64,000 nt of DNA, from positions 1 to 64,000 of the forward strand of contig JAAEZA010000008.1 of assembly GCA_018223125.1 (NCBI GenBank), given 5' to 3'. Within the stretch, counting starts at the first letter, position 1, and the number at the start of each line of letters is the position of its first letter. Below, piece after piece: positions 1-64,000 of this stretch. Source of the DNA: Paracoccaceae bacterium. Its GTDB lineage: Bacteria; Pseudomonadota; Alphaproteobacteria; Rhodobacterales; Rhodobacteraceae. Position numbers and translations under genes: made by a program. The notes below the pieces were generated by a model, which was given only the letters and a program-made list of their open reading frames with translations, had not been told where the DNA came from and searched no databases.

Positions 1-176
1 TTGTTGTTGTCATGCAGCCCGTGCAGGTTCGCCGCTGCGTGCCATGTGGAACCGGAGGTGAGTTCGTCCCGTTCAAGCAGAACCACATCCTTCCAACCAA
101 GTTTGGCGAGGTGATACAGGATAGAACAGCCCACCAGACCGCCTCCGATAACGACTGCTTGTGCGTGAGATTTCAT
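1..176 (-). CDS. FAD-dependent oxidoreductase, dimethylglycine/sarcosine dehydrogenase-like (N-terminus only, truncated by window edge)
   Basis: Reverse translation [57 protein letters not shown]: GxGxxG dinucleotide-binding fold and the STWHAAG-like motif of DMGDH/SARDH enzymes. Confidence 0.8.
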
Positions 177-240
177 TTACGGGCTCCTGGGAAATTCGGC
201 GCGGTGGAAATTGAGTATTTCGGGAACATTGAAGGTGGTT

Positions 241-459
241 TCAGCTTTCACGCCCGAAGGATTTTAACGTTGAGTGAAGTTCTTGCGCTTCCGAGAGTCC
301 TGCTTCGAGCGCGTAAATATATGCATGCGTCAGGTAAAAGCAGCCCCGTGTTTCATCTTCCGCCAGTGCTGCTTTTCCGGCTTGGCGATAAAGCCGCACC
401 AGAGCGCTATTGTCCTTTGCGTTATGTGCCGCAAGCAGAGCCTGATCGAGTGGAGTCAC
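241..459 (-). CDS. Small 72-aa helical hypothetical protein, overlaps the stop of the Rieske gene
   Basis: ORF MTPLDQALLAAHNAKDNSALVRL...; start overlaps the upstream stop (456-459). Confidence 0.6.
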   Translation of the reverse strand: MTPLDQALLAAHNAKDNSALVRLYRQAGKAALAEDETRGCFYLTHAYIYALEAGLSEAQELHSTLKSFGRES

Positions 460-1622
460 TTTTCAGCCTCGACCGTCGCACCGATAAGCGCATCTGCCAC
501 CCATTTATGGAACAGGTGGGTCGGCCCGTCCATCACGGGCGAGAACTTGCCGCCGTCAAAAAACGGGGCGTGCCGTCCCTTTTGCATGCCTTCCACAACG
601 AAAATGTCTTCCTTAAAAACTTCTTTCCACTGGGCAGTATTCTTTTCGCGCAGGGGCGCCAACGCCGGAGAAGCTGCTTCCGGCCGGGCGTAGAATATCT
701 CGACATGCTCGCGGGTTTTGTCGAGAGAAACGGGTTCCAGCAAAATGGCAAAATAATGGTCGCGGTGTATCCCCAACAGAACATTCGGAAAGACGGCGAC
801 ATATTCCGCGCCTGTGTCCCATTCGGATCCGAGCCCTTCGAAATCGGGAAAAACCGTACCGTTATCCCCTGCAAGCTGACGGTACACCAGCGTGCCCTGT
901 CCCGCGTAACGGTCCGCCTTGGTGATGTTGTAATGATCCTCAAGCCGCGAGTAGCTGTTCAATCCGGGGTGCACCCAAGGCAGGTGATAGCTTTCGCAGT
1001 AATTCTCTACTGCAAGCTTCCAGTTGCACGAGACGTCCAGCGCGAAGGAACTGTCGTCCCCCGCGTGATACAGCGGCTTTTCGAACATAGACCAGCGCAC
1101 CATCAGGTCTTTGTGGACCTCCTCAAACGGGGCGGCTTTGCCCGAGACATTCACATAAACCACATCCAGCCAGACGTAACTTCTGATTTCGATCAGGCCC
1201 AATTCGTCCCGCTTGATATCTTCATGAACATTCTGCCCCGGCCCGCCCACATGGGGCGTGGAGCGCAACCGCCCGTCCAGCCCGTAGCACCAGCTGTGAT
1301 AGGGGCAGCGGATCGTACCGCGGATGTTGGCAGGTTTGTCGATCAGGATCATGCCGCGATGACGGCAGGTGTTCTGGTAAACGCGCACCTTTCCTTCGTG
1401 ATCCCGCAGGATCAACAGCGGCACACCGAGGAAATCGACAGGTTTCGCATCACCGGAATTGGGCACGTCCTTGGCAAATCCGATGCCCGACCAATGATCG
1501 AACAGCACGGATTTCCGTTCCTGATCAAACACATCCTGATCGGTGTAATGGGCATTGGGCAAGCCCCGTGCCTGTGCAACATCCTGCGTTACTGCATTCA
1601 AATCCGAAAGAGCGATTGTCAT
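456..1622 (-). CDS. Aromatic-ring-hydroxylating / glycine-betaine-monooxygenase-like Rieske oxygenase alpha subunit
   Basis: Rieske motif CRHRG...CPYHSWCYGLDG and mononuclear-iron region ENYCESYHLPWVHPG; start chosen at MTIALSDLN. Confidence 0.85.
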   Translation of the reverse strand: MTIALSDLNAVTQDVAQARGLPNAHYTDQDVFDQERKSVLFDHWSGIGFAKDVPNSGDAKPVDFLGVPLLILRDHEGKVRVYQNTCRHRGMILIDKPANIRGTIRCPYHSWCYGLDGRLRSTPHVGGPGQNVHEDIKRDELGLIEIRSYVWLDVVYVNVSGKAAPFEEVHKDLMVRWSMFEKPLYHAGDDSSFALDVSCNWKLAVENYCESYHLPWVHPGLNSYSRLEDHYNITKADRYAGQGTLVYRQLAGDNGTVFPDFEGLGSEWDTGAEYVAVFPNVLLGIHRDHYFAILLEPVSLDKTREHVEIFYARPEAASPALAPLREKNTAQWKEVFKEDIFVVEGMQKGRHAPFFDGGKFSPVMDGPTHLFHKWVADALIGATVEAEK

Positions 1623-1714
1623 CCTGTCACCCGTCCAACATGGTTTCCTGCTGTCAACTATGCTTGTGAAAAAGTCGCGCTGCCAATATCGAGAAACTTG
1701 TTTTTGAAGTGAAA

Positions 1715-2626
1715 TCAGCTCACGTGACGGGCGCACATCCAATCGTAAAGGGTTCTTGTTGCCTCGGGCATGTCGGGATTGGCTGCGATCAGGTAATATG
1801 CCCCAGGAGCAGCGCAGCTATGTTCATCCAAGGGCACCAGCGTCCCCTGCTCCAGAAGCGGGGCGGTCAGCTTGCGCCAACCGAGCGCCAGCCCCGCCCC
1901 TTCCTGTGCCAGCTGGATCGCAATGGAATAGTTGTTGACCCGACGTGCGGGCGCGATAGGGCCGTGATATTTCATCATGTCAAACCACACCGCCCAGGTG
2001 GTCCAGTTTTCATTGCGGGCGTCCATGTTGATCAGGGGTTGTCTGGCGATTTCCTCAAGGCTCGCCCCCCGCAACCGATCCGCCAGCGCCGGTGTGCAGA
2101 CCGGCACCAGTTCATCCCCGAAAAGGCGGGTGTGTTCGGGTTCCCGTGGCGGCACCAGACAGTATTCGATTGCCAGATCCGCGTGTATCGGCCTTTGTAG
2201 CAAACGGTCCGAGATCTGCTGGTTGATCTGGATGGTTTCATATTCCCGCCAGAAGGAAATGATCCGCGGCGTCAGCCACAGGGACGAAACCGCCGTGGTC
2301 GTCGCTATCTCTACCTTCGGTGTATCCGCCTGATTGCGCAACGAGGCGGTTATGGCCGCGATGTCGCGAAAACTGTGGCTGAGCACGGCAAACAGCCGCT
2401 CTCCGTCATCGGTAAGGGTTACGGAACGGTGCCCGCGGGTGAACAACGCCAGTCCCAGCCATTTCTCCAGTGCCTTGACCTGATGGCTGACGGCCCCCGG
2501 TGTGACGTTCAACTCGGCTGCGGCCTCGTTGAAGGCGCCGCGACGGGACGCGGCCTCAAAGGCGCGCAGCATGGTAAGCGGAGGCATGTCATAGGGTTTG
2601 GATCGCATGGGCGGACCTGCACGCAA
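1715..2626 (-). CDS. LysR-family transcriptional regulator (GcvA-like)
   Basis: N-terminal HTH PPLTMLRAFEAASRRGAFNEAAAELNVTPGAVSHQVKALEKWLG. Confidence 0.85.
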   Translation of the reverse strand: MRAGPPMRSKPYDMPPLTMLRAFEAASRRGAFNEAAAELNVTPGAVSHQVKALEKWLGLALFTRGHRSVTLTDDGERLFAVLSHSFRDIAAITASLRNQADTPKVEIATTTAVSSLWLTPRIISFWREYETIQINQQISDRLLQRPIHADLAIEYCLVPPREPEHTRLFGDELVPVCTPALADRLRGASLEEIARQPLINMDARNENWTTWAVWFDMMKYHGPIAPARRVNNYSIAIQLAQEGAGLALGWRKLTAPLLEQGTLVPLDEHSCAAPGAYYLIAANPDMPEATRTLYDWMCARHVS

Positions 2627-2665
2627 GGGAACTGTCAGAACAGGTTACACAAGTTTGCACCGCGT

Positions 2666-3334
2666 TCAATCAGCCAGTGGTGCGCGAAGGTGCGGGCCTT
2701 CCACGCGACCTGAATTCACCTCAAGCCCGACACGATGACGTTTGAAAAAGGACGGATCGGCAGATTGCATCAATGTGGCGGCGCCCTTGCCTTCCTCTCC
2801 GAGCCAGAGACCGAAGTTTTCCGGTCTTACGGTAACCGGCTCACGGTGGTGGACTTGGGCAATATCCGCGCCTGCTGCGGTTGTGACCATGGCGCAGGTA
2901 ACGGAACGCTGGCCATCTGCGCCGGTCCAGACCTGCCAGAGTCCGGCAAAAGCCATCAGCGGATCTTCGGACGGGTAGATATACCAGGGTTCCTTGCCCT
3001 TGCCCTTCTCGCGGTGCCATTCATAAAACCCGTCCGCCGGAATAAGACAGCGGCGGCTGCGCACCGCTGCGCGAAAGGCGGGTTTTTCCGCGATGGTTTC
3101 CGCGCGGGCGTTGATCAGCAGTGGTCCGTCACTTGGGCTTTTGTACCATTTGGGCAAAAATCCCCAGCGCATCGGCACCAGATGGCGGGCACCGTCATGA
3201 AAGACAGCAACCGGAATATCCTGCGTCGGGCAGATGTTATAACGTGGCTGGTCCCATTGCGCAGCGATCTCTGTTGCGCCGAACCAGTCGGCGACAGCAT
3301 CTGTGGGGAGGGTCAGGGCAAAACGGCCACACAT
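2666..3334 (-). CDS. SOS response-associated peptidase (YedK/HMCES family)
   Basis: Starts MCGRFALTLP with catalytic Cys2; contains NARAETIAEKPAFR and RRCLIPADGFYEW. Confidence 0.9.
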   Translation of the reverse strand: MCGRFALTLPTDAVADWFGATEIAAQWDQPRYNICPTQDIPVAVFHDGARHLVPMRWGFLPKWYKSPSDGPLLINARAETIAEKPAFRAAVRSRRCLIPADGFYEWHREKGKGKEPWYIYPSEDPLMAFAGLWQVWTGADGQRSVTCAMVTTAAGADIAQVHHREPVTVRPENFGLWLGEEGKGAATLMQSADPSFFKRHRVGLEVNSGRVEGPHLRAPLAD

Positions 3335-3354
3335 CTGGTTTCTCCTGTGCGCGG

Positions 3355-4320
3355 TCAGTCCACGCGGAAATCCGGCCCCATCCACGGAAATTTCTGCAAA
3401 CAGGGTTCCATCAGCTTCTTGCGGATCAGCGGGCGCATCAGGGCCGCGACATCTCCGGCGATACTGTCCATTTCACCCTGACGGGCGATCAGGGAAATGC
3501 TGCGGGTCAGTGCCTTGAACGGTAAGGGCATGACATCCAGCGCGCCGTGAAAGCGTTGCGCGCTCATATAGCCGAGCGGCGTGGTCACCGACCAGCTACG
3601 CCCGCTTGCCACCATGGAAAGGATCGCATGATAACTGCCGAATTCAAAGCGGTTCGGCAGGTTGATCCGCTGGCGCGACAGATGGGCTTCGATCTGGCGC
3701 CCCATCATCTGACGGGAGGAATAGCGCACGAATGGCAGCTTTTCCAACTGTTCGAACACCGGTTTGGCCTGATCCACATAGCCCTTCGGGGCCACAGCGA
3801 TAAACGGCTCTTGCATAAGGCTGTGCACCTGCATCCATTTTTCGGCAATGTTAAGGTCTGCCACCACCACAAGATCCAGCGCGCGGGAGTCAAGCGCATC
3901 CGTCAGGGTATAGCTGCTGGCGCTTTCCAGAAGGAACTGACACCCTTTCAGCGCTCCGGCAAGCTGCTCCATCAGGGCGGGTGTGACTTCTGCGTCAAAA
4001 TCTTCAATCAGCCCCAAGCGCAAACGGCTCATCTGGGAAAAGTTGTAAACCGCAAGCTCTGCTTTTGCCTGATTGGCTTCGGAGAGAATGCTTTGGGCCC
4101 GCCTTAAAAACAGCCCGCCCGCTGGGGTAAGTTGCTGGGGACGGGTGCTACGATCCAGCAGGCTCGCCCCGAGAGCGGTTTCCAGATTGGTCAACTGTTG
4201 CGAAACGGAAGAAATGCTCGCCGAAAGACGTTTGGCGGCATTGGACACAGAGCCTTCTTCCACAGCCGCAATAAAAACTTCGATCGCCCATAGCGATAAT
4301 TTTCCAGGGGTATCTACCAT
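3355..4320 (-). CDS. LysR-family transcriptional regulator
   Basis: LWAIEVFIAAVEEGSVSNAAKRLSASISSVSQQLTNLETALGASLLDR HTH. Confidence 0.85.
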   Translation of the reverse strand: MVDTPGKLSLWAIEVFIAAVEEGSVSNAAKRLSASISSVSQQLTNLETALGASLLDRSTRPQQLTPAGGLFLRRAQSILSEANQAKAELAVYNFSQMSRLRLGLIEDFDAEVTPALMEQLAGALKGCQFLLESASSYTLTDALDSRALDLVVVADLNIAEKWMQVHSLMQEPFIAVAPKGYVDQAKPVFEQLEKLPFVRYSSRQMMGRQIEAHLSRQRINLPNRFEFGSYHAILSMVASGRSWSVTTPLGYMSAQRFHGALDVMPLPFKALTRSISLIARQGEMDSIAGDVAALMRPLIRKKLMEPCLQKFPWMGPDFRVD

Positions 4321-4371
4321 GGCACCATTAAGGACAGCATGTGAATTTGGACAAGCCCTTTTATTTTAAAA

Positions 4372-5295
4372 TCATGGTTTTGAACGATAGGAGAGTTCCG
4401 CGCGCATCCGGTTCAACCTGTCGTCCACATGATCCAGAAAGGTCTGGATCAACGGCAGCCTGACATTGGTCTTCCGCCATTGGGCGAAGAATTCAAGCTG
4501 TCGCACCGGCAGATCTGCCAACACCTGTACCAGCCGTCCACTGGCCAGATCGGGGCCAACCCGCGATCTGGGAAGGATGGCCAGTCCGGCACCGGAGCGG
4601 CACAAATTATGGACCAGCCCGATATCATCGCATTTGATCCGGTAGGAAATTGCCGGAAACACACTGCCAGCGCCCCGATAAAACAGTTTCGCCCATTCGG
4701 AAGCCGAAAAATCCGTCCCCAGCAGGATCGGGATGACTGACGGTACATCCCTGACCGGCGTTGCTTTGATCCGTTCTGCCAGATCCGGCGCGGCATAAAA
4801 GGCAGCGCCGGTTCCCTCGATCTTGCGAAAACTGATATCTTCGCTCGTCGGACTATCCGGTGAGACGACCAGATCGAACAACTCGAGACCTTTTTCAGAG
4901 GTGTCCTGCTCGAAGTTCAATTCGATACTGACAGCAGGATGGGCAAGAAGAAAATCCTGCACGACTTCACGCAGAATCCCGCCAGACAGGAACACCGGCA
5001 TATCCAGACGCAATACCTGCATACGGGACTTGCGTTCGCTGGTCAGGGATTGCAAACCTTCGGTGCCGATCTCCAGCATCTCCCGCGCCGCCTGATAGAT
5101 CTTCTGCCCCTCTGCCGTCAGATCAAAAGAACGGGCCCGCCGGATCAACAGTTGTTTGCCAAGGTGTTCCTCAAGGTTTGCGACGAGCTCAGAAGCTTTA
5201 TTTTCCGTCAGCCCAAGCGCCTTGGCTCCGGCTTTTACAGAGTTTTTGTCGACTACATAGGCAAAGGCGATCATCGCAAAATAGGGGTCATTCAT
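4372..5295 (-). CDS. LysR-family transcriptional regulator
   Basis: MNDPYFAMIAFAYVVDKNSVKAGAKALGLTENKASELVANLEEHLGKQLLIRR; internal start chosen in the longer ORF. Confidence 0.75.
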   Translation of the reverse strand: MNDPYFAMIAFAYVVDKNSVKAGAKALGLTENKASELVANLEEHLGKQLLIRRARSFDLTAEGQKIYQAAREMLEIGTEGLQSLTSERKSRMQVLRLDMPVFLSGGILREVVQDFLLAHPAVSIELNFEQDTSEKGLELFDLVVSPDSPTSEDISFRKIEGTGAAFYAAPDLAERIKATPVRDVPSVIPILLGTDFSASEWAKLFYRGAGSVFPAISYRIKCDDIGLVHNLCRSGAGLAILPRSRVGPDLASGRLVQVLADLPVRQLEFFAQWRKTNVRLPLIQTFLDHVDDRLNRMRAELSYRSKP

Positions 5296-5461
5296 GCCAG
5301 TCTGACCAATGTTAATGAAGAAAAGGAGCAAAGAAATGTTAACGTTACCGTAGCAGAAAACTGCGCTTCGCTCAATAAACGAAAGGTTGAGCAATGCAAC
5401 CGCGGTCAACCGGCCGCAGCAAAAAAGGTGCCGGCAGGCTGCTCCTGCACGGAAACGGCTG

Positions 5462-6649
5462 CTACCGCGGTGCAGACAGGCTGTGCAGGAAACGGACGAT
5501 TTGTTCCACCTGCCGCGGGCGTAGCGTGGCGGGCACCTGTGCTTTCGGCGGATAGGCTTCAAATGCTGCGCGAATTCGGCGCAATTCTGTAACATCCGCG
5601 TAGTGGGGGATGCCATCCGGCGCTGAAAAGGTTTCCAGCCCGTGAAGGGGATTCATATGATGGTGGATTACAGCGTTTAATGTCGGAAAAACGCCGTTGT
5701 GACCGTAAGGCGCGGTCTGCGCGACATTGCGCAAGAAGGGTGTGCGGAACCGGTAACTGTCCTCTACACGATCGGTAACCGCCAGACGTCCCGTATCTCG
5801 TGCCACAGGATCGAAACGGCGGGTACGACCCGGCCCAAGGGGCGGCACCGCAAGGTTGTGGAATGCCTGATCCGAGAGCAACGGGCCGCTGTGGCACCGG
5901 CTGCACTGTGCCGCCCCGTAAAACAGCGCCATACCCGCAAGCTGGTCCCCATCAAGCGCAGAACGCTCCCCCGCCAGATACCGGTCAAAATCCGATCCGA
6001 CGGTGCGGAAGGTGGTGGAGATATAAGCCGCCAGAGCGTTGGCGATGACTGATATGTCGATCTCGGCTTGGCCTGCCAGTTGCCGATAGCTTGCGATCGC
6101 ACCAACCCGCTTGGCAATGGCGCTCCAAGCATCGGACGCCCCCTTTTGTGCAGCCGCGGCGATTTCATTGCTTTCCGGGGGGCCGGCCATTTCGGTATGT
6201 GCGATAATCGGAAACAATACCTGCGCCGCCAGCAGGCTTTTTAACCCTTCCGGCAAGTGTTCCCCTGCAGGGGAACGGATCACTGCCCCTTGTAGCTCGA
6301 CCCGACCGTCATGGAACAAGCGTTGCACCTGACGCGCCCCCAAATCCCAAAGCGCCGGAGCGTTCCGGGCCTGACGTTGCACCGCCTGTCCCATCTGGCG
6401 ATCGGCGCCCTGCCCCGTTCCCCCCGCCCCGATCCCGAGCGCAAGACCATCACTGCCGCCATAGGCCGGATCGTGGCAGGTGGCGCAGCTTATGTTCCGG
6501 TTGCCCGACAACAGCGGATCAAAGAAAAGCGCATGCCCTAGAGCAACTTCCTGCTTATTGAATGTCGCGAAATCACCTGCCACCAAAGGCTTGGGCAGTT
6601 CCTGCGCCTGTGCTACGCCTGCGAATACCCCTGCACAGCAAAGGATCAA
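5462..6649 (-). CDS. Di-heme cytochrome c peroxidase / MauG-like periplasmic protein
   Basis: Two CxxCH haem motifs (CATCHDP, CSRCHSGP) and LGHALFFDPLLSGNRNISC; start uncertain (TTG at 6649, or a TTG further upstream inside the divergent gene). Confidence 0.8.
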   Translation of the reverse strand: MILCCAGVFAGVAQAQELPKPLVAGDFATFNKQEVALGHALFFDPLLSGNRNISCATCHDPAYGGSDGLALGIGAGGTGQGADRQMGQAVQRQARNAPALWDLGARQVQRLFHDGRVELQGAVIRSPAGEHLPEGLKSLLAAQVLFPIIAHTEMAGPPESNEIAAAAQKGASDAWSAIAKRVGAIASYRQLAGQAEIDISVIANALAAYISTTFRTVGSDFDRYLAGERSALDGDQLAGMALFYGAAQCSRCHSGPLLSDQAFHNLAVPPLGPGRTRRFDPVARDTGRLAVTDRVEDSYRFRTPFLRNVAQTAPYGHNGVFPTLNAVIHHHMNPLHGLETFSAPDGIPHYADVTELRRIRAAFEAYPPKAQVPATLRPRQVEQIVRFLHSLSAPR

Positions 6650-6652
6650 CCA

Positions 6653-7129
6653 ATGCGCAGACTTGCCCTTGCCGCCTGCCTTGTTGCGGCCCCTGCCTTT
6701 GCCGATATGCAAATGGCGCGCGATGCGTTCCAGCGGGGACAGTTTGCAAGAACTGTCGAGCTTCTGGACCCCGCTGCGCAATCGGGGAATGCGGAAGCAG
6801 AGTTCCTTCTGGGGCGCATATACATGTTGGGGCTCGGGCATCCTGTTGATGCCTTGCGCGGCGTGGAATTTCTCAAACGCGCGGCGGGCAAAGGCCATCC
6901 GGCCGCGCAGTTGCACCTGTCCAAAGCTTTTGCCAGCGGTACGGGTCTGCCTGCCCCCGATCCCCTGCGGGCAGCCCTTTGGGCAGAACTTGCGGCACAG
7001 GCCAAAGCGGAAGGCGCGGCGGCGCATCTGGATGCGCAACGCCGCAGCCTGTCCGAACAGGAAAAAACCCGCCTTGCGCCGATACTGTCCGATTACCACA
7101 TCCATCTGTTTCCTTTCAGCCCCGAGTAA
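6653..7129 (+). CDS. Secreted Sel1/TPR-repeat protein
   Basis: Signal peptide MRRLALAACLVAAPAFA then Sel1-like repeats GNAEAEFLLGRIYMLGLG...VEFLKRAAGKGHPAAQLHLSKAFASG. Confidence 0.75.
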   Translation: MRRLALAACLVAAPAFADMQMARDAFQRGQFARTVELLDPAAQSGNAEAEFLLGRIYMLGLGHPVDALRGVEFLKRAAGKGHPAAQLHLSKAFASGTGLPAPDPLRAALWAELAAQAKAEGAAAHLDAQRRSLSEQEKTRLAPILSDYHIHLFPFSPE

Positions 7130-7250
7130 CACAGAAATCCGGCCCGACTGCAACAATGCCTCAGCTGCTGCGACTTGATCCATCTTCCCCCTTGGAACAA
7201 CCGCCCCGCCAGCCTATAACGCCGCCAAACACCAGCAAAGGCCCTGCCCC

Positions 7251-7844
7251 ATGCGCACAGCGACCCTGACAAGAAACACTGCCGAAACCGCCATTACGGT
7301 TGAAATCAACCTCGACGGGACCGGCGTTTACGACAATGAAACCGGCGTCGGCTTTTTCGATCATATGCTGGATCAACTGTCCCGCCATGCGCTGATTGAT
7401 ATGAAGGTGCGGGCCAAGGGCGATCTGCACATTGACGACCACCACACCGTGGAAGACGTGGGCCTTGCGCTGGGCAAGGCACTGGCCGAAGCGGTTGGCG
7501 ACAAACGGGGCATCCGGCGCTATGGCTCCTGCCTGCTGCCGATGGATGACGCATTGGTGCGCTCTGCCCTTGATCTGTCGGGACGGCCTTATCTGGTCTG
7601 GAAAGTCGATCTGCCTACCGCGAAAATCGGCAGTTTTGACACCGAACTGGTGCGCGAATTCTTTACTGCTTTCGCCATGCAGGGGGGCATCACCCTGCAT
7701 GTCGAGGCGCTTGACGGGTTCAACAGCCACCACATCGTCGAAGCCGCCTTCAAATCGGTCGCACAGGCCCTGCGTGCAGCGCTTGAAACCGACCCGCGCA
7801 AATCGGATGCGATTCCGTCGACAAAGGGCACCCTTTCCGAATGA
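7251..7844 (+). CDS. hisB: Imidazoleglycerol-phosphate dehydratase
   Basis: [47 protein letters not shown]. Confidence 0.97.
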
Positions 7845-8476
7845 TTACTGCAATTGTGGATTATAACTCCGGCAACCTGCGCTCTGCCGAGAAGAGCTTT
7901 CAGCGCATGGCACAGGAAGTGGGCGGCGGCGATATTATCGTTACCGACGATCCCGAACAGGTGCGCCGCGCGGATCGCGTGGTACTTCCGGGGGTGGGCG
8001 CCTTTGCCGACTGCCGCAGCGAACTCGGCGCGATTGACGGGCTGTTCGGCGCGATCGAAGAAAAGGTCAAAGCGGGCAATCCGTTTCTGGGAATCTGCGT
8101 CGGGATGCAGATGATGGCCACTTGGGGCCGTGAACATGGCAACCACACGGGGTTTGACTGGATCAAGGGCGAAGTCGTTGCCCTGACACCGAACGATCCG
8201 GCGCTGAAAATCCCGCACATGGGCTGGAACAGCCTGAATCAGACACCGGATCACCCCGTGTTTGACGGAATTTCAGCGGGCGATCACGTCTATTTTGTGC
8301 ACTCTTACCATCTGGTTCCCGAAAACCCCGCCGACATCGTGGCGACAGTGGATTACGGCGGCGACATCATCGCAGCCGTCGGGCGTGACAATATCATCGG
8401 CACCCAGTTCCACCCCGAGAAAAGTCAGGCGACCGGATTGCGCCTGATCGGTAACTTTCTGAAGTGGACCCCTTAA
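7841..8476 (+). CDS. hisH: Imidazole glycerol phosphate synthase glutaminase subunit
   Basis: [33 protein letters not shown]; overlaps hisB stop. Confidence 0.97.
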
Positions 8477-8499
8477 CAGGGGTCCGCTTCGGGCGCTGG

Positions 8500-8889
8500 C
8501 TATTTCACCCGCGCCCATGATCCGCCGCTGCGGCACACGCCGAGCACGCAGCCTTTGACGTTCAGGCTGTTGCCCTGAAGGACCAGCTTGCCGGAATAGG
8601 TCTTGTCGCGGTCGGGGGAGTAGACTTTGCCGCCACCGTAATTCCCGCCGCCCTTGTTCTCCATGTCCCAGATCAGCTTGCGCCCCTGGTTTTCCGACTT
8701 GAACGCCTTGCCGTTGCGGTCAAAGGAATTGACCAGAACGCCGCAGATCTTGCTGCCGCAGGAACTGATCCTGATATGACCCGAGTTTCCGTTGTCATCC
8801 GCAATCGTGCGCCATGTGCCGTAGATATCATCCGCATAAGCCGGAGCCGACAGGCTCGCCAGAACTGCGATAATTGCCAGTTTTTTCAT
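8500..8889 (-). CDS. DUF2147 secreted protein
   Basis: Signal peptide [19 protein letters not shown], then [19 protein letters not shown]...CGVLV...[21 protein letters not shown]. Confidence 0.8.
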
Positions 8890-9025
8890 AGTATCCTCCC
8901 TGTTTCTCTTGATCCTGCGCAGAGCACTGCCGCCGGTCAAGCAAAACCCAAGGGAAAGCGGACCTTTGCAATTCGGCGCCTATGGGGCTAGAGGAAAGCG
9001 GAAAGACAAAACTTCGGGCGACACC

Positions 9026-9748
9026 ATGATTCTATACCCTGCGATTGACCTAAAAGATGGCGCTTGTGTGCGCCTTTACAAAGGCGAAATGGATCAGGCG
9101 ACGGTGTTTAACGACGATCCGGCGGCACAGGCACAGGCCTTCGTCGATCAGGGCTGCGACTGGCTGCATCTGGTGGACCTGAACGGGGCTTTTGCAGGGG
9201 AACCTGTGAATGCGCGCCCTGTGGAGGACATCCTGAAGTCCGTCAAAGTCCCTGCCCAGCTTGGCGGCGGTATTCGCGACATGGCCACGATCGAAGGCTG
9301 GCTGTCCAAAGGGTTGCAGCGTGTCATCCTAGGCACCGTTGCGGTGGAAAATCCCGATCTGGTGCGGCAGGCCGCCAAAGCCTTCCCCGGTCATGTGGCC
9401 GTTGGCATTGATGCGCGCAACGGTATGGTGGCCACCCGCGGCTGGGCCGAGGAAACCACCGTGAACGTAACCGATCTGGCCCGCCAGTTCGAAGACGCAG
9501 GCGTTGCCGCGATCATCTACACCGACATCAACCGCGACGGCGCGATGCAAGGCCCCAATGTCGAGGCTACCGCCGATCTGGCCCGCGCTGTTTCCATCCC
9601 TGTGATTGCTTCGGGTGGTGTGTCCTCTATGGCAGACCTTCAGGCGCTCAAGGATTGCGGGGCACCGCTGGACGGGGCGATTTCGGGGCGTGCACTTTAT
9701 GACGGGCAAATCAACGTGGCCGATGCTGCGGCACTTCTGAAGGCATGA
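9026..9748 (+). CDS. hisA: Phosphoribosylformimino-5-aminoimidazole carboxamide ribotide isomerase
   Basis: [32 protein letters not shown]. Confidence 0.97.
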
Positions 9749-10023
9749 AACTGAAACAAATCCTCGTCATTTTCTATACCCCGCCGCTGATCGTGTTTCT
9801 TTGCACCACCATATTTGCGGTAATTGCGGATATGATCGGAAGCTGCGCCTATAACGATGGCACCATAACCCATTGCACCGCTTGGGGACGCGACTACAGC
9901 TGGGTGTACGACACCGCCACACCAGTCGGTTTTATGTCCAACTGGGCCTTCCTTGTCGCATGGATTTTACTTGGTGGCTGTACTATGTATGCGCTTGACT
10001 GGTTGAAGAAACGAAATGCTTAA
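9745..10023 (+). CDS. Small membrane protein (92 aa) embedded between hisA and hisF
   Basis: Two predicted hydrophobic segments; start overlaps hisA stop and its 3' end overlaps the hisF start. Confidence 0.7.
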
Positions 10024-10774
10024 AACCCGAATTATCCCCTGCCTTGATGTAAAAGACGGTCGCGTTGTGAAAGGCGTGAACTTCGTGGACCTGATAGACG
10101 CAGGCGACCCTGTAGAATCTGCGAAAGCTTATGACGCGGCTGGCGCGGATGAGTTGTGTTTTCTGGACATCGCGGCAACGGTGGAAAACCGTGGCACCAT
10201 GTTCGATGTGGCGCGGCGCACGGCTGAACAATGCTTCATGCCGCTGACCATCGGGGGCGGCGTGCGCTCCCCTGATGATGTGCGCAACCTTTTACTGGCA
10301 GGTGCGGATAAGGTTTCGTTCAACTCTGCCGCTGTCGCCAATCCCGATGTCGTTGCCCAATCCGCAAACCGTTTCGGATCGCAATGCATCGTTGTGGCGA
10401 TTGATGCAAAAACCGTCTCGCCCGGAAAATGGGAGATTTTCACCCATGGCGGGCGCAAGGGAACCGGTATCGATGCGGTCGAATTCGCCAAGGACATGGC
10501 CGCCAAAGGTGCCGGAGAAATCCTGCTTACCAGTATGGACCGCGACGGCACACGCGCCGGTTTCAACCTGCCCCTGACCCGCGCGATTTCGGACGCTGTT
10601 GCCATTCCCGTCATCGCTTCCGGCGGTGTCGGCACGCTGGATCATCTGGTGGACGGCGTGAAGGAAGGCGGCGCGTCGGCCGTGCTTGCCGCATCAATCT
10701 TTCACTTTGGCGACTTCACAATTCAAGAGGCCAAGCAGCATATGCAGGCCGCAGGCATTCCGGTAAGGCTCTGA
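10016..10774 (+). CDS. hisF: Imidazole glycerol phosphate synthase cyclase subunit
   Basis: [34 protein letters not shown]. Confidence 0.97.
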
Positions 10775-10778
10775 TAAT

Positions 10779-11096
10779 ATGGCAAACGTTCTGACGCGGC
10801 TGGCCCGCACCATTGAGTCCCGCAAAGGGGCAGACGACAAGAAATCCTACGCTGCAAAACTGTTTGCCCGCGGCCCCGAAAAATGCGCCGAAAAATTTGG
10901 CGAAGAAGCCGTGGAAGCCATAATTGAAGCGGTGAAAGGCGACAAATCAAAGCTGACCGAGGAAGCTGCTGACGTGTTGTTTCACTTGCTGGTGATGTTG
11001 TCCGCCCACGACGTAAAGCTTGAGGACGTCTACAAAGAGCTGGAACGGCGTGAAGGCACTTCCGGTATTGTGGAAAAGCAGTCCCGCAGCAAGTAA
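10779..11096 (+). CDS. hisE: Phosphoribosyl-ATP pyrophosphatase
   Basis: KLFARGPEKCAEKFGEEAVEAIIEAVKGDKSKLTEEAADVLFHLLVML. Confidence 0.93.
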   Translation: MANVLTRLARTIESRKGADDKKSYAAKLFARGPEKCAEKFGEEAVEAIIEAVKGDKSKLTEEAADVLFHLLVMLSAHDVKLEDVYKELERREGTSGIVEKQSRSK

Positions 11097-11123
11097 CCGC
11101 TGCGGCCCTTTCCCGTCCCGCCG

Positions 11124-12200
11124 TCAGCGATACCACATATTCGCTTTCTTGATCCGCTGCCGGATCGCCTGTTCCTTTCGCGGCAGGTTGTCCCGATCAA
11201 ACATGTCCCGCAGCTTTTGCCCCTTCCCCTGAAACACCAGCCGGCGGAAGGGTTCATGCGCTTTCACCACCTTCTTGATCGGGTTAGGGGCAAGCACTTT
11301 TTCCAGCACCTCAACCGTTTCATCCGGCGCTGTTGCATAGAGCAGCGGCAGGTAGCGGTAGTGCCAGCTTACCGATCCGTCCAGCAGACCGGAGGGAATC
11401 GTATCCCGCGCCCCGCCGAGTTTATGGATCACCAAGGGCAAAGCGATCTGGTCCAGCCACGGATAGAGCTGCTGGGTTTCGATTTGCCAGGGCGGATCCC
11501 TTTCGATCTCGCTCGCATAATGGGTGAAATAGGTGGCAAATTCAGCGGGGTCTTTGTAGAAAAACCATCCCGCGTTGAAATACAGATACCGCTTCCAGTA
11601 TTCATCAGGCTGCGACAGGTCCAGTGAACTGGCATAATCCAGATCGAATTTATCGTAGAGAGATTTCCACATCTCGCCGTATCCCGGACCGTAAAGATCC
11701 ACTTCCGGCCATGTGTTTTCCCTTTTCATGGACGCGGTTGGCCGGTTGAAATCAAACGGGACACTGTTCAGCCGGCCGGTGAAAATTGTATCCGTATCAA
11801 AGAACACAAAAGGTTCGTTGTCCGGCAAGGCCGTTAAACCAATGATTTTGTTTCCGTTCGGATAGCGGCTGCCGAAAACGCCATTCTGGAAGGGTACGAT
11901 TTCCGCGCCAAGGTCCTGCAACAGGCGACGCACCTGCGGGTTTTGTATGCGCGGATCATAGTCCCAGCGCTCCGAGGGCTGCGGTTCCCCAAGGATCAGG
12001 CGTCCGGTAAAATTCGGATTCCGGTTGAAAAACGAAGCAACGAAAAGAACCGCTTCATATTCAAGCCGACCTCCCTGTACGATTGCATAAACGTTATAGT
12101 CCTGTGCCACTGCCACTGCCCGTTCTTGTTTTGCCGACCTATAGCCAATCGGGGCAAAAAATGAAATGGAGTCAAACCCGTCGGGCGAAATTTGTTGCAA
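11124..12200 (-). CDS. Putative glycosyltransferase-like protein, function unknown
   Basis: GT-A-like segment with FVFFDTDTIF (DxD-type); N-terminal start uncertain. Confidence 0.6.
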   Translation of the reverse strand: MQQISPDGFDSISFFAPIGYRSAKQERAVAVAQDYNVYAIVQGGRLEYEAVLFVASFFNRNPNFTGRLILGEPQPSERWDYDPRIQNPQVRRLLQDLGAEIVPFQNGVFGSRYPNGNKIIGLTALPDNEPFVFFDTDTIFTGRLNSVPFDFNRPTASMKRENTWPEVDLYGPGYGEMWKSLYDKFDLDYASSLDLSQPDEYWKRYLYFNAGWFFYKDPAEFATYFTHYASEIERDPPWQIETQQLYPWLDQIALPLVIHKLGGARDTIPSGLLDGSVSWHYRYLPLLYATAPDETVEVLEKVLAPNPIKKVVKAHEPFRRLVFQGKGQKLRDMFDRDNLPRKEQAIRQRIKKANMWYR

Positions 12201-12244
12201 AACCGGTCTGGAAGCGCAGAATTTCAGTATAGAGAGGGCCCGTT

Positions 12245-12742
12245 ATGCACAAAATCCTTGTTTTATCATCAATCCTTTCAAACGCTGAGACAGGACGAAA
12301 CAGCCGCGCCAAAATCGCGGGTACAATCGCGTTATTGTACTTGTCGCCCGTTCTGGCGTTGACGCACCCTCATCCGGCTTTGGCGCAAACCAAGTTTGTA
12401 ACGGCTGGCCAGATCAAACCCATCCTGACCGCGACCAAGGGCAACTGGATCGCGCTTCGTGAATACGAAGGGCAGGATTTGCTGTATTTCACACACCTAT
12501 TGTCCTGGCGTTGCGGGCTGACAGCGATTGCTTACAGCATTGATGACGGAGACACCTTCAACGACTGGCCCCTCGGAATCTGTGATGAAGATCTTCCCAA
12601 CCCGAATGTGCTGGCAGACGACCAAAAGATATACACCGCTTTTCCCTTAGGTTCGGTTCAAACCGTAACGGTACGCATTACCTATGACGACGAAACCACG
12701 GATGAGAACCGCTACGAGCGTAAAACGGTGATGATTCCCTGA
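12245..12742 (+). CDS. Secreted hypothetical protein
   Basis: Hydrophobic N-terminal region ending near ALA, then soluble domain with few cysteines. Confidence 0.6.
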   Translation: MHKILVLSSILSNAETGRNSRAKIAGTIALLYLSPVLALTHPHPALAQTKFVTAGQIKPILTATKGNWIALREYEGQDLLYFTHLLSWRCGLTAIAYSIDDGDTFNDWPLGICDEDLPNPNVLADDQKIYTAFPLGSVQTVTVRITYDDETTDENRYERKTVMIP

Positions 12743-12754
12743 ACTGATCCGCAT

Positions 12755-12785
12755 AAAAAAAGGGGCCGGAAACCGACCCCTTCTT
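12755..12785. terminator. Bidirectional rho-independent terminator
   Basis: aaaaaaaggggccggaaaccgaccccttctt between convergent genes. Confidence 0.65.
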
Positions 12786-12805
12786 CAATATGTGCGCTTA
12801 CAAAA

Positions 12806-13408
12806 TCAGTTGCTGGTTTCGCTCTCTTCTTCAGTTTGGATTTTCACCGCTGCATCGGCCTCGGCTTGCGCTTCAACGCCGGTGCTCTGCGCCTCTTCCA
12901 TTGCATCGCTCGCCGCTTCCATTGCGGAATTTGCGGTTTCGCTCAGGCTTTCCAGTGCCAAACCAGCCATATCGGCTACGCCCTCTGCAGCCGCTGATGC
13001 AGTGTCCTGTACAGCCTCTACAGCCGCCGCAGCAGCCTCCGGAGCGGCGTCAGCAGCTTGCTCCGTCGTTTCCACGACATCTGCAACGGCATCCGAAGCG
13101 GCTTCGGTAACAGCGTCGATCGTTGCAGACGCTGTGTCCTGAATTTCCTGAACTGCATCCTGCGCAGTTTCTTCCAGAGTTTCCTCGGTTTGCGCTAAAT
13201 CGGCTTCGGTTTCAGCATCCACTTCAGCAGAGGCCTCTGCTTCCACTTCGGCAGTATCCGCCGCAGGCGTTTCAGGAACCGTCGTGACAGTCACATCGAC
13301 GGTTTCCGCTGGCTGGTTCTGGGACCAGATCAGAAATCCGCCCGCAGCCACAACGATTACACCACCAATGATTAATATGTTCTTCACGGTATTTATCCAT
13401 TTCTTCAT
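12806..13408 (-). CDS. Membrane-anchored Ala/Glu-rich low-complexity protein
   Basis: MKKWINTVKNILIIGGVIVVAAGGFLIW TM anchor then A/E/T/D-rich amphipathic repeats. Confidence 0.65.
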   Translation of the reverse strand: MKKWINTVKNILIIGGVIVVAAGGFLIWSQNQPAETVDVTVTTVPETPAADTAEVEAEASAEVDAETEADLAQTEETLEETAQDAVQEIQDTASATIDAVTEAASDAVADVVETTEQAADAAPEAAAAAVEAVQDTASAAAEGVADMAGLALESLSETANSAMEAASDAMEEAQSTGVEAQAEADAAVKIQTEEESETSN

Positions 13409-13509
13409 GATTGTTGAACCACCCCCGCATCTGCGTGGAATGAACTTCAACGGCAAGGGCTAAGTTATTGGTGGAAAGGCATATAGGCTGAAAAGCGCTG
13501 AAACCAAGA

Positions 13510-13540
13510 GCGGCGGCAAAACTGCCGCCGCTTTTCTTTT
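13510..13540. terminator. Stem-loop with T-rich flank
   Basis: gcggcggcaaaactgccgccgc followed by ttttctttt. Confidence 0.55.
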
Positions 13541-13581
13541 AAGGAAATCTTTATCCTAAAAAGGATACCCTGCGTTCCAGG

Positions 13582-14853
13582 TTATTGAAGCGCCTCGAAA
13601 CGGCTCTGGGCCTCGTCGGCGGCAGACTGGCGCGCAGTTGTCTGTTCTGCGGCTTCTGCTGCTTCTTCCTGAGCATTGGCAGCCTCGGTCTGTGCGGCTT
13701 CTACAGCGGATATGGCCTCGGTTTCTGCTTGCATTGCTGCGTCCAGTTCTGCCTTGGCCTGATCCAAGCTGGCCTTGGCGTCCTTGACGGACTCGCGCGC
13801 GGTCTGAAGTGCAGCCTCTGCCTGTGCCTGTGCGTTGGAGGCATCACCGGCTGCCGCTTCGGCGTCGCTGACCAGCAGGGCTGCGGTCTCGTACTCGGAT
13901 TCCGCTTGTGCCAGTTCCGCGCGGCGCTGCTCTGCTGCAGCTTCCGCATCCTCGAGGGCGGCTTGTGCTTCGGCGATTGCAGCCTTGAAAGATGCCGCAG
14001 CTTCTGTCGCAGTCTCAAGACGTTCCCGGGCAGCATCTGCCTGGGTCTGATCGCTTTGAGCCTTGGTTTCAGCAGCGTCCAATGCTTCCTGCGTGGCCCG
14101 CGCAGCCTCGCGCGCCGTTTCAGCCGCCTTGCGGGTTTGCTCCAGAAGGGTTTCGTCTACAACCGGTTGGTTGCCTTCGCTGCCGGATGCGCCAGCCTGC
14201 CCTTCCAGATCAGCCAGTTTTGCTTCGGCAGCCTCGGCATTGGCTTCCGCCTGTTCGGCAACGTCACGCGCATTGCGCGCAGAACCGGCAGAGGCTTCAA
14301 CCGCGGAAGTCGCGTTGTTCAGTTCCCGCTCGGCTACGGCTTCTTGTGCGACTTCGTTCTGACCGTCAGATTCGGCCTGATCCAGTGCCTTTTGGGCGTC
14401 GAGGATATCATCCTGTGCCTTCGCGTAGGCGGCTTTGGCCCCCTCAAGCGTTGCTTTTGGTCCATCCAGGGACTTTTCCTGAACGGCGTCACGGGCAATT
14501 TCGGCCGCTTGCGCAGCCTTTTCCACCAAAGCTTCGGCCTCCGGAAGGGCTGCCTCGGCTGCCGCGACGGCTTCCTCCGCTGCTGCAACGGCATCCTGTG
14601 CCGCTTTGACTGCTGCTTCCTTGTCGGTCACGTTTTGCTGGGCCGTTTCCACCGCAGCACCCGCAGTTTCGGCCCGCGCCACGGCATCAGCCTGCGCCTG
14701 AGCAGCAGTCTGAACAGCCACTTGCGCTGTTTCGGCTTCATTTTTTGCGGCGTCAAATACAGCCTGACGATCCCGCGAGGTCTTGTCTACGAAGCCCCAC
14801 ACAGCGATCAGCACGATCAGCCCGAGCGCGATAAATCCAGCAATCTTTTTCAT
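13582..14853 (-). CDS. Membrane-anchored long Ala-rich coiled-coil protein
   Basis: MKKIAGFIALGLIVLIAVWGFVDK TM then about 400 aa of A/E/Q heptad-like sequence with almost no hydrophobic core besides Ala. Confidence 0.7.
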   Translation of the reverse strand: MKKIAGFIALGLIVLIAVWGFVDKTSRDRQAVFDAAKNEAETAQVAVQTAAQAQADAVARAETAGAAVETAQQNVTDKEAAVKAAQDAVAAAEEAVAAAEAALPEAEALVEKAAQAAEIARDAVQEKSLDGPKATLEGAKAAYAKAQDDILDAQKALDQAESDGQNEVAQEAVAERELNNATSAVEASAGSARNARDVAEQAEANAEAAEAKLADLEGQAGASGSEGNQPVVDETLLEQTRKAAETAREAARATQEALDAAETKAQSDQTQADAARERLETATEAAASFKAAIAEAQAALEDAEAAAEQRRAELAQAESEYETAALLVSDAEAAAGDASNAQAQAEAALQTARESVKDAKASLDQAKAELDAAMQAETEAISAVEAAQTEAANAQEEAAEAAEQTTARQSAADEAQSRFEALQ

Positions 14854-15067
14854 TTCCATCCCTTGGTCTTTTACAGGCCACCGCGTCGTCCCCAGTGGCA
14901 TTGGTGCGGTTTTCAGCTTGGGGATTTGAACACAGCTTGCAAGACCTAATTGGATTTTGCTGCACTGCCCCGTGTTTTCCCCGCCAAAGGGAAATGGGAG
15001 GTTGAACCTTTCGCAGTGCAGGGCTACATAATAAGCACATTTTAAAGCTACAAAGGACTAGAAACCG

Positions 15068-15619
15068 ATAGCCCGCAGACCTCATCACGCGCCACCACAG
15101 CGCGACACCGGCCCCCGCGTCAATGAACGCATTACAACCAACGAAATCCGTCTTATCGGAGCAGAAGGCGAAAACGTCGGCGTTGTCACGCCTGCGCGCG
15201 GCAGGGAACTGGCCGCACAAGCCGGTTTGGATCTGGTCGAGATCTCGCCGAATGCCAAGCCGCCTGTCTGTAAGATTATGGATTTCGGGAAATTCAAATA
15301 CGAACAGCAAAAGCGTGAATCCGAAGCCCGCAAGAAGCAGAAGGTCATTGACGTCAAGGAAGTCAAATTCCGGCCCAATACGGATAGCAACGACTTTGAC
15401 GTGAAAATGCGTAATGTTTTCAAGTTTCTGGGCAATGGTGACAAGGTAAAGATTACGCTGCGCTTTCGCGGTCGTGAGATGGCGCACCAGCGTTTGGGTG
15501 CGGAACTGCTGCACCGCGTTGCGGATGCAGTCACCGAAGCCGAAGCCGGTAAAGTGGAAAACATGCCCAAGATGGAAGGTCGTCAGATGATTATGATGAT
15601 CGGCCCCGTCAGCAAATAA
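15068..15619 (+). CDS. infC: Translation initiation factor IF-3, apparent ATA start codon
   Basis: [42 protein letters not shown]...[19 protein letters not shown]; in-frame TAG at 15059-15061 leaves no ATG/GTG/TTG for full length; aaagga upstream. Confidence 0.93.
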
Positions 15620-15654
15620 GCGGCAACTCCTTTTTTCGGAGACATCAGAATCTG

Positions 15655-15682
15655 AAAGGCGCCTTCGGGCGCCTTTTATTTT
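15655..15682 (+). terminator. infC terminator
   Basis: aaaggcgccttcgggcgccttttatttt. Confidence 0.85.
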
Positions 15683-16566
15683 GCCTTTACGGCTTTGGCC
15701 TGCGCTTTCACACGGTCGAACTCCGCCCGTTTTGCCGCAATTTCTTCCGCACTCAGCAGGTCGGGGTTTGAATAATCCTTCTGCCAGTCCGGCGCACCGG
15801 ACCATTTGAATGGTGATTGTACTGTGGTGCGCGGTGCAGCAGTGTCTTCCAGCAAAGTGACCGCCAGACGCGCTGTTTCCAGTTGCGCCTTTGGATCGTC
15901 GGGTAAGCCCGCAGCGTTGCCCAAGGGGAAATTGCTGAACAACAACCGCGGAACGCCAACCCGTTCAACAATATCCCGTGCACATCCTATCACCACCGTA
16001 GAAACACCGGCGGTTTCCAGCGCATGTGCTGCTATAGACACGGACTGGTGACAAACCGGACAATTTGGCACCAGAACCACCCCGTCCAACGCATCGTCCT
16101 TTGCGAATGAGACCAATGCTGCCGCATCTTCCCGCGTGCGCGACTGGGACCGGTTGGTAGGTAGCCCGTAAAACCGCTCTGCAACAGACCCGATGACGCC
16201 GGTTTGCGCCAGCTTCTGCAAGGCCTGCAAAGGAAAATAACTTCGCTGGTCCGCAGCGGATGTATGCGCACGATCATAAGCGATATGAGAAATCCCCAAC
16301 ACGGGTTCGGGTTTTACCGGCGCTGCAAAAGGCTCGAAAAACTTCGCAGCGCCGTTATAGGCTGCGCCCACTCCCTGTTCACCCGCCCCCGCTTTAAACG
16401 GTGCTGCCGTGGTGACAATTCCGATCCGTGCCGCACCAAGGGGTTTGGTCAGCGGTGTCAAAGGCACCGTATGATGCACCGCCCATTCATAGGGCGCCCC
16501 GTAACCAAGCGCTTGATAATAGGCGCGAATGCGCGGGATATAGTCCAAGGGCCGGTCCGTTGTCAT
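15676..16566 (-). CDS. Glycine/betaine/sarcosine/D-proline reductase component B (GrdB/PrdB)-like protein, Cys in place of Sec
   Basis: GISHIAYDRAHTSAADQRSYFPLQALQKLAQTGVIGSVAERFYGL ... LVPNCPVCHQSVSIAAHALETAGVSTVVIG ... FPLGNAAG resembles the GrdB family; no in-frame TGA. Confidence 0.7.
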   Translation of the reverse strand: MTTDRPLDYIPRIRAYYQALGYGAPYEWAVHHTVPLTPLTKPLGAARIGIVTTAAPFKAGAGEQGVGAAYNGAAKFFEPFAAPVKPEPVLGISHIAYDRAHTSAADQRSYFPLQALQKLAQTGVIGSVAERFYGLPTNRSQSRTREDAAALVSFAKDDALDGVVLVPNCPVCHQSVSIAAHALETAGVSTVVIGCARDIVERVGVPRLLFSNFPLGNAAGLPDDPKAQLETARLAVTLLEDTAAPRTTVQSPFKWSGAPDWQKDYSNPDLLSAEEIAAKRAEFDRVKAQAKAVKAK

Positions 16567-16640
16567 GTCATCTCCCGTTCTGAATTTACCCGACGTTACG
16601 TGCCTTGCCCCTGCAATCCAACTCCCCTAACGTCAGCTTC

Positions 16641-16985
16641 ATGGAAACAGACAAAATTCACCGCTGGCACGATATGGGCGGCCAGCCCGCCGGAGAGATC
16701 AACCGCGAGGAGCATGATTTCGCGCTTTGGGAAAAGCGGGTGGATGCCTTGCAGGTTCTCACCTCGGGCAAGGGTTACTTTACCGTGGACGGATTGCGCC
16801 GCGTGCTGGAGGATATGGGCGAAGAAGCCTTTGAAACAATGTCCTATTACGAACGCTGGGTGCAATCGGTGAACCAGAACCTGCTGGAAGCGGGTGTTTA
16901 CACCATCGCCGAACTGGCCGAACGCATGGAACAGGTGCAGGCACGGGGCGAAACCTACGGTGAATGTGCCGGAGCGGGCGAGTGA
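16641..16985 (+). CDS. Nitrile hydratase beta N-terminal-half / thiocyanate hydrolase beta-like subunit
   Basis: HRWHDMGGQPAGEINREEHDFALWEKRVDALQVLTSGKGYFTVDGLRRVLEDMGEEAFETMSYYERWV. Confidence 0.8.
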   Translation: METDKIHRWHDMGGQPAGEINREEHDFALWEKRVDALQVLTSGKGYFTVDGLRRVLEDMGEEAFETMSYYERWVQSVNQNLLEAGVYTIAELAERMEQVQARGETYGECAGAGE

Positions 16986-17263
16986 TGGCACAGCCGCAAA
17001 AGGTTCGCGTGAAAAACTGGCATCCCCCCGGCCATGTCCGCGCACCGATGTACCTGCGCGGCAAAACCGGTGAGATCGAGCGGGAGCTCGGCCCCTTTGG
17101 CAACCCCGAGGAACTCGCCTACGGGCACAAGGCCAGCCGCCGCCGCCTGTTGCGGGTGCGCTTCACAATGGGCGAGCTTTGGGGGGCGGAAGCGGAAAAC
17201 CCTGCCGATATACTTGAAGCCGAAATTTACGAACACTGGCTGGAACCGATCAATGCCTCATGA
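16985..17263 (+). CDS. Nitrile hydratase beta C-terminal-half / thiocyanate hydrolase alpha-like subunit
   Basis: VRVKNWHPPGHVRAPMYLRGKTGEIERELGPFGNPEELAYG...YRVRFTMGELWG-type domain; TGATG overlap with upstream gene. Confidence 0.8.
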   Translation: MAQPQKVRVKNWHPPGHVRAPMYLRGKTGEIERELGPFGNPEELAYGHKASRRRLLRVRFTMGELWGAEAENPADILEAEIYEHWLEPINAS

Positions 17264-17906
17264 CCACCCCGACCATTCCCATGATGCCGACGGGCTCAGC
17301 CCTTCGGGACACCCCTATAGACCGGATCAGGATCACAAGCTAACCCGCTGGCAGGCCATGGAAATTGCCATGCGTGAACTGCTGGTGGAGAAGGGAATCG
17401 TCACCGCAGCAGAGATCACGGCGACGGTAGAACAGATGGACCGTCGCTCCCCTGCGGACGGGGCGAAGGTCGTGGCGCGGGCTTGGATAGATCCGGACTT
17501 CAAGGCGCGACTGCTGGAAAACGGAACAGAAGCGATCCGCGAAATGGGGATCGAACCCGGTGTGTTGAAACTGATCGCAGTCGAGAACACACCCGATGTT
17601 CACAATGTCGTCGTTTGCACCCTGTGTTCCTGTTATCCGCGCAATCTGCTCGGCCTGCCGCCGGACTGGTACAAACAACGGGCCTACCGGTCCCGCGTTG
17701 TAAAAACGCCGCGCAAGGTACTGGCCGAATTCGGGCTGGAACTGCCGGAAAAGGTACAGGTGCGCGTCCATGACAGCACCGCCGATATGCGCTATCTTGT
17801 GGTGCCTGGCCGCCCCGAAGGCACAGACGGGCTGGATGAAGCCGCGCTGGCCGGACTGGTCAGCCGCGATGCCATGATCGGTGTTGCCACCGCACGGCAC
17901 CCGTAA
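17253..17906 (+). CDS. Nitrile hydratase alpha / thiocyanate hydrolase gamma-like catalytic subunit (Co-type motif)
   Basis: Metal-binding motif VVCTLCSCYPRNLLGLPPDWYK (CTLCSC at 17616-17633). Confidence 0.88.
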   Translation: MPHDHPDHSHDADGLSPSGHPYRPDQDHKLTRWQAMEIAMRELLVEKGIVTAAEITATVEQMDRRSPADGAKVVARAWIDPDFKARLLENGTEAIREMGIEPGVLKLIAVENTPDVHNVVVCTLCSCYPRNLLGLPPDWYKQRAYRSRVVKTPRKVLAEFGLELPEKVQVRVHDSTADMRYLVVPGRPEGTDGLDEAALAGLVSRDAMIGVATARHP

Positions 17907-18805
17907 TGGCGATGTTCAACCGGTACTGGAGCGGGCTTGGCCCGCTGGCCAAGGGTGCGCTGATGTTCATCCTGACCGTTTTCCTGTTCTCCATCATGGA
18001 CAGCATCGCGAAATCCCTGGGGCAGCGCCACCACCCGCTAGAGGTCGTCTGGGCCCGTTACACATCGCAGACCGTTATCGCATTTGTCGTGCTCTCGCCC
18101 CATTTGCGGCGGTTGCTGCGCACGGATCACCTGATGCTGCAAGTCATACGCTCCGCCTTTCTGTTTGGCGCAACAATGTCTTTTTTCACGTCTCTGGCTT
18201 TTATGGAAATGGCCTCCGCCACAGCGATTTTTGAAATCTCGCCTCTTTTCCTGACAATAGCAGGGTATTTCGTGTTGAAGGAAAAGGTCGGACCGCGCCG
18301 CTGGATCGGGGTATTCGCAGGGCTGATCGGCGCAATGATTATCATCCGTCCCGGCTCGGATGTGTTCTCGCCGGTTGCCCTTCTGCCCGCACTGGCCGCC
18401 GCCTGCTTCAGCGGATACGCTATCTCCACCCGATTTCTGGGGCAGGAAGAAAGCCCCTGGACCAGTTTTCTTTACACTGCCCTGATCGGCTGCATTGCCA
18501 GTTGTTTCATCGTCCCCTTCGTGTGGTCAACTCCGTCATTGCCGGATGTTGCCCGCATGTCGATGATGGGGGTTGTGGGCGGCATCGGCCATTTGTTCCT
18601 GATCCGCGCCTTCACGATCACCGAGGCGTCCTACCTCGCGCCCTTTGGCTATCTCACGCTGCTGTTCAATGCGTTCTGGGCCTATATGTTCTTTGCAGAG
18701 GTACCGGACCGTGCCACGGTTATCGGCGGCGCAGTGATCGTCTTTGCCGGGGTCTACGTCTGGTATCGGGAAAGTTTCGGCTCGAAAAACACGAACCCGT
18801 CGTAG
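17906..18805 (+). CDS. EamA/DMT-family transporter
   Basis: 10-TM drug/metabolite transporter pattern; start overlaps the stop of the alpha-like subunit. Confidence 0.85.
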   Translation: MAMFNRYWSGLGPLAKGALMFILTVFLFSIMDSIAKSLGQRHHPLEVVWARYTSQTVIAFVVLSPHLRRLLRTDHLMLQVIRSAFLFGATMSFFTSLAFMEMASATAIFEISPLFLTIAGYFVLKEKVGPRRWIGVFAGLIGAMIIIRPGSDVFSPVALLPALAAACFSGYAISTRFLGQEESPWTSFLYTALIGCIASCFIVPFVWSTPSLPDVARMSMMGVVGGIGHLFLIRAFTITEASYLAPFGYLTLLFNAFWAYMFFAEVPDRATVIGGAVIVFAGVYVWYRESFGSKNTNPS

Positions 18806-18817
18806 GGACCGAAAGGC

Positions 18818-19519
18818 TCAGTCAAGCCGCCGTGCTGCAAGCACAGGACCAAGGTTCTCGGATTGCACAACCACAGCGTAATGGGCAGATGCTTCTACCG
18901 GATGGGTCAGGCTCATTGGAGAATCACCATCCCAATGGCCGATCGTCGCCCAACCCGTCACCGTATTCACATAATCCACCATGCGGCCTGCATTTTCACC
19001 GTGTTTGATCTTCACCTTCACGCTCGGTTCGTAAGAAATCACATGCACATCGGACGGGACGGACTGTCCCTTCACAGGTGTCAAAGCAATCTTGATCGCC
19101 CCGTTATCACGTGAAAGAACGATATTCGCGCGCTCCGGTTCGGCGGAAAGCATTTCGATGTAATCAAGAATCTTCTGGCGTTTTGCACCGGCCACATAAT
19201 CCCGCCCGTTAAAGATCATCTGCGGCGTCACAAGCCGGTATTTGCTGTCCATTTTGGCGTTGAATGCCGCTTGTCGCACCGCAAATTCGGGCTGCGCCAG
19301 ATGGTCCTGCCAACCAAGGTAATCCCAGTAGTCCACATGCAATCCAAGCGCGATCACATCGTCCCGCTGGGAAATCTCCGACAGGATTTCATCCGCTTCC
19401 GGACAGGAAGAACACCCCTGAGAGGTATAAAGCTCGACCAACACCACAGAGTCACCTGCCTGTGTCATCTGCGTTAAACCGGTTGTGGAAATGGCCAAAG
19501 CGGCCAGAAATCTGCGCAT
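18818..19519 (-). CDS. DUF1223 thioredoxin-like secreted protein
   Basis: VVLVELYTSQGCSSCPEADEIL...VDYWDYLGWQDHLAQPEFAVRQ. Confidence 0.85.
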   Translation of the reverse strand: MRRFLAALAISTTGLTQMTQAGDSVVLVELYTSQGCSSCPEADEILSEISQRDDVIALGLHVDYWDYLGWQDHLAQPEFAVRQAAFNAKMDSKYRLVTPQMIFNGRDYVAGAKRQKILDYIEMLSAEPERANIVLSRDNGAIKIALTPVKGQSVPSDVHVISYEPSVKVKIKHGENAGRMVDYVNTVTGWATIGHWDGDSPMSLTHPVEASAHYAVVVQSENLGPVLAARRLD

Positions 19520-19689
19520 GAACTGTGCTCGCATCAATGAGAGTTAACCTGTTTATAACCGTTCTTATCCGGCTTTTGCCAATAAAGGTTTCGAGAGGAT
19601 AATGTTACAAACCTGAACCCACCCTATTGATGCAAGTCGCAACAGCCTTAGGGTAGCGGAAACCCGACGTAACTTTTTGGACTGATGGC

Positions 19690-20703
19690 ATGATCTCCAC
19701 TCAAAACCCTGTGGTAATATTCGGCGCTGGCGCCATCGGCTGCTATCTGGGTGCGCAATGGGCCGACACCGGAACGCCTGTCACCCTGCACGGACGGGAC
19801 AGGCTGCTGGCGCTTGCCAGAACGGGTTTCGAGATTGAATCCGGCCCCCGCTTAAGCAGCGCAGACCTGTCCGGGAACCCCAGGATCACCACAGATCCTC
19901 TGTGTCTGGCAAAGGCCGGCCTTATTGTGGTGACGGTCAAAGCAACGGCGCTGGACGCAGCTATTTCGCAGATCCGCGAACACAGCACGCCGCAGACGCC
20001 AGTTTTATGCCTGCTCAACGGTATCGCCCCTGCCCGAAGGCTTGAAACGGCACTACCCGAGTGGCGTATTTCGGCTGGAATGGTTCCCTTTAACGTGGTC
20101 TGGAGCAGCGAAACCACACTGCGGCGCTCCTCTGTCGGCGAAGTTGTGCTGGAGCGCACCGCCGCAACCGAACAACTGGTCGCAAGCCTTGGCACAAACG
20201 CGCCGCAGATCCTTCTAAGCGATGACATTCGCGCGGTGCAGTACGGAAAACTCCTGTTAAACCTGAACAATCCGGTTAACGCCCTATCGGGAAAATCCCT
20301 CTATCACCAATTGCGCGAACGTCCCTACCGGCTGGTCTACGCTGCGGCCCTGCAAGAAGCGCTCGATGTTTACGAGGGTGCGCAAATCAACCACGCAAAA
20401 TCCGGCCCCCTGCCTGCACGGCGGATTGTACAAATGCTGCGCGCACCGGACTGGCTGTTCAACACTGTTGCCCTGCGCCTGCAAAAACTCGATCCACAGT
20501 CCCAAACCTCTATGGCGCAGGATCTGGCGGCGGGAAAACCCACGGAAATTGACACGATCAACGGCGAGATTGTCGATCTGGCCACCGCCACCGGCCAGAT
20601 CGCTCCAGTGAACGCGCGGCTTGTGGAGCTGATCCGGAACGCCAGCGCAGGCGGGCAGAAAACCTTCAGCGCCACCGAACTCTACCACGCTGTTTTAACC
20701 TGA
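19690..20703 (+). CDS. 2-dehydropantoate 2-reductase family protein
   Basis: VVIFGAGAIGCYLGAQWADTGTPVTLHGR; C-terminal ApbA domain. Confidence 0.85.
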   Translation: MISTQNPVVIFGAGAIGCYLGAQWADTGTPVTLHGRDRLLALARTGFEIESGPRLSSADLSGNPRITTDPLCLAKAGLIVVTVKATALDAAISQIREHSTPQTPVLCLLNGIAPARRLETALPEWRISAGMVPFNVVWSSETTLRRSSVGEVVLERTAATEQLVASLGTNAPQILLSDDIRAVQYGKLLLNLNNPVNALSGKSLYHQLRERPYRLVYAAALQEALDVYEGAQINHAKSGPLPARRIVQMLRAPDWLFNTVALRLQKLDPQSQTSMAQDLAAGKPTEIDTINGEIVDLATATGQIAPVNARLVELIRNASAGGQKTFSATELYHAVLT

Positions 20704-20753
20704 AGCCCAAGCTCTTTTTGGTTCAAATATCCAACTTCCGACCTTGCAACATA

Positions 20754-20783
20754 AAAAAGGCGCCGCAATGGACGCCTTTTTCG
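20754..20783 (-). terminator. acnA terminator
   Basis: minus strand aaaaaggcgtccattgcggcgcctttttt. Confidence 0.75.
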
Positions 20784-20804
20784 TAGATTTTATGAACCGT
20801 TAAA

Positions 20805-23585
<2,781 letters not shown>

Positions 23586-23842
23586 ATTGGTCCTCCGAAA
23601 CTGGGTGAATAGAACTGGCTGGCCCGTCAATGCACCATTTTACTGAGTCCTGCAAGAGCGCCGGTATACAATTGTGCACAATAAATTGCCGATCCCTATT
23701 TCCCGATAGTTTTACACAAGTTTATAAAGACAAAACCGCTTGACCTGTCCAGGTAGAACGGCGCGGCGCGGAGGCGAAAACAGCCCCCCGGCCACATGCT
23801 TTTGGGGATGACACCCTGCCGATTGCAAGGCAAACTTGCCCG

Positions 23843-24826
23843 ATGACGACAGGACCGAAACACCCCGCCCCCCATACAAGTTGCGCCTTTCTTTTTGACG
23901 GCAGCGGCGGAGCCGTGCCGGTCGATCTGTCAGAGACCGGATCTGTGCCCGACACCGGTTTTCTTTGGGTGCATCTGGTGCGCAGCGACACAGCCACCAC
24001 GCCCTGGCTGGAACAGGCCGGACTGCCCCCCATTATCGAGGCTGCGATTACCGCCGAGGACACGCGCCCCCGCTGCACGCCCCATGGCAACGAGGCCGTT
24101 GTGATCCTGCGCGGCGTCAACCTGAACGAAGGGGCGCGGGCAGAAGATATGGTTTCGATCCGGCTCTGGGTAAGCGAACACCGTGTCGTCAGCTTTGCAC
24201 AGCGCCGCCTGCGTGCGCTTGAGGATATTCAGGAAAACGCCACAAACGGCCTGACAGCCCATAGTCCGGGCGATTTCCTCGGGCGGCTGACCCAGCGGCT
24301 GGCGGACCGCGCCGAGCCGACCGTATCCGAGTTGAACGAGCAGCTTGACGGAATAGAAGAAACGCTGCTGGAAGATGGCACCCTGCCCGACCGTGGCGAT
24401 CTGGGGGAAATCCGCCGCACGGCCATTACCCTGCGACGCTATATGATGCCGCAACGGGATGCCTTGACCACCCTTCTGATCGAGGATTTTACCTGGTTGT
24501 CCGACGCCGATCTGGTTCGCCTGCGCGAAGCCACCGAACGCATCACGCTTTTGTCAGAAGAACTGGATGCCATCCGCGACCGTGCGCAGGTTGTGCATGA
24601 CCAGATACTCGGCAAGCGCTCTGAAACCATGAACCACCAGATGTTCATCCTGTCTTCGGTCGCGGCAATCTTCCTGCCGCTCGGGCTGATCACCGGCCTG
24701 CTTGGAATTAACGTCGGCGGTATACCGGGCACGGAAAACCCCAGCGCCTTTACCCTTGTGACCGTCGGTCTGGTGGCAATGGGCGGACTTCTGGTCTGGC
24801 TCTTTCGCAAATGGGGTCTGCTTTAA
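23843..24826 (+). CDS. CorA-family zinc/magnesium transporter (ZntB-like)
   Basis: C-terminal two TM with GLLGINVGGIPG (GxN motif), long helical cytoplasmic domain. Confidence 0.85.
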   Translation: MTTGPKHPAPHTSCAFLFDGSGGAVPVDLSETGSVPDTGFLWVHLVRSDTATTPWLEQAGLPPIIEAAITAEDTRPRCTPHGNEAVVILRGVNLNEGARAEDMVSIRLWVSEHRVVSFAQRRLRALEDIQENATNGLTAHSPGDFLGRLTQRLADRAEPTVSELNEQLDGIEETLLEDGTLPDRGDLGEIRRTAITLRRYMMPQRDALTTLLIEDFTWLSDADLVRLREATERITLLSEELDAIRDRAQVVHDQILGKRSETMNHQMFILSSVAAIFLPLGLITGLLGINVGGIPGTENPSAFTLVTVGLVAMGGLLVWLFRKWGLL

Positions 24827-24880
24827 CCTGCGCCCATTGGCCCCTTCCCCGCCGCAATCAAATCCCGTAAGGCTTCGCCT

Positions 24881-25507
24881 ATGATGACAGTCACCGATCT
24901 AGACTGCCTGCGCGGGCAAAAACGCGTGCTAAGCGGGGTTTCCTTTTCGCTCGCCGCTGGTGATTGCCTGATCCTGCGCGGCCCGAACGGTGCCGGAAAA
25001 ACCACGCTGCTGCGAACACTGGCAGGGCTGAGCCCCGCGCCCCGTGGCACTGTATCCGCCACCCCCGACGATCTGGTGTATACCGGCCACCTTGATGCGG
25101 TAAAACCCCAGTTGACCGTCACAGAGAACCTGACCTTCTGGCAGGGCATCTATCAGAACGCCCCGGCCGACACGCTGGCCCGATTTGATCTGCACGAACT
25201 GGCCGAACGACCTGCCGCCACACTGTCTGCCGGTCAGAAACGGCGGCTTGGTCTGGCGCGGCTGCATGTTTCTGGGCGCAGGATCTGGTTGCTGGATGAA
25301 CCGACCACCGCACTTGATGCGGATCACGTGGCCCGTTTCACCGCTATTCTGACGGATCATTGCAGCAGTGGTGGTATTGCCATTGTCTCGACCCATCTGG
25401 ACCTTGACCTTTCCCGCGCACAAACCCTGAATGTTGCGGATTTCGCAGCTCCGAATGGCAATGGTTCGTCAACCAGTGACGACCCGTTTTTACAAGGGTC
25501 CTACTGA
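24881..25507 (+). CDS. ccmA: Haem exporter ATP-binding protein
   Basis: Walker A GPNGAGKTT, LSAGQKRRLGLARL, WLLDEPTTALD; followed by ccmB. Confidence 0.93.
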   Translation: MMTVTDLDCLRGQKRVLSGVSFSLAAGDCLILRGPNGAGKTTLLRTLAGLSPAPRGTVSATPDDLVYTGHLDAVKPQLTVTENLTFWQGIYQNAPADTLARFDLHELAERPAATLSAGQKRRLGLARLHVSGRRIWLLDEPTTALDADHVARFTAILTDHCSSGGIAIVSTHLDLDLSRAQTLNVADFAAPNGNGSSTSDDPFLQGSY

Positions 25508-26163
25508 TGCTGGCGCTGTTCAGACGTGACATCCTGCTGGCCGTCCGCTCCGGTGGCGGATTCGGTCTGGCGCTGGCATTCTTCCTGATCCTTGTAATGC
25601 TGGTGCCCTTCGGCGTCGGACCGGACCGCGCGGTACTGGCCCGCATCGCACCCGGAATCTTGTGGATCGGCGCATTGTTGGCCTGCCTGCTTTCGCTGGA
25701 CCGCGTGTTCCAGCTTGACGCAGAGGATGGCACGTTAGAGGCGCTCGCCACCTCTCCGGTTCCGCTGACCGGACTGGTCAGCGCCAAGGCCGCCGCCCAT
25801 TGGATCACCACCGGCCTGCCCCTGACGCTGGCGAGCGCACCGCTCGGCTATCTGCTGGGCCTGCCAACAAGCGGTTACCTCTGGCTGGTAGCCAGCCTCG
25901 GGACCGGCACTGTTGCCCTGTCCTTCATCGGAACCTTCGGCGCAGCTATTACCGTAGGCATCAAACGCGGCGGATTGCTGCTATCCCTACTGGTGCTGCC
26001 GCTTTATATCCCGACCCTGATCCTTGGCGCCCAAGTGGTCACCCGTGCTGTAAGCGGACAATCCCCTATCGCCTCACTGGCGTTACTGAGCGGTTTAACC
26101 CTGTTGACGCTGGCCCTGATCCCCGCCGCCGCCGCCATGGCCCTGCGCGCGAATATGCGTTGA
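25507..26163 (+). CDS. ccmB: Haem exporter permease
   Basis: MLALFRRDILLAVRSGGGFGLALAFFLILVMLVPFGVGPD. Confidence 0.93.
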   Translation: MLALFRRDILLAVRSGGGFGLALAFFLILVMLVPFGVGPDRAVLARIAPGILWIGALLACLLSLDRVFQLDAEDGTLEALATSPVPLTGLVSAKAAAHWITTGLPLTLASAPLGYLLGLPTSGYLWLVASLGTGTVALSFIGTFGAAITVGIKRGGLLLSLLVLPLYIPTLILGAQVVTRAVSGQSPIASLALLSGLTLLTLALIPAAAAMALRANMR

Positions 26164-26225
26164 ACCAGAAGCAAATCGGCTCTAACATAAGACCTGTTAA
26201 TCAATCCGAATTAAGGGAATTATTC

Positions 26226-26729
26226 ATGCCTGTCCTTCGCACCATTCTTACAGTAGCAGCGCTGTCCGTCGCAGCAGCCCCCGCCCTTGCCGCGGACTTC
26301 AAAGTCAAACTTGCAGGGGGCTGGAATGGAAAAAAAGTACCCGCAGGCCAGCACTGCAAACTGTTCGGGGGAAACGGTGCGACCCCGCCCATGGTTATCA
26401 GCGGCCTGCCGAACGGGACAAAATGGGTTCTGGTCCAGTATAACGACCGCGATTACAAACCGCTGTCGACCAAGGGCGGCCACGGCGCAATCGGCTTTCC
26501 GGTGAAAGGCAGCAACGCGCAACTCCCCGCCATTCCGGCCAATGCCAGCAAATTGCCAAACGGCATTTTTGTCGCCTCCAAGGCCCGTGGCACAGGGAAA
26601 TACGCCTCCAAAGGGTATTTGCCCCCCTGTTCCGGCGGCAAGGGCAACCGTTACTTCGCAGACGTCTTTGCCATGACGGCAGAAAACAAATCCATCGGCT
26701 CTGCCCGCGTAGAGATGGGACGCTACTGA
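26226..26729 (+). CDS. Secreted PEBP/YbhB-like protein
   Basis: Signal peptide MPVLRTILTVAALSVAAAPALA; WVLVQYNDRDYKPLSTKGGHGAIGF and C-terminal YFADVFAMTAE resemble PEBP-type proteins. Confidence 0.5.
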   Translation: MPVLRTILTVAALSVAAAPALAADFKVKLAGGWNGKKVPAGQHCKLFGGNGATPPMVISGLPNGTKWVLVQYNDRDYKPLSTKGGHGAIGFPVKGSNAQLPAIPANASKLPNGIFVASKARGTGKYASKGYLPPCSGGKGNRYFADVFAMTAENKSIGSARVEMGRY

Positions 26730-26822
26730 TCTTCGCCCTGCACCATTGGTCACAGGTCCGTTGACGCACCTGTGACCGCATGTCCATTGGCGGAGTTCCA
26801 AAAACCCGTTACATACGCGCTC

Positions 26823-27551
26823 ATGACGATCTGGGAATATGCAAATCCGGTTAAATTCATGGCTCTTTCGGGCCGCATCCTGCCGTTTGCAACCGTGCTC
26901 TCGGCTGCCCTTCTGCTGACGGGCCTGATCTGGGGGTTTTTCTTCACCGCAGATGATTTCAAACAGGGCTCCACCGTCAAGATTATTTTCCTGCATGTCC
27001 CGGCAGCACTGATGGCGATTAACATCTGGCTGATGATGCTGGTGGCGTCTCTGGTCTGGTTGGTGCGCCGCCATCATGTCTCGGCACTGGCGGCCCGTGC
27101 TGCGGCCCCGATCGGAATCACGATGACGTTGATCGCCCTGTTTACCGGCGCAATTTGGGGCAAACCGATGTGGGGCACCTATTGGGCCTGGGATCCGCGA
27201 CTGACCTCTTTCATGATCCTCTTCGTGTTCTACCTCGGCTACCTCGCCCTTTGGCAAGCGGTAGAGGATGACGACACCGCTGCGGATCTGACATCCATCC
27301 TGTGCATGGTCGGCTCGGTCTTTGCGCTCTTGTCACGTTATGCGGTGAACCTGTGGAATCAGGGGCTGCATCAGGGCGCCACCCTGACCGCCACCAAAGA
27401 AAGCCCGATTGACGGCAGTTATTACTACCCGCTGCTGGTCTGCATCACCGGCTTTATCACGCTGTTTGTAACTCTGGTCTTGCTGCGAACACGGATGCAC
27501 ATCCGCCTGCGCCGCAGCCGCGCTTTGCTCGCAAGAGAGGCCTCCAGATGA
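26823..27551 (+). CDS. ccmC: Haem exporter/handling protein
   Basis: WWD-type motif GKPMWGTYWAWDPRLTSFMILF. Confidence 0.95.
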   Translation: MTIWEYANPVKFMALSGRILPFATVLSAALLLTGLIWGFFFTADDFKQGSTVKIIFLHVPAALMAINIWLMMLVASLVWLVRRHHVSALAARAAAPIGITMTLIALFTGAIWGKPMWGTYWAWDPRLTSFMILFVFYLGYLALWQAVEDDDTAADLTSILCMVGSVFALLSRYAVNLWNQGLHQGATLTATKESPIDGSYYYPLLVCITGFITLFVTLVLLRTRMHIRLRRSRALLAREASR

Positions 27552-27700
27552 TCCCCGATCTTGGTAAGTACGCCAGTGATGTGCTCTCGGCATACGCCAT
27601 CGCACTGCTGCTGCTGGGGGGGCTGGTGGTGATCAGCCTGCGCCAGTCCGCAAAGGCACGCAAAACACTGGATGACGCCGAACGAAAGACCCGAAAATGA
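27548..27700 (+). CDS. ccmD: Small cytochrome c biogenesis membrane protein
   Basis: 50-aa [53 protein letters not shown] between ccmC and ccmG, overlapping both. Confidence 0.88.
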   Translation: MIPDLGKYASDVLSAYAIALLLLGGLVVISLRQSAKARKTLDDAERKTRK

Positions 27701-28230
27701 GCCGCATTTCTCCGTGGGTGGTGCTACCGCCCGTGCTTTTCCTCTCCATCGCTGCAACGTTCCTGCTGGGGCTGAACCGCACGGACCCTGATGCGCTGCC
27801 CTCCACAATGATCGGCAGACAGGCACCGCCCTTGCAAGTCGAAACGCTTGGCGATTTACCCCCTGCAACAGAAGAGATGCTGCGCAGCGGTGACTTCAAG
27901 CTGGTGAACTTCTGGGCAAGCTGGTGCGGCCCCTGCCGCGTGGAACACCCCAACCTGACCGAACTCGCTGCAAACGGCATGCCGGTGATCGGGCTGAACT
28001 ACAAGGACAACCCCGCCAATGCGCTCGCCTTCCTTGAAGAACTGGGCAATCCATACGTGGGCACTTCGTCCGTTGACGGACGCGCAGCGCTGGAATGGGG
28101 GGTTTACGGGGTGCCAGAAACCTTCCTGCTGGACACTGACGGAACCATCCTGATGCGCGCGGCCGGACCCGTAACACAGCGCATCATCCGCGAACAACTG
28201 ATCCCCGCAATGGAGGCAGCGCGCAAATAG
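27697..28230 (+). CDS. ccmG: Thiol:disulfide interchange protein (CcmG/DsbE)
   Basis: VNFWASWCGPCRVEHPNLTELA, GVYGVPETFLLDTDG. Confidence 0.93.
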   Translation: MSRISPWVVLPPVLFLSIAATFLLGLNRTDPDALPSTMIGRQAPPLQVETLGDLPPATEEMLRSGDFKLVNFWASWCGPCRVEHPNLTELAANGMPVIGLNYKDNPANALAFLEELGNPYVGTSSVDGRAALEWGVYGVPETFLLDTDGTILMRAAGPVTQRIIREQLIPAMEAARK

Positions 28231-28252
28231 CCGCGCCGCCCGCTCGAAGGAT

Positions 28253-28672
28253 TTACATCGCCAGAACCGATTTGACCGCACTTGCAGCCTCGGCCCCTTT
28301 CTTGACGAAATGGGCTTTGTAAAAGGACTCGTGCTCGGCTGTTTCCTGATAGTGATGGGGCGTCAGGCTGACCGAAAACACCGGCACGCCCGTATCCATC
28401 TGCGCCCGCATCAACCCGTCCACAACCGCAGCGGCGACAAAATCGTGACGGTAAATCCCGCCATCCACAACAAGTGCTGCCGCAACGACAGCATCAAATT
28501 CGCCGGTTTCGGCAAGTTTTTTGGCCAGAAACGGCATTTCAAAAGCGCCGGGCACATCGAAGGGTTTTACTTCTGCATCCGGCATCTCTGCCAGAAATCC
28601 CTCGTAAGCACGATCCACGATATCCGCATGCCAGCGGGCTTTGATAAAAGCGATTTTAGCGGGTTTTGTCAT
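28253..28672 (-). CDS. ribH: 6,7-dimethyl-8-ribityllumazine synthase
   Basis: IAFIKARWHADIVDRAYEGF, FDVPGAFEMPFLAKKLAETGEFDAVVAAALVVDGGIYRHDFVA; preceded by RFN element. Confidence 0.9.
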   Translation of the reverse strand: MTKPAKIAFIKARWHADIVDRAYEGFLAEMPDAEVKPFDVPGAFEMPFLAKKLAETGEFDAVVAAALVVDGGIYRHDFVAAAVVDGLMRAQMDTGVPVFSVSLTPHHYQETAEHESFYKAHFVKKGAEAASAVKSVLAM

Positions 28673-28751
28673 TGCTCTGATCCTTTCCTTCAACAAGACA
28701 AGACCCAGAGCGTTCAGACCCCTGCCCCCGCTACGGGAACACAGCTCCATT

Positions 28752-28862
28752 CTCTTCCATCCGGACTATACCGTCGGCTCCGGAATTTCACCGGTATCTG
28801 CCCTGTGACAGGCTCGCGGGCTGTAACCGCCGGTGGGGAATTGCACCCCGCCCTGAGAATAC
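28752..28862 (-). promoter_or_regulatory. FMN riboswitch (RFN element) upstream of ribH
   Basis: minus strand tctcagggcggggtgcaattccccaccggcggttacagcccgcgagcc...ccggtgaaattccggagccgacggtatagtccggatgg matches the RFN core. Confidence 0.95.
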
Positions 28863-29050
28863 CCAACCGCTAGCAAGACGTGCGCGGCGAGACAAGCCAA
28901 AACAGGCCGACATTACGTCACTTTTGCGCATTTCAATGTTCCAAAAATACTCACCCCGCCACGCTTGCACCACCAGCTGCCCTGCGAAAGCTCTTGCCCA
29001 CCCACCGCTCCGTTTTGTATCAGCAGGCAACAACACAGGAGCACTCTCGC

Positions 29051-30088
29051 ATGACCAGCCTTACCATCCGCCGCCCCGACGACTGGCACCTGCATCTGCG
29101 CGACGGGGATATGTTGCGCGGCGTTCTGCCGGAAACCGCCCGCGATTTTGCCCGTGCGATCGTCATGCCGAATCTGGTGCCCCCTGTCGTCACCGCAAAA
29201 GACGCCGCTGCCTATAAGGAGCGCATCCTAAGCGCCCTGCCCGCTGGCAGCGACTTCCAGCCGCTGATGACGCTGTATCTGACAGAATCCACCGATCCCG
29301 CAGATGTAGCCGCTGCCTTTGCCGACGGTCTGGTCCAGGCGGTCAAACTTTATCCCGCCGGTGCAACTACAAACTCCGCTTCCGGCGTGAAGGATATCAA
29401 CAAGGCAATGCCGGTGCTGGAAAAAATGGCCGAGATCGGCTTGCCCATGTGCGTCCACGGCGAAGTCACTGATGCGGATGTGGATATTTTTGACCGTGAA
29501 GCTGTGTTCATCGATACGAAACTTGATCCCCTGCGCCGTCGTCTGCCCGAATTGCGGGTTGTGATGGAGCATGTAACCACCAGCGACGGGATTGATTACA
29601 TCAGCGCGGCAGAGGAAAATCTTGCCGGCACCATCACGACACACCATTTGATCATCAACCGGAACAACCTGCTGGTGGGGGGCATCAAACCCCATTACTA
29701 CTGCCTGCCGGTCGCCAAACGGGAAGAGCACCGTCTTGCCCTGCGCCGCGCTGCAACCTCCGGCGACGAACGGTTCTTCCTTGGTACTGATTCCGCCCCT
29801 CATACCGATCCGAACAAACTCTGCGATTGCGGCTGTGCAGGCGTATTTTCTGCCACCAACACGATGGCCTGCCTTGCCCATGTGTTCGAAGAGGAAAACC
29901 GGCTCGATAATCTGGAGGCTTTTGCCTCCCTCAATGGTCCGGCCTATTACAAACTGCCTGTGAACGAGGCGACGTTGACTTTGACCAAGCAGGACTCTCC
30001 GGTCACCTACCCAAAAACCATCGAAACCGGTGAAGGCCCTGTGACCCTGTTTGATCCGGGTTTCCCGCTTTACTGGTCCGCATCCTGA
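29051..30088 (+). CDS. pyrC: Dihydroorotase
   Basis: [54 protein letters not shown]. Confidence 0.95.
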
Positions 30089-30096
30089 GCCTGACA

Positions 30097-30310
30097 CAAA
30101 AAACCCGGCTGCCAAAGCAGCCGGGTAAGTGCACCTGATGAATGACCGCCGACCTCGGAGGGAAGGACAGTCATGAGGCAGTTAAGAGAACGACAGTCCG
30201 AGTCTAACCGAAATTAGCGATGTTGGGTGGCCGGCGCACAAAAATCGGATCAGCTTACGCATCACCGAGACGAGGATTTGCACGCAGACAATCCACACCC
30301 GATTCGCGTC
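30097..30310 (-). ncRNA. Candidate minus-strand small RNA ending in an intrinsic terminator
   Basis: minus strand acccggctgctttggcagccgggttttttg at 30126-30097 with CU-rich cuuccc-ucc stretch upstream; no supportable large CDS in 30090-30535. Confidence 0.4.
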
Positions 30311-30535
30311 CTCACAAGAGAAACCTAGCATGAATTGTATTGATGCAAAAGTTTTCCACTATATTTTGTGTTATACCATTTTAAACCCGATTTTTTTTCG
30401 GTTCTGAAGAACTTCGCTTAACCCTGCCGTTCCAACGGTTTTTCGGGCTTATTCACAGGCTGTCCACAGCGTTTTGCAGATTGCCATTTGCCGCCCGATA
30501 AACCACATTACAGGCAATCAGAAAAAGAGGACGAG

Positions 30536-32038
30536 ATGAGCGGAATCGCAGCAATACCGGACCCCGGCCCGACCCCTGACACAGGCGAAAAATCGACCCC
30601 GCTACCCCATTCTATCGAGGCGGAACAGGCGCTGCTCGGGGCGTTGCTCGTAAACAACGAAGTCTATGACCGTGTCGCTTCGCTGGTAAATGAAACCCAT
30701 TTTTTCGATCCGGTGCACGGGCGTATCTTTGAGGTTATCGCGCGGCGCATCCAGAAAAACGCGCTCGCCTCGCCGGTAACGATCAAGGCCTTTCTGGAGG
30801 ATGATCCGGGGCTGGCCGAACTGGGTGGACCGGCCTATCTGGTGCGTCTTGCAGGGGCATCCATGTCGATCTTTGCCGCGCGGGATTACGCGCAGATGAT
30901 CTATGACATGGCCATCCGGCGCGACCTGATCGCCATTGGCGAGGAGATCAGCGCCAAAGCCGCAGAGATGAGCGTTGACGACGAACCGAAGGAACAGATT
31001 GTCGCCGCCGAACAACGGCTTTACGCCCTTGGGGAACAGGGCAGCGTGGACAGCGGGTTCCAATCCTTCCTGAAAGCCGTCACCGAAGCGGTGAATGTGG
31101 CCAATACCGCCTACCAGCGCGATGGCGGGCTTGCCGGGATTTCCACAGGCTTGCGGGACATGGACGCCAAACTGGGCGGTTTACACAAATCGGACCTTCT
31201 GATCCTTGCGGGACGGCCCTCTATGGGGAAAACCTCGCTGGCGACCAATATCGCCTATAACATCGCCAAGGCTTACAAGAAAGGCGTCACGCCGGACGGT
31301 AAGGAAGGCGCGGTTGAAGGCGGTGTCGTCGGGTTTTACTCGCTCGAGATGTCTGCCGAACAGCTCGCGGCCCGTATTCTCTCCGAAGCCTCCGAAGTGG
31401 AATCCCATAAAATCCGCGCCGGTGACATGACGGAAGAGGAATTCCGCCGGTTTGTGGAAGCTGCGAAAAGCCTTGAAAACTGCCCGCTGTTTATTGATGA
31501 CACCGCCGCCCTGCCGATTTCTCAGCTTGCCGCCCGCGCCCGCCGTCTGAAACGGACCCACGGGCTGGACGTGCTGATCATCGACTATCTGCAACTGGTG
31601 CGCCCTGCCTCAGCCAAGGACAGCCGCGTTAACGAGGTCTCCGAGATTACACAGGGCATGAAAGCCATCGCCAAGGAACTGGATATTCCCGTGATCGCCC
31701 TGTCCCAGCTGTCCCGTCAGGTGGAAAGCCGTGATGATAAACGCCCGCAACTTTCGGACCTGCGGGAATCCGGCTCGATCGAGCAGGATGCGGACTGCGT
31801 TATGTTCGTCTATCGTGGCGAATACTATAAAGAACGGGAAAAGCCGGCCGAACACGAAGCCGAAAAGATGATGGCGTGGCAGGCCGAAATGGAAGAACTG
31901 ATGGGCAAGGCCGAAGTGATCATCGGCAAGCAACGTCACGGCCCCATCGGCTCGGTCGATCTGGCGTTCGAGGGCCGCTTTACCCGCTTCAGCGATCTGG
32001 CCAAACCCTGGCAGGGTGGACGGGACGAGGAATATTAA
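30536..32038 (+). CDS. dnaB: Replicative DNA helicase
   Basis: PHSIEAEQALLGALLVNN, LAGRPSMGKTSLATNIAYN, DVLIIDYLQLV, ADCVMFVYRGEYY. Confidence 0.97.
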   Translation: MSGIAAIPDPGPTPDTGEKSTPLPHSIEAEQALLGALLVNNEVYDRVASLVNETHFFDPVHGRIFEVIARRIQKNALASPVTIKAFLEDDPGLAELGGPAYLVRLAGASMSIFAARDYAQMIYDMAIRRDLIAIGEEISAKAAEMSVDDEPKEQIVAAEQRLYALGEQGSVDSGFQSFLKAVTEAVNVANTAYQRDGGLAGISTGLRDMDAKLGGLHKSDLLILAGRPSMGKTSLATNIAYNIAKAYKKGVTPDGKEGAVEGGVVGFYSLEMSAEQLAARILSEASEVESHKIRAGDMTEEEFRRFVEAAKSLENCPLFIDDTAALPISQLAARARRLKRTHGLDVLIIDYLQLVRPASAKDSRVNEVSEITQGMKAIAKELDIPVIALSQLSRQVESRDDKRPQLSDLRESGSIEQDADCVMFVYRGEYYKEREKPAEHEAEKMMAWQAEMEELMGKAEVIIGKQRHGPIGSVDLAFEGRFTRFSDLAKPWQGGRDEEY

Positions 32039-32154
32039 CCTTATGATGCAGGGCGGTTCTGCCCTGCGTCTCTCCATAAGACCTGCGCCGATAAATCCCC
32101 TTGACCTCTGCAAGGCTCTGGTGTCCCTACACCCCGGGACAGAAGGAACACGTC

Positions 32155-33192
32155 ATGGCTGTAGCGACACTTACAATTGATCTGGACAATCTCGTGGCAA
32201 ACTGGCGCGCGCTGGACGCCTGTTCGGCAAGCCACGTTGAAACTGCGGCTGTGGTAAAAGCCGACGGCTATGGTCTGGATGCCGGACGTGTTTCCGCCGC
32301 ACTGGCCAGAGGCGGGGTAAAAACCTTTTTCGTGGCCGTGGCCGAAGAAGGGATCGCGGTGCGAAACTCTGTCGGAAAAGAGGCCGAAATCTACGTGTTT
32401 TCAGGCTGTTGCGGCAATGATGCAGAGCTGTTGAAGACCTATAACCTCATCCCGCTGCTGAACTCTCCTGAACAGGTTAAGGACTTCATGCCGAGCGCCT
32501 GCCCCTTCGGCATCCAGCTTGATTCAGGGATGAACCGGCTGGGCATGGAACCTGCAGAATTTGCCAGCCTGAAACAGCAGATCGCTGCGGCAGGACCGAA
32601 ACTGGTCATGTCCCATCTGGCCTGCGCCGATGAACCGGATCATCCGCAGAACAAGGCGCAACTGGATTGTTTTCGGGAAATGACGGAAGGTCTGTCCACC
32701 CGCAAATCCCTGTCGGCCACCGGCGGGACTCTGCTTGGGGCCAATTACCATTTCGACCTGAACCGCCCCGGTGTCGGGTTGTACGGCGGCGAACCTTTCA
32801 GTGATGCCAAAGCGGTGGTCGGCCTGTCGATCCCCGTCATTCAAACCCGCAACGTTATCAAAGGCGAAACCGTAGGCTACGGCGCGAACTGGACCGCACA
32901 GCGCGACAGCAAAATCGCCACCATTGCGTCGGGCTATGCGGACGGGCTGATCCGTGCCATCGGCAACGGCAATCTGAACCTTTACGCCGGTGACACCCCC
33001 TGCCCGCTTGTCGGACGTGTTTCAATGGACCTGATCACCGTTGATGTAACGGATCTTGAGACCATTCCCGATCACCTTGACCTGTTGAACGATATCCAGA
33101 CCGTGGATCATCTTGCCGATGCCGCCGGCACCATCGGTTATGAAATTCTCACCTCCCTTGGCGCGCGGTACAATCGCGTCTACAAGGGGTGA
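32155..33192 (+). CDS. alr: Alanine racemase
   Basis: AVVKADGYGLDAGRVSAAL, LDSGMNRLGM, VGRVSMDLITVDVTD. Confidence 0.95.
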   Translation: MAVATLTIDLDNLVANWRALDACSASHVETAAVVKADGYGLDAGRVSAALARGGVKTFFVAVAEEGIAVRNSVGKEAEIYVFSGCCGNDAELLKTYNLIPLLNSPEQVKDFMPSACPFGIQLDSGMNRLGMEPAEFASLKQQIAAAGPKLVMSHLACADEPDHPQNKAQLDCFREMTEGLSTRKSLSATGGTLLGANYHFDLNRPGVGLYGGEPFSDAKAVVGLSIPVIQTRNVIKGETVGYGANWTAQRDSKIATIASGYADGLIRAIGNGNLNLYAGDTPCPLVGRVSMDLITVDVTDLETIPDHLDLLNDIQTVDHLADAAGTIGYEILTSLGARYNRVYKG

Positions 33193-33267
33193 AACAGCCT
33201 CGCTGAATCACAAGACCAGCTGGTCTTACAAATGATATCCGGTGTGAAGCGCAAAAAAGGGTAGATT

Positions 33268-34062
33268 ATGCAGGCACTTACATTCCTAGACGCATTTCTG
33301 GGCAGTATCGGGCGGTCTGTGCTCGGGCTGTGCGCCGCGATCGGCCGCATTGCGCTGTTTGCCGTGCTCACCATCAGCCACCTGCTGCGTCCGCCGTTCT
33401 ATCTGGCGGAATTCGGCAGGCAGTTGCTGCAAATCGGCTATTTCTCCCTGCCTGTTGTCGGGCTGACCGCCCTGTTCACCGGCGGCGCACTGGCCTTGCA
33501 AATCTATTCCGGCGGCGCCCGTTTCAGTGCTGAAGCTGTGGTGCCATCCGTGGTGGCCATCGCCATGGTGCGTGAACTCGGTCCCGTGCTCAGCGGATTG
33601 ATGGTCGCCGGTCGTGTGTCCTCTTCCATCGCGGCTGAACTTGGCACGATGCGCGTAACCGAACAGATCGACGCGCTGACAACCCTGTCCACCAACCCGA
33701 TGAAATATCTGGTGGTGCCCCGCGTGCTCGCCGCCACAATCGCCATGCCGATCCTTGCTTTCATTGGCGATGTCATCGGCATCATGGGCGGGTTTCTGGT
33801 GGGCACACAACGGCTCGGTTTCAACGCCGCGACCTATATCAACAACACCTGGAGTTTTCTGGAGTTTGAAGACGTTTTCTCCGGTCTGGTCAAAGCGGCT
33901 GCTTTCGGCTTCATCGTGGCACTAATGGGCTGTTATCACGGCTATAACTCGGGCCGCGGCGCACAGGGTGTGGGCCGCGCCACAACCAATGCCGTGGTCA
34001 GCGCCAGTGTTCTGATCCTTGCCGCCAACTACCTTCTGACAGAGATATTCTTCACCTCATGA
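33268..34062 (+). CDS. mlaE: MlaE-family lipid ABC transporter permease
   Basis: MVRELGPVLSGLMVAGRVSSSIAAELGTMRVTEQIDAL. Confidence 0.92.
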   Translation: MQALTFLDAFLGSIGRSVLGLCAAIGRIALFAVLTISHLLRPPFYLAEFGRQLLQIGYFSLPVVGLTALFTGGALALQIYSGGARFSAEAVVPSVVAIAMVRELGPVLSGLMVAGRVSSSIAAELGTMRVTEQIDALTTLSTNPMKYLVVPRVLAATIAMPILAFIGDVIGIMGGFLVGTQRLGFNAATYINNTWSFLEFEDVFSGLVKAAAFGFIVALMGCYHGYNSGRGAQGVGRATTNAVVSASVLILAANYLLTEIFFTS

Positions 34063-34805
34063 TACAGCTTATCAACGTCAAAAAATCCTTCGGAAACAAC
34101 CACGTCCTGCGCGGTGTCAACCTGACCATCGAACAGGGCGAAAGCATGGTGATCATTGGCGGATCGGGCACAGGTAAGTCGGTTGCGCTGAAATCCGTGC
34201 TGGGTCTGGTGCAACCGGACAGCGGCCAGATCCTTGTGAATGGCGCAGACACAACCGAGGGTGACCGCGATGCGTTTCTCGCCCAGTTCGGGATGCTGTT
34301 TCAGGGCGGTGCGTTGTTTGACAGCCTGTCGGTCTGGCAGAACGTCGCCTTCCGCCTGCTGCGCGGCAAGGGAAAACTCACTAAATCGGACGCCCGCGAT
34401 GTGGCCATCGAAAAACTGCGCCGTGTCGGTTTGAAACCCGAAGTGGCGGACCAGTTTCCCGCCGAACTTTCGGGCGGCATGCAAAAACGCGTTGGTCTGG
34501 CCCGCGCCATTGCAGCGGAACCGGATATTATCTTTTTTGACGAACCTACCACCGGACTGGACCCGATCATGTCCGGCGTCATCAACGAGCTGATCCGCGA
34601 AATCGTCGTGGAAATGGGCGCAACCGCCATGACCATTACCCATGATATGTCCTCGGTCCGCGCCATTGCCGATAAAGTTGCCATGCTCCACGAAGGGGTG
34701 GTTCAGTGGACCGGCCCTGTGTCCGAAATGGACAGCAGCGGCGATCCCTATCTCGACCAGTTCATCAATGCCCGCGCCGAAGGCCCGATAGAGGCCGTGC
34801 GCTGA
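34059..34805 (+). CDS. mlaF: Mla-type lipid ABC transporter ATP-binding protein
   Basis: Walker A GGSGTGKSV, LSGGMQKRVGLARAIA, FFDEPTTGLDP. Confidence 0.9.
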   Translation: MIQLINVKKSFGNNHVLRGVNLTIEQGESMVIIGGSGTGKSVALKSVLGLVQPDSGQILVNGADTTEGDRDAFLAQFGMLFQGGALFDSLSVWQNVAFRLLRGKGKLTKSDARDVAIEKLRRVGLKPEVADQFPAELSGGMQKRVGLARAIAAEPDIIFFDEPTTGLDPIMSGVINELIREIVVEMGATAMTITHDMSSVRAIADKVAMLHEGVVQWTGPVSEMDSSGDPYLDQFINARAEGPIEAVR

Positions 34806-34860
34806 TCCGCTTCAATGTTCCCCAAATACTCATCTTTATATCACCCGTCCCCAGCCCCCC

Positions 34861-35313
34861 GTGGCCCCGATGCTCAAAGCCGCCAACCTCTGCCTCCTGA
34901 TCCTCTTCCCCGTCGCATGGTTTGCACCGCTGCTGCGGGCGGGATTGCTGCCGTTCTTTGCGCTTGATGAAATCAGTGTCATTTCCGGCCTTCAGGCGCT
35001 CTGGGAAAAGGACGTGTTTCTCGCCCTACTGGTCACATTTCTCGCGCTCGTCGCACCGCTCGCCAAAGTTATCGGCACTGCGCTGATCCAGTTCGAACTT
35101 TTGTCGCCCCGTGTCAAACCCGCCCTTGCCTTGCTTGGTCGTCTGGCCATGGCAGATGTTTTCCTGATCGCAATCTATATCGTTGCAGCTAAAGGAATTG
35201 GCGTCGGCAGACTGGAAACAGGCTGGGGCTTGTACCTGTTCACCGCCTGTGTGCTCGGCTCTTACGCCATTACCCTGATCGACAAAACGCCGGACCCCGA
35301 TCAAAGAGCTTGA
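34861..35313 (+). CDS. Paraquat-inducible protein A domain membrane protein
   Basis: LEKDVFLALLVTFLALVAPLAKVIGTAL...MADVFLIAIYIVAAKGIGVGRLETGWGLYLFTACVL; GTG or internal ATG start. Confidence 0.75.
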   Translation: MAPMLKAANLCLLILFPVAWFAPLLRAGLLPFFALDEISVISGLQALWEKDVFLALLVTFLALVAPLAKVIGTALIQFELLSPRVKPALALLGRLAMADVFLIAIYIVAAKGIGVGRLETGWGLYLFTACVLGSYAITLIDKTPDPDQRA

Positions 35314-35344
35314 TCCTGCCACCCGCTTTGGCCTATTTGCGCCT

Positions 35345-36718
35345 ATGGCCAAACAATCTCTCGCTTTTTCCTGCTCTGCCTGTGGTGCCTCCCATAAGAA
35401 ATGGGCGGGACGCTGTGATGCTTGCGGGGAATGGAATTCCATTCAGGAACAGGCCCCGCTGGCTGCCGGTCCCAAGGGCAAAACCATCGGTGCCACCAAG
35501 GGGCGCCGGATAGAGCTGTCCGACCTGACGACCAGAGACGCGCCCTTGCCCCGCTCTAACTGCGGGATAGAGGAACTTGACCGTGTGCTGGGCGGCGGTT
35601 TGGTCCCAGCATCTGCCATTCTGGTGGGCGGCGATCCCGGAATCGGGAAATCCACCCTTTTGCTTCAAGCCACGGCAAGGTTTGCCATGACCGGCAAAAA
35701 GGCGATTTATGTCTCCGGAGAGGAAGCCGCCAGCCAGATCCGAATGCGGGCGCAACGGCTGGGCCTGACCAAAGCGCCGGTACAACTTGCATCAGAGACA
35801 AACCTGCGGGACATCCTGACAACACTGGAAGCTGAAAAGCCCGATCTTGTAGTGATCGATTCGATCCAGACCATGTGGGCCGATCACATCGACAGCGCCC
35901 CCGGATCCGTGTCACAGGTCCGCGCTGTTGCCCATGAACTGACCACATTTGCCAAAAACCGCGGTGTGGCGGTGATCCTTGTGGGCCATGTCACCAAGGA
36001 AGGCCAGATCGCCGGTCCCCGCGTCGTGGAACATATGGTGGATACCGTCCTATACTTTGAGGGCGAACGCGGCCACCAGTTCCGCATCCTGCGCGCCGTG
36101 AAAAACCGCTTTGGTCCGGCCGATGAAATCGGCGTGTTCCAGATGACCGGCTCCGGTCTGGAAGAAGTCACCAACCCTTCGGCGCTGTTTCTGTCCGATC
36201 GCGAAAAACCGGCCCCGGGTTCAGTGGTTTTTGCCGGTATCGAAGGCACCCGCCCGCTGCTGGTGGAAATTCAGGCGCTTGTGGCGCAGTCGGCACTGGC
36301 CAATGCGCGGCGCACTGTGGTGGGCTGGGACAGCGGCCGCCTGTCAATGATTTTGGCGGTGCTTGAATCCCGCGCCGGCTTGTCCTTTGCGGGGATGGAT
36401 GTGTATCTCAACGTGGCTGGCGGAATGCGGATCAGCGAACCTGCGGCCGATCTTGCCGTAGCGGCAGCCCTGATTTCGGCCCGTCAGGACACCAGCCTTC
36501 CGGGCGATCTGGTGGTGTTCGGGGAAATCAGCCTGTCGGGCGGGTTGCGCCCGATCTCTCAGGCCGAGGCCCGCCTGAAGGAAGCGGTGAAACTGGGGTT
36601 TAGTGGCGCGTTTGCGCCATCCCGTATGAAACTTGCCAGCACATCTGGCATGACGTTAAAAAAAGTGAATGATGTGGCTACGTTTATCGCTGATTGTTTT
36701 GGCGACATAGAGGCCTGA
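35345..36718 (+). CDS. radA: DNA repair protein RadA
   Basis: CSACGASHKKWAGRCDACGEWN zinc finger, GGDPGIGKSTLLLQ, KNRFGP. Confidence 0.97.
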   Translation: MAKQSLAFSCSACGASHKKWAGRCDACGEWNSIQEQAPLAAGPKGKTIGATKGRRIELSDLTTRDAPLPRSNCGIEELDRVLGGGLVPASAILVGGDPGIGKSTLLLQATARFAMTGKKAIYVSGEEAASQIRMRAQRLGLTKAPVQLASETNLRDILTTLEAEKPDLVVIDSIQTMWADHIDSAPGSVSQVRAVAHELTTFAKNRGVAVILVGHVTKEGQIAGPRVVEHMVDTVLYFEGERGHQFRILRAVKNRFGPADEIGVFQMTGSGLEEVTNPSALFLSDREKPAPGSVVFAGIEGTRPLLVEIQALVAQSALANARRTVVGWDSGRLSMILAVLESRAGLSFAGMDVYLNVAGGMRISEPAADLAVAAALISARQDTSLPGDLVVFGEISLSGGLRPISQAEARLKEAVKLGFSGAFAPSRMKLASTSGMTLKKVNDVATFIADCFGDIEA

Positions 36719-36731
36719 AGAAGAGGATACC

Positions 36732-37355
36732 ATGGAAGGTTTCACACTGGTAGACGGCGGCGTTGCTGTTGTTGTTCTAATTTCGGCCATTCTGGCCTAT
36801 TCCCGCGGCTTTGTTCGCGAAGTCCTGTCTATTGCAGGCTGGATCATCGCCGCTGTGGTGGCCTATGTGCTGACACCGCAGGTGGAACCTCTGGTTAAGG
36901 AAATTCCGGTTGTCTCCGACATTATCGGCGGCTCTTGTGTACTGTCCCTGATCGTTGCCTTCGCGATCATCTTTGCGGTTGCGCTGATCGTGGTGTCGAT
37001 CTTTACACCGCTGTTTTCAGGCATGGTGCAGCAATCAGCCATCGGCGGTGTCGATCAGGGCATCGGCTTCCTTTTCGGTGTGGCGCGGGGGCTGCTCTTG
37101 GTGCTTATTGCCTTCATCCTTTATGACAATATCTTCCCAGCGGGCGACCGCCTTGAAATCGTGGAAAACAGCAAGTCCCGCGCGGTGCTATCCGACAGTC
37201 AGGCGCGTCTGGCTGAAATGCTGCCGACCGAAGTTCCCACATGGTTGCAAGACCGTTACGAGTCTTTCGTTGGCACCTGTGGCGGCGTGTCCGATGGCCC
37301 GTCCGATACCGGAATCACCACACCGCCAGCGACAGACGAAAGCTCGGAAACCTGA
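36732..37355 (+). CDS. cvpA: CvpA family membrane protein
   Basis: Four TM, LVDGGVAVVVLISAILAYSRGFVREVLSIAGWI; directly upstream of purF. Confidence 0.85.
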   Translation: MEGFTLVDGGVAVVVLISAILAYSRGFVREVLSIAGWIIAAVVAYVLTPQVEPLVKEIPVVSDIIGGSCVLSLIVAFAIIFAVALIVVSIFTPLFSGMVQQSAIGGVDQGIGFLFGVARGLLLVLIAFILYDNIFPAGDRLEIVENSKSRAVLSDSQARLAEMLPTEVPTWLQDRYESFVGTCGGVSDGPSDTGITTPPATDESSET

Positions 37356-37396
37356 GCATTTCTTTCGGAATTCCGGTCCGGATACACAATTTCCAC

Positions 37397-37431
37397 AACG
37401 CGCGCCGCAGCTTTACCGGCGCGCGTTTTTC
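37397..37431 (+). terminator. cvpA terminator
   Basis: acgcgcgccgcagctttaccggcgcgcgttttt. Confidence 0.8.
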
Positions 37432-37552
37432 GTTAGGGGCATCCGCTGCGCTGCGACATCAGGTATGACAATTTGATGAACACTCTGCCATAGACGTTAC
37501 GCGGCTTGCAGGTTATACCCTGCCTACCTGCTGCCAATCTCGGAATCTCCCC

Positions 37553-39025
37553 ATGCTGAGTCAGACCAAGCCGTTTCTCTCCCATCCTTTTGACGACGAC
37601 AAACTGAAAGAGGAGTGTGGCGTATTCGGCGTGATCGGCGTTCAAGACGCTGCCAATTTTGTCGCCCTCGGGCTGCACGCCCTGCAACATCGCGGGCAGG
37701 AAGCTGGCGGCATTGTCGCTTATGATCCCGAACACGGCTTCAACAGCGCCCGCCGCTTCGGGTATGTGCGCGACAACTTCACCAAAGCGTCCCTGATGGA
37801 AACCCTGCCCGGTTCCAATTCCATCGGACACGTGCGCTATTCCACATCCGGTTCCAAAGGCCAGACGGCGATCCGCGATGTGCAGCCCTTTTTCGGGGAA
37901 TTTTCCCTTGGCGGTTGCGCCATCGCCCATAACGGCAACCTGACCAATGCGGATTCCCTGCGCAAGGAACTGATCTCGCGCGGGTCGATTTTCCAGTCCT
38001 CCTCTGACAGTGAATGTATCATCCACCTGATCGCACGCTCCTACCAATCCACCCTGCCGGAACGGCTGAAAGATGCGCTGCGCCGTGTGGAAGGGGCGTT
38101 TTCGGTTATTGCCCAGACCCGTACCAAACTGATCGGTGTGCGCGATGCACTGGGTGTGCGCCCGCTGGTGCTGGGCAAACTCGGGGACGGTTGGGTGCTG
38201 TCCTCTGAAACCTGTGCGCTTGACATCATCGGCGCCGAATTCATCCGCGAGGTGGAACCGGGCGAAATGATCATCGCTTCGGCCAACGGCATCGAAAGCT
38301 CTTATCCGTTCGAGAAGGCCAAATCACGCCCCTGTATCTTCGAACACGTTTATTTCTCCCGTCCTGACAGCATCCTTGGCGGCCAGTCCGTTTACGAGAC
38401 CCGTCGCCGCATCGGTGTCGAACTTGCCAAGGAATCACCGGTCGAGGCCGATCTGGTCTGTCCTGTACCGGATTCCGGCACACCTGCGGCCATCGGCTAT
38501 TCGCAGGAAAGCGGTATTCCTTACGCTATGGGGATCGTGCGCAACCAGTATATGGGCCGCACCTTCATCGAACCGACAGAGCAGATCCGCAACATGGGTG
38601 TGCGCCTCAAGCTGAACGTGAACCGCGCCCTGATCAAGGACAAACGGGTCATTCTGGTCGATGACTCGGTGGTTCGGGGAACCACTTCGCGCAAGATCAA
38701 GGAAATGATCCTTGATGCCGGTGCCGCCGAAGTCCACTTCCGCATTGCCTCCCCCCCGACCGCATGGCCCTGTTTTTACGGCGTAGACACACCGCAACGG
38801 GAAAAACTTCTGGCTGCGACCATGAGCGAGGAGGAAATGCGCCATCATCTTGGCGTGGCGTCCTTGAAATTTGTCACGCTGGACGGGCTTTACCGTGCCT
38901 GTGGCGTGGAAGCCGGACGGGACAAGGTTTCACCGGCCTATTGCGATGCCTGCTTCAGCGGAGAGTATCCGATCAAGCCCGTGGACCAGATTGAAAACGG
39001 CTTTCTGATGAAAGCAGCGGAGTAA
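37553..39025 (+). CDS. purF: Amidophosphoribosyltransferase
   Basis: ECGVFGVIGVQDAANFVALGLHALQHRGQEAGGI, VILVDDSVVRGTTSRKI. Confidence 0.97.
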   Translation: MLSQTKPFLSHPFDDDKLKEECGVFGVIGVQDAANFVALGLHALQHRGQEAGGIVAYDPEHGFNSARRFGYVRDNFTKASLMETLPGSNSIGHVRYSTSGSKGQTAIRDVQPFFGEFSLGGCAIAHNGNLTNADSLRKELISRGSIFQSSSDSECIIHLIARSYQSTLPERLKDALRRVEGAFSVIAQTRTKLIGVRDALGVRPLVLGKLGDGWVLSSETCALDIIGAEFIREVEPGEMIIASANGIESSYPFEKAKSRPCIFEHVYFSRPDSILGGQSVYETRRRIGVELAKESPVEADLVCPVPDSGTPAAIGYSQESGIPYAMGIVRNQYMGRTFIEPTEQIRNMGVRLKLNVNRALIKDKRVILVDDSVVRGTTSRKIKEMILDAGAAEVHFRIASPPTAWPCFYGVDTPQREKLLAATMSEEEMRHHLGVASLKFVTLDGLYRACGVEAGRDKVSPAYCDACFSGEYPIKPVDQIENGFLMKAAE

Positions 39026-39028
39026 AAC

Positions 39029-39673
39029 GTGACCCAAGCTATTTCTCTTGTTACCGGCGCATCGCGCGGGCTGGGCGCTGCCACGGCCGAAGCTCTGGCG
39101 GCCACGGGCCACCATGTGATTGCACTGGCGCGCACCACGGGCGCACTGGAAGAACTGGACGACCGTATTCAGGCCAAGGGCGGCACCTGCACGCTGGTTC
39201 CACTGGATGTGAAAGACGAAGAGGCCGTCAAACGCCTGTGCATTTCCGTTCACGAACGTTGGGGCGGACTGGATCTCTGGGTGCATTGCGTCAACCACGC
39301 GCCGCCCCTGTCGCCAGCGAACCACGCCGCGCAAAAAGACTGGGATACTACGTTCAACACCAACGTGCGAATGGCACAGCAGCTGATCGTAAACATTGAT
39401 CCCCTGCTGGAGGCGCGTAAGGGCACCGCTGTCCATTGTGTCGATCCGCGCGGCGGAGAGAAGTTTTTCGCGGCCTATGGCGCATCCAAAGCTGCCCAGA
39501 AAGCCCTGTTTGACAGTTGGGCTGCTGAAGGTGCATCGCGGGACCGCAAGGTCATCGGTTTCGAACCGGCCCCGATGCCAACAGCCACACGGGCGCGTTT
39601 CTATCCGGGCGAAGACCGTGACGCACTGACACCCTGCGCCACAGAGGCCGCAAGGCTGGTCAGCCTGCTCTGA
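39029..39673 (+). CDS. SDR-family oxidoreductase
   Basis: LVTGASRGLGAATAEALAATGHHVIALAR; Y-x3-K at YGASKAA. Confidence 0.9.
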   Translation: MTQAISLVTGASRGLGAATAEALAATGHHVIALARTTGALEELDDRIQAKGGTCTLVPLDVKDEEAVKRLCISVHERWGGLDLWVHCVNHAPPLSPANHAAQKDWDTTFNTNVRMAQQLIVNIDPLLEARKGTAVHCVDPRGGEKFFAAYGASKAAQKALFDSWAAEGASRDRKVIGFEPAPMPTATRARFYPGEDRDALTPCATEAARLVSLL

Positions 39674-39747
39674 TCCACGTTATCTGAACCGACCGGCTGC
39701 AACGCGGGGCAATCCCTCTTCCCTTTCCGGCCGGTTTCCAGCAGACT

Positions 39748-41166
39748 GTGAAAAAACAGTCCGCAGGCATGGTCGTGAGCACCTCAAAAGTTAAAAATAT
39801 CCTCTTCCTGTCGATTGAGGATCTGAACGACTGGATCGAGCCGCTGGGCGGCCATCCCGACACGATCACCCCGAATCTGACGCGTCTCGCCGACCGAGCG
39901 CAGGTATTCCAAAACGCCTATGCCGAAGCACCGGCCTGTTCGCCAAGCCGCACATCCACCCTGTTCGGGCGGCATCCGTGGTCTACCGGCGTCTATGCCA
40001 ACAACCACAAATGGCACGATTTTTTCGAACCCGGCGCGCGAAGGTCCCTTGTCGGGCGGTTCCGCGATGCAGGCTTTGAAACCCACGGCGCGGGCAAGGT
40101 GTTCCACGTAGCGCCCAAGCATTTCGACCATGACGACTGGACCAGTTACAACGACATCCGGATTGAAGGCTTTGATCCAATCAGCAAGACCCGAAAATCC
40201 GGTAAGGTGGGGATTTACACGGATTTCGGCCCTTTGGAAGAAGGCCACCTGCAATATGACGACCACAACACCGACTGGCTCGTAGAACGGCTGCAACCCG
40301 AAGCAGCGGGACAGTTCTGGGCGCTGGGGCTGTATCGGCCGCACCTTCCGTTTCTGGTGCAGCAAAAGTATTTCGACCGCTTCCCCGAGGTCATTGCCGA
40401 TCCACCGGGGTTGGGGCTGAACCGGTTTGATCCGGCCAATACCTCGCTGCATGATCCGCTGCCGGAGTCCGGTAAGATGATCGCCAATGATTCCGCCATG
40501 TTACGCCGGATATTGGGGCGCCACGATGAGTATAAAGACCTGCTGAAAGCCTATCTCGCCTCAATCAATTACGCTGATGAATTGCTGGGCAAGGTTCTCG
40601 ACCGGATGGATAGCTGTGAGCTGTGGGATGATACGCTGGTGGTGCTGTGGTCCGATCACGGCTGGCAGCTTGGCGAAAAACTCGCCTTCCGCAAGTTTAC
40701 CCTGTGGGAGCGGGCCTTGCGCGTTCCGTTGATGTTCGCAGGCGCCGGTATAGAAGCAGGTGACGTGCACGAACCTGTCACCCTGTGCGACATTGCCCCG
40801 ACGCTGTTTGCACGCGCAGGGCTGCCCCTGCCTGACCAGTTCGAGGGGCAGGATCTGTCCCCTGCAATAGATCATACAGGCGCAGATTTGCGCGGTCATG
40901 CAACCGCGGTCTGGGGGCGCGAGTTCAAAACCGACAGTCCGAAACTGGCGATGTCGGCGCGGTCCCGCAGCCATCGCTATATCCTCTACTGGGATGGCGG
41001 AGAGGAACTTTACGATCATCGCAGCGACCCGTTTGAACATGTGAACCTGCTGGCCGATCCGGCAGCGTTAAAGAGCCCCGAACTTGCCGCTGTGCGCGAG
41101 GCCCACCAGTTGATGCTGCCCGAAGATTTTGCCATCCCCGTTTCCCCGACCGCCTATCGTGGATAA
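39748..41166 (+). CDS. Type I sulfatase (iduronate-2-sulfatase-like), paralog 1
   Basis: ILFLSIEDLNDWIEPLGGHPDTITPNLTRLADRA, FGly motif ACSPSR (C at 39937), SDHGWQLGEK. Confidence 0.9.
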   Translation: MKKQSAGMVVSTSKVKNILFLSIEDLNDWIEPLGGHPDTITPNLTRLADRAQVFQNAYAEAPACSPSRTSTLFGRHPWSTGVYANNHKWHDFFEPGARRSLVGRFRDAGFETHGAGKVFHVAPKHFDHDDWTSYNDIRIEGFDPISKTRKSGKVGIYTDFGPLEEGHLQYDDHNTDWLVERLQPEAAGQFWALGLYRPHLPFLVQQKYFDRFPEVIADPPGLGLNRFDPANTSLHDPLPESGKMIANDSAMLRRILGRHDEYKDLLKAYLASINYADELLGKVLDRMDSCELWDDTLVVLWSDHGWQLGEKLAFRKFTLWERALRVPLMFAGAGIEAGDVHEPVTLCDIAPTLFARAGLPLPDQFEGQDLSPAIDHTGADLRGHATAVWGREFKTDSPKLAMSARSRSHRYILYWDGGEELYDHRSDPFEHVNLLADPAALKSPELAAVREAHQLMLPEDFAIPVSPTAYRG

Positions 41167-41171
41167 ATCTC

Positions 41172-42536
41172 GTGGATAAGCCGAACCAGAATATCCTGCT
41201 GTTCTCGATCGAGGACCTGAACGACTGGATCGAACCCCTTGGCGGGCATCCCGATACGATCACGCCAAACCTGACGCGATTGGCCAAACGCGCCGCTGTG
41301 TTTACCCAAGCCTATAGTCCGGCGCCTGCGTGCTCCCCCGCACGAACCGCAGCGATATTCGGGCAAAATCCTTGGGAAACAGGTGTTTACGAGAACAAGC
41401 ATAAGTGGCATCACCACTATCCAAAGGGCAAACGGCTGTCCCTGATCGGGCGAATGCGCACGGCCGGTTTTGAAACCCATGGGCTTGGCAAGGTGTTCCA
41501 TGTCAACAAGCCTCAGTTCGATTATGAAGATTGGGACAGTTTCCCCCAAAGCAATTCCGAACTGTTCCCGCCGATCAGTCGTCTTGCGAAAACCGGCAAG
41601 TTCGGCCCTTCGATAGACTTCGGTGCCATACCGGATGGCGACGATCTGTACGACGATGCAAACACCAGTGCGATGATTGCGCGGATGAAACGCGGCAGTC
41701 AGGGGCAGTTCTGGGCCTTGGGGCTTTACCGCCCGCACCTGCCCTTCGTGGTGCCGCAGCGGTTTTTTGATATGTTGCCCGACACAGTGGCCAATCCGCC
41801 GGGTCTGGGGCAGAACAGTTTCGACCCGTCGGCAGAAGCGCCCCAATCAGGACTTTCCGCCGCCGGAAAAGCCTATGCCAACAGCCGCGCCCAGTTTCGC
41901 CGCATCGTCAGCCGAACGGGTGAGTATCAGGATTTTCTGAAAGCCTATCTTGCCTCCGTTGCCTATGCGGACCACCTGCTGGGGCGGGTGCTGGACCATA
42001 TGGATAACGCGGGACTTTGGGAGAATACGACTCTGTTGCTCTGGTCCGATCACGGGTATCAACTGGGCGAAAAGCTGGCATTTCACAAATTTACCCTGTG
42101 GGAACGCTCCTTGCGGGTGCCCTTGATGATTGCGGGACCGCAGATTACAGCAGGACGCTATGACGAGCCGGTGTCGCTGGTTGATATTGCCCCGACGCTG
42201 ATGGCGGTGGCGGGGCAGCCCCCTGTTCCGCAGTTTTCCGGTCAGAACCTGATGCCGCTGCTGAGAGGTGAATCTCCGGCGTTGCGCGGGTATGCCGGGT
42301 CGGTCTGGACGCAGCAGAGCAAGGAGGGTCTGGCACAAACCGCGCTATCCCTGCGCAGCCGGACGCATCGTTATATCTTCTACTGGGACGGTTCGGAAGA
42401 GCTTTACGATCACCGCAATGATCCGTTCGAGCATAACAACCTGCTGGCCGGAGGCACCGGTAGCACCCGTGCGTTGTCACTACGCGAAGAGTTTATGGCG
42501 CTCCTGCCTGCGGACATGGCAGAGCCTGCCAACTGA
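41172..42536 (+). CDS. Type I sulfatase (iduronate-2-sulfatase-like), paralog 2
   Basis: ILLFSIEDLNDWIEPLGGHPDTITPNLTRLAKRA, FGly motif ACSPAR (C at 41331), SDHGYQLGEK. Confidence 0.9.
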   Translation: MDKPNQNILLFSIEDLNDWIEPLGGHPDTITPNLTRLAKRAAVFTQAYSPAPACSPARTAAIFGQNPWETGVYENKHKWHHHYPKGKRLSLIGRMRTAGFETHGLGKVFHVNKPQFDYEDWDSFPQSNSELFPPISRLAKTGKFGPSIDFGAIPDGDDLYDDANTSAMIARMKRGSQGQFWALGLYRPHLPFVVPQRFFDMLPDTVANPPGLGQNSFDPSAEAPQSGLSAAGKAYANSRAQFRRIVSRTGEYQDFLKAYLASVAYADHLLGRVLDHMDNAGLWENTTLLLWSDHGYQLGEKLAFHKFTLWERSLRVPLMIAGPQITAGRYDEPVSLVDIAPTLMAVAGQPPVPQFSGQNLMPLLRGESPALRGYAGSVWTQQSKEGLAQTALSLRSRTHRYIFYWDGSEELYDHRNDPFEHNNLLAGGTGSTRALSLREEFMALLPADMAEPAN

Positions 42537-42537
42537 T

Positions 42538-42573
42538 CCCGCCGGAGCCCGAGAGTTCGGGAGCCTCCGGCGG
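42538..42573 (+). terminator. Terminator downstream of the tandem sulfatases
   Basis: gccggagcccgagagttcgggagcctccggcggggatatttta. Confidence 0.7.
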
Positions 42574-42600
42574 GGATATTTTAGGCCAGAAGAAGCCGGT

Positions 42601-44094
42601 TCAAGACTTGGGTTTGACGCCCCGTCCGGCTTCCTTGCTGTAGCGGCCTTCAAGGTGTTTGTTCAGCTTGGTAACTTTCTTTTCTTTCTTGTCCCGATAC
42701 GGGTTCTTGTCGGACTGGCTGCGCATATACAGGCGGATCGGTGTGCCAGCCATATCAAGATCAGCCCGCAAGCCATTGATAAGATAACGGTTATAGCTGT
42801 CCGGCACCAAATCGGGATGGGAGCACATGATCACGAAACTTGGCGGTCTGGTCTTAACCTGTGTCATGTAGCGCATGCGGATGCGGCGACCGCCCGGGGC
42901 GGGCGGCGGGTGCGCCTCCAGCATGCCGGTCAGCCAGCGGTTCAGGCGTGCCGTGCTGATCCGGCGGTTCCAGACCTTATGGGCGCTCAGGATTGCGGCG
43001 TGCAGCCGGTCCAGCCCCTTGCCGGTCCGTGCGGAAACCGTCACCATCGGCGCGCCGCGCAACTGGGGCAGCAGCCGCGTAAAGCTTTCCCGCAGTTCCT
43101 TCAGCTTGGCCTGTTTGTCGTCTTCCAGATCCCATTTGTTCACCGCAACCACAACAGCGCGACCTTCCCGTTCAGCAAGATCGGCAATGCGCAAGTCCTG
43201 CTGTTCAAAGGGAATATCCACATCAAGCAGCACAACCACCACTTCGGAGAATTTGACCGCGCGCAGACCGTCAGAGACCGAGAGCTTTTCCAGTTTCTCC
43301 TGCACTTTGGCCCGTTTGCGCATACCTGCCGTATCCCAGATGCGGAAGGGAATGCCGTCCCATGTGGCATTGGTGGAAATCGCATCGCGGGTGATCCCTG
43401 CTTCGGGGCCGGTTAGCAGCTTGTCCTGACCCAGAATTTTATTGATCAGGGTGGATTTACCGGCGTTCGGACGCCCCACCACCGCGATTTGAAGCGGTTT
43501 GGAGGTAGAATAGGTAATCTCGACATCTTCGTCTTCGAAGTCTTCATCCAGATCCGATACATCGACCTCGATTTCCGGTTCGATCTCGCGCCCTGCAAAT
43601 TCTTCGGCGTAAGGTTCCAGCATCCGCAACAGATCGTCCAGACCTTCGCCGTGCTCTGCAGAGAGTTGCACCGGTTCGCCGAGTCCCAGTGAAAACGCAT
43701 CGTAATATCCGGTTTCACCGGCCTTGCCTTCAGCCTTGTTGGCCGCAAGGATCACCCGCGCGGATTTCTTGCGCAGGATTTCGGCGAAAACCTGATCCGC
43801 AGGCATGACACCGGCGCGGGCGTCCATCATGAACAGACAGACATCGGCCATTTCCACGGCCCGTTCCGTCAGCATCCGCATCCGCCCTTGCAGGCTCTCG
43901 TCGGTGGCTTCTTCCAGACCGGCGGTGTCGATTACTGTGAAGCGCAGCGGGCCAAGGCGGGCATCGCCTTCGCGGAGGTCGCGCGTGACACCCGGCTGAT
44001 CGTCTACCAGCGCGAGTTTGCGTCCAACCAGACGGTTGAACAGGGTGGATTTACCAACGTTGGGACGCCCGACTATGGCCAGCGTAAAAGACAT
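42601..44094 (-). CDS. der: Ribosome biogenesis GTPase Der (EngA)
   Basis: Two G domains: [16 protein letters not shown] and [18 protein letters not shown]-like C-terminus. Confidence 0.97.
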
Positions 44095-44157
44095 GACTAG
44101 AAACCTGTGTATGGGTTGAAACCGCGCTCTAACGGATCACAACCCTCTTGGAAAGGC

Positions 44158-45504
44158 TTATTGATAGGCGTGCAACTGGCCATTGGCCGAGAAAATGTAG
44201 AATTTGCCGCCCGCGACAGCCGGTTGGGAAGCCGCACCACCGGGAATTTCCACGGTTCCGGTTAATGTGCCATTCACCGGATCATAGCTGCGCAACAAGC
44301 CGTCGCTGCCAGCGACCCAAAGCTGTCCGCCCGCCAGAACCGGCCCGAAATAGGCATAGGTTGCGCGTTTGCGGCGATCCCGTTCCTGTTTGAAATCAGG
44401 CAGTTCCGCAGACCAGACTTCACTTCCGTCCGAAGCGTTCAGGCGCTTGACTGCAAATCTGTCGGTGATCATGAAGATTGCGCCACCCGCAGGCCAGACC
44501 GGAGAATAGGAACCGTCTTTGGCGGTCCAGAGCCTGTCGCCAGAGCGCCGGTCAAGGGCTGCAAGACGGCCCGACTGGTTCGCAACATAAAGTGTCGTAC
44601 CGTCAATCACCGGATCGCCGGAAATGTCGGAAACAAGATTACGTGCATGTCCCTTATTGCTTCCGGTAACGGTGGCAGTCCATGCCCGCAGCCCGTTGCT
44701 GGTAACTGCGCCCACGATTTCACCCGATGCAAAAGGCAGAACCGCCAGTTTACCGGAAGCAGCAGGCGCCCCTGCCCCGGCGATGCCAGAGGTGTCGCCC
44801 GGACTGATCTGTTGCCACAGCAAGCGCCCGTTTGAAATATCCAGTCCGATTGCAACGTTGTTACGGGCAACCGCTACAACCACATCGCCCACGATGAGCG
44901 GATCGCTGGAAATGGCGCCCGTCATCTGGTGACGCCAGCGGATATTCCCTGTGGTCGCATCCGCCAGAATAACTTCGCCGTGGCCTGTCGTAACCGCCAG
45001 CAGACCGTTGGCATAAACCACGCCACCACCGGACACCTCGCCTTTTTTCTCGTTCGGCGGGGTCAGATCGCGGGACCAGACAGGCTGGCCTGTCAGGCTG
45101 AACGCTTGTAACGAACCGGCAGAATCCATTGTGTAAACGCGGCCGCCGCCAACGACAGGGCTGGCCGTAATGGCATTCTTGCGGCTGTTGCCGGCACCGA
45201 TCCCGACGCTCCAGACCCGCGACAGGCTGCGCCCGAGTGCAGGATGGCGGATCAGATGCTGGGCAGAACCATTGCGATGGGTCCATTCACTGTTCACGGC
45301 TGGCGACTGTAGTGCGAGTTTGTCAACGCGCACAGTTTCGGCTTCTGCACCTTCGGGAAGGAACGGTTCACGCAGGTCAAGACGCTCCCCCGGCAGGGGT
45401 GGTTCCTGTTGGGAACAGGCCACAAGCGCGGTTCCAAGCAACAGAGATGCTGTCAGGGCACGTCCGAATTTGCCCGTTGCTGTTATTTTACGACTGCTTA
45501 CCAC
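44158..45504 (-). CDS. bamB: PQQ-binding beta-propeller / BamB-like outer-membrane assembly lipoprotein
   Basis: Lipobox LVACS and repeated propeller blades; adjacent to der. Confidence 0.85.
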   Translation of the reverse strand: MVSSRKITATGKFGRALTASLLLGTALVACSQQEPPLPGERLDLREPFLPEGAEAETVRVDKLALQSPAVNSEWTHRNGSAQHLIRHPALGRSLSRVWSVGIGAGNSRKNAITASPVVGGGRVYTMDSAGSLQAFSLTGQPVWSRDLTPPNEKKGEVSGGGVVYANGLLAVTTGHGEVILADATTGNIRWRHQMTGAISSDPLIVGDVVVAVARNNVAIGLDISNGRLLWQQISPGDTSGIAGAGAPAASGKLAVLPFASGEIVGAVTSNGLRAWTATVTGSNKGHARNLVSDISGDPVIDGTTLYVANQSGRLAALDRRSGDRLWTAKDGSYSPVWPAGGAIFMITDRFAVKRLNASDGSEVWSAELPDFKQERDRRKRATYAYFGPVLAGGQLWVAGSDGLLRSYDPVNGTLTGTVEIPGGAASQPAVAGGKFYIFSANGQLHAYQ

Positions 45505-45558
45505 TTGCTCGGCCCCGATCTTTCATTGATCCTGTTGTAACTGTAATTGTGCCGCTTT

Positions 45559-46230
45559 TTACTCGGAAAGCAATTGGGACAATGCCGGAATTTCCGCTCC
45601 CAAAGCCACCAGCACCTGGGATGCTCTGTTTCGCAACGCGTCTGTAGCCTCGCTATCCTGCACCAATTCGGAATAGAGCGCGATTGCCGTTTCGTTGTCA
45701 TCGGCGGCCAAAGCGGAAATTGCCTGCTGCTCCAGTGCCAGCGGACGATAAATCGCCCCCGGCGCGGCCAGTGTTTCCAGTTCGGCTGCGCGGGCTGAAA
45801 CATCCATTTCTGCACCTTGCAGGATCACGGATTTCAGCCGCGCAAGTTCGGTGTAAACCGGTCCTGCATCGCTCGTGGCAACGGCATCATAGGCGGCAAC
45901 AGCCCCATCCACGTTACCGGCCTCTGCCAGTTCGGCGGCACGGCGCAACTGTACGATGACTGCGGCCGGACCCGATTCGTCTGTCAGCGCAGCCAGCGCA
46001 TCAGCGCGCGCCGCAGGGTCTTCGGCATCCAGAGCGGCGGCGAACTGGTCGCCACGGGCCTGTGCATCAGACGCAAGGCTGGCTTTTTGCCATTCCAGAA
46101 AACCTGTCACGCCGACGGCACCAACCACCAGCACAACGGCTATCCAGCCGTATTTGCGCACGTATTTATACAATTGGTCGCGCCGAACTTCCTCGGTGAC
46201 TTCTTCAATAAAGGAATCGCTATCGCTCAC
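45559..46230 (-). CDS. YfgM-like tetratricopeptide membrane protein
   Basis: SFIEEVTEEVRRDQLYKYVRKYGWIAVVLVVGAVGVTGFLEWQKA; GTG start; bamB-der neighbour. Confidence 0.8.
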   Translation of the reverse strand: MSDSDSFIEEVTEEVRRDQLYKYVRKYGWIAVVLVVGAVGVTGFLEWQKASLASDAQARGDQFAAALDAEDPAARADALAALTDESGPAAVIVQLRRAAELAEAGNVDGAVAAYDAVATSDAGPVYTELARLKSVILQGAEMDVSARAAELETLAAPGAIYRPLALEQQAISALAADDNETAIALYSELVQDSEATDALRNRASQVLVALGAEIPALSQLLSE

Positions 46231-46425
46231 AGTTGTCTCCTGACCCGAATTCGGGCGGACAATACTGCGAAGCGGGCAAGTTTGCCAAGGCGCATTTGCA
46301 ACAACTGCCCCCTTCGGACCGGAAACGGCCATTTGACGCACAAGCTTGCCTTGTCAGAAAGGGCTCCCCCCCCTATTCAGAGAGCACTGCTTATTTACGC
46401 CAGTCGCTGCGCAAAGGGTGCCGCG

Positions 46426-47535
46426 ATGCAAAGAGGTTTCAACATGCGCTTTACCCCGTTGCTGACAGCCGCGCTCGTCTGCGCCTTCACATATATGCTT
46501 ATCCTGGAGCGGGATGCCTTGCTGGCCTTTGCCGGTGCAGAGACAGAGCCACCTGTCGAAGAAACCGTTGAACAGCGTATCGAGGACAAACCGCCGGTCT
46601 CTGTGCTGGTTCTGAAATCCGAGGCCCAGCCGGTGGCCCGCGGTATCGTGCTGCGCGGGCAGACGGCTGCTTTCCGCCTGTTGGACGTAAAGGCCGAAAC
46701 CAGCGGTCAGGTGATTTCACCGCCCCTGCGTGCGGGAACACTTGTCGGTGAGGGAGAGTTGCTGTGTGAACTTGATCCGGGCACCCGCGAGGCAACACTG
46801 GCAGAGGCCGAAGCGCGGCTGGCCGAAGCGCAGGCTAACAACAATGTCTCCGCCAGTCTGGTGCAAAAAGGCTATGCCTCGGAAACCACCGCGATTTCCC
46901 GTGTGGCGGCCCTTCAGGCAGCACAGGCTGTGGTCGAACGGGCCAAAAAGGAACTGGAGCAGTTGGAAATCCACGCGCCATTCTCCGGCTTGCTGGAATC
47001 CGACACCGCGGAATTTGGCGCTTTGCTTCAAACCGGCGGCACCTGTGCACGGGTGATCGCGCTTGATCCGATAAAACTGGTGGGCTACGCCACGGAACAG
47101 CAGGTCCAGCGCATTTCTGTCGGCGGTCCGGCGGGGGCGCGGTTGATCGGAGGACAAGAGGTTCGCGGCAAGCTGACCTTCATCTCGCGCAGTGCCGATC
47201 CGCTGACCCGCACCTTCCGTGTCGAAGTGACAGTCCCGAACGAAGATCTCTCTATCCGCGATGGTTCAACGGCTGAAATCTATATTGCCCTGCACGGGGA
47301 AACCGGCCACCTGCTGCCCCAATCCGCCCTGACCCTGAACGATCACGGCCAGTTGGGTGTGCGCATTGTGGACGGCAAAACAGCGGAATTCACCGGCGTT
47401 ACGATCCTGAATGAAAGTCCCGACGGCGTCTGGGTCGGTGGCCTGCCGGAACAGGCCGAAGTGATCATCGTCGGGCAGGAATACGTTGTGAGCGGCAGAC
47501 GCGTCACCGTCACCTATCAGAAAGATGCGTCATGA
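46426..47535 (+). CDS. RND efflux periplasmic adaptor (membrane fusion protein)
   Basis: ETSGQVISPPLRAGTLVGEGELLCELDPG ... LEIHAPFSGLLE; overlaps the RND permease start. Confidence 0.9.
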   Translation: MQRGFNMRFTPLLTAALVCAFTYMLILERDALLAFAGAETEPPVEETVEQRIEDKPPVSVLVLKSEAQPVARGIVLRGQTAAFRLLDVKAETSGQVISPPLRAGTLVGEGELLCELDPGTREATLAEAEARLAEAQANNNVSASLVQKGYASETTAISRVAALQAAQAVVERAKKELEQLEIHAPFSGLLESDTAEFGALLQTGGTCARVIALDPIKLVGYATEQQVQRISVGGPAGARLIGGQEVRGKLTFISRSADPLTRTFRVEVTVPNEDLSIRDGSTAEIYIALHGETGHLLPQSALTLNDHGQLGVRIVDGKTAEFTGVTILNESPDGVWVGGLPEQAEVIIVGQEYVVSGRRVTVTYQKDAS

Positions 47536-50500
47536 TCGGCATCGTTGACTGGGCTTCCGCCCGCGCGCGGATGATCTTTGCACTGATTGCCCTGTCCCTT
47601 GGTGCGGGGACGTTTTCCTATGTGAACCTGCCCAAAGAAGGCGAACCGGATATCGACATTCCGGCACTGTTTGTTTCAGTGCCCTTTCCCGGTATTTCGG
47701 CGGAGGACAGCGAAAAACTGCTGGTCAAACCGCTGGAAAGCAAGCTGCGCGATCTGGACGGGCTAAAGAAAATCTCTGGCACTGCGGCAGAAAACTACGG
47801 CGGCGTTGCGCTGGAATTCGAATTCGGCTGGGACAAATCCGCCACCATTGCGGATGTACGGGACAAGGTTAATCAGGCGCAGGCCGATTTCCCCGAAGAT
47901 GCGGAACAGCCCACCATCAACGAGATCAACTTTTCAGAGTTTCCGGTGCTTGTGGTGTCCCTGTCCGGTGCGATCCCCGAACGTACTTTGCTGCGTGTTG
48001 TCAAAGACTTGCAAGACAAGGTAGAAGCCCTGACGCCGGTATTGGAAGCCGGTCTTGCGGGGCATCGGGACGAAATGCTGGAGGTTCTGATCGACCCGCT
48101 GAAACTGGAAGCCTACAACGTTACCGCCGGAGAGTTGATCAACGTTGTCACCAATAACAACCAGTTGATCGCTGCGGGCGAAGTGGAGACCGCAAATGGG
48201 GCGTTCTCGGTCAAGATCCCCTCTGCCTTTGATGAACCGCAGGATGTTTACAATCTTCCCGTTAAAGTTAACGGCGATCGGGTTATCACCCTTGGGGATC
48301 TGGCGGAAATCCGTCTGACCTTTGAGGATCAGGTCGGCACCGCGCGCTATAACGGGCAAACCACCGTGGCCTTGCAAGTGGTAAAGCGCAAGGGCACAAA
48401 CCTGATCAACGCGGTGCAACTCGTGCGGGACACGGTGGAGGCTGCACAGCAGGAGTGGCCACAAGAACTGAGCGACAGTATCACGGTCAGCTACTCCATG
48501 GACGAAAGCACCAATGTGGCTGATATGGTCAGCCAGCTTGAAGCATCGGTCCTGACCGCTGTGGCACTGGTGATGATCGTGGTATTGGCCGCCCTTGGCG
48601 TCCGTTCCGCTCTGTTGGTGGGCTTTGCCATCCCGACGTCTTTCCTGCTGTCTTTTGCGATTATGGCTGTGGCGGGAATTTCGATTTCAAACATCGTTAT
48701 GTTCGGTCTGATCCTTGCAGTGGGGATGCTGGTGGACGGGGCTATCGTGGTGGTCGAATATGCCGATAAGGAAATCTCCCGCGGGACTGGCCCTATGCGG
48801 GCCTATACGGCGGCGGCAAAACGGATGTTCTGGCCGATCGTGTCCTCCACTGCCACCACGCTCTGCGCGTTTTTGCCAATGTTGTTCTGGCCGGGCGTTC
48901 CGGGCGAATTTATGGGCAACCTGCCTGTGACGCTGATCTTTGTTCTGTCTGCTTCCCTGCTGGTGGCGCTGGTTTATCTGCCTGTTGTGGGCGGCGTAGC
49001 GGGGCGTATATCGGCCATTCTGGGACGGATATCCGCATGGCTGCGCGCAAGGGTACATTGGGCATTGCGCCTTGTTATGATGGCGCTAAGCGCGGTGATC
49101 CTGTTCAACGGCATTCTGATGCTGTTGCGGGGCGAAATGGCCGGAGCTGTAGTTGCCGTGCTGTTCGGCTGTCTGGCTCTGGCGGCAACGGGCGGATCGC
49201 TTGGCCCGAGGCAAAAGAAAAAGAAAATAAAAGCCGGTTACAAACGCTCTGCCTTCGGGTGGGTCATCCACCTGATCGCGGGCAATCCGGTGATGCCTTT
49301 GGTGACAATCGGTGCAACCATTTTCTTTGTGATTTCCGTGTTCGGATACTTTGGAACACACTCCAAAGGTGTTGAATTCTTTGTAGAAACCGAACCGGAA
49401 CGGGCGATTGCCTATGTGCGGGCCCGTGGCAACCTCAGCCTTGAGGAAAAGGACAGTCTGGTCCGTCAGGTGGAAGCCGAAATCATGCAGGTGGACGGTG
49501 TTGAAAGCCTGTTTGCCTTTGCAGGTGAAGGCGGGTTAAACCAGAACACCGGCGGTGCGATTGCCCCGACCGACAGTATCGGACAGGTGCAGATCGAACT
49601 GGTTAAATGGACGGAACGCCCCCGCGGGTCAGGCAATGACATTCTGAACCGGATCAACGAGCGTCTGAAAACCGTACCTGGCATTCAGGCCGAAATTTCC
49701 GAAGCCGCCATGGGCCCCGCGTCCGGCAAACCGCTGAACCTGCGGGTGACGGGGGACAACTGGGAAGACTTGCAGGCGGCAGCGGATACCGTGCGGCGCA
49801 AGTTCGACAATACTGCGGGATTGATCAAGATCGAGGACACCCGACCCCTGCCCGGTATCGATTGGCAGATTGACGTGGATGTGGAACAGGCGGGACGCTA
49901 TGGCGCGGATGTTCTGTCTGTGGGCGCGATGGTCCAGCTTGTCACCCGTGGCCTGATGCTTGACACCATGCGCGTGGACAGTTCGGATGATGAAATCGAA
50001 ATCCGCGTGCGTCTGCCAGAGAACGACCGGTTGCTGTCTACCATCGACACGCTGCGGGTGCGGACCGCGTCGGGTTTGATCCCTCTCAGCAATTTCATCA
50101 CCCGCACGCCGGTGGACAAACTCGGCCAGATCGACCGCTTTGACACCAAACGCTACTTTGACATCAAGGCAGATGTGGAAAGCGGGTTGTTTGTGGATGC
50201 CGACGGCGCCTTTGTTTCTGCCGATACCGAAGGGGCAAAGCCGCTGAACGGTAATGTTGCGATTGAAGCGATGACAAAATGGCTGGAAGAAGACAACCCG
50301 CTGCCGCCAAGCGTGGAATGGTCATGGCAGGGCGACCAGCAGGATCAGGCGGAATCGGAAGCCTTCCTTGGCAAGGCTTTTGCCGGTGCGCTCGGCCTGA
50401 TGTTCGTAATCCTGCTGGCCCAGTTCAATTCGATCTATAACTCTGTTCTTGTTCTGCTGGCCGTGGTTCTGTCCACCACAGGCGTTCTGATCGGGATGCT

Positions 50501-51083
50501 GGTCATGGACCAGACCTTTTCAATCATTATGACAGGCACGGGGATTGTGGCGCTGGCAGGAATTGTGGTGAACAACAACATTGTTCTGATCGACACCTAT
50601 CAGGAATACGCGGAATACATGCCCCGCCTTCAGGCCATTGTGCGCACAGCCGAGGACCGTATCCGCCCGGTCCTGCTGACCACGATCACAACGATGGCGG
50701 GACTTGCGCCGATGATGTTCGGACTGTCCATCGACTTTTACAACGGCGGTTATTCCATAGATGCACCAACCGCGCTGTGGTGGAAGCAACTTGCTACTGC
50801 TGTGGTCTTCGGGCTTGGCATTGCAACGGTTCTGACGCTGGTGTTCACGCCTTCCATGCTGGCACTTCGGGTCTGGTTTACGACCGGAGCCTATAGCGCT
50901 GGCGCACTGGCTGGTACGCTGCTTGGCGGACGGGGTACACGTATCGCAAAGGACCGCAGACAGCGTAAACAGGCGCGTCACGCCAGCACAGGGGAAATCC
51001 ACTGGGATGAAGCGGTGGAAGGCCCTGCCCCTGTGACAGAGCTTTCCGCCAGCCCCGAACCGCCCCTCAAAGCGGCGGAATAA
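47532..51083 (+). CDS. RND efflux permease (AcrB/MexB-type)
   Basis: DIPALFVSVPFPGISAEDSEKLLVKPLESKL, GMLVDGAIVVVEYADKE, LLAVVLSTTGVLIGMLV, GIVVNNNIVLIDTYQEY. Confidence 0.95.
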   Translation: MIGIVDWASARARMIFALIALSLGAGTFSYVNLPKEGEPDIDIPALFVSVPFPGISAEDSEKLLVKPLESKLRDLDGLKKISGTAAENYGGVALEFEFGWDKSATIADVRDKVNQAQADFPEDAEQPTINEINFSEFPVLVVSLSGAIPERTLLRVVKDLQDKVEALTPVLEAGLAGHRDEMLEVLIDPLKLEAYNVTAGELINVVTNNNQLIAAGEVETANGAFSVKIPSAFDEPQDVYNLPVKVNGDRVITLGDLAEIRLTFEDQVGTARYNGQTTVALQVVKRKGTNLINAVQLVRDTVEAAQQEWPQELSDSITVSYSMDESTNVADMVSQLEASVLTAVALVMIVVLAALGVRSALLVGFAIPTSFLLSFAIMAVAGISISNIVMFGLILAVGMLVDGAIVVVEYADKEISRGTGPMRAYTAAAKRMFWPIVSSTATTLCAFLPMLFWPGVPGEFMGNLPVTLIFVLSASLLVALVYLPVVGGVAGRISAILGRISAWLRARVHWALRLVMMALSAVILFNGILMLLRGEMAGAVVAVLFGCLALAATGGSLGPRQKKKKIKAGYKRSAFGWVIHLIAGNPVMPLVTIGATIFFVISVFGYFGTHSKGVEFFVETEPERAIAYVRARGNLSLEEKDSLVRQVEAEIMQVDGVESLFAFAGEGGLNQNTGGAIAPTDSIGQVQIELVKWTERPRGSGNDILNRINERLKTVPGIQAEISEAAMGPASGKPLNLRVTGDNWEDLQAAADTVRRKFDNTAGLIKIEDTRPLPGIDWQIDVDVEQAGRYGADVLSVGAMVQLVTRGLMLDTMRVDSSDDEIEIRVRLPENDRLLSTIDTLRVRTASGLIPLSNFITRTPVDKLGQIDRFDTKRYFDIKADVESGLFVDADGAFVSADTEGAKPLNGNVAIEAMTKWLEEDNPLPPSVEWSWQGDQQDQAESEAFLGKAFAGALGLMFVILLAQFNSIYNSVLVLLAVVLSTTGVLIGMLVMDQTFSIIMTGTGIVALAGIVVNNNIVLIDTYQEYAEYMPRLQAIVRTAEDRIRPVLLTTITTMAGLAPMMFGLSIDFYNGGYSIDAPTALWWKQLATAVVFGLGIATVLTLVFTPSMLALRVWFTTGAYSAGALAGTLLGGRGTRIAKDRRQRKQARHASTGEIHWDEAVEGPAPVTELSASPEPPLKAAE

Positions 51084-51103
51084 AAAAGGCTTTCGCAGAA
51101 ACG

Positions 51104-51146
51104 AAAAAGCCCCCGCCCGAGCATCCACTCCGGCGGGGGCTTTTGT
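51104..51146. terminator. Bidirectional terminator between convergent transporter genes
   Basis: aaaaagcccccgcccgagcatccactccggcgggggctttt. Confidence 0.85.
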
Positions 51147-51166
51147 TCGGCCAGCTTTTGATCCGT

Positions 51167-53005
51167 TTAAGCGACTGCGCTGCCTTCCTCGTCCTGTTCG
51201 GAAAGTTGGCGCTGCCACATGCTGTAGTAACGCCCGCCCGCGGCGACCAGTTGATCATGTGTGCCCTGTTCCACCACGACGCCTTTTTCCAGAACCACGA
51301 TAAGGTCCGCATCCACCACAGTGGACAGGCGGTGCGCGATTGTAATCACCGAACGGCCCTGCCCCATGGCGCGAAGGCTTTCCTGAATGTCCCGTTCTGT
51401 TTCTGTGTCAAGCGCCGAGGTCGCCTCGTCCAGCAGCAGGATCGGCGGGTTCTTAAGCAGGGTCCGCGCGATACCGACCCGCTGCTTTTCACCGCCTGAC
51501 AGCTTCAGCCCCCGTTCCCCGACAGCCGTGTCATAAACTTCGTGCAGGGATTCCACAAAGTCGTGGATCTTGGCGGCTTTGGCCGCAGCGATCACATCCT
51601 CCCGTGTCGCCCCTTCGCGCCCGTAGGCAATGTTATAGCCGATGGTGTCATTGAACAGGACCGTGTCCTGCGGCACCATCCCGAGAGCGTCGTGCAGGCT
51701 GTCCTGTGTCACGTCCCGCAAGTCCTGACCGTCAATCTTGATCGAACCGCCATTCACATCGTAAAACCGGAACAACAGCCGCCCGATGGTGGACTTGCCC
51801 GAACCGGACGGTCCCACGACTGCAACCGTCTGCCCCGGTTTCACCACCAGATCGAGAGATTGCAGGATCTGGCGCTCTCCGTTGTAGCCGAATTCCACCC
51901 CTTCAAAGCGGATCTCGCCGCCCGTCACTTCCAGATTCTTCGCGTCCGGCTTGTCGGTCACTTCGGAGGGTTGTTCCAGAAGGTCGAACATCTCGCCCAT
52001 GTCCACCAGTGCCTGACGGATTTCACGGTACACGGTGCCAAGGAAGTTCAGCGGCATGGTGATCTGGATCATATAGGCGTTGACCATCACGAAATCGCCC
52101 ACCGTCATCTGCCCGTTCTGCACCCCGACCGCCGCCATCACCATGACGATCACCAGTCCGGTCGAGATAAAGAAAGACTGGCCGAAGTTCAGGAAGGACA
52201 GGGAATAAGCGGTCTTGAGCGCGGCGCTCTCATAGTTCTTCATGCTTTCGTCGTAGCGGGCGGCCTCGCGCTTTTCGGCGCCGAAATATTTCACCGTTTC
52301 GAAATTCAGCAGACTGTCGATCGCCTTCTGGTTGGCGTCCGTATCCTGATCGTTCATTTCCTTGCGTATCTGGACCCGCCATTCCGTGACCTTGAAGGTG
52401 AACCAGATGTAAAGCCAGATCGTCACAACCACGACAGCCAGATACCAGACATCAAAGACCACAAACAGGATTGCACCGATCAGCACCAGTTCCAGTATCA
52501 GCGGACCGATGGAAAACAGCAAAAAGCGCAGCAGGAAGTCTACGCCTTTAACACCCCGTTCGATAATCCGGCTCAGCCCTCCGGTCTTGCGGGTAATGTG
52601 ATAGCGCAGTGACAGCGCGTGCATGTGTTCAAAAGTTTCCAGTGCCAGCTTGCGCAGCGCGCGCTGCCCGACGCGGGCAAAAATCGCATCGCGCAGCTGG
52701 TTGAACCCCACAGCCAGCAGACGCAGTCCGCCGTATGCCACCGTCAGGCCCACAGCCCCCATCGCCAGCATCAACGCAGGTGGCGCTTCTTCGGCCACAG
52801 GTGCCAGTGCATCCACCGCCGCCTTGTAGAAGAACGGCGTCACAACGGCGACCAGACGGGCGATGACCAGCACCACAAGGGCAGCCACAACACGCGTCTT
52901 GATTTCCGGTTTGTCGCTCGGCCACAGGTACGGCATCACCTTTCGGATCGTACGCATCCCGCTTTCGCGATCGATGTCAGAGGTGGTGATAGTGGATTTT
53001 CGCAT
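51167..53005 (-). CDS. ATM1-type ABC exporter (heavy-metal/glutathione-type)
   Basis: GRGVKGVDFLLRFLLFSIGPLILELVLIGAIL..., GPSGSGKSTIGRLLFRFYD, LSGGEKQRVGIARTLLKNPPILLLDEATSALD. Confidence 0.9.
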   Translation of the reverse strand: MRKSTITTSDIDRESGMRTIRKVMPYLWPSDKPEIKTRVVAALVVLVIARLVAVVTPFFYKAAVDALAPVAEEAPPALMLAMGAVGLTVAYGGLRLLAVGFNQLRDAIFARVGQRALRKLALETFEHMHALSLRYHITRKTGGLSRIIERGVKGVDFLLRFLLFSIGPLILELVLIGAILFVVFDVWYLAVVVVTIWLYIWFTFKVTEWRVQIRKEMNDQDTDANQKAIDSLLNFETVKYFGAEKREAARYDESMKNYESAALKTAYSLSFLNFGQSFFISTGLVIVMVMAAVGVQNGQMTVGDFVMVNAYMIQITMPLNFLGTVYREIRQALVDMGEMFDLLEQPSEVTDKPDAKNLEVTGGEIRFEGVEFGYNGERQILQSLDLVVKPGQTVAVVGPSGSGKSTIGRLLFRFYDVNGGSIKIDGQDLRDVTQDSLHDALGMVPQDTVLFNDTIGYNIAYGREGATREDVIAAAKAAKIHDFVESLHEVYDTAVGERGLKLSGGEKQRVGIARTLLKNPPILLLDEATSALDTETERDIQESLRAMGQGRSVITIAHRLSTVVDADLIVVLEKGVVVEQGTHDQLVAAGGRYYSMWQRQLSEQDEEGSAVA

Positions 53006-53072
53006 GGGGAAGCCTTCTCGTGAAGGCTTCTAGATAGTTCGCAGCAACCGGATTGACCAGAGCAGGCGGCGC

Positions 53073-54647
53073 TTAATTTGGCGCTGCCCCTTCGGGCAGG
53101 TCAAATACCTGTCCCGGATAGATCAAATCCGCGTCTCTGATCCGGTCCCTGTTGGCGCGGAAGATCTGGACATATTTCACTCCGTCGCCGTAGCGGTTTT
53201 CAGCGAGCGCCCAAAGCGTATGCCCCGGCTGTACCACTACTGTGGATTTTTCCGGCGCGTTGCGCGCGGCGGCCGCCAGTTCTGCCGGTGCCTCCCGTTT
53301 GAAGGGACTTTCAACGCGGGATAGCACATCTCCGGCCTTGCTGATCTGATCTACCCGCAAGGTGTGGACACCCTCATCCACCGCAGGCAAGGTCACACGC
53401 CAGTTGCCATCCTGTAGAACGGGTTCAGTCTGCACAGGCTGGTTGTCGACATAGACGCGCACGAACTGTTCCCCGCTACCGCGCCCTGCGAGCACGACTG
53501 CACCGCCCTGATCATAGGAAATGGTATCAAGGCTCAACGGATCGTCAGACAGTTCTTCGGGCACCACCGGTTGGCCCGGCTGGATCACGGCAGCCCCTTG
53601 GGTATCCGCAACGACAATGGTCGGAGAGGTTTCCGGCGTATCCGGTTGCGGGGGCACCACCAGCACCGTTTGCGGGGAGGTGGATACCACATCCCCGTCG
53701 CGCAGTTCCTCCAGCCCCATGGTCTGCGGATTGTCACCCGCCGGCAATTGCACAATGGCCACGAAAGAGCCGCTCTGATCCGCCCGCACGGTTTCCAGCG
53801 GGGCATTTCCCAGCGTCACCTGCACCTCTGCGCCGGGGGCTGCTTGTCCCGCGATGACGGTGGCACCACTATTATCAACCCGCACCAGATCAAATCTCGG
53901 TGCGACAACGGTTGGATCAGGCTGCGCCGCGTCAGATAGCACTTCTGGTACCGCACCGGGTTCGGATACATTTTCTGCCACATCTGTCGAAAACGTTTCT
54001 TCCGGTTCCGCAACATCACCTTGCACAAGGGTCTCAGTGGTGTCTTCCAGCGCTGACGTATCGGTTTCGTCCACAGGACCAACGGCTTCACTGCCAACGG
54101 CTGTAACAGAGGTTTCTTTCCCATCAGAGGCGTCGAGGTTTTCAGCCGTTTCCTGTGTCACCGGCGCAGGTTCGGTCTTTGGTAAGTCAATTACTGGTGC
54201 CTCTGCCCCTCCGCTTTCTGCAATAGCTTCCGGTTCTGACAAAGCGGGCGCGCTGTCTGCTGCCGCCGGCTCCCGCGGTGTGGCAGGAGATGTATTGCTG
54301 TCTTCAGCAGCCCGGCCGGCAGTGTCGACCGTTTCCCCGACCTTGACGGACTCCTCCCCCACGAAGCCGAAATCGGCAGGTTCGTCAGTCGCTCCATCTG
54401 TCACTACGACAAGCGGCTTGGCCGGTTCGGTCGCTTCGTTTTCCGCGGCAGTGCCAGAGGCAACCATCGTGTCTTGCTCATTCGCAGGTTGGGGAGCCGT
54501 CTCTTGCGTAGCCGCTTCTTCCCGTGCGGGAACCAGTTCCGGTGGCAGCGGATCCCGAAGAAATACCATCAAGGCCATTATTATGGCGAGCGTCACACCC
54601 GCGATGGCAATCTGGATCGGGACGGAAATGGAAGGCAGCTTGGACAT
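53073..54647 (-). CDS. LysM-domain protein with long acidic low-complexity linker
   Basis: C-terminal VVQPGHTLWALAENRYGDGVKYVQIFRANRDRIRDADLIYPGQVFDLP; N-terminal TM. Confidence 0.85.
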   Translation of the reverse strand: MSKLPSISVPIQIAIAGVTLAIIMALMVFLRDPLPPELVPAREEAATQETAPQPANEQDTMVASGTAAENEATEPAKPLVVVTDGATDEPADFGFVGEESVKVGETVDTAGRAAEDSNTSPATPREPAAADSAPALSEPEAIAESGGAEAPVIDLPKTEPAPVTQETAENLDASDGKETSVTAVGSEAVGPVDETDTSALEDTTETLVQGDVAEPEETFSTDVAENVSEPGAVPEVLSDAAQPDPTVVAPRFDLVRVDNSGATVIAGQAAPGAEVQVTLGNAPLETVRADQSGSFVAIVQLPAGDNPQTMGLEELRDGDVVSTSPQTVLVVPPQPDTPETSPTIVVADTQGAAVIQPGQPVVPEELSDDPLSLDTISYDQGGAVVLAGRGSGEQFVRVYVDNQPVQTEPVLQDGNWRVTLPAVDEGVHTLRVDQISKAGDVLSRVESPFKREAPAELAAAARNAPEKSTVVVQPGHTLWALAENRYGDGVKYVQIFRANRDRIRDADLIYPGQVFDLPEGAAPN

Positions 54648-54750
54648 GGATCTTGGTCTTCTCGGGGCAGCGTTTTGCCGTTTAACCGGCTCAGGACCGT
54701 GATACACTATGGAAACCCAATCTCAAAATACCAATAACAAAGAGTCTCCA

Positions 54751-55311
54751 ATGTCCCTGAATACCCAAAACCTCTCTGTCTGCGTCTTCTGCGGTTCCCG
54801 TTTCGGAAGTGATCCGGCCTACAAACAGGCGGCCATCGACCTTGGCACCGGCCTGGCGGACCGTAACATGCGACTTGTTTACGGCGCTGGTGACGTCGGC
54901 CTGATGGGGGCTGTGGCCACAGCGGCGCAAAAGGCCGGAGGCGAAACCTTCGGCGTCATCCCCGAACACCTGTTGAATTGGGAGGTTGGCAAGCGGGACC
55001 TGTCCTCTTTCGTTGTCACCGAAACCATGCACGAACGCAAAAAGGTGATGTTCAAGAACTCCGACGCGATCGTGGTCCTGCCCGGCGGTGCCGGATCACT
55101 GGACGAGTTTTTCGAGGTACTGACATGGGCGCAACTGAAGCTGCACGCCAAACCGATCATTCTGGTAAATGTGGACGGCTACTGGGATCCGCTTTTGACA
55201 CTGGTGGATCACACAATCGAAAAAGGCTTTGCCGACGCCAGCCTGAAACAGTTGTTTGTGGTGGATGATACGGTTGAGGCCGTTCTGAACCGTCTGTCGC
55301 CTGCGGAATAA
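54751..55311 (+). CDS. LOG-family (TIGR00730-type) protein
   Basis: VCVFCGSRFGSDPAYKQAAIDLGTGLADRNMRLVYGAGDVGLMG, HERKKVMFKNSDAIVVLPGGAGSLDEFFEVLTWAQL. Confidence 0.92.
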   Translation: MSLNTQNLSVCVFCGSRFGSDPAYKQAAIDLGTGLADRNMRLVYGAGDVGLMGAVATAAQKAGGETFGVIPEHLLNWEVGKRDLSSFVVTETMHERKKVMFKNSDAIVVLPGGAGSLDEFFEVLTWAQLKLHAKPIILVNVDGYWDPLLTLVDHTIEKGFADASLKQLFVVDDTVEAVLNRLSPAE

Positions 55312-55365
55312 ATCGTGACAGCGGCGCGGGTGCCCCCGCGCCGCAAGATTACTGGTGCCATCAGG

Positions 55366-55818
55366 TCAGGCGGCCAGTTCTTTCTTAACGATGTCCTCGA
55401 TCTCGTCCAGCGGATGGTTGGTCAGGGTCTTCGCAATCTCGCCGATCACTTTGTCTGACACCTCCGAATGGATCTGGCCGCGCAATTCGCCCAGAATATT
55501 GGGCGCTGCCACCAGCACCAGATGCTTGAATTGCCCCTTATGGGCCCGTTTGTACAACATATCGGCCAGTTGCGCGGCGAAGCGTTCTTTTTCCAACTCG
55601 TGAAAATCCGTGTCATCCAGCGCAGACCGCTGCCCGTGGCCCACATCCGGCATCCGGCCCGGACGGTTGGCGGCCTGTTCACGGTGCGGGGGATTGTCCT
55701 GTTCTTCCTTGCGCACGACCTGCAAATGGGGATCTTCTCCGTCCGTCTGGTTTTCCAGAAACAACGCCTTCTCGCCATCCGCGATAAGCACCCAAGTCCC
55801 GTTCTTCAGTTCAGCCAT
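55366..55818 (-). CDS. Host-attachment-like family protein
   Basis: WVLIADGEKALFLEN..., FAAQLADMLYKRAHKGQFKHLVLVAAPNILGELR. Confidence 0.8.
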   Translation of the reverse strand: MAELKNGTWVLIADGEKALFLENQTDGEDPHLQVVRKEEQDNPPHREQAANRPGRMPDVGHGQRSALDDTDFHELEKERFAAQLADMLYKRAHKGQFKHLVLVAAPNILGELRGQIHSEVSDKVIGEIAKTLTNHPLDEIEDIVKKELAA

Positions 55819-55881
55819 GTGATCCTCCTGTGTTTTGCTGGTTCACAAAACCAACGCGCAGGGCAGCACAAGGTTGCACGA

Positions 55882-55914
55882 AAAAACCCGCCTCCGAAGA
55901 AACGGAAGCGGGCC
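55882..55914 (-). terminator. sodB terminator
   Basis: minus strand cccgcttccgtttcttcggaggcgggtttttt. Confidence 0.85.
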
Positions 55915-55952
55915 TTTAGAAACTGTCATGGCGCAGGGATGCGCCCTGCTGC

Positions 55953-56552
55953 TTACATGCGGCTTGCGACGTTTTCCCAGTTCACCAGTTTGTCGAGGAA
56001 GTTCGACAGGTAAGCCGGACGCTTGTTACGGAAGTCGATGTAATAAGAGTGTTCCCAGACGTCACAGCCCAAAAGTGCAGTCTGACCAAAGCACAGCGGG
56101 TTCACACCGTTTTCGGTTTTCGTCACCTTCAGACCGCCGTCTTTGTCCTTAACCAGCCAGGCCCAACCGGAGCCGAACTGACCCGCACCAGCGGCAGAAA
56201 ATTCTTCCTTGAATTTGTCTACAGACCCAAAGCTGTCATTCAGGGCGGCTTCCAGTTCGGAAGGCATCTTGCTTTCGCCCGGAGACATCATTTCCCAGAA
56301 CTGGTTGTGGTTCCAAAGCTGGCTGATGTTGTTGAAAATGCCGTTTTGGGCAACAGAAGACGCATCATATGTACCGGTGATGATGTCTTCGAGGGACTTG
56401 CCCTCCCACTCGGTTCCGGCAATCAGCTTGTTGCCGTTGTCCACATAGGCTTTGTGGTGCAGGTCGTGGTGGTATTCCAGTGTTTCCTTGGACATGCCGG
56501 CGTCTGCCAGAGCATCGTGCGCATAGGGAAGATCGGGAAGTTCAAAAGCCAT
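55953..56552 (-). CDS. sodB: Superoxide dismutase (Fe/Mn type)
   Basis: MAFELPDLPYAHDALADAGMSKETLEYHHDLHHKAYVDNGNKL; DVWEHSYYIDFRNKR. Confidence 0.95.
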   Translation of the reverse strand: MAFELPDLPYAHDALADAGMSKETLEYHHDLHHKAYVDNGNKLIAGTEWEGKSLEDIITGTYDASSVAQNGIFNNISQLWNHNQFWEMMSPGESKMPSELEAALNDSFGSVDKFKEEFSAAGAGQFGSGWAWLVKDKDGGLKVTKTENGVNPLCFGQTALLGCDVWEHSYYIDFRNKRPAYLSNFLDKLVNWENVASRM

Positions 56553-56750
56553 GGTATCCTCTTTCTGTTTATTCATGCCAAAGCAGACCTTTGGCGTCGG
56601 GGTGACTATATATCGCTTCACCTGACGGTAAAAGCTGTGTTTTGACTATCTCTAGTGCGTTGAAATTGTTTTGCAAACCAATTCCAACATTTGCATCGCA
56701 CGGCGGGTTCAAAGTTTTCAACACGCTTCTTAATGCACCTTTCAAAGGCC

Positions 56751-57209
56751 CTAGGGATCAATCAATTGCTCCAGTCGTGTGCTCGTTTCAACACAGGCGC
56801 CTTTCGCGGAGAAGAAGGTGTTCAAACCACCCGGGCTGGCGCGCAGAAGAATCTTGTTTCCGCCGCGCAACAAGGTTGCGTGGAAAGTGATTGGCAGCGC
56901 TCCGGTGCCTGCAAAATCCCTGCTGGGGCGGGCGTTGGGATTTTGGTAGCGCCCGGACTTCCATCCCAGTGATACGCGGACCGAATTGGCTGTGGCGATG
57001 TTGGCCTCGGCCATCTCGCCCTTGATCGAATAGGTGATCGGGTCATAGGTCCGTGCCGTCTTGGCCCCTTCGACGATCTCGAACACCAGTTTATCTGGCG
57101 TCCAACCGCTGTTCCTGCCATCCTTGAGCGCACAATTATACGTCTGTGCTCCAAGCGGAGAAGCCAGAAGGAACGCGGCGAAGCAGGTCAGGTGTAAAAC
57201 ACTTTTCAT
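56751..57209 (-). CDS. Secreted hypothetical protein
   Basis: Signal peptide MKSVLHLTCFAAFLLASPLGAQ then YNCALKDGRN... Confidence 0.65.
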   Translation of the reverse strand: MKSVLHLTCFAAFLLASPLGAQTYNCALKDGRNSGWTPDKLVFEIVEGAKTARTYDPITYSIKGEMAEANIATANSVRVSLGWKSGRYQNPNARPSRDFAGTGALPITFHATLLRGGNKILLRASPGGLNTFFSAKGACVETSTRLEQLIDP

Positions 57210-57258
57210 ACCCGACAACCTAGCGCCCCGTTGTATAAAGCCAAGCCCTATTGCTGGC

Positions 57259-57612
57259 TCAGACAGGTAAAGCAGCAATGGCCACGCGGCGCCCTTCGGA
57301 TAGCAGAATGTTGTAGGTACGACAGGCGCTCGGGCTGGACATGACTTCTGCGGCGACACCGGCCTCTTCCAACGTTTCCCGCAGAGCAGGCGGCAAAGGC
57401 GCGATGTCCGCCCCTGTACCCACAAAAAGAATGTCGTAACTGTCCGCAAGGGCCAAAAGCGGCGCGGGATCATCCAGCCCTTTCCATTCCGCGAGTCCCT
57501 TTGCGCTAAGCAGCAGCGCCCCGTCACGGGGCTGGTCTTCGACGCGGAAAAATCCCGGACCATAAGCGTCTACAGGGGGCTGTCCGTCAAAGGTTACTTC
57601 GGTAAATTTCAT
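57259..57612 (-). CDS. Mth938-like domain protein
   Basis: DILFVGTGADIAPLPPALRETLEEAGVAAEVMSSPSACRTYNILLSEGRRVAIAALPV. Confidence 0.85.
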   Translation of the reverse strand: MKFTEVTFDGQPPVDAYGPGFFRVEDQPRDGALLLSAKGLAEWKGLDDPAPLLALADSYDILFVGTGADIAPLPPALRETLEEAGVAAEVMSSPSACRTYNILLSEGRRVAIAALPV

Positions 57613-57638
57613 CGACTGTCTCCTGTCGTTGCGGGGTG

Positions 57639-58388
57639 TTAGCCCCAGACCGGCAGCCCCATCAGGGCCGAAACGGTTATTACAATAAAGGCTGCTGCCC
57701 GATACAGGTTTTCCCGCGCAGGATCAAACAGGGCCGCACCGACAGCCGTTCCCGCAATATAAGGCAGCAGGGCCAGAAAGCCGATGAAGATCGCGTCCCA
57801 GCCCAACACGCCCTGTAATCCCAGCACCGGAAAAATCGCAAGATCCGCCAGCAGCAGATACAGGATCAAATTGGCGCGCACGGTTTCGGCTGGCAGGCGG
57901 CTTGCCATATAAAGCACCGTGACGGGCGGGCCGGGCAATCCGGCCACACCACCAAGGAAGCCGCCAATCCCGCCGGTAATTGCAATCACCGGCTTGGTCA
58001 GGCGGCCTGTGTAGCGCACGCCGGACAGAAGAACGAGAACGCAGGCCAGCGTGCTGACCGACACTACGTAACGGTAGGTGTCCGAATCTATCCGCACCAG
58101 AAAGTACAGGCCCAATGGCAGCATCAGAACCAACCCCACCCCCAGCAAGGCCACATCGCGGGGCTGGCCCTTGCGCAGGGCGCTTGGCACCATGGGCAGC
58201 GGCCCGAACAGATCCATTGCCAGCAGCGAAACAAGCGCCGTGACCGGACTGACCACCGCACCGGCAAAGGGCAGATAGACCATCGCAGTGCCAAATCCGG
58301 TGAAGCCGCGCACCACACCGGCAATGGCAGCCCCCAGAAGCAGCCACCACAGATCGGGCAGCTGCAAAAGCTCTGTCAGGGTTGGCAC
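57639..58388 (-). CDS. TauE/SafE-family sulfite exporter/permease
   Basis: AIAGVVRGFTGFGTAMVYLPFAGAVVSP and GGIGGFLGGVAGLPGPPVTVLYMA. Confidence 0.88.
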   Translation of the reverse strand: MPTLTELLQLPDLWWLLLGAAIAGVVRGFTGFGTAMVYLPFAGAVVSPVTALVSLLAMDLFGPLPMVPSALRKGQPRDVALLGVGLVLMLPLGLYFLVRIDSDTYRYVVSVSTLACVLVLLSGVRYTGRLTKPVIAITGGIGGFLGGVAGLPGPPVTVLYMASRLPAETVRANLILYLLLADLAIFPVLGLQGVLGWDAIFIGFLALLPYIAGTAVGAALFDPARENLYRAAAFIVITVSALMGLPVWG

Positions 58389-58389
58389 G

Positions 58390-59355
58390 TCAGGCGTCGA
58401 TGTTGGCGAACTGGTTGCCAGACGTATTATCAGGCTTGGATTTATCCCGTGTCACACCAAGGCGCAGCAACACGCTGGAGGCGACAAACACCGAGGAATA
58501 AGTCCCCACCAGAACCCCCCAGATCATCGCAAAAACGAAACCGCGGATCACGTCGCCGCCCAGTACAAACAGGGAAATCAGCGCAATCAGCGTTGTTACA
58601 GAGGTCATGACCGTCCGGCTGAGCGTTTCGTTGATGGACAGGTTCAGAACCTCTTGCAGTGGCGTCGTTTTGAACTTGCGCAGGTTTTCCCGCACGCGGT
58701 CAAACACAACCACAGTATCGTTCAGGGAATAGCCCACAATCGTCAGCAACGCTGCGATAATGGCCAGATCGAACTTGATTTGCAGCAGGCTGAACACACC
58801 GATTGTCAGCGTGACGTCATGGATAAGTGCCAGAACCGCCCCCACCGAAAACTGCCACTCGAACCGCAGCCAGATGTAGAACAGCACCGCAAGCACCGCG
58901 AGAACAACAGCCTCGATTGCCGTCCAGACCAGCTCTCCGGAAACTTTCGGCCCGACACTTTCCACCGACGGAAAGGTTATCGTGCTGTCTGCTTCGGTCA
59001 GTGCGGCTTTTACCGCCTGAATGGTTTCGTTGGTGATCGCCTGCGCACCCTCCTGTGCCTGAATGCGGATTTGCGCCACGTTCAGATCTGGGCGGGTCGG
59101 GTCGGTGACTTCGGTGATGGAAATATCACCAAGGTTCAGCGGCGTCAGCGCATCGCGATACGCCCCCACATCTACGGCGACGTCACTGTCGGTGCGGATC
59201 GTTGTACCGCCTCTGAAGTCGATACCGTAGTTCAGCCCCATCGTCAGGAACAGCACAACAGATGCCACCATAGCGAAAGCAGACAGACCCACCGTGATGT
59301 AGGTGATGCCGAAGAAGTTGATCTTGGTGTTTTCGGGAACCAGTTTCAAACGCAT
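58390..59355 (-). CDS. secF: Protein translocase subunit SecF
   Basis: GLNYGIDFRGGTTIR, LTIVGYSLNDTVVVFDRVREN. Confidence 0.95.
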   Translation of the reverse strand: MRLKLVPENTKINFFGITYITVGLSAFAMVASVVLFLTMGLNYGIDFRGGTTIRTDSDVAVDVGAYRDALTPLNLGDISITEVTDPTRPDLNVAQIRIQAQEGAQAITNETIQAVKAALTEADSTITFPSVESVGPKVSGELVWTAIEAVVLAVLAVLFYIWLRFEWQFSVGAVLALIHDVTLTIGVFSLLQIKFDLAIIAALLTIVGYSLNDTVVVFDRVRENLRKFKTTPLQEVLNLSINETLSRTVMTSVTTLIALISLFVLGGDVIRGFVFAMIWGVLVGTYSSVFVASSVLLRLGVTRDKSKPDNTSGNQFANIDA

Positions 59356-59368
59356 GTCTCTTGCTCCT

Positions 59369-61033
59369 TCAAACTTCGATTGTCTTTGGACGACGGTATT
59401 GCATCCAGGTAGAGATCAGCAGCCGCGTCACCCAGATTGCCGTAAAGACAGAGGTCACGATGCCAAAGCCAAGGGTGATGGCAAAGCCGCGCACCGGACC
59501 GGAGCCCATAACGAAAAGGATCACAGCGGCAATCAGTGTGGTGATATTCGCATCCACAATGGCCGAAAAGGCCCGCTCGTAGCCCAGCTCGATGGCGCGC
59601 GCCGGACCTTTGGCGGATTTCAGTTCCTCGCGGATACGCTCGAACACCAGCACATTGGCGTCAACCGCCATACCGATGGTCAGCACGATCCCCGCGATAC
59701 CGGGCAATGTCAGGGTTGCGCCAATCGCGCTCAGCAGGCCAAAGATCAGGGCCACGTTAATAATCAGCGCCACATTGGCAAACAGGCCGAAGGTGCCATA
59801 GCTTAGCCCCATGAAGATCAGAACGGCGGCAAAGGCAACGATACAGGCGATCCGGCCCGCATCAATACTGTCCTGCCCCAGTTCCGGACCGATTGTCCGT
59901 TCTTCAAGATAGGTAACCTTGGCAGGCAAGGCCCCTGCCCGCAGCTGGATCGCCAGCTTGGCGGTTTCTTCCACGCTGAACTGGCCGGTGATGATGCCGG
60001 AGCCGCCCGGAATATGGCTGCGGATGGTCGGAGCGGAAACCACGCCGCCATCCAGAACGATCGCAAACGGCGTTCCGATGTTATTGGCGGTGTATTCCCC
60101 GAAGATCCGCCCCCCCGAAGGGTTCAAGCGAAAGCTGACAGCAGCCTGATTGTTCTGGTCAAAGGCGGCTTGTGCATCCACCAGTTGTTCACCGGTAATC
60201 ACCGGTGTTTTTTCCATGATATAGTAGATGCCCGGCTCGTCTTCGGCTGGCAGCATGATCTGGCGGGACTGGACACGGGCATTCTGGTCCGAGGTCCGCC
60301 CCACAACGGCGTGAAAGGTCAGTTTCGCAGTGGTGCCGATCAGGTCTTTCAGCTCTTCGGCGGAACCGATGCCGGGCACCTGAATAAGCACGCGGTCTGT
60401 ACCCTGACGCTGGATCGTCGGTTCGCGCGTACCGGCTTCATCTACACGGCGGCGGATGATTTCAAGCGTCTGCTCCAGCGTGCGCTGGTCGGTGGCCAGT
60501 TTCTCTGCTTCGGACAGGCGCACGATAATGTCGGCCCCGTTGGAACTGACCTCGATATCTGTCTGTCCCGCACTTGTCAGAGAAACAACAGGTTGGGCCA
60601 GAGCACGAATGGTTGTGACCGCAGAACCAATCGCTTCGGGCTTGGAAATACGCACATGAAGCTCGTCTTCGGGGCTATCTACGCGGCGGATAGTGCCGAT
60701 TTCATTGCGCTTCTCACGCAAGGCATCCCGAACTGACGGCCACAGGTCGTCCATACGGGCCGCATAAACCTCGCCCAGTTGCACTTCTGCCAGCAGATGC
60801 GCCCCGCCCCGCAGGTCAAGACCCAGATTCACCAGAGAGGACGGCAGGAAAGAAGGCCACTGTCCGGCCATGGCCGTAAGTTCCGGCGTTGCTTCGGCCC
60901 CCGCTTCCAAAGCGGCTGTGGCGTCGTTGTACTGTTCCACCTGCGTATATTGCAGGTTCGGACTGGCCAACAGAATTCCAAGGGCACAAATGCCCCAGAT
61001 CACTATCTTTTTCCAAAGGGGGAATTGAAGCAT
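59369..61033 (-). CDS. secD: Protein translocase subunit SecD
   Basis: LGLDLRGGAHLLAEV, RVDEAGTREPTIQRQGTDRVLIQVPG, IGMAVDANVLVFERIREEL. Confidence 0.96.
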   Translation of the reverse strand: MLQFPLWKKIVIWGICALGILLASPNLQYTQVEQYNDATAALEAGAEATPELTAMAGQWPSFLPSSLVNLGLDLRGGAHLLAEVQLGEVYAARMDDLWPSVRDALREKRNEIGTIRRVDSPEDELHVRISKPEAIGSAVTTIRALAQPVVSLTSAGQTDIEVSSNGADIIVRLSEAEKLATDQRTLEQTLEIIRRRVDEAGTREPTIQRQGTDRVLIQVPGIGSAEELKDLIGTTAKLTFHAVVGRTSDQNARVQSRQIMLPAEDEPGIYYIMEKTPVITGEQLVDAQAAFDQNNQAAVSFRLNPSGGRIFGEYTANNIGTPFAIVLDGGVVSAPTIRSHIPGGSGIITGQFSVEETAKLAIQLRAGALPAKVTYLEERTIGPELGQDSIDAGRIACIVAFAAVLIFMGLSYGTFGLFANVALIINVALIFGLLSAIGATLTLPGIAGIVLTIGMAVDANVLVFERIREELKSAKGPARAIELGYERAFSAIVDANITTLIAAVILFVMGSGPVRGFAITLGFGIVTSVFTAIWVTRLLISTWMQYRRPKTIEV

Positions 61034-61101
61034 GCTCTGCCCTTGTTCTTGTTATTATAGCCAAAAATGCGCACCGGAGGCCGATGCGCATTCAGGAAGG
61101 T

Positions 61102-61422
61102 TTAGGTTGTCGGCTCTGTCTTGCTCAGAACGGTCTGGATGGTGGACTGAACCACGCGAACCTTGACGCCTGTGGCCAGTTCAACTTCGACTTCATTGTC
61201 TTCCTTGACCTTGGTCACTTTACCGATCAGGCCACCTGCGGTGACAACCTGATCACCCTTGCGCAGGGCCTCGACCATGGCGCGATGTTCCTTCAGCTTC
61301 TTTTGCTGGGGACGGATCATCAGAAAATACATGATGCCGAAGATCAGAATCAGCGGCACAAAGCCCCCGATTCCACCCAAACCACCACCGGCTGCCTGTG
61401 CATAAGCAGGACTTGCAAACAT
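61102..61422 (-). CDS. yajC: Preprotein translocase subunit YajC
   Basis: LILIFGIMYFLMIRPQQKKLKEHRAMVEALRKGDQVVTAGGLIGKV. Confidence 0.95.
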   Translation of the reverse strand: MFASPAYAQAAGGGLGGIGGFVPLILIFGIMYFLMIRPQQKKLKEHRAMVEALRKGDQVVTAGGLIGKVTKVKEDNEVEVELATGVKVRVVQSTIQTVLSKTEPTT

Positions 61423-61804
61423 ATTTTTATCCTTTGTAGCGGGCAGCCCTTCAGCCACCGAATTTCCGCGTGGAACCTAGAACTTCAGATGGGGGATAGC
61501 AAGGCCGCTGACAAGGGCAAATGCAGCGACAAAATGGATCGAATCGTGCAATTCGCCCTCAATCCTCCCGATCCGCGGGTTTTGTGAACTTGTGGCGACG
61601 TGCCTGTTTCCCGGGATCGCAGAAATCCCTTGCCGTCTACGAACTTCGTTTCCCAAACGGAAACGATCCCTGAATTTGCACCCTTGCCCGAAGGAATGTT
61701 TGCGTCAAATAAGTTGATAACGCAAAGAATCCGGCGCACTCTACCTGCTATACTACTGTTACATTTAACCAAACCGCCTTGTGCACCTGTCGGGGGGACA
61801 GTCC

Positions 61805-63151
61805 ATGGAAACAACGGAACGCGGGTTTGTGCTCGATTTGCCCGCTATTACGATTCCGACCGCGCTCACACCGGAAACGGTTCCTTGGGCCATTGCGGCG
61901 GCGGTTGTTCTACTCATCCTGATCCTGCGATACAAACTGTGGCGCGGCTGGCGGCAGCGCTTTAATTTTTTCAAACGCACGGAAAAACCCCTTCTTCGCG
62001 TGATCGGATGGATGTCGATTCTGGTTTCTCCAATCTGGGTTTCGCTTATTTTTCTGGTTTTTTTCTCGATCTGGATGCTGGCGATCTCTTTTGGTGAGGC
62101 CATCGGTGTGGAATCCATGCGCTGGCATGTGCTGGCGATTGTCGGGATGATCGCCTCGCTTGTCGGCCTTTTGTCGATGCCGCTGTTAATCATGAATGCC
62201 TTCCACGCAGAGCGGCGCACCCGCGCCAATGAGGAAAGCTACCTGACAGACCGCATTTCCCAAGCGGTGGAAAAGCTCGGGGCCGAACGGGTGGTCTGGC
62301 GGGATAACAAACAACAGTCCGAACCGAATTTGGAGGTCCGTATGGGGGCGCTCTACCTGTTGGAGCGGATCGGCAAGGACAGCCCGCGGGACCATATCCC
62401 GATCACCGAAACCATCTGTGCCTATATCCGCGAAAATGCCCACGCCCCCCATATTGACGAGATGGCCACCCGCCAGAAGGAGATAGACGCCGCCCGACGT
62501 TTGAAAATCAAACGCGCAGAGCTTGACGCCAGTGACAAAGCCGCCTGCCTGACCTATGCGGTGCCGCGCGCGGATATTCAGGCCGCCGCCACCATTCTTG
62601 GGCGCCGTAGCCAAGATGCGATTGCACTGGAAGAGACCGAGAAATACGTGCTCGACCTGCGTGGGGTTCATCTGGACCGGATCGACTGGTCCAATGCGCA
62701 TCTGGCCAATGCGATACTGGACGATGCAAGCCTGAACGGTGCCAGTCTGTGTGTCGCCAACCTGCGGGGCGCAAGGCTGAAGAATGCTTCTTTGGAACGG
62801 GCCGATCTGTTCAAGGCCAACCTGACCGAAGCCTGGCTGTCGGGTGCCAGCCTGTCAAACGCATGGCTCGACTGGGCGATCCTGCACGGCTCTCAGCTGT
62901 CGCTTGCGAAATTCCAGAACGCGAATTTCTCGGCCACCGAACTCAGCTTTGCCGCCGTGAAAAACACTGATTTCACGGATGCCAAGCATCTGGACGAACA
63001 GCAACTGGCCGATACAGTGGGCGACGGGTCCACTATATTACCCGCCAACATTCTTACACCGCGCTCTGAAACATGGACGGATAAAGTGCTCCCGTCCGAG
63101 GCGTTTTTCAGCCTGTGGCGCAATGTAAAGAAACAGGCGGGGATGACCTGA
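61805..63151 (+). CDS. Membrane pentapeptide-repeat protein
   Basis: N-terminal TM segments, then ANAILDDASLNGASLCVANLRGARLKNASLERADLFKANLTEAWLSGASLSNAWLDWA. Confidence 0.88.
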   Translation: METTERGFVLDLPAITIPTALTPETVPWAIAAAVVLLILILRYKLWRGWRQRFNFFKRTEKPLLRVIGWMSILVSPIWVSLIFLVFFSIWMLAISFGEAIGVESMRWHVLAIVGMIASLVGLLSMPLLIMNAFHAERRTRANEESYLTDRISQAVEKLGAERVVWRDNKQQSEPNLEVRMGALYLLERIGKDSPRDHIPITETICAYIRENAHAPHIDEMATRQKEIDAARRLKIKRAELDASDKAACLTYAVPRADIQAAATILGRRSQDAIALEETEKYVLDLRGVHLDRIDWSNAHLANAILDDASLNGASLCVANLRGARLKNASLERADLFKANLTEAWLSGASLSNAWLDWAILHGSQLSLAKFQNANFSATELSFAAVKNTDFTDAKHLDEQQLADTVGDGSTILPANILTPRSETWTDKVLPSEAFFSLWRNVKKQAGMT

Positions 63152-63172
63152 CCCGCCTGCTCTGCGATTGTG

Positions 63173-63679
63173 TCAGTTCAAAAGCACCCGCAACCGCTGG
63201 CCGGAGCGCAGCGTAACCCGTTTGGCCACCGATCCACCTTCGGGGAAGTAGCTGTTGGGAACCATCCAGACCACACGCGACTGCACGTAATAAGTCCCGG
63301 GAGCGACGCCGGAAAATTCGAAATCCCCTTCCGCATCACAGGTGGCAACCCGTCGATATTCAAGATATTCCGGCGGAACGCCCTTCAGCGACACCCCTTG
63401 AAACACGTTGATCCGCCCGCCCGAAACATCGCCGTATATCTTGGCAAACCGTTCGGTTGCATATTTTGTGGCAGGGAAAAGATTCACCTCCTCCCCCGCG
63501 CAGGTGACAACACCGCCGCCGTTCTGTCGCATGAACGCCTGACCTGACAATCTTGCCGAGCCTCCGTTTTTGACAAAAGCCGCTTCACGCGGATCAAATT
63601 TGGCCGTGATCTCAAGATCGCGCCCGACACAGGCGGACAGGAAAAGGATCAGACAGAATAGATTAATCAATTTAAACAC
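63173..63679 (-). CDS. Lipoprotein with carboxypeptidase-regulatory-like character, hypothetical
   Basis: GTG start; VFKLINLFCLILFLSACVG lipobox; CDAEGDFEFSGVAPGTYYVQSRVVW. Confidence 0.55.
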   Translation of the reverse strand: MFKLINLFCLILFLSACVGRDLEITAKFDPREAAFVKNGGSARLSGQAFMRQNGGGVVTCAGEEVNLFPATKYATERFAKIYGDVSGGRINVFQGVSLKGVPPEYLEYRRVATCDAEGDFEFSGVAPGTYYVQSRVVWMVPNSYFPEGGSVAKRVTLRSGQRLRVLLN

Positions 63680-63705
63680 AGAATAATTCCCCTTAATTGA
63701 CAGGA

Positions 63706-64000
63706 TCAACAGCGCAAACTGGCACGGGTTAAAACCGTATCGGATTTCGGAAGCAGCGCCTTGACGGAGCATCCGGTCACGGTTTCAATCGCCGTAATGC
63801 CATCAGCGACAGCCTGCTTCAGCCCCCGCATCGACTGGTTGTTCAACCGCAGGGCCTGGGCTTCATCGTCGTTGTGATAAACTAGAAACCGGTTCTCCCC
63901 CACGTTCAGGCGGTCGCTCTGCTCATAGTCAAAACCGACCAAAGGCGTATCGCAGCCCGAGAGAGCGAACATAATTCCTACGATGTGGTAAAAGTTGCGC
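63706..64000 (-). CDS. Putative lipoprotein, N-terminus probably outside the window
   Basis: ...HIVGIMFALSGCDTPLVGFDYEQ lipobox-like LSGC with upstream open frame to the window edge. Confidence 0.5.
   Translation of the reverse strand, partial: RNFYHIVGIMFALSGCDTPLVGFDYEQSDRLNVGENRFLVYHNDDEAQALRLNNQSMRGLKQAVADGITAIETVTGCSVKALLPKSDTVLTRASLRC

Follow-up and report, generated by a model that had tools for sequence, protein, structure and literature searches.

A split-beta hydratase of the nitrile hydratase superfamily in Rhodobacteraceae, with alpha subunits on the thiocyanate hydrolase side of the tree

Cobalt nitrile hydratases (NHases; PDB 1v29, 4ob1, and 3qxe) consist of an alpha subunit and a single fused beta subunit that are accompanied by an activator. 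In the thiocyanate hydrolase (SCNase) of Thiobacillus thioparus (scnBAC; PDB 2dd4), the beta subunit is encoded by two genes, such that SCNase beta and alpha are equivalent to the N- and C-terminal halves of NHase beta and SCNase gamma is equivalent to NHase alpha. The toyocamycin NHase, ToyJKL, also has three subunits. The selectivity of SCNase is reportedly controlled by two arginines (Yamanaka et al. 2013, J Biosci Bioeng). A split beta is also encoded in RefSeq loci composed of nthA plus two genes for SH3-like proteins from Planktothrix, Rhizobium, Agrobacterium, and Burkholderia plasmids (L193, L194, L198, and L199). The NHase activator binds alpha and is homologous to the beta subunit (PMC4709657). 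A survey from 2012 excluded one Roseobacter NHase beta subunit as it "appeared truncated" (PMC3323583), and relatives of the enzyme described here are currently annotated merely as nitrile hydratase with SH3-like proteins.

The locus analyzed here is located in a 64,000-nucleotide stretch of DNA from a Paracoccaceae bacterium (contig JAAEZA010000008.1), referred to as the window. Three genes on the plus strand encode a 114-residue N-terminal NHase beta half (bN, 16641-16985; PF21006, 66.5 bits; TIGR03888, 61 bits over profile positions 2-103), a 92-residue C-terminal beta half (bC, 16985-17263; PF02211, 67.4 bits; TIGR03888, 66 bits over profile positions 143-225), and a 217-residue metal-binding NHase alpha (17253-17906; PF02979, 272.6 bits) with the cobalt-type motif CTLCSC. 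These are followed on the same strand by a gene for an EamA/DMT-family transporter (17906-18805; PF00892, 95.5 bits), and a 296-residue PrdB/GrdB-like protein is encoded divergently on the minus strand (15676-16566), with CPVC at 16051-16062 (Cys169/Cys172). Re-inspection of the window with Pfam and TIGR profiles confirmed the coordinates of all five genes, the division into beta-N, beta-C, and alpha, the divergent CPVC gene, the transporter, the cobalt-type motif, and the correspondence of bN-bC-alpha to the order scnB-scnA-scnC, all of which had been proposed in the first-pass annotation of this DNA. No cobalt transporter or amidase gene was seen adjoining the operon in the window, and no Rfam elements were found at the locus. 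Two long Ala/Glu-rich, coiled-coil-like proteins are encoded near the locus (13582-14901 and 12806-13456, minus strand), the latter of which has a weak apolipoprotein match.

The order bN-bC-alpha was present in all 34 loci picked by short bN frames. Inclusion of genus members resulted in 45 split loci (44 distinct, as L034 and L115 are one record), and every one of these encodes bN and bC separately, in the same order and orientation, where a canonical NHase would have a single fused beta. Four loci have an extra gene between the two halves (L131:6519-7037, L134:7119-7619, L143:6858-7400, and L150:7566-8339). The product is a cupin in three of the genera; in the fourth, it is a GH19/peptidoglycan-binding protein. 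With 45 loci and additional genes between the halves in four of them, a sequencing frameshift was ruled out as the cause of the split. The possibility that bN is an NHase accessory protein was also rejected, as it matched TIGR03888 and had no match to TIGR03889 at E 0.1. The NHase beta-N domain was found in 157 of 298 Rhodobacteraceae genomes, and the split hydratase is present in at least 34 further genera of this family without an adjoining GrdB-like gene. Among the 45 split loci, neighboring genes encode DUF1223 in 33 and aconitase in 32, with an EamA gene 3' of alpha in 23 and a gene for an LpxL-like acyltransferase in 22. The best explanation is that the split hydratase locus is vertically inherited in many Rhodobacteraceae, and an ancestral presence of the split enzyme in the family is the best reading.

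The bN start was assigned to the ATG at 16641, which matches the starts of relatives in the alignment, and a promoter-like pair of hexamers ends 7 nt 5' of this codon. The pair (16605-16633, plus strand), a putative leaderless promoter for the hydratase genes, consists of TTGCCC (16605-16610) and TAACGT (16628-16633) separated by 17 nt. Of the 45 loci, 36 have a TAnnnT box 5–8 nt 5' of the bN start codon (mean of 1.5 in shuffled sequences), and 30 have the box together with a -35 element (mean of 0.14). Because the conserved promoter ends 5–8 nt before the bN start, a leaderless transcript is suggested; judging from these upstream sequences, the hydratase operon probably has its own promoter at bN across genera. 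An operator common to both divergent genes was ruled out, as the promoter is conserved only on the bN side.

To place the alpha subunit, a maximum likelihood tree of 101 sequences was midpoint rooted, and a group in it is a clade only if the root falls outside that group. A branch with 100/100 support divides the sequences into 55 and 46. The smaller set consists of fused-beta sequences and includes the solved NHases, and the larger contains all split-beta alphas, four alphas whose beta halves are encoded in separate reading frames, and the gamma subunits of two SCNases. SCNase forms a long branch (1.68) inside this group of 55, with an exact sister that is not firmly placed (94/75). The phylogeny suggested as a check in the first-pass annotation therefore put the window's alpha on the SCNase gamma side and not within the fused-beta NHase clade. 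Because alpha nonetheless exceeds the cut-off of the NHase alpha equivalog model (TIGR01323, 256.4 bits; cut-off, 249.85) and falls below that of the curated SCNase gamma model (TIGR03887, 212.3 bits; cut-off, 291.45), its side of the tree does not decide the substrate.

The metal motif of alpha is formed by Cys122, Cys125, Ser126, and Cys127. These four residues are invariant in all 45 loci, as are the two arginines that clamp the sulfenate. These arginines were placed by alignment to PDB chains as Arg53 of bN and Arg19 of bC (each 45/45); the clamp arginines of NHase beta are Arg52 and Arg157 in P. thermophila numbering. Both features expected of the cobalt-type NHase superfamily, C-T-x-C-S-C with a PF02979 match and two clamp arginines in beta, are thus present. 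In bN, Leu52, Arg53, Tyr69, Arg72, and Trp73 are conserved in 44–45 of 45 loci, and in bC, His17 is conserved along with Arg19 in all 45.

Two further arginines are found in the predicted pocket. Arg130 of alpha aligns with gamma-Arg136 of SCNase (the Arg of CSCYPR in 2dd4_C), which is Trp in the Arg-to-Trp form of SCNase (PDB 3vyg, chain 3vyg_C). Arg occupies this site in 54 of the 55 sequences on the SCNase side and in 0 of the 46 others, which have Trp, Phe, or His. Similarly, Arg72 of bN aligns with NHase His71 and is also Arg in SCNase, the surrounding stretch being YYERW here, YYGRW in SCNase, and YYEHW in NHase. The Trp-to-Arg change in alpha and the His-to-Arg change in bN are fixed in 44 of 45 loci; the sole exception (L135, 7388-8581), which is basal in the group, has Trp at 130 plus Gln at 72, so that both sites differ together. 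The site of beta-Arg90, the second of the SCNase selectivity arginines, aligns with Leu52 of bN (Leu in 44/45) and is occupied by Phe or other residues in NHases and by Lys in the split enzymes of Rhizobium, Agrobacterium, and Burkholderia.

An activator was sought by profile searches with TIGR03889 and PF21006. Within the window's own genus, TIGR03889 matched in 0 of 8 split-type genomes versus 7 of 7 fused-type genomes (Fisher p = 1.6e-4); the search for an accessory activator elsewhere in the genome that the first-pass annotation had recommended thus found none of the usual TIGR03889 type in split-type genomes. The sole PF21006 match above cut-off in the window's own genome is bN, and a single match was likewise found in 31 of 34 split genomes of other genera. 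Double matches in fused loci suggest that PF21006 detects activators as well. As no separate activator was found, free bN may serve in cobalt loading, a proposal that has a structural rationale but is not a result; the activator could also be a protein unlike TIGR03889 and PF21006.

Given the directly observed anatomy of the locus, its conservation, the position of alpha in the tree, the pocket residues, and the absence of the usual activator, we consider it reasonably likely that bN-bC-alpha is a three-polypeptide, cobalt-type enzyme of the NHase superfamily on the SCNase branch that acts as follows. The alpha subunit would bind non-corrin Co(III) via Cys122, Cys125, and Cys127, with two of these ligands presumably oxidized to sulfinate and sulfenate and held by Arg53 of bN and Arg19 of bC. 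Since one clamp arginine comes from each beta half, all three chains would be needed. Arg130, replacing the Trp of NHase, and bN Arg72, replacing the His, would create a positive pocket for a small polar or anionic substrate, the C–N triple bond of which would bind the metal and be attacked by the sulfenate or by water to yield an amide-level product. The free beta N-half, a homologue of the NHase activator, may load the cobalt, and the EamA protein would move the substrate or product. Genes for cobalt transporters (CbtAB or HoxN-type) beside related split-beta loci are in keeping with this reading.

If the enzyme were an ordinary NHase acting on neutral organic nitriles, the beta subunit would have been split by chance and the pocket arginines would be neutral changes. 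The score of alpha above the NHase equivalog cut-off and the intact catalytic set are consistent with this possibility, as is Leu52, which retains one NHase-like hydrophobic position. The fold family, metal motif, and clamp arginines are shared with cobalt NHases. However, the window differs from cobalt NHases in the two genes for beta, in the lack of a TIGR03889 activator, and in both pocket substitutions, which are nearly fixed and common to SCNase, and its alpha is deeply separated from those of all fused-beta NHases. We therefore regard an ordinary NHase as unlikely.

The same substitution data bear on whether the enzyme is a true thiocyanate hydrolase that, like that of T. thioparus, converts SCN- to COS and ammonia. 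The three-way split, the gene order, CTLCSC, the side of the tree, and the arginines at the gamma-136 and NHase beta-His71 sites all match SCNase. The window differs from it in the replacement of beta-Arg90 by Leu, in LGLPP for LGQSP after the motif, in the lack of a detected activator, and in the sequence of alpha, which is 44% identical to SCNase gamma and no nearer to it than to NHases. The TIGR03887 score of the window's alpha compares with 357 bits for SCNase gamma of Azospirillum ramasamyi, and no protein exceeded the cut-off of this model in 349 genomes of the phylum. A thiocyanate hydrolase is thus quite unlikely, and strict SCNase identity was ruled out by the TIGR03887 result and the loss of beta-Arg90; the likeness to thiocyanate hydrolase noted at first holds for the split, the gene order, the tree side, and gamma-Arg136 but not for these two features. 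In the literature searched, no paper was found linking the use of SCN- by roseobacters to these genes. The A. ramasamyi enzyme is encoded on a plasmid (L192:4039-5681) with beta and alpha fused (283 residues), followed by a HupE/UreJ-type transporter. The nthA-plus-SH3-like loci share the split beta, the motif Arg, and the tree side with the window, whereas those of Rhizobium, Agrobacterium, and Burkholderia differ from it in the order bC-alpha-bN, in the nearby cobalt transporter genes (CbtAB or HoxN-type), and in the Lys at the beta-Arg90 site. These three plasmid loci (L194, L198, and L199) are better SCNase-like candidates than the window.

In its anatomy and in the descent of its alpha, the split hydratase is therefore closer to SCNase than to NHase, yet it fails the tests that define SCNase, and it represents a real, widespread, and uncharacterized variant of the NHase superfamily. 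Within the three-polypeptide reading favored above, we tentatively suggest that Rhodobacteraceae possess a third functional class of this superfamily in addition to NHase and SCNase. This would be a cobalt hydrolase of three subunits that matures without an activator, has a positive pocket for a small anionic marine compound containing a C–N triple bond, and uses free bN as its cobalt-loading chaperone.

The divergently encoded protein had been described as GrdB/PrdB-type. It carries the UxxC/CxxC redox motif at the position expected of the family, as CPVC in the window and UPVC in relatives, but is only a distant profile match, below cut-off for both TIGR04483 (PrdB; 79.3 bits versus 300) and PF07355 (16.5 versus 22 bits). 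The pyruvoyl partner subunit of D-proline/glycine reductase (PF09338) had no match in the window's own genome, although control genomes gave no match either, and the predicted fold of the protein (pLDDT 89.8) had no match in the PDB at E <= 0.001. PrdB-type UxxC proteins are common in marine plankton, with 235 Sec and 110 Cys forms (PMC2398784), so that a protein of this type in an aerobic marine host is less surprising than initially supposed. The window's CPVC and the UPVC of its relatives resemble these marine selenoproteins and their Cys homologues. Scanning 85,488 species genomes yielded 550 confirmed GrdB-like relatives, the best 80 of which were used for comparison of loci. Among these best 80, the motif at the first Cys is CPVC in 75 and CPIC in 3, and L095 and L099 have an in-frame TGA. 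An in-frame TGA takes the precise place of the first CPVC Cys codon in L031:1501-2385 (G035), L095:8001-8882, and L099:8001-8882, and by this placement the three proteins are probably selenoproteins in aerobic-type Proteobacteria. A GrdB-like gene 57% identical to that of the window is present in a record titled "Mycobacterium sp. KBS0706" (L078), a name that may be wrong.

Among 41 relatives, the GrdB-like gene is paired with the hydratase in five own-genus genomes in addition to that of the window, with the pair divided between contig ends in G008, and two further species (G011 and G013) have the split hydratase and lack the GrdB-like gene. In the best 80 of 550 GrdB-like loci, the fetched flanks (<=8 kb) contained NHase genes in no group other than Amylibacter/Neptunicoccus, and no constant neighbor beyond lineage synteny was seen. 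The linked loci share an entire syntenic block (infC, GrdB, hydratase, EamA, DUF1223, PanE, and aconitase), indicating that the arrangement is inherited and does not constitute repeated independent evidence. In two loci from other genera (L126 and L142), infC directly adjoins bN and the GrdB-like gene is absent, for which reason this gene was most plausibly inserted. The best explanation is that the divergently oriented PrdB-like gene entered later and independently, between infC and bN; it is a lineage-specific and incidental neighbor outside the hydratase system. The single pathway of PrdB-like protein, hydratase, and EamA transporter envisioned in the first-pass annotation is highly improbable, as the head-to-head spacing of 74–93 bp kept in all linked Amylibacter/Neptunicoccus members is set against the neighborhood comparison, in which linkage was confined to this one clade and was seen neither in ~70 further GrdB-like loci nor in 34 further genera with the split hydratase, against the loci that lack GrdB beside infC, and against the presence of the GrdB-like gene in just 17 of the 298 Rhodobacteraceae genomes, compared to 157 for NHase beta-N.

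The split hydratase thus places a cobalt-type hydrolase on the conserved chromosome of many members of the Rhodobacteraceae, a major family of marine bacteria. The alpha tree and the two pocket residues together make its substrate class predictable, and if maturation of the enzyme needs no activator, it would also reveal the role of the activator in NHases.
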